A stretch of DNA of 18,030 bases from an uncultured Eubacteriales bacterium (lineage in GTDB: Bacteria; Bacillota; Clostridia; Christensenellales; UBA1242): contig CARBWQ010000006.1 in the NCBI GenBank assembly GCA_948949055.1, positions 1-18,030 on the forward strand. Reading direction: 5' to 3'. The notes under the pieces are model-generated. The model saw only the letters and a list, made by a program, of their open reading frames with translations. It was not told where the DNA came from and searched no databases. Below are positions 1 to 18,030 of the stretch, in pieces (within the stretch, counting starts at the first letter, position 1; every line of letters starts with the position of its first letter). Position numbers and translations under genes: made by a program.

Positions 1-1
1 T

Positions 2-544
2 GTTATTTTAGTTGGAATAATTGATGGTGACCAAAGTCTTTATCAGACAGATTATCGTTCAACCGAACGGACATTCCAACTTATCACTCAGGTGGCTGGT
101 CGTGCAGGAAGAAGTGCAAATGAAGGAAAAGTTGTGCTTCAAACATATAGTCCAAAACATTATGTATATAAGTTTGCATCCAATTACGACTATAAAGGTT
201 TTTATAGAAAGGAGATAAATATTAGGCAGACGGCACAATTTCCACCATTCACACGTATCCTAAGAATTCTTTTTAGTGATTTTGATGAAAATTATGTAAG
301 AGAATTATTAAAAATATGTTATACTGATATAGAGAAGTTGAAATCTCAATTTAAAGATGAATTTATCTATCTTGATGCGATGAAATCACCAATAAAGAGA
401 ATTCAAGATAAATATCGTTATCAAATTATGATGCGATTAAAATTAGAGAAGGCACAAGAATTGGAGAATGAGGCTTTTAAAATCGTTGATAAAGCTTCAA
501 AGAATTCAGTTTTCTTTGAAGTAAATCCTCAAAATCTATCTTAG
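2..544 (+). CDS. priA: Primosomal protein N' (PriA helicase), C-terminal part
   Basis: PriA is the DExH helicase that recognises stalled forks and reloads the replisome. Only about the last 180 residues are in the window. The reading frame enters at base 2 with no start codon, so the gene begins upstream. The first residues match the end of the helicase core: an IIDGDQSLYQTDYRSTERTF stretch followed by QVAGRAGR, the superfamily 2 motif VI that contributes the arginine finger. The rest (FPPFTRI, then a mixed alpha/beta region) fits the PriA C-terminal domain. The Zn-binding cysteines and Walker motifs would lie outside the window. It ends 22 bases before def and probably shares its transcript, as in many Firmicutes. 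Identification is by motif recall and is strong. Confidence 0.93.
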   Translation, partial: VILVGIIDGDQSLYQTDYRSTERTFQLITQVAGRAGRSANEGKVVLQTYSPKHYVYKFASNYDYKGFYRKEINIRQTAQFPPFTRILRILFSDFDENYVRELLKICYTDIEKLKSQFKDEFIYLDAMKSPIKRIQDKYRYQIMMRLKLEKAQELENEAFKIVDKASKNSVFFEVNPQNLS

Positions 545-566
545 CTGAATTTTAGTTGGAGGAAAA

Positions 567-1040
567 ATGGCAATAAGAAAAGTTGTAAAAATAGGTGAAA
601 CAAGTTTAAGAAAAAAATCAAAGCCGGTAAAAGATTTTGATGAGGGGCTTTGGGAACTTCTTGATGATATGAAGGAAACAATGTATCATTGTGACGGAAT
701 GGGGCTTGCTGCTCCACAAGTTGGGGTTTTAAGAAGGGCTGTTGTAATTGATGTCAATAATGCTTATGTGGAACTCATCAATCCAGTAATTCTTACTAGC
801 AAAGGCGAAGATACAGAGGAAGAAGGTTGTCTTTCTGTTGGCAAGTTTAGAGGAAGAGTTGTCAGACCAATGCAAGTTACAGTCAAAGCGCAGGATAGAT
901 TTGGTTTTGAATTTACACTCACTGGTGAAAAGTGGCTGGCAAGATGTATGTGTCACGAAATTGACCATCTTGATGGAATTTTATTTGTGGACAAAAGCTT
1001 AGACAAAGAAAAATATATCAAAAATGGTGGCAAAATTTAA
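567..1040 (+). CDS. def: Peptide deformylase
   Basis: This enzyme removes the formyl group from the N-terminal methionine of new proteins, using a metal ion (usually Fe2+) at the ribosome exit. All three family motifs are visible: GMGLAAPQ (residues 44-51, motif I), EGCLS with metal ligand Cys88 (motif II), and HEIDH with ligands His130 and His134 and catalytic Glu131 (motif III). The length of 157 aa is normal for the short, type 1-like class. The ATG at 567 follows a TTGGAGG ribosome binding site at 556-562. The next gene is fmt, which makes the formyl-Met-tRNA whose product Def processes, so the pairing is functional. The def-fmt gap is 49 bp with no clear terminator, which supports co-transcription. 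Confidence 0.96.
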   Translation: MAIRKVVKIGETSLRKKSKPVKDFDEGLWELLDDMKETMYHCDGMGLAAPQVGVLRRAVVIDVNNAYVELINPVILTSKGEDTEEEGCLSVGKFRGRVVRPMQVTVKAQDRFGFEFTLTGEKWLARCMCHEIDHLDGILFVDKSLDKEKYIKNGGKI

Positions 1041-1089
1041 GTTATTATAAATTATTAAAAATCTAAAAAAAATAAGAATTAGGAGTTGT

Positions 1090-2007
1090 ATGAAAGTTTT
1101 ATTTTTAGGGAGTTCTCATTTTTCAAAAGTAGTACTTGAAAAGATGATTGAGGGAGGACTTGAAATTTCTTGTGTGATTACTCAGCCAGACAAGCCTAGT
1201 GGAAGAGGACATAAGTTGACACCAACAGAGGTTAAAAGTTTTGCTCTTGAAAGGGGAATTGATTGTCAAACATTTGATAAAATAAGATTTCATATGGAAG
1301 AAGTCAAAAAGATAGATTTTGACATCTCTGTCGTTGCCTCTTTTGGGCAGATTTTACCAGATGAGTTTTTGGAGCATAGATTATCAATAAATGTTCATCC
1401 TTCACTACTTCCTAAATATAGAGGTGCATCTCCTATTCAGAGCGCGATTATAAATGGTGACGATATGACTGGTGTGACTATCATGAAAGTTGCAAGCGAA
1501 GTTGATGCAGGTGATATAATCAGTCAAAAATGTTATCCAATAAAGGGTGAGTATTATCTTGAACTTGAAGAGAAACTAGCCTCAATTGGTGGCGAAATGA
1601 TAGTAGATGTTATTGAAAACTATAAAAAAGGGATAATCAATTTTACACCACAAAATCACGCCGAAGCAGTTAAGGTTGGAAAGTTTAAAAAGGAAGATGG
1701 ACTACTTGATTTCTCTAAAAATGCAAGCGAAATTGTTAATCGCGTTAGGGCATTATCAGAGGAGGTTGGTACATATTTTTCAATAGAAGATTTTGCTATA
1801 AAAGTAGAAAAAGTTGAAGATGTGAGTGATAAATATCAAGTTCAAGAACAAGTTATTTTAAATGATAAAAAACATTTTGTTGTTGGTTGCAAGAATGGTG
1901 CAGTTGAGATATTGCAATGCAAGTCGCCTTCTGGAAAAAGTGTTAGTGGACGTGATTTCTTAAATGGTCACAATGAGTTCTTATCAAAGAGGGTAAATAA
2001 TGCTTAG
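1090..2007 (+). CDS. fmt: Methionyl-tRNA formyltransferase
   Basis: Fmt transfers a formyl group from 10-formyltetrahydrofolate to Met-tRNAfMet, making the initiator tRNA. The N-terminal Rossmann-like domain (about residues 1-190) shows the catalytic set: Asn101 and His103 just before the SLLP loop (residues 105-108), and Asp139 in the VDAGD motif, equivalent to Asn106/His108/Asp144 of the E. coli enzyme. The C-terminal OB-fold-like, tRNA-binding domain follows from about residue 205. The length of 305 aa is typical. The start ATG at 1090 is preceded by TAGGAG. The stop codon overlaps the start of rlmN by eight bases, implying translational coupling. No abnormality is seen. Confidence 0.96.
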   Translation: MKVLFLGSSHFSKVVLEKMIEGGLEISCVITQPDKPSGRGHKLTPTEVKSFALERGIDCQTFDKIRFHMEEVKKIDFDISVVASFGQILPDEFLEHRLSINVHPSLLPKYRGASPIQSAIINGDDMTGVTIMKVASEVDAGDIISQKCYPIKGEYYLELEEKLASIGGEMIVDVIENYKKGIINFTPQNHAEAVKVGKFKKEDGLLDFSKNASEIVNRVRALSEEVGTYFSIEDFAIKVEKVEDVSDKYQVQEQVILNDKKHFVVGCKNGAVEILQCKSPSGKSVSGRDFLNGHNEFLSKRVNNA

Positions 2008-3046
2008 TGATTTAACTTATTTAGAAATGTGCGATTATGTCAAGAAGCTAGGTTTGCCGGCATTTAGAGGCGAACAAATTTTCAATGCCATTTATAGTGC
2101 AAAAAAGCTTGAAGAAATAACCAATCTTCCCAAATCGTTGAAAGATATTATTGAAAGTGACTATCCAAAATATAAAGTTGCAAATAAATTTGTCAGCAAA
2201 GATGGAACGCAAAAGTTTATTATTGAATTTTGGGACTCAAATATCGTAGAGTGCGTTTTAATGAAATATAAATATGGTTATACTCTTTGTGTTTCAACTC
2301 AGGTCGGTTGTCGAATGGGGTGCAAATTTTGTGCCTCAACTCTAAATGGGCTTGCAAGAAATCTGTCAAGTGGCGAAATTTTAGGTCAGGTCCTGTTAAT
2401 AAATAAAGAACTTGGTGGGAGCGAAAAAAATAGGCAAATTACCAACTTAGTTCTTATGGGCAGTGGTGAACCACTTGACAATTTTGACAATGTCTGCAAA
2501 TTTATTGATCTTGTATCTTCAAGCAAAGGGCTTAATATAAGTCAAAGAAATATTTCTCTTTCTACCTGTGGTCTTGTGGATAAAATAGACCTCCTCGCTC
2601 AAAAGGATTATAATATTTCGTTAACTATTTCTCTTCATGCAACTCTTGATGAGAAAAGGGCAGAGGTAATGCCGATAGCTAATCGTTATTCTATAAAAGA
2701 GATTGTTGATGCTTGCCGAAGATATTATGATAAGTCGCACAGAAGGGTCTACTTTGAATATACTTTAATTAAAGGTGTAAATGATAGTGTCGAAGATGTA
2801 AAACGATTAAGAAATCTTGTAAAAGGATTAAATGTTCATGTGAACATAATTCCACTTAATGAAGTTAAAGAGCGTAGCCTTAAAGGAACGACCCGTCTTG
2901 AAGCATATAAATTCGCTGATGCTCTCAAAGAGGTTGGCGTGTCGGCAACAGTGCGAAGGACAATGGGAGAAGATATTGAAGGTGCGTGTGGCCAGCTTCG
3001 CAATAAGATAATGAGAGAAAACAAAGTTAAAAATAATCATAATTAA
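2000..3046 (+). CDS. rlmN: Dual-specificity RNA methyltransferase RlmN (23S rRNA A2503 / tRNA A37)
   Basis: RlmN is a radical-SAM enzyme that methylates C2 of A2503 in 23S rRNA and of A37 in some tRNAs. The radical-SAM cluster motif C-x3-C-x2-C is present at Cys104, Cys108 and Cys111 (VGCRMGCKFCAST). The second catalytic cysteine expected near the C terminus is Cys330 in the GACGQL motif. The LMGSGEPLDN stretch is the family's SAM-binding GEP motif. The length of 348 aa is usual. The gene starts inside fmt, where GAGGG within the fmt 3' end is the ribosome binding site, so the pair is coupled. RlmN needs two cysteines beyond the cluster set for its ping-pong mechanism. Cys330 is clear, and I did not place the other one. 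Confidence 0.96.
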   Translation: MLSDLTYLEMCDYVKKLGLPAFRGEQIFNAIYSAKKLEEITNLPKSLKDIIESDYPKYKVANKFVSKDGTQKFIIEFWDSNIVECVLMKYKYGYTLCVSTQVGCRMGCKFCASTLNGLARNLSSGEILGQVLLINKELGGSEKNRQITNLVLMGSGEPLDNFDNVCKFIDLVSSSKGLNISQRNISLSTCGLVDKIDLLAQKDYNISLTISLHATLDEKRAEVMPIANRYSIKEIVDACRRYYDKSHRRVYFEYTLIKGVNDSVEDVKRLRNLVKGLNVHVNIIPLNEVKERSLKGTTRLEAYKFADALKEVGVSATVRRTMGEDIEGACGQLRNKIMRENKVKNNHN

Positions 3047-3076
3047 GTTGTTGGGTTAAATTAATTTGGAGGATAA

Positions 3077-3916
3077 GTGCAAGGACTTGTAAGAAGTAAG
3101 AATGCCGATTTGTTTACAGTGGAATATGAGGATAAACTTTTCCAGCTTAAACCAAGTGGCAAGACAAAAGCAAAAGGTATATATGTTGGTGATAAAGTTG
3201 AGTTTAATGAAAATATCACCTCAGTTTTGTCACGCAAAAATTTACTTATAAGACCACCTGTTGCCAATATTGATAGAATTTTTATTGTTATAGCACCAGT
3301 GCCAAAACCTGACTTTGTTCTAGTAGATAAGATAATAATATATTGTGTGCTTAATGACATTGAGCCAATTATATTATTAAATAAAACAGATTTGTGTAAA
3401 GGAGATTTTGCACAGAAGTTGCAAGAAGATTATGGACACAGTTACAAAATAATTAAAGTAAGTGCAAAAAGTGGTGATGTTACTGCTCTTGAAAATGAAA
3501 TTAAAGGGCTGTGCGTTCTTGCTGGACAAAGTGCAGTTGGAAAATCTTCTATCATAAACGCGATCTTTAAAGATAATGGCGAAATGGTTGGTTCTTTATC
3601 TAAAAAAATTGAAAGAGGTAAGCAGACTACAAGAGTGGTAAAATTGTTTAAAATAAATGGGGAGTATTTGGCTGACACGGCTGGTTTTTCTCTACTTGAT
3701 CTTTCCTTTACAACCAATCTTGAAGAGCGAGAATTGTCTTCCTATTATCCAGACTTTTTAAAAGCAAGAGGTGAGTGTAAATATCGTTCTTGCATTCATG
3801 AAGGTGGAGAAGATTGTGGAGTTTTAAAAGCATTAGAAAGTGGAGAAATTTCACCTCGAAGATATGATAATTACTTAAAAATCTTACAAGAACTTCGTAC
3901 AGCAAAAAAATATTAA
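3077..3916 (+). CDS. rsgA: Ribosome small subunit-dependent GTPase A
   Basis: RsgA (YjeQ/YloQ) is the circularly permuted GTPase that checks late 30S subunit maturation. The permuted order of G motifs is visible: NKTD (G4, residues 102-105) comes first, then the P-loop GQSAVGKSS (from residue 150), then DTAGF (G3). An OB-fold precedes the GTPase core. At the C terminus is the zinc-binding set Cys234, Cys239, His241 and Cys247. The length of 279 aa is normal or slightly short. The start is GTG at 3077, chosen because a perfect TTGGAGG lies at 3066-3072. The gap to rlmN is 30 bp. In many Firmicutes stp and prkC sit just upstream of rsgA; neither is found here. Confidence 0.95.
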   Translation: MQGLVRSKNADLFTVEYEDKLFQLKPSGKTKAKGIYVGDKVEFNENITSVLSRKNLLIRPPVANIDRIFIVIAPVPKPDFVLVDKIIIYCVLNDIEPIILLNKTDLCKGDFAQKLQEDYGHSYKIIKVSAKSGDVTALENEIKGLCVLAGQSAVGKSSIINAIFKDNGEMVGSLSKKIERGKQTTRVVKLFKINGEYLADTAGFSLLDLSFTTNLEERELSSYYPDFLKARGECKYRSCIHEGGEDCGVLKALESGEISPRRYDNYLKILQELRTAKKY

Positions 3917-3948
3917 TTTTATTAAATTTCTAAATTTTTAGTAAAAAA

Positions 3949-3978
3949 TTGATAAAAAATAGCTATTTTACATAAAAT
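3949..3978 (+). promoter_or_regulatory. Possible internal promoter before rpe
   Basis: TTGATA (3949-3954) and TAAAAT (3973-3978) are separated by 18 bases in the 85-bp AT-rich gap between rsgA and rpe. The longer gap compared with the rest of the operon makes a second promoter plausible. In DNA this AT-rich such matches also arise by chance, so this is a weak call. Confidence 0.3.
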
Positions 3979-4001
3979 TCATTTAAATTAAGGAGAATAA
4001 A

Positions 4002-4664
4002 ATGAAAAAACAGGTATATATTTCAGTTTCAACTGACCCTATAAAAGAATATCAAAAGGTTGTCGAATATGCAAAAAGTCTGCAAGGAATAGCCGATTTC
4101 ATTCACTGCGATGTTAAAGATGGCAAATTTGTTTCAAGTAAAAACTTTGACGCTGGCCTTGTAAATAATATCAATCAAAATTGTTTGACAATGCTTGATG
4201 TACATTTAATGTGCAGTGAGCCTATGAAAATGATAGATGACTACCTTAAAGCTGGGGCAAATATAATCACAATTCATTACGAGGCATTCTCAGATAAAAA
4301 TGATATTATGATTGCATTAAATAAGATAAAACAAGCCAAAGCATTAGCAGGAATAGCTATTAGACCTGAAACTGAGGTGAAAGATATTAAGATGTTTTTA
4401 CATGACTTTGATATTGTGTTAGTTCTAGGTGTTGAGCCGGGGGCGAGTGGACAAAAATTCATTCCTTCAACTCTTGACAAAATTGTTTTACTAAATAGTC
4501 TTCGTGAGCAGAATGACTTTAAATATAAAATAGAAGTTGATGGGGGAGTTTGCTTAGAGAATGTGCAAGAGCTTGTTAACGCTGGTGGAGATATTCTAGT
4601 TAGTGGCAATTATGTATTTAAAGCCACAAATAGAAAACAGGCAATTGAAAGTTTAAAGGTATAA
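4002..4664 (+). CDS. rpe: Ribulose-phosphate 3-epimerase (divergent)
   Basis: Rpe interconverts ribulose 5-phosphate and xylulose 5-phosphate in the non-oxidative pentose phosphate pathway; it is a metal-dependent TIM barrel. The metal ligands are all recognisable: His35 and Asp37 in HCDVKDGKFV, His68 in DVHLM, and Asp180 in EVDGGV. The phosphate-binding loop is GVEPGASGQKF, where the usual form is VNPGFGGQ. The N terminus is unusual: the common PSILSAD strand is replaced by VYISVSTDP. The length of 220 aa is normal. The start has an AAGGAGAA site. Position after rsgA matches the standard Firmicutes order, which supports rpe over a sugar-specific paralog such as AlsE. The N-terminal divergence leaves some doubt about exact substrate. 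Confidence 0.85.
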   Translation: MKKQVYISVSTDPIKEYQKVVEYAKSLQGIADFIHCDVKDGKFVSSKNFDAGLVNNINQNCLTMLDVHLMCSEPMKMIDDYLKAGANIITIHYEAFSDKNDIMIALNKIKQAKALAGIAIRPETEVKDIKMFLHDFDIVLVLGVEPGASGQKFIPSTLDKIVLLNSLREQNDFKYKIEVDGGVCLENVQELVNAGGDILVSGNYVFKATNRKQAIESLKV

Positions 4665-4670
4665 AATTAA

Positions 4671-4707
4671 ACATCTATGTTTGAATTTCAAGACATAGAT
4701 GTTTTTT
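4671..4707 (+). terminator. Intrinsic terminator of the priA-rpe operon
   Basis: A perfect 10-bp stem, ACATCTATGT (4671-4680) with ACATAGATGT (4693-4702), is followed by five T. It lies seven bases after the rpe stop codon and ends the housekeeping operon. Confidence 0.9.
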
Positions 4708-4767
4708 GTTTCAATTTATTCAAATTTTTTTATAAAATAATAAATGCTTTGTTTTTTAAAAAAAAGC

Positions 4768-4794
4768 TTGACAATTCCCCCCCCCGAGTATAAT
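4768..4794 (+). promoter_or_regulatory. Promoter with C9 tract in the spacer (probable phase-variable switch)
   Basis: A consensus -35 box TTGACA (4768-4773) and a consensus -10 box TATAAT (4789-4794) are separated by only 15 bases, nine of which are one C homopolymer (4777-4785). The best sigma70/sigmaA spacing is 17, so this state should be weak. Gaining two C would restore 17. Slipped-strand change in such a tract is the known mechanism of phase-variable promoters such as porA and opc in Neisseria. Its target is the gene at 4835, 40 bases downstream. The identical 12-mer AAAAAGCTTGAC occurs at the second such promoter (7248-7274). The boxes are seen directly; switching is inferred. Confidence 0.75.
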
Positions 4795-4834
4795 TAAGAT
4801 ATAAGCCTATATAAAGGTGCTGTAAGGAGGAATT

Positions 4835-5593
4835 ATGAAAGAAAATAAAAAAGATTATATGAAAATGATTTGGGATAATTTGGGAAATAGTGTACAGTAC
4901 AAAGTTAGTGATTTAACTTTTCTAACAATTACTGATTTTGATGATGAATGGGAATTGGCTCGTAAGGAATATTTAGATGCTCTTGATAATATAAGTAAAA
5001 ATGCTGAGGAAGAATTAAAGCGTGGCGCTACTATTAATGAAATCAATAATAAATTGAATGAACAAGAAGAAAAATATAACCTTAAATTGCATGATATTCG
5101 CAATAAAAAAATGAAAATATATAGGGAAAGTGGGCTAGAAAAAATTTATAACGATAAAATTCAAGGTTATAAAGATCAAATGTCCAACCTAATTAATAAT
5201 GGTAAGAGTTTTGTGCTTAACAGTGATAATTATGGTAGTAGTGGAAGTTTAAGGAATATTGCGCCAGACTGTATATCAGTGGCAGTAAGAAATGGTTGTT
5301 TGATAGAAGAGTTGATTGGTGATGAAAGAGATGGACAATGGATAGAACCATATTGGTATGCAGGTATAAAAAGTATTTGCAAAAGAGAACCAGACAGTAA
5401 TCATGTACTTTTAATTACAGACTTAGACAATACTACTGATGAATATAAAAAACTTATGTATAATATTATCAGCAAGCGCTCGGTTTCAGATGGATATGGT
5501 AAACTTCCAGACAACTGTGTTATTGTTGTGACAGACCACAATAAAGAAAAATTAAACGATGTAAATAAAGAAGAGGATATAGAAAGAGAATAA
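4835..5593 (+). CDS. Orphan protein with AAA+-like Walker B/sensor region, no P-loop
   Basis: I do not recognise this 252-aa protein. The first 110 residues are charged and rich in Lys and Glu, with heptad-like stretches around residues 45-100 that suggest a coiled coil. The second half has HVLLITDLDN (residues 190-199) and LPDNCVIVVTDH (residues 224-235), separated by a KKLMYNIISKRSV helix. In order and spacing these resemble the Walker B, ring helix and sensor-1 strand of MoxR-type AAA+ ATPases. The matching Walker A motif is absent (the only GKS, near residue 124, lacks the surrounding glycine loop), and Walker B has D-L-D-N instead of D-E. It may be a catalytically dead AAA+ relative, or the likeness may be chance. 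It starts with a strong TAAGGAGGAAT site, behind a C-tract promoter, and is followed by its own terminator. Confidence 0.8.
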   Translation: MKENKKDYMKMIWDNLGNSVQYKVSDLTFLTITDFDDEWELARKEYLDALDNISKNAEEELKRGATINEINNKLNEQEEKYNLKLHDIRNKKMKIYRESGLEKIYNDKIQGYKDQMSNLINNGKSFVLNSDNYGSSGSLRNIAPDCISVAVRNGCLIEELIGDERDGQWIEPYWYAGIKSICKREPDSNHVLLITDLDNTTDEYKKLMYNIISKRSVSDGYGKLPDNCVIVVTDHNKEKLNDVNKEEDIERE

Positions 5594-5600
5594 AAGTCAA

Positions 5601-5629
5601 AAAAAGAAGTGAAATCTCACTTCTTTTTT
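5601..5629. terminator. Intrinsic terminator, bidirectional
   Basis: The stem GAAGTGA (5606-5612) pairs with TCACTTC (5617-5623) around a four-base loop. An A-tract lies upstream and a T-tract downstream, so it can end the gene at 4835 on the plus strand and could also stop minus-strand transcripts coming from the XRE gene at 5733-5978. Confidence 0.85.
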
Positions 5630-5732
5630 ATTTATGGACGCAAGAATAACACGAAAGTAATGAGTGTTTTCTTATTAAAGTTTTATATTAAGTTGTTTTA
5701 CTGCATTTTTTGTAAACTTGAAAGTATTTGTT

Positions 5733-5978
5733 TTAATCATCAAGTACATTTTTAAATAAATCGCAGTTGAAAAAATCGTATACAGTTATCCCTAACCCAT
5801 CGCATATGAATTTAATTGTAACAATTCCAGGATTCTTACTCTTGCCATAAAATATACTTGTGATGGTGCTTGGGTCCATTCCAGATAATGTTCCTAGTTT
5901 ATTTGGCGTGATACCCCTTTCATCACATAACTCCATTATTCTTTTTGCGATTGCCTCATTTGTTTTTAAATATTCCAC
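5733..5978 (-). CDS. XRE-family helix-turn-helix regulator (81 aa)
   Basis: A small DNA-binding protein made up almost entirely of one HTH_XRE (Cro/C1-type) domain. The helix-turn-helix lies at about residues 23-48 (NKLGTLSGMDPSTITSIFYG), followed by the KNPGIVTIKFICDGLGI segment typical of helices 4-5. No effector domain is seen. The start is a GTG at 5978-5976 preceded by AAAGGA. A 10-bp palindrome and a similar half-match lie just upstream (6027-6036 and 5979-5988), compatible with autoregulation. It could control itself, the neighbouring regulator at 6088, or the phase-variable gene at 4835. Its target cannot be read from sequence. It resembles regulators of defence islands and mobile elements. 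Confidence 0.88.
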   Translation of the reverse strand: MEYLKTNEAIAKRIMELCDERGITPNKLGTLSGMDPSTITSIFYGKSKNPGIVTIKFICDGLGITVYDFFNCDLFKNVLDD

Positions 5979-6026
5979 GAATATATCCTTTATAATAGTT
6001 TATCAAGTTTAAATGAAATAAATAGG

Positions 6027-6036
6027 GGATATATCC
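6027..6036. promoter_or_regulatory. Palindromic candidate operator of the XRE gene
   Basis: GGATATATCC is a perfect 10-bp palindrome about 50 bases upstream of the GTG start at 5978. A related site, GAATATATCC, lies at 5979-5988 over the ribosome binding site, and both are followed by TT. A TATAAT on the minus strand sits near 6055-6060, which would place the palindrome just downstream of the transcription start. Operator function is inferred. Confidence 0.4.
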
Positions 6037-6087
6037 TTGACTTTTGGTTTTATTTGTATTATAGTCATATTAATTGATATCATGGTC

Positions 6088-6390
6088 TTATTTTTGCTTC
6101 AAAAATTCTATAAGATGTTCTTTTTTAGCTTTTGGCAAGGCTTTTATAAGGCTCAAAAGTTCTTTGTCTACATCATATTCATTTGGTGAAGAATAAAAGA
6201 ATTTTTCTATTGGAAAATTGCAAACTGTAAGCAAGTCAATAAGTTTATCAACTTTTAAAGGCATTCTTCCATTTTCTAGTTTACTTACATATTGTTGGCT
6301 TAAACCCATTCGCAAACTGACCTCTCTTGCAGAGAGATTGGCGAGGTTTCTTACGTAACCTATTCTATTTCTTATTTCCTTTTTATCCAT
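6088..6390 (-). CDS. XRE-family helix-turn-helix regulator (100 aa)
   Basis: The N-terminal 65 residues form a canonical HTH_3 domain: a basic first helix (RNRIGYVRNLANLSAREVS), the recognition region RMGLSQQYVSKLENG at about residues 27-41, then VDKLIDLLTVCNFPIEKFF. The last 35 residues (ELLSLIKALPKAKKEHLIEF) are amphipathic and probably dimerise. The start ATG at 6390 follows GAGGG. The gene is divergent from the SLOG-like gene at 6550, with a 159-bp shared control region. It is 109 bp upstream of, and co-oriented with, the other XRE gene, so both may be on one transcript. Family assignment is strong; the target is unknown. Confidence 0.92.
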   Translation of the reverse strand: MDKKEIRNRIGYVRNLANLSAREVSLRMGLSQQYVSKLENGRMPLKVDKLIDLLTVCNFPIEKFFYSSPNEYDVDKELLSLIKALPKAKKEHLIEFLKQK

Positions 6391-6549
6391 AATTTCCCTC
6401 TTATCATTAGTATATTGTGTATTTTTGTTTTGCGTTATTACTATTTATGATAAAAAATATCTAAAAATAATCAAAGTGAATACCAATAAGTATAAAATTG
6501 TGTATAATATATATTATCAGTATTCAATATTAATTTTGTGAGGGTAATT
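6391..6549. promoter_or_regulatory. Divergent control region with repeated ATTGTGTAT
   Basis: The region separates the XRE gene at 6088-6390 (leftward) from the gene at 6550 (rightward). The 9-mer ATTGTGTAT occurs twice in the same orientation, at 6414-6422 and 6497-6505. The second copy overlaps a TATAAT (6503-6508) that would serve the rightward gene. No good -35 box is seen for it, which fits an activated or regulated promoter. These repeats are the best candidate binding sites for the divergent regulator, but this is inference. Confidence 0.4.
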
Positions 6550-6984
6550 ATGAAAAGAAAAAAGGTTTGCAGTATTTGGGGACACAAAGAGGCTAACCCT
6601 GAAAAAAAAGAGGATATTGAAAAGTTATTAACTTATTTGGTTTTAAATAAAGATGTAGAGATATTTCTTTTTTTTGATTTTAATAAGTTTAGCTTTCTTT
6701 GTTATGATGTCATAAACAAAGTCAAACAAAAGTATCCCAATGTAAAAAGGGTGTTTATAAGTAGCGATCAGACTGTAAGCAGGATAGGATATAAGATTGA
6801 ACATTTTATTTTTGATAATTACATATTTAAATTAGACAAAATCAATTATTCTTTTAAAGATTATGAAATAGTAATGAAAAGTGATTTTTTATTAATTCAG
6901 TTGGTTGAAAATGGGAAGTGGGATCGCAGACTTCAAAAATATACCTTTAAATTCAATAGAAAGTGCAAACTCATTTTTATTTGA
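6550..6984 (+). CDS. SLOG-like (Rossmann-type) small protein, divergent
   Basis: A 144-aa protein that resembles the small SLOG/YspA-like Rossmann proteins of Clostridia. It has an N-terminal CSIWGHK (family form CSFxGHR), a strand FLFFDFNKF followed by an LCYDVINKVKQKYP helix and VKRVFISSD, and near the end a KSDFLLIQL strand. SLOG proteins bind nucleotide-derived ligands and are often in defence or stress islands. The usual glycine-rich end (a GT-x-A motif followed by a long helix) is missing: the protein stops after KCKLIFI, so it is truncated or diverged. I chose the ATG at 6550 over the in-frame GTG at 6538, because the intervening GAGGG (6540-6544) is the ribosome binding site. Family membership is by pattern recall. 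Confidence 0.7.
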   Translation: MKRKKVCSIWGHKEANPEKKEDIEKLLTYLVLNKDVEIFLFFDFNKFSFLCYDVINKVKQKYPNVKRVFISSDQTVSRIGYKIEHFIFDNYIFKLDKINYSFKDYEIVMKSDFLLIQLVENGKWDRRLQKYTFKFNRKCKLIFI

Positions 6985-6993
6985 GTTGAAAGC

Positions 6994-7075
6994 GACGAGA
7001 GTAAATTTTGAACTTTTGTTCAAAATTTGTGGTCATGAAATGACCAGCTTGGCGAAATAGCCAAGCACTCTCGTC
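6994..7075. other. Near-perfect four-way junction (cloverleaf) element
   Basis: An 82-base segment folds with only one unpaired junction base. The closing stem is GACGAGAGT (6994-7002) with ACTCTCGTC (7067-7075), 9 bp. Arm 1 is AAATTTTGAAC/GTTCAAAATTT (7003-7013/7018-7028), 11 bp with a TTTT loop. After one G (7029), arm 2 is TGGTCAT/ATGACCA (7030-7036/7040-7046), 7 bp. Arm 3 is GCTTGGC/GCCAAGC (7047-7053/7060-7066), 7 bp. There are no mismatches. It starts nine bases after the stop of the gene at 6550 and is directly joined to a tandem repeat. It may be a structured RNA or a folded single-strand DNA signal. The pairing is seen directly; the function is unknown. Confidence 0.85.
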
Positions 7076-7170
7076 ACCCGATCCTACCAACCAAACCCGA
7101 TCCTACCAACCAAACCCGATCCTACCAACCAAACCCGATCCTACCAACCAAACCCGATCCTTCCAACCAA
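7076..7170. repeat. Five tandem 19-bp repeats, G-quadruplex-prone on the minus strand
   Basis: The unit ACCCGATCCTACCAACCAA is repeated head to tail with no spacer at 7076, 7095, 7114, 7133 and 7152. Four copies are identical and the fifth has one A-to-T change (7162). The repeat begins at the very next base after the cloverleaf. On the minus strand each unit reads TTGGTTGGTAGGATCGGGT, with four G-runs (2, 2, 2, 3) and loops of 2-3 bases, enough for a two-tetrad quadruplex. Its GC content contrasts with the AT-rich surroundings. No ORF runs through it. Confidence 0.95.
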
Positions 7171-7247
7171 ATATAGTCTATCTTCCAGTCCCAGTTTCAA
7201 GTCATTATTATAAAATTTAAAACTTCTAAAAAATATTTATAAAAAGC

Positions 7248-7274
7248 TTGACTTTTTTCGGGGGGGGGTAAAAT
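7248..7274 (+). promoter_or_regulatory. Promoter with G9 tract in the spacer (probable phase-variable switch)
   Basis: TTGACT (7248-7253) and TAAAAT (7269-7274) are separated by 15 bases, of which the last nine are G (7260-7268). Spacer length and tract length are the same as at the C9 promoter (4768-4794), although the tract is on the opposite strand and the other spacer bases differ. The upstream 12-mer AAAAAGCTTGAC (7241-7252) is shared. It would drive the small membrane protein gene at 7367 through a leader of about 85 bases. Addition of two G would restore 17-bp spacing. Phase variation is inferred. Confidence 0.7.
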
Positions 7275-7366
7275 AGATAATGAAATTTTATCTCATCTGA
7301 TAATGCTTGCATGGGGTTGCTTAATGGAGGGAGATAACAGAGTTAAAAGCAATGAGAGGAGGGAAT

Positions 7367-7675
7367 ATGTGGGAAATAAATAATAATGATAAACAAACTA
7401 AAAATGAACAAGACAAAGAACAGACAGATAAAGTTGAGAAAATTTATCTCAATCAAGGGCAATACCCTAATATAAGTCACTCTAAAACTGCAATAGGGGT
7501 GCTTTTGTTCTTTTTAGGAATTATTGGTTTGATTGTCGGACTTCTTTTATATCCATACAATACATATGAAAGAAAGACTTTTATCAAAGGTTGGGTTGGT
7601 GCTTTATTGTCACTAATAATTATTATCATTTTGGTATTAATAATTTCTAGCATTGTTTCTGCTGTAAGTCGTTAA
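7367..7675 (+). CDS. Small two-helix membrane protein, unknown function
   Basis: This 102-aa protein has a charged, Asn/Lys/Gln-rich N-terminal half (residues 1-40) with no signal peptide, then two hydrophobic segments at about 41-62 (AIGVLLFFLGIIGLIVGLLL) and 75-100. The short linker YPYNTYERKTFIKGW between them looks like a conserved motif of small Firmicutes membrane proteins, but I cannot name the family. The N and C termini are predicted on the same side, probably cytoplasmic. I chose the ATG at 7367, with GAGGAGGG at 7356-7363, over the in-frame ATG at 7352, which lacks a well-spaced site. Its promoter contains a G9 tract, so expression is probably on/off. A weak terminator follows at 7781. 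Confidence 0.8.
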   Translation: MWEINNNDKQTKNEQDKEQTDKVEKIYLNQGQYPNISHSKTAIGVLLFFLGIIGLIVGLLLYPYNTYERKTFIKGWVGALLSLIIIIILVLIISSIVSAVSR

Positions 7676-7780
7676 ATATAAAATCAGGTGGGAATAAATT
7701 CATGCTTTAAGTTTTTGTAAATAAAAAGTTTCAATTTGATTTTACATACAGCTTATAAAAACAAAATAAAATAAAAAATT

Positions 7781-7807
7781 ATTCCAAAATACTTGGAATT
7801 TTTTTTT
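7781..7807 (+). terminator. Probable intrinsic terminator overlapping the ppdK promoter
   Basis: ATTCCAA (7781-7787) pairs with TTGGAAT (7793-7799) around a five-base loop, followed by a run of T through 7807. The same TTGGAA serves as the likely -35 box of ppdK. The stem is AT-rich and only 7 bp, so its efficiency is uncertain. Confidence 0.55.
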
Positions 7808-7821
7808 AAATGAGCTATACT
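7793..7821 (+). promoter_or_regulatory. ppdK promoter
   Basis: TTGGAA (7793-7798) and TATACT (7816-7821) are separated by exactly 17 bases, 29 bases before the ppdK start codon. The -35 box lies in the right arm of the upstream inverted repeat, so terminator and promoter share sequence. Confidence 0.65.
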
Positions 7822-7850
7822 CATTAGGTAAATTATAAAAAGGAGAAAAT

Positions 7851-10475
7851 ATGAAACAATTTGTTTATTTGTTCAAAGAAGCTGATGGAAAAAACAAAGC
7901 TCTCTTTGGTGGTAAGGGCGCAAACCTTGCTGAAATGACAAATCTTGGTATGCCTGTTCCACAAGGCTTTACCATTACAACTGAGGCTTGTACTCAGTAC
8001 TACAAAGACGGCAGAATGATTAATGAGTCTATTATGTCGCAAATCGAAAACAAACTCTCTGAGCTTGAAAAAATGACAGGAAAGAATTTTGGTGATAAGA
8101 AGAATCCTCTTCTTGTTTCAGTTCGTTCAGGTGCTAGGGTTTCTATGCCTGGTATGATGGATACAATTCTTAACCTTGGTCTTAATGATGAAGTTGTTGA
8201 AGGCCTTGCTAAGCTTACAAACAACCCAAGATTCGCTTACGACTCTTATAGAAGATTTATCCAAATGTTCAGTGATGTTGTAATGCAACAAGAAAAATCA
8301 AAATATGAAAGAATCCTTGACAAAGTTAAAGAGGAAAAGGGCGCTCAGTTTGATAAAGACCTCACTGCTGACGATCTTAAAGAGATTGTTAATATGTTTA
8401 AAGACCTCTATAAAAAGTCACAAGGCGAAGATTTCCCACAAGAACCAAGAGTTCAACTTATCGAAGCTGTAAAAGCTGTATTCCGTTCTTGGGATAACGA
8501 CAGAGCTAATGTTTATAGAAGAATGCATGACATTCCTTACGAATGGGGTACTGCTGTAAACGTTCAATCAATGGTATTTGGTAATATGGGTGAAACTTCT
8601 GGTACAGGTGTTGCATTCTCTCGTAACCCTGCAACTGGTGAAAACAAACTCTATGGTGAATACCTTATGAACGCACAAGGCGAAGACGTTGTTGCTGGTA
8701 TCAGAACTCCACTCCCAATTTCTTCTCTTGAACAACAAAATCCAAAGGTTTATAAAGAATTTGCTGATATTGCAAAGAAACTTGAAAAACACAATAAAGA
8801 TATGCAAGATATGGAGTTCACTATCGAAAATGGTAAACTTTATATGCTTCAAACTAGAAATGGTAAGAGAACTGCCAAAGCTGCTCTCAAAGTTGCTGTT
8901 GACCTCGTTAGCGAAGGTATGATTACAGAAAAAGAAGCTCTTATGATGCTTGATCCAAAACAACTTGATGCACTTCTTCACCCACAATTTGACGATAGTG
9001 CATTGAAGAAAGCTACTCCTATTGCAGAAGCTTTACCTGCTTCTCCTGGTGCTGCTTGTGGTAAAATTGCATTTACTGCTGAAAGAGCAAAAGAAATGGC
9101 TGCTACTGAAAAAGTAGTTCTTGTAAGACTTGAAACTTCACCAGAAGATATTGAAGGTATGGCTGTAAGCCAAGGTGTTCTTACTGCTCGTGGTGGTATG
9201 ACTTCTCACGCTGCCGTTGTTGCTCGTGGTATGGGTACTGCCTGCGTTGCTGGTTGCTCTTCAATCAAATTTGCTCAGGACGAAAAATCTTTCACTCTTG
9301 GTGGAAAAGTTTACCATGAAGGAGACGATATCTCATTTGATGGTTCTACTGGTAAGGTTTATGATGGTATCATCGCTACTGAACCTGCTAAAATTTCAGG
9401 TGAATTCGCTACTATTATGGAATGGGCTGATAAATATCGCGCTATGCAAGTTCGTACAAACGCTGATAATCCAAAAGATGCTAAAAATGCGTTCAACTTT
9501 GGTGCTCAGGGTGTAGGTCTTTGTAGAACTGAACATATGTTCTTTGAAGCAGATAGAATTCCTGCTGTTCGTGAAATGATTGTTTCTACAACAGTTGAAG
9601 AGAGAAAGAAAGCTCTTGCTAAACTTCTCCCAATGCAAAGAAAAGACTTTATTGGTATTTACAAGGCTATGGAAGGACTTCCTGTAACTATCCGTTTCCT
9701 TGACCCACCACTTCATGAGTTCTTACCTCACGAAAATAGCGAAATTAGAGAACTTGCTGATGAAATGGGTATCACATTTGACAGACTTAAACAAACTGTT
9801 GCTGACCTCCATGAATTTAACCCAATGATGGGTCACCGTGGATTAAGACTTGCTGTAACTTATCCAGAAATTGCAGAAATGCAAACACAAGCTGTTATTG
9901 AAGCTGCTATCGATGTAAATAAAGAAATGGGCTTCAAGATTGTTCCTGAAATCATGATTCCTCTTACTTGTGATTCAAAAGAGTTCAAGTATGTTCGTGA
10001 TATCGTTGCAAACAAGGCTGATGAAATTATTAAGGCTAATGGTGTTGAACTCACTTACAAGATCGGTACTATGATCGAAATTCCTCGTGCAGCTGTTACT
10101 GCTGACGAAGTTGCTAAATATGCTGAATTCTTCTCATTCGGTACAAACGATCTTACTCAAATGACTTACGGTTTCAGCCGTGACGATGCTGGTAAGTTCC
10201 TTGATGTTTACTATGCTAAGAAGATCTTCGAAAGCGATCCATTCGCTAGACTTGACCAAAATGGTGTTGGTAAACTTGTTAAAATGGCTGCTGAGCTTGG
10301 AAGAAAGGCTCGTCCAGATATCAAACTTGGTATCTGTGGTGAACATGGTGGAGATCCATCAAGTGTAGAATTCTGCCATAACAGTGGACTTACTTATGTT
10401 TCTTGTTCTCCATTCAGAGTCCCAATCGCAAGACTCGCTGCTGCACAAGCTAACATTAAAAATCCAAGAAGATAA
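7851..10475 (+). CDS. ppdK: Pyruvate, phosphate dikinase
   Basis: PPDK reversibly converts pyruvate, ATP and phosphate to phosphoenolpyruvate, AMP and pyrophosphate; in anaerobic Firmicutes it often works in PPi-linked glycolysis or in PEP synthesis. The 874-aa length matches the family. The domains are in order: N-terminal ATP-grasp (FGGKGANLAEMTNLGMPVP at the start; SVRSGA and SMPGMMDT near residue 100), the swivelling phosphohistidine domain with GGMTSHAAVVARGMG, where His453 carries the phosphate, and the C-terminal PEP-binding barrel with FSFGTNDLTQMTYGFSRDD and ICGEHGGD (Cys829). These equal His455 and Cys831 of the Clostridium symbiosum enzyme. Codon use is less AT-biased than in neighbouring genes, which suggests high expression. 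It starts with AAGGAGAAAAT, has its own promoter and its own terminator, and so is monocistronic. Confidence 0.98.
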   Translation: MKQFVYLFKEADGKNKALFGGKGANLAEMTNLGMPVPQGFTITTEACTQYYKDGRMINESIMSQIENKLSELEKMTGKNFGDKKNPLLVSVRSGARVSMPGMMDTILNLGLNDEVVEGLAKLTNNPRFAYDSYRRFIQMFSDVVMQQEKSKYERILDKVKEEKGAQFDKDLTADDLKEIVNMFKDLYKKSQGEDFPQEPRVQLIEAVKAVFRSWDNDRANVYRRMHDIPYEWGTAVNVQSMVFGNMGETSGTGVAFSRNPATGENKLYGEYLMNAQGEDVVAGIRTPLPISSLEQQNPKVYKEFADIAKKLEKHNKDMQDMEFTIENGKLYMLQTRNGKRTAKAALKVAVDLVSEGMITEKEALMMLDPKQLDALLHPQFDDSALKKATPIAEALPASPGAACGKIAFTAERAKEMAATEKVVLVRLETSPEDIEGMAVSQGVLTARGGMTSHAAVVARGMGTACVAGCSSIKFAQDEKSFTLGGKVYHEGDDISFDGSTGKVYDGIIATEPAKISGEFATIMEWADKYRAMQVRTNADNPKDAKNAFNFGAQGVGLCRTEHMFFEADRIPAVREMIVSTTVEERKKALAKLLPMQRKDFIGIYKAMEGLPVTIRFLDPPLHEFLPHENSEIRELADEMGITFDRLKQTVADLHEFNPMMGHRGLRLAVTYPEIAEMQTQAVIEAAIDVNKEMGFKIVPEIMIPLTCDSKEFKYVRDIVANKADEIIKANGVELTYKIGTMIEIPRAAVTADEVAKYAEFFSFGTNDLTQMTYGFSRDDAGKFLDVYYAKKIFESDPFARLDQNGVGKLVKMAAELGRKARPDIKLGICGEHGGDPSSVEFCHNSGLTYVSCSPFRVPIARLAAAQANIKNPRR

Positions 10476-10481
10476 TTATTA

Positions 10482-10509
10482 AAAAAAGTAGGCAAATGCC
10501 TACTTTTTT
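10482..10509 (+). terminator. Intrinsic terminator of ppdK
   Basis: The stem AAAGTAGGC pairs with GCCTACTTT around an AAAT loop and ends in a T-tract, a few bases after the ppdK stop. The A-tract on the left makes it usable from the minus strand too. Confidence 0.92.
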
Positions 10510-10942
10510 GAGTTATATAAAATTTGTTTTATGTAAACCATGGCTGAAAAGTAGAAATTATGATTAGTTATGAACTTTTGGGAAAAAACAAAAAGTATAA
10601 AACTCGGATGATGAGTGTTATGTAGCAAGTCGATATTTTAAAAATGTTAGGTTTGATAAGCTTTTTAGCGTGCTTTCACTAGTTTAAGCAATGCGAAAAC
10701 TTTGTTTTAATCAAATTTGGATTTGCCTCTTAACTATTGGGTTTCACTTGAAAATACTTTCATAATTATTAATCGACGTAACTTTTTAAATTCATTATGT
10801 CCTATATGAAGATTATTCTTGCGTAATTACTCTTTCAAATATTGTTGTCATTTTTGTTTCTCATTTAACAATTGTATACTTAATATATTTTAATTATACT
10901 CGGGAGAGGACAATATCTTTTTAAAAAATTTATCAACTTTTC
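10510..10942. other. Gene-poor region, possibly holding a decayed ORF
   Basis: No intact gene of convincing length is seen in this 433-bp stretch. A short plus-strand frame starts at 10560 (MISYELLGKNKKYKT, then stop within 21 codons). It is followed in another frame from about 10607 by DDECYVASRYFKNVRFDKLF, ending at a TAA near 10686, which could be one gene broken by a frameshift. The rest carries stops in all frames. A relict C-tract-like promoter on the minus strand (10893-10913) would point into this region. The remnant interpretation is weak. Confidence 0.3.
10893..10913 (-). promoter_or_regulatory. Decayed relative of the C-tract promoter
   Basis: Read on the minus strand, this is TTGTCC, then nine bases ending CCCGAG, then TATAATT. 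The stretch CCCGAGTATAATTAA is identical to that at the C9 promoter (4783-4797), and the upstream TTTTTAAAAA is also shared. The spacer between TTGTCC and TATAAT is only 9 bases and the C-run is interrupted, so it cannot be a normal promoter now. It reads toward a region without an intact gene. Confidence 0.5.
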
Positions 10943-10971
10943 TTTACTTTTTGATTTACTTATGTTAAAAT
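10943..10971 (+). promoter_or_regulatory. rpoZ promoter
   Basis: TTTACT (10943-10948) and TAAAAT (10966-10971) have a 17-base spacer, 33 bases upstream of the rpoZ start. Confidence 0.6.
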
Positions 10972-11004
10972 GAAAGCGAATTAATATTAAAGAGGTGAAT
11001 ATTT

Positions 11005-11199
11005 ATGATGATTGAACCATCTATTGACAAACTTTTAAATCAAACTAGTGGAAATAAATACATTCTTTGCAATGTAATTTCTAAAAGAGCAAAAGAAATA
11101 GAAAGCGTACGTAGATTAGAGCTTGCCGACCAAGACAAAAAGTCTATAAGTATTGCTTGCGAAGAAGTGGCGTCGGGTAAGGTGACAACTTCACGTTAA
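11005..11199 (+). CDS. rpoZ: RNA polymerase omega subunit
   Basis: Omega binds the beta' subunit and helps RNA polymerase assembly; in some bacteria it forms part of a (p)ppGpp site. The 64-aa product has the family's N-terminal pattern EPSIDKLLNQTSGNKYILCN followed by ISKRAKEIE, matching the conserved PSID-L and KR(A/G)R-type core, and a variable short tail. The length fits Firmicutes omega (about 60-75 aa). The start is the ATG at 11005 or the adjacent one at 11008; AGAGGTGAA is the ribosome binding site. In most Firmicutes rpoZ lies after gmk and before priA. Here it stands alone with its own promoter and terminator, although priA is in the same window. Confidence 0.9.
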   Translation: MMIEPSIDKLLNQTSGNKYILCNVISKRAKEIESVRRLELADQDKKSISIACEEVASGKVTTSR

Positions 11200-11219
11200 T
11201 TTATCTTGTATTTAAAATT

Positions 11220-11251
11220 GACCATATCAATAATTATTTATGGTCTTTTTT
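11220..11251 (+). terminator. Intrinsic terminator of rpoZ
   Basis: GACCATA (11220-11226) pairs with TATGGTC (11239-11245) around a 12-base loop, followed by six T. Confidence 0.8.
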
Positions 11252-11350
11252 AGTTGTAGGGGATTAAAAAAATATAAATAATCGATCTTATTTTTTATAA
11301 AATATTTTTAAATCAACTTTGCCAAATAACATCAAATATTTGAAAGGTAA

Positions 11351-11376
11351 AAAAGCATATCCTAGGATATGCTTTT
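11351..11376 (-). terminator. Palindromic terminator of the coiled-coil gene
   Basis: A 26-bp perfect palindrome centred on CCTAGG (AAAAGCATATCC and its complement). It sits nine bases after the stop of the minus-strand gene 11385-12131 and continues into a short T-run on that strand. Its symmetry would also allow termination of plus-strand transcripts. Confidence 0.8.
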
Positions 11377-11384
11377 ATTATATA

Positions 11385-12131
11385 TTAAAGTTCATTTTCA
11401 TACTCTTCTCTCAATTTCTCTGCATTGATTGATCTAATCAAAGGATTCTCTTTGTTTAACTTTTCGTCTATTTTATTTAATTCATCGTAATGATTGATAA
11501 CTCTGTTAGAAATTTTTTCGTTTAAATTTCTTGCCTGTTCTTGAATTTCAGTTAATTGCTGGGTGTATTCTTCTGTTGTTGAAAGTTTAGATATCTCATT
11601 ATTTAATGAGTTAACACTTTTCATATCAGATAACAACATGTAATCATCATTTTCTATATGATAAGCTAAATATCCAGCTTTTCCTGATTTAGCAGCATGT
11701 TCTAAGTATTTAAAATTGTTTTCTTCTTGCGATTCAATTGATTTCATTTTCTCTAAATGCTTTTGTGCTATTGCGACTTCAAAAGAAGAAGTGATTGAGT
11801 TGTTTTCTTTGATTTGATCAAAAAGTTCATTCTTAGTTTTTAGGACTTTTTCAAACAAAGAACTATATAACTTGGCATATTTTTCAACTTCTTTATCTGA
11901 ACGAATATTATTTATAATATCTGCAATTTGCTTGCCGTCTTTAACAACATCGCTTAGTTGATTGCTGTTCAATTTGTTTTTATTTAGGCTAAAATCAACA
12001 AGAGAAGTTAGATGTGCTCTAATAGGTTCTAAATAGCAGGCGAGAGCATCCCCATCCCAGCTAAACCCTGTATCAGTGCTATGTCGATTGATAATTCTTT
12101 CTATTTTTCTAATAAGTGATTTTTTATTCAT
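11385..12131 (-). CDS. Coiled-coil orphan protein (248 aa)
   Basis: I do not recognise a family. The protein is soluble, has no signal peptide or membrane segment, and is dominated by Lys/Glu/Asn-rich helices. Strong heptad-like stretches lie at about residues 75-155 and 175-235 (for example LTEIQEQARNLNEKI), suggesting a long coiled coil or helical bundle. The N-terminal 45 residues (RHSTDTGFSWDGDALACYLE) are less repetitive and could be a small separate domain. It starts at 12131 with GAGGT, has a promoter TTGACT-18-TATAAT and its own terminator, so it is a single-gene unit. Such proteins occur in phage remnants and accessory islands, but nothing specific can be said. Confidence 0.8.
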   Translation of the reverse strand: MNKKSLIRKIERIINRHSTDTGFSWDGDALACYLEPIRAHLTSLVDFSLNKNKLNSNQLSDVVKDGKQIADIINNIRSDKEVEKYAKLYSSLFEKVLKTKNELFDQIKENNSITSSFEVAIAQKHLEKMKSIESQEENNFKYLEHAAKSGKAGYLAYHIENDDYMLLSDMKSVNSLNNEISKLSTTEEYTQQLTEIQEQARNLNEKISNRVINHYDELNKIDEKLNKENPLIRSINAEKLREEYENEL

Positions 12132-12150
12132 TTTTTGTACCTCTTTTATT

Positions 12151-12180
12151 ATTATAACATTTTTGCCAGCTTAAAGTCAA
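12151..12180 (-). promoter_or_regulatory. Promoter of the coiled-coil gene
   Basis: On the minus strand, TTGACT (12180-12175) is followed after 18 bases by TATAAT (12156-12151), about 20 bases before the start codon. Confidence 0.7.
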
Positions 12181-12314
12181 TAGGTATAGATGTTGTTCTA
12201 AATATGCTTATGTAACGATTATGCACTTTGTAATAAGTGAGTAGTAGAGATGGAAATTAATAACGCTTGTATAATATATTATCAATTAAAAATTATATCT
12301 TGTGTGAGTAGTAT

Positions 12315-12343
12315 TAAAAAAAAACATATCAATCTGATATGTT
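12315..12343 (-). terminator. Terminator overlapping the 3' end of pnuC
   Basis: On the minus strand ACATATCA pairs with TGATATGT around a GAT loop, followed by eight or more T. The left arm and loop are the last codons of pnuC, and the stop codon TGA is the first part of the right arm. Confidence 0.8.
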
Positions 12344-13117
12344 TTCTTTATTTGAGTTTTCTAAAACAACGTTTTCAGAATTTGCAGTATTTTCTTCAAT
12401 ATACTTTTCATCAGTTTTATTTTCTTTATTAGTGTTATTCTGTTTTTTCTCTTCTATTTTCCAGTGGATAAATCCATATAAGTCGTTTATAAAGAAAATA
12501 CAGAATGAAATTGCCGAAGGCAGGAATTGAAGGCCTGAATTTACAACCAACATACTCCAAAGTACAATTAAAACAATATCATTTGCCATAAATCCTAACG
12601 CATAATAACTGCATCGTCTTAGCATAAGGTAGGATGCGACTACTGATGTTTTTAAAGATATTGTGCTGATTATTAGTTCACTTGTATTGAGTGCTTTAAG
12701 TAAAAAGTAAAAGGCGACTGTGGTGATAATTGAACCTATTAAAAGATAAAGATATTCTAGTCCGTGGATTTTGTTGATTTTTATAGTACTTGAATTTTCG
12801 TTGTTTCTATTTTTAAACCATGAAACTATTGAAGCGACATCTATGGGAATCATAAGACCTAGATAAATTATCGCCTCTCCATAATAATGTTGCATAATAG
12901 AAATTATGGAATAAATTACAGAATAAATGATACAAATAATTGGTGCAGAAACAAGTCCTTTTGCAACTGCTAATACAGATATTACTCCTATCATTGAAGC
13001 AATATAAGATAACCAAAGCCTGTCTTTTGTAAATGCAAAACAGAGGCTTAACCCAATCAAGCTTAACAGTAATAATGTTATTTCAAACCAATTCCAATCT
13101 TTAAAAAGTTTTTTCAT
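12329..13117 (-). CDS. pnuC: PnuC-type nicotinamide riboside transporter
   Basis: PnuC proteins are facilitators that import nicotinamide riboside (or related vitamins in paralogs), with uptake driven by phosphorylation inside the cell. The 262-aa product has about seven hydrophobic segments between residues 12 and 215, and family motifs: YSIISIMQHYYGEAIIYLG, PIDVASIVSWF, and the C-terminal NDLYGFIHWKIEE, close to the NDxYGxxNWxK signature. The last 40 residues are a hydrophilic, Asn/Glu-rich tail (KENKTDEKYIEEN), longer than usual. It lies 11 bp after a P-loop kinase gene, which fits import plus trapping. The ribosome binding site is weak (AGGT), suggesting coupling to the kinase. The exact vitamin is inferred. 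Confidence 0.85.
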   Translation of the reverse strand: MKKLFKDWNWFEITLLLLSLIGLSLCFAFTKDRLWLSYIASMIGVISVLAVAKGLVSAPIICIIYSVIYSIISIMQHYYGEAIIYLGLMIPIDVASIVSWFKNRNNENSSTIKINKIHGLEYLYLLIGSIITTVAFYFLLKALNTSELIISTISLKTSVVASYLMLRRCSYYALGFMANDIVLIVLWSMLVVNSGLQFLPSAISFCIFFINDLYGFIHWKIEEKKQNNTNKENKTDEKYIEENTANSENVVLENSNKENISD

Positions 13118-13128
13118 AAAAGTACCTA

Positions 13129-13635
13129 CTAAATTAAATTTTCTGACTTTAAAGCATCAAGAAGAAATTTGCCGTCTGGGATAATTATTTGTTTGTATTT
13201 AGGTTTTGAAAATTCATCTATAAATATGGTAAAGTTATCCTTTACCTGCGAAATAAATTCTTCGGTGTTGCCTCTATTTCTCAGCCTTTCTTCAATATAT
13301 TCCCAGCCAGAAAGGTTTGGGCGTGCAACATAGTACTCTATGTTATGGCTATCAAAATATTCAAATATTTGTTCATTTTTAAGCCTGGGGTGACTAAGTT
13401 GAATCAACACTATATCATAGTTGTCTTTTTGCTTTAATATCTCATCAATATAGTTTTGTGGCCAAGCAGGGTTGAGAACTCTATTTTTGTTTCCTTTTCG
13501 TTCTTCTTCGGTCATTCCTGCCACGCCATTTTCAAGCCATTTGTAATAGGTAGATTCAAGGTCAAGCACATTTTTATAATTTTTTCCTATATAAGATTTC
13601 CCTACGCCAGCAAAAGCTGCAATAATTTTCCCCAT
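13129..13635 (-). CDS. P-loop kinase, probable nicotinamide riboside kinase partner of PnuC
   Basis: The 168-aa protein opens with a short strand and a compact P-loop, AAFAGVGKSYIGK (Lys13, Ser14), followed by LDLESTYYKW, where an acidic residue in the substrate site is typical of nucleoside/nucleotide kinases. A second strand NYDIVLIQLSHP fits the Walker B position. There is no NadR-like HTH or adenylyltransferase domain. Because it directly precedes pnuC in the same operon, and PnuC transport depends on intracellular phosphorylation, I infer that it phosphorylates nicotinamide riboside to NMN. Sequence alone supports only a P-loop kinase fold. The start ATG at 13635 follows TGAGGAG, and a TTGACA promoter lies just upstream. 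Confidence 0.7.
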   Translation of the reverse strand: MGKIIAAFAGVGKSYIGKNYKNVLDLESTYYKWLENGVAGMTEEERKGNKNRVLNPAWPQNYIDEILKQKDNYDIVLIQLSHPRLKNEQIFEYFDSHNIEYYVARPNLSGWEYIEERLRNRGNTEEFISQVKDNFTIFIDEFSKPKYKQIIIPDGKFLLDALKSENLI

Positions 13636-13653
13636 AAAAACTCCTCATAAAAT

Positions 13654-13683
13654 TTTATATCTAATACTTTATATACTTGTCAA
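13654..13683 (-). promoter_or_regulatory. Promoter of the kinase-pnuC operon
   Basis: On the minus strand TTGACA (13683-13678) is followed after 18 bases by TATAAA (13659-13654). The start codon is only 18 bases further on, so the leader is too short for a riboswitch. Confidence 0.6.
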
Positions 13684-13769
13684 GCATGTTATATTTAGTT
13701 TTTGTCAAATGAGATATATTATGTTTTTAAATTTAAATATCTTCTCTTTCTATTTCAAAGATAAATTGT

Positions 13770-13880
13770 TTATCCTCTTTTTCCATTATCTAGCACAAAG
13801 GAAATTACATCTTGATAACTTCCTCCAACGAAATCTGACATGTCCAAAGCTTCACGCATTATTTGTTCTTTATCTAACAT
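13770..13880 (-). CDS. 36-aa microprotein
   Basis: A short minus-strand frame begins with ATG at 13880 (MLDKEQIMREALDMS) and ends NGKRG before TAA. It is supported by a GGAG ribosome binding site with five-base spacing and by a strong promoter, TTGACA-17-TATATT, 36 bases upstream. The product is acidic, with a predicted amphipathic helix and an FVGGSYQDVISFVLDNG segment that could be a short helix-turn element or a degradation- or adaptor-like peptide. I cannot assign a family. The plus-strand frame over the same DNA has no ribosome binding site. Expression evidence is indirect but good for so short an ORF. Confidence 0.6.
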   Translation of the reverse strand: MLDKEQIMREALDMSDFVGGSYQDVISFVLDNGKRG

Positions 13881-13915
13881 TTTGTCTCCAAAATCCTTAT
13901 AATAAATATACATTA

Positions 13916-13944
13916 AATATATCATACCTATATTTTCATGTCAA
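13916..13944 (-). promoter_or_regulatory. Promoter of the 36-aa microprotein gene
   Basis: On the minus strand TTGACA (13944-13939) and TATATT (13921-13916) are separated by 17 bases. The boxes are near consensus and no other gene lies between them and the microprotein start. Confidence 0.75.
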
Positions 13945-13975
13945 GTTTGGATATTACTTTTTTATTAAAAGAGAT

Positions 13976-14791
13976 TTAATTGGATATTTTTTCTAGAACA
14001 AAGTTTTTTGAAATTATGTAGCCATTTTGGTTGGTTAATTTAAAGTGTAGTTGTTTTCCATTTAAATCATCAACTTTTAATTCTGTTGAGAAATTCCCAA
14101 CAATGTTATATTTTGTTTTAATCAATTTATCATCTAAAAACCATTCAATTTTGTCGGTAAAGTTTGAATTTATTGTAATTTTGCCTTGATAATTATCAAC
14201 TTTTATTGATATGATTTTAGGAGCACCTATTAAATTATCGTTTTTAGTTATTTGAAATAAATCCTTTATATCTGAATATGTAAGTTTGTTCCACATTATA
14301 TTTTTATATGGGTCAATTATAAGAGGAGTACATTTTGAGTTAATTTTTATATTCTTCCCACCGAACTGGTTTAAATCAACTATCATTTTCCATCTATAAA
14401 CCTTATTCAACTCTTCATATTCAATTAGTGACTTATTTAAATGATTTGCAAATTCCATTTCTGAACATTTATTTATGTGTAGAAAATGTGCTTTTGCTTG
14501 GTTGCCATATCCGAGTCTAATAGAATTCCTAAAATGTTTAACTCCATGACATTTTGTGCATATCCCAATAATATCTTTTAAAGTTTGAGTTTGATTTGTT
14601 TTATTAAATTCCCATATTTCATGGGCATCGAGTTCATCAGTTTCATAACCACAAATTTGACATTTTTTGTTGGCTTTTTTATAGCAGTGTTCGCGTAATG
14701 TATCCCAATCTTTCTTAGGTAATGTTCTGCTTAAATCATTATTCCAAGCACCTTTTGGAAGCATATCTATTGTTAATTTTAATTCGCTCAT
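13976..14791 (-). CDS. HNH-like zinc-finger protein
   Basis: The N-terminal third carries an HNH/treble-clef pattern: Cys44-x2-Cys47, then DAHEIWEF (His57, Glu58), then Cys78-x2-Cys81-His82 and His86. In HNH nucleases the two CxxC pairs bind structural zinc and the first His is the catalytic base; the family Asn between them may be Asn63 or Asn66. The part before it (LPKGAWNNDLSRTLPKKDWD) and the following FRNSIRLGYGNQAKAHFLHI look like a conserved clostridial family that I recall only as hypothetical. The C-terminal 80 residues are beta-rich and may be an Ig-like or binding domain. The start ATG at 14791 has TAGGAGG, eight bases after the previous gene. It is probably the last gene of the operon beginning at 16846. 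Confidence 0.75.
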   Translation of the reverse strand: MSELKLTIDMLPKGAWNNDLSRTLPKKDWDTLREHCYKKANKKCQICGYETDELDAHEIWEFNKTNQTQTLKDIIGICTKCHGVKHFRNSIRLGYGNQAKAHFLHINKCSEMEFANHLNKSLIEYEELNKVYRWKMIVDLNQFGGKNIKINSKCTPLIIDPYKNIMWNKLTYSDIKDLFQITKNDNLIGAPKIISIKVDNYQGKITINSNFTDKIEWFLDDKLIKTKYNIVGNFSTELKVDDLNGKQLHFKLTNQNGYIISKNFVLEKISN

Positions 14792-14799
14792 ATTGCCTC

Positions 14800-15537
14800 C
14801 TAAATTTCAGGATATAGTTCACCAGCTAAATATTTTTTCATATATTCAGTTGGTCCAATTTTTTTGATTAATTCTTCTTTATTGTAAGGGTCAATTGCTT
14901 TAATATTTCCTTTCATTTCTGGGAATGGATCGCCATAGCAAATTATTGCACTCGGCTTTATTTTTTCCATCATCAATTGATAACCTTGCATGAAGCCTTT
15001 TTTGTTGTGTTCTCTTGTATATGTCGAAACTGCGACAACTGAACCTTCTTCCACTCCGTCAAAACAGCATTCAAAACAAGCATAAGAACCCCAAGAAATT
15101 GTTGGAATTACAAGCATACCTTGTTTTTGCCAAAAAGCACCACACCATCTATTTTTAAATACGCTATCAATTTGCCTTGCAAGAGGCATATTTTTATACG
15201 TACTAAATTCGGGTGTGAGTAGGGCGTAGTATTGATCCAACTTTTCCAGTGCTATTTCAGGTTTTTCGTAGACACTTTCGAATTTCCAGTCGTAAGTAAA
15301 AAAATGTATGGTTTTGTTCTTGTTTTCTACATCATCATTTTTTGTTTTTAGCCAACTTAAAAGCTCAATTTTATCTAAATCAATATTTTGTTTTTTGATA
15401 AGTGGAATTCCATATTTGCCACTTCTTTCAAATTCATTTCTTACCAGTCTTTGTTTATGTTTTCGCTTTTCTTCTTCGTAATCATTTTCGTTATCAGAAA
15501 AAGAAAAAAGCGAACTAAATTGTTCACTCATTTTCAT
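14800..15537 (-). CDS. DUF4417-like protein
   Basis: The 245-aa product matches my memory of the DUF4417 family: IHFFTYDWKFESVYEKPE, LTPEFSTYKNMPLARQID, NRWCGAFWQKQGMLVIPTIS, a cysteine-rich SYACFECCFDG, then VVAVSTYT and PSAIICYGDP. The family is common in Firmicutes phages and mobile elements and its function is unknown; the conserved aromatic and acidic residues suggest an enzyme. The frame is open further upstream to 15693, but that extension would overlap most of the next gene's end. The ATG at 15537 has a proper GGAG ribosome binding site, so I take it as the start. The first 45 residues are charged and family-unspecific. It is an operon member, with a 22-bp gap upstream. Confidence 0.82.
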   Translation of the reverse strand: MKMSEQFSSLFSFSDNENDYEEEKRKHKQRLVRNEFERSGKYGIPLIKKQNIDLDKIELLSWLKTKNDDVENKNKTIHFFTYDWKFESVYEKPEIALEKLDQYYALLTPEFSTYKNMPLARQIDSVFKNRWCGAFWQKQGMLVIPTISWGSYACFECCFDGVEEGSVVAVSTYTREHNKKGFMQGYQLMMEKIKPSAIICYGDPFPEMKGNIKAIDPYNKEELIKKIGPTEYMKKYLAGELYPEI

Positions 15538-15559
15538 ATTATCTCCTTTTTTAATTTTT

Positions 15560-16018
15560 TTACATATACTTAGGGTCGTCAACATTGTCCCAAATATCTC
15601 TAACAAATGCATTGCCAATTTTGGCATATTTAATAAAGTCTTCCTTAGAGGCAAATATCCCAATAGTATCTTTATCAAACTCAAAAAAATCAATTACAAG
15701 TTCATTTTTTTCGTTGTCTATAAGAAATAAGCCGTATCCTATATTTTTATAATGAAATTCCATTTCGCTATAAAAGTATAATCCGTCCAAGAAATCACTT
15801 AAACTAGGTCTGAGAGGTTTGCCTTCTTTATATAGTTTTTTTGCTTTATTGAAAGAAACTAAATTTCGATAAATTACTTTATCAGGATTTTCAGTACACA
15901 TATAATCATTGAACCAACCACAATAAGGGCAAGGGTGTAGGTTGGAATTTTTATTTGTGTATGTATTTTGACAGAGATTGCAGTTTATTTGAATGTTTTT
16001 ATCATTACTTCTATTCAT
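15560..16018 (-). CDS. CPCC-type zinc-ribbon protein, copy 1
   Basis: The 152-aa protein begins with a two-pair zinc ribbon, Cys13-x2-Cys16 and Cys30-x2-Cys33 followed by GW, then NPDKVIYRNLVSFNKAKKLY. This is the arrangement of the Cys_rich_CPCC family (CxxC, CPxCGW, then N-x-x-SxxxA-xxxY). The C-terminal 90 residues (FLDGLYFYSEMEF, KEDFIKYAKIG, VRDIWDNVDDPKYM) form a second domain not present in the short CPCC proteins. CPCC proteins have been found in polymorphic toxin and immunity loci; function is not proven. The start ATG at 16018 is chosen because TTGGAGAA precedes it; an in-frame ATG at 16039 overlaps that site. It is a tandem paralog of the next gene upstream. Confidence 0.8.
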   Translation of the reverse strand: MNRSNDKNIQINCNLCQNTYTNKNSNLHPCPYCGWFNDYMCTENPDKVIYRNLVSFNKAKKLYKEGKPLRPSLSDFLDGLYFYSEMEFHYKNIGYGLFLIDNEKNELVIDFFEFDKDTIGIFASKEDFIKYAKIGNAFVRDIWDNVDDPKYM

Positions 16019-16042
16019 TTTTTTCTCCAAATTAAGCAAATT

Positions 16043-16495
16043 TTACATATACTTAGGGTCGTCAACTTTGTCCCAAATATCTCTAACATATTCATTACCA
16101 ATTTTGGCATTATTAATAAAGTCTTCTTTATTAGCAAAATAAGTAATGCTATCTGGCGACCAACCGAATTCAATTTCTTCTTCGCTGTTTTCTGTACTAG
16201 TCAAAATACAATTTAAACCATTATACCAAAATTCCATTTCTCCATAAAACATGAATCCATCCAAGAAGTCGGATAAATCAGGTTTTAAAATTTTGCCTTC
16301 TTTATATAGTTTTTTTGCTTTATTGAAAGATAGTAAATTAGGAAAAATTACTCTATCTTCATTTTCTTCCCCAAAGCTATTGATGTACCAGCCACAATTT
16401 AAGCAGTCGCCTTGCCCATCTTGTTCGACCATGGTAATTTTTTCACAAATAGGGCATTTTTTTTCGTAAATTTTTTTATTTATATTTCTATTCAT
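16043..16495 (-). CDS. CPCC-type zinc-ribbon protein, copy 2
   Basis: A 150-aa paralog of the gene at 15560-16018, with the same layout: zinc ribbon Cys14-x2-Cys17 and Cys31-x2-Cys34-GW, then FPNLLSFNKAKKLYKEGK, then FLDGFMFYGEMEF, and the identical C-terminal end VDDPKYM. The segments SFNKAKKLYKEGK and VDDPKYM are the same in both copies, while the middle of the second domain (TSTENSEEEIEFGW versus LIDNEKNELVIDFF) has diverged. This pattern fits duplicated immunity-type proteins that have adapted to different partners, but no partner is proven. It has an AGGAGAA ribosome binding site and lies 13 bp after the toxin-like gene, in the same operon. Confidence 0.8.
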   Translation of the reverse strand: MNRNINKKIYEKKCPICEKITMVEQDGQGDCLNCGWYINSFGEENEDRVIFPNLLSFNKAKKLYKEGKILKPDLSDFLDGFMFYGEMEFWYNGLNCILTSTENSEEEIEFGWSPDSITYFANKEDFINNAKIGNEYVRDIWDKVDDPKYM

Positions 16496-16508
16496 TTTTT
16501 CTCCTTTA

Positions 16509-16805
16509 TTAACAATTTTCTAAATAGTTTGGTGGCTGTGGTTTTTGTCTGGGTTTTTTCTTTGAAAAGTCCCAGCTATGGTCGTGAGGGAAATAGTGGT
16601 TGTTGTTTGGGTCTTTATGATCCCAATCTCTGTCCCAGATAGCTATTCCGTCTGGACCAAACCATCGTTGTTGCAATAAATCGCCAGTTTCTTCATCGTA
16701 ATAATCAATTCTCGAATTTGGAGGTTGATTATTGACTTTTTTAATATTTCGACCATATGGACCATATTCATTTGTAATTCCACCACTTGGTGCGCACATT
16801 CCCAT
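16509..16805 (-). CDS. Toxin-domain-like small protein with HxH motif
   Basis: A 98-aa protein with MCAPSGGITNEYGPYG at the N terminus, then RIDYYDEETGDLLQQRWFG, IAIWDRDWDHKDPNNNHYFP and HDHSWDF (residues about 74-80), ending Lys/Pro-rich. The Y-Y-D...G...D-R-D-(W/Y)-x-H...P-H-x-H-x-W pattern resembles C-terminal domains I recall from clostridial WXG/LXG and Rhs-type secreted toxins, where the histidines may be catalytic. Here it is a stand-alone gene without a secretion domain. The start ATG at 16805 follows GAGGTGG and overlaps the stop of a 13-aa leader ORF (TAATG). Two CPCC-type genes follow directly, as immunity genes would. A function as toxin, toxin fragment or regulator is inference. 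Confidence 0.7.
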   Translation of the reverse strand: MGMCAPSGGITNEYGPYGRNIKKVNNQPPNSRIDYYDEETGDLLQQRWFGPDGIAIWDRDWDHKDPNNNHYFPHDHSWDFSKKKPRQKPQPPNYLENC

Positions 16806-16846
16806 TATTCCACCTCACTGTGAGGGGAAATATTTTCGTTGTTCAT
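16805..16846 (-). CDS. 13-aa leader ORF coupled to the operon
   Basis: On the minus strand, an ATG at 16846 with a near-perfect AAAGGAGG site opens a 13-codon frame (MNNENISPHSEVE) whose TAA stop shares one base with the ATG of the following gene (TAATG). The ribosome binding site is the best in the operon, yet the product is tiny. This suggests that translation of the leader controls translation of the toxin-like gene. It could instead be a mis-annotated 5' end, but no in-frame fusion is possible because of the stop. Confidence 0.55.
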   Translation of the reverse strand: MNNENISPHSEVE

Positions 16847-16851
16847 TTTTT

Positions 16852-16886
16852 CCTCCTTTTATTTTGATTTTGTCAAACAAAAGGAG
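16852..16886 (-). promoter_or_regulatory. Hairpin masking the leader-ORF ribosome binding site
   Basis: In the minus-strand transcript CTCCTTTT (16886-16879) can pair over 8 bp with AAAAGGAG (16860-16853), burying most of the GGAGG that precedes the 13-aa ORF. An alternative inner stem, TTTTGT with ACAAAA, shares the TTTT of the first arm and would free it. Pairing is seen; a switching role is inferred. Confidence 0.45.
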
Positions 16887-17250
16887 CCTTTGAAATATTT
16901 AAAAAAGTATTTATTCTAAGGTTATTCATTTTTGTTTTCATTGCAAGTTATCCTAGAAATAGGGCAAGCAACTATTTTCAATTTTTATTTTATCATAAAA
17001 ATTTCCTATTTGAAAGGGAGTCTGACAAATTTTTGATTTATTTTAAAAATTGATTATAAAATACATTGATGAAAATAAAATTTTTAATTATAAAAAAGAA
17101 GGTAATTGTTATACCATTGTTTTGTTTATGATTATTGGTGTTGAAAGTTCTATCTATATTACGCTCCATGCTTTGGTTATGCCAATATGAACATGTGTTT
17201 ATTTATTGATGCAGGTGTGGAGGCTGATGTCAAGAAAGGGTAGTATAGTT
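16887..17250. other. Gene-free AT-rich region
   Basis: About 360 bp without a convincing ORF or RNA gene on either strand. It should hold the promoter of the leftward operon that starts at 16846, but I find no pair of boxes good enough to call. No repeats or G/C tracts are seen. Confidence 0.5.
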
Positions 17251-17282
17251 AAAAAAAGAAAGCAGAGTTTAAGCTCTGCTTT
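17251..17282 (-). terminator. Terminator of the immunity-like gene
   Basis: On the minus strand, AAAGCAGAG pairs with CTCTGCTTT around a six-base loop, directly after the stop at 17283, and is followed by a T-rich tail (TTCTTTTTTT). Confidence 0.85.
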
Positions 17283-17618
17283 TTAAGAATTATAATCATA
17301 AGGTATTTTGTTTTTCCTTTCTCCAAGCAAGTTCATAATATACCCATTTTCAACTTTGCACCACCAATGAGGATCGTGTTTGGGAAGGTCCTGTAAAATT
17401 GATTCGTCTGAAAGGCCATTGTCCTTAACCAATTCTAAATCTGAAACATTAATTTCAATTTCAGCGTAATCTCTTCCATCTGGATTTGAAAAAACCACTT
17501 CAAATTCATTATTTCTTATTTCTGATAAAATTATTGTGCCAATAGCGCCTTTAAAGACACCTTCTTTTTCATATTTTTCTTTGCTTACTGTAACTCTTAC
17601 TTGATCTAACCATTTCAT
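17283..17618 (-). CDS. Immunity-like small protein (DUF4926-like barrel plus WWCKVENGYI tail)
   Basis: The 111-aa protein has an N-terminal half (QVRVTVSKEKYEKEGVFKGA, IGTIILSE, FEVVFSNPDGRDYAEIEINV) with the pattern of small SH3-like barrels such as DUF4926: a turn with KGxxGTI and a later E-V-x-F strand. The C-terminal half has ESILQDLPKHDPHWWCKVEN and GERKNKIPYDYNS, a block I recall from hypothetical clostridial proteins found near toxin-like genes. No signal peptide, membrane helix or metal motif is seen. The start ATG at 17618 follows AAAGGAGAAAAAGT. The next gene upstream is a nearly identical copy, and there is no terminator in the 105 bp between them, so both may be transcribed together. 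Confidence 0.75.
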   Translation of the reverse strand: MKWLDQVRVTVSKEKYEKEGVFKGAIGTIILSEIRNNEFEVVFSNPDGRDYAEIEINVSDLELVKDNGLSDESILQDLPKHDPHWWCKVENGYIMNLLGERKNKIPYDYNS

Positions 17619-17723
17619 ACTTTTTCTCCTTTAATCTTTTAATAATGGTGAGGTAATTTTGATTTTATCATTGCTTCCAATAAGTGTAAATTTATGTAGA
17701 AAACAGTTGTTCTTTTTTTTTAA

Positions 17724-18030
17724 TTAAGAATTATAATCATAAGGTATTTTGTTTTTCTTTTCTCCAAGCAAGTTTAAAATATAACCATTTTCAACCTTGC
17801 ACCACCAATGAGGATCGTGTTTTGGAAGGTCTTGTAAAATTGATTCGTCTGAAAGTCCATTGTCCTTAACCAATTCTAAATCTTTTACGTGAATTAATAT
17901 TTCAGCATAATCGCTTCCATCAGGTTTTGAAAAAACCACTTCAAACTTATTGTCTCTAAGCCAAGAGAATATTATTGTACCTATTGCACCTTTAAATACA
18001 CCTTCTTTTTCATATTTTTCTTTGCTTACT
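17724..18030 (-). CDS. Second copy of the immunity-like gene, 5' end outside the window
   Basis: The frame is open from the stop at 17724 to the right edge of the window, about 102 codons, with the N terminus missing. It begins within VSKEKYEKEGVFKGAIGTI and continues to FEVVFSKPDGSDYAEILIHV, HDPHWWCKVENGYILNLLG and KIPYDYNS. Most residues equal those of 17283-17618; differences cluster in the middle (ILSEIRNNEF versus IFSWLRDNKF; EIEINVSD versus EILIHVKD) and around GER/GEK. By alignment with copy 1, only about nine codons should be missing. Recent tandem duplication with divergence is the likely origin. Confidence 0.78.
   Translation of the reverse strand, partial: VSKEKYEKEGVFKGAIGTIIFSWLRDNKFEVVFSKPDGSDYAEILIHVKDLELVKDNGLSDESILQDLPKHDPHWWCKVENGYILNLLGEKKNKIPYDYNS

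Follow-up and report, generated by a model that had tools for sequence, protein, structure and literature searches.

Introduction

Well-studied pathogens are known to switch individual loci through a tract in the promoter spacer. The porA promoter of Neisseria meningitidis reportedly contains a poly-G tract. Expression of the class 1 outer membrane protein (porA) of this organism is described to vary via the -10/-35 spacing of its promoter (van der Ende, 1995, cited in PMC5084427). For the opc promoter of the same species, it was described that poly-C length tunes transcription, and that 5 of 17 clones went from 11C to 12C or 14C during an experiment (PMC6389960). Homopolymeric tracts in prokaryotic genes were also proposed as hypermutable regulators; in that study these are poly-A/T tracts within coding genes, whereas the tracts discussed here are poly-G/C and lie within promoter spacers (Orsi, 2010; PMC2831843). 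Finally, invertible promoters were described for gut bacteria (Jiang, 2019, cited in PMC11868660).

The locus presented here resembles porA in that the -10/-35 spacing of a promoter is the (here proposed) variable, and opc in that a homopolymer tract lies in the promoter, which is poly-C in a sister promoter of our locus. The porA case is one locus of a Gram-negative pathogen with demonstrated variants, whereas here many loci of uncultured Clostridia are concerned and variation is seen between copies and species. Likewise, the length change of the opc tract was seen in the experiment described above, whereas here lengths are compared between genomic copies and species. With the invertible promoters our system would share phase variation at the promoter level in gut bacteria; those promoters, in contrast, rely on inverted-repeat recombination, and no fitting repeats were found around the promoters of our locus. 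In the widest picture that we consider below, the tract class would be a transcription-level, Gram-positive counterpart of the Neisseria and Campylobacter contingency systems. Among the titles and abstract starts listed by searches of open-licence PubMed Central papers, none reported such a multi-locus tract-promoter class (subscription journals and preprints lie outside this scope).

Results

The earlier note on this DNA had described a promoter composed of TTGACT, 15 bases with nine G, and TAAAAT, and exactly this anatomy is read on the + strand at positions 7248-7274 of the window, i.e. of the whole 18,030-base stretch that was analysed. The -35 element TTGACT (7248-7253) is followed by a 15-nt spacer (7254-7268, TTTTTCGGGGGGGGG), which begins with TTTTTC and ends in nine G, and by the -10 element TAAAAT (7269-7274). 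A mononucleotide tract of at least 8 bases between -35 and -10, as in promoters of the porA/opc type, is therefore present between TTGACT and TAAAAT, and this G9 homopolymer (7260-7268, + strand) is the candidate length-variable part, judged by the sequence and by the tract lengths of the class. The sister promoter, also on the + strand (4768-4794), reads TTGACA-ATT-C9-GAG-TATAAT. The spacer length (15 nt), the tract length (9 nt) and a 12-mer claimed to be shared by the two promoters are indeed common to both: the 12-mer AAAAAGCTTGAC, which consists of A-rich upstream bases and most of the -35, has only two copies on the + strand of the window, at 7241-7252 and 4761-4772. The tract had also been placed on the opposite strand, which is right in so far as it is G in one promoter and C in the other, but both promoters point in the + direction. 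The tracts of these two promoters are the only G/C runs of at least 6 in the window, and first-order Markov simulations of the window produced any G/C run of at least 9 in 9 of 2000 cases. The promoter at 7248-7274 is absent from the output of a generic sigma-70 scan because the scan accepts spacers of 16-18 only. Two genes of the Cro/C1 helix-turn-helix type lie between both tract promoters on the - strand (5733-5978 and 6088-6390), and 7076-7171, between the ORF at 6538-6984 and the G9 promoter, is made up of 5.1 copies of a 19-bp unit repeated in tandem (98% matches).

The target gene of the G9 promoter (7367-7675, + strand) is preceded by AGGAGGG, its likely ribosome-binding site (7357-7363, + strand). 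It encodes 102 amino acids from the likeliest start, ATG at 7367, and 107 if the ORF is taken from 7352. Hydrophobic stretches at approximately residues 42-62 and 76-98 agree with the small two-helix membrane protein that had been claimed. The search of Pfam and NCBIfam with this protein gave no match over cut-off, and the search of a large protein collection returned 7 proteins including itself. The gene behind the C-tract promoter (4835-5593, + strand; 252 aa) gave no Pfam or NCBIfam match over cut-off either. Here and below, "family" and "order" are those of genome G001, and the counts come from relatives of the window organism. Homologs of the 102-aa protein (E 0.001 or better, the weakest being doubtful) are found in 70 of 309 family genomes. 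A tract promoter lies just upstream in 9 of 30 fetched homolog loci (8 G, 1 C) and additionally in G230 (L395), while the other 21 hold no tract promoter passing the filter; three further homolog loci with a tract nearby (G207:C12, G260:C1 and G143:C16) were left out of this count because the gene starts are unclear there.

The PPDK search indicated, as the closest among the matches listed, L002 (G001) with 90% and L001 (G002) with 79% identity, both belonging to "uncultured Clostridia" MAGs. G001, the closest among the matches listed, contains no TTGAC+G7 and no TTGAC+C8 match, which counts against a universal family trait. Elsewhere in the family the recurrence is pronounced: of 197 genomes, 88 contain TTGACN(1-10)G7 and 8 its reversed control, TTGAC+C8 was found in 82 of 306 (control, 12), and the G8 form in 16 of the 20 genomes of a C-tract-rich subset. 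Across the order, TTGAC+G8 occurs in 59 of 200 genomes with about 231 matches against 1 in the reversed control (here as above, controls and match sums were tallied from tables and a few matches overlap). The genomes with the best counts are G113, with 20 copies of one cassette, and G207, with 17 G8 sites. A phylum-wide class was considered and rejected as weak, with the G8 form in 43 of 299 genomes and 54 matches compared to 29 in the control, i.e. near background.

Long homopolymers were surveyed over 1.90 Mb, made up of 12 contigs or parts of contigs that each come from a different family genome. There are 35 G/C runs of at least 7, every one of them 8-11 long, and none measures exactly 7. 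Of the 35, 26 are enclosed by TTGA and a -10-like hexamer (G on the promoter strand in 25, C in 1); nine of the 12 contigs were chosen for a known TTGAC+G7 site, and if one site is subtracted for each of them, 17 of 26 remain. Among 372 A/T runs of at least 8, no more than 30 sit in promoter spacers (14 as A, 16 as T). In G207:C12 all six runs are in promoters, and the part of G222:C8 has no runs. Of the nine G/C runs outside promoters, eight are in called ORFs, at G025:C1, G181:C1, G169:C1 and G062:C1 (parts of L295-L297, L304-L326, L358-L369 and L373); such long runs within ORFs are possible frameshift contingency loci.

The distance between the promoter elements differs from that of ordinary promoters. 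Exact TTGACA-n-TATAAT pairs in the surveyed contigs (n 14-21) peak at a spacer of 17 (32/61). The tract sites number 102 distinct ones (67 G, 35 C), and among the 98 with spacers of 14-21 the value of 17 is reached by 12; spacers of 15 and 16 dominate, and 17 is rarer than in ordinary promoters (Fisher p 6e-8). Sites beginning with TTGACTTTTTTCG follow the same line: without a tract, 12 of 14 have a spacer of 17 and the others 16 and 11, several of the 14 being near-identical and so non-independent, and the four with a tract have spacers of 15, 15, 15 and 18. The tracts are 7-13 long, their distance ranges over 0-10 bases on the -35 side and 0-14 bases on the side of the -10 as assigned, and tract length shows no correlation with flank length (r -0.04). 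The site finder keeps one -10 per site, chosen by score, and the long spacers may therefore rest on a wrong assignment.

Copies of the cassettes of the window were found before other genes. The G9 27-mer, TTGACTTTTTTC-G9-TAAAAT, has three exact copies in G288, which precede proteins of 537-577 aa with N-termini hydrophobic by eye, plus one longer interrupted variant; at L416 the copy is adjoined by an upstream tract copy without a -10. The C9 27-mer occurs as four exact copies in 3 of 306 family genomes (G214 twice, G215 and G258), and the proteins behind the G214 and G215 copies are, by eye, unlike that of the window. Alignment of the cassette copies revealed little similarity beyond the core. 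Whereas these exact pure cassettes were seen at length 9 only (C9 4/4, G9 3/3), a related cassette, TTGACAAAAATGC-tract-TARAAT, has 53 copies in 6 of 25 genomes searched, of which 44 are pure with lengths of 7 (2 copies), 8 (12), 9 (27) and 10 (3), the rest being seven interrupted and two A-terminated; its spacers range from 14 to 19 with a mode of 16 (33/53). In the pairs L224/L228, L386/L390 and L254/L262, which are orthologous or near-identical promoters from different species, the tracts are distinguished by 1-base indels; what sets L277 and L398 apart from their orthologs is a substitution, with the spacer length kept. Promoters of the porA/opc type are expected to differ in tract length between strains or copies with the flanks kept; the class shows such differences between copies and species, the exact pure cassettes of the window only length 9.

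The target proteins were compared with other genes of the 12 contigs by gene calls and a hydropathy rule made for this analysis. A hydrophobic N-terminus is found in 16 of 24 targets and in 394 of 1592 other genes (p 2e-5), and a hydrophobic helix anywhere in 19 of 24 targets vs 485 of 1592 others (p 1.5e-6); among the 26 promoters concerned, two are without an assigned gene and two assignments are nearly 400 nt distant. A Pfam scan of ten targets gave matches over cut-off for five (LRR_5, DUF6273, the Listeria-Bacteroides repeat twice and an InlB-type repeat), a match below cut-off only for one, and no match for four. When all collected sites are taken, N-terminal hydrophobicity is observed for 36 of 53 G-tract targets vs 9 of 25 C-tract targets (p 0.013). 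Genes without a hydrophobic N-terminus are accordingly commoner behind C-tract (16/25) than behind G-tract promoters (17/53), and for this reason G and C tracts may be used for genes of different classes.

Discussion

The existence of a selected multi-locus class is strongly supported in relatives of the window organism. The class, which comprises G- and C-tract promoters, is present in many genomes of one uncultured Clostridia order, and most of the G-tract ones precede genes of secreted proteins, lipoproteins or membrane proteins. The proposal of the earlier note that we deal with a selected class and not with one accident is borne out in these relatives by recurrence far over the reversed control, by identical cassettes before other genes and by the location of most long G/C runs of the 12 surveyed contigs in promoter spacers. 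The surface-type target that it proposed finds a parallel to porA and opc in the two helices of the window target and in the leaning of the class to secreted and membrane proteins (16/24 vs 394/1592), but this part of the proposal holds less well for C tracts (9/25). Given its repetition in uncultured relatives before many genes, often those of surface or membrane proteins, the design probably serves as an expression switch that works by a change of length. We assign a probability of roughly 70% to the reading that the tract promoters are slippage-tuned sigma-A promoters of the porA/opc kind, used at many loci.

Such a switch would consist of a vegetative (sigma-A type) promoter with a hypermutable mononucleotide tract in its spacer. 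Slipped-strand mispairing would add or remove single G's, the changed tract length would change the -35/-10 distance and therefore, as we propose, the promoter strength, and expression of the downstream membrane protein would become stochastic yet heritable. We would guess that the 15-nt register seen in the assembly represents a low state and that tracts 1-2 G longer would give a higher one. We infer slippage as the cause of the length differences, its reversibility, its effect on transcription and the role of spacers of 15-16 as the weak state. We also lean, though with little more than even odds, to a wider picture in which an order of uncultured Clostridia controls about 20 genes in some genomes via interchangeable G- and C-tract cassettes, whose usual register lies 1-2 bases under the local optimum, and in which replication slippage suffices, with no recombinase involved, to give each lineage a random set of surface proteins.

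One would argue that the tract is instead a fixed element, whose length near 9 is conserved because a tract-binding regulator or the unusual shape of the G/C run sets the expression of a regulon. This chief rival agrees with exact 27-mers common to different species, with length 9 in 27 and spacer 16 in 33 of the 53 copies, and with those ortholog differences that leave the spacer unchanged. However, we regard it as unlikely, given a tract that is either G or C and free in its position (0-10 bases from the -35, 0-14 from the -10), and lengths of 7-13 that are uncorrelated with the flanks (r -0.04). Chance homopolymers in AT-rich intergenic DNA have a negligible probability: apart from the existence of non-promoter runs (9/35) nothing speaks for them, and they are refuted because the class recurs in relatives; the 26 of 35 runs in promoter spacers, the 9 of 2000 simulations, the recurrence over controls and the exact 27-mers in other species all speak against them.

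A further reading retains the effect of length on promoter strength but lets it be adjusted across species and copies over long periods, too slowly for a switch within a population. All length variation seen is indeed between copies or species, the exact C cassette is C9 in 4 of 4 cases, and all 20 relatives searched have MutS1 (TIGR01070), over cut-off in 19 and split across two contigs in one. Loss of mismatch repair aids SSR switching in other SSR-rich bacteria; as a switching aid here it was rejected, mutS being present in all 20. The presence of MutS1 and the strong preference for length 9 speak against a fast switch. The slippage reading is also weakened by the spacer-keeping substitutions at L277 and L398 and by G001, in which neither tract form was matched. 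On the other hand, the absence of runs of exactly 7 among 35 and the 44 of 53 uninterrupted copies suggest that long pure tracts are maintained, and slow tuning is, in our opinion, quite improbable. The slippage-tuned switch stays our preferred reading, and an uncultured order seems to employ the design known from the pathogens as a layer of cassettes at many loci. Should this be true, a list of switch loci becomes available, existing metagenomes could be used to read their states, and surface variation in commensals without recombinase switches becomes testable.

An invertible promoter was rejected as there are no fitting inverted repeats: around 7248-7274 there is one imperfect AT-rich pair only (74%, arms overlapping), and around 4768-4794 four pairs, none of which is both promoter-flanking and more than 74% complementary. 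A plasmid or phage origin was rejected as well, the plasmid search with 6900-7850 and the phage search with the 102-aa membrane protein giving no match. Of 137 viral stretches fetched from IMG/VR with GCTTGAC plus a G8/C8 run, 18, which are of mixed G+C, include a hexamer resembling a -10 at a suitable distance. Four IMG/VR stretches (L091, L108, L119 and L126) contain a related promoter with a -35, a G8-G10 tract and TAGAAT inside an inverted repeat, the arms of which are AAATTGC or AATTGC, and GCAATTT, in L108, L119 and L126, with a weaker match in L091.
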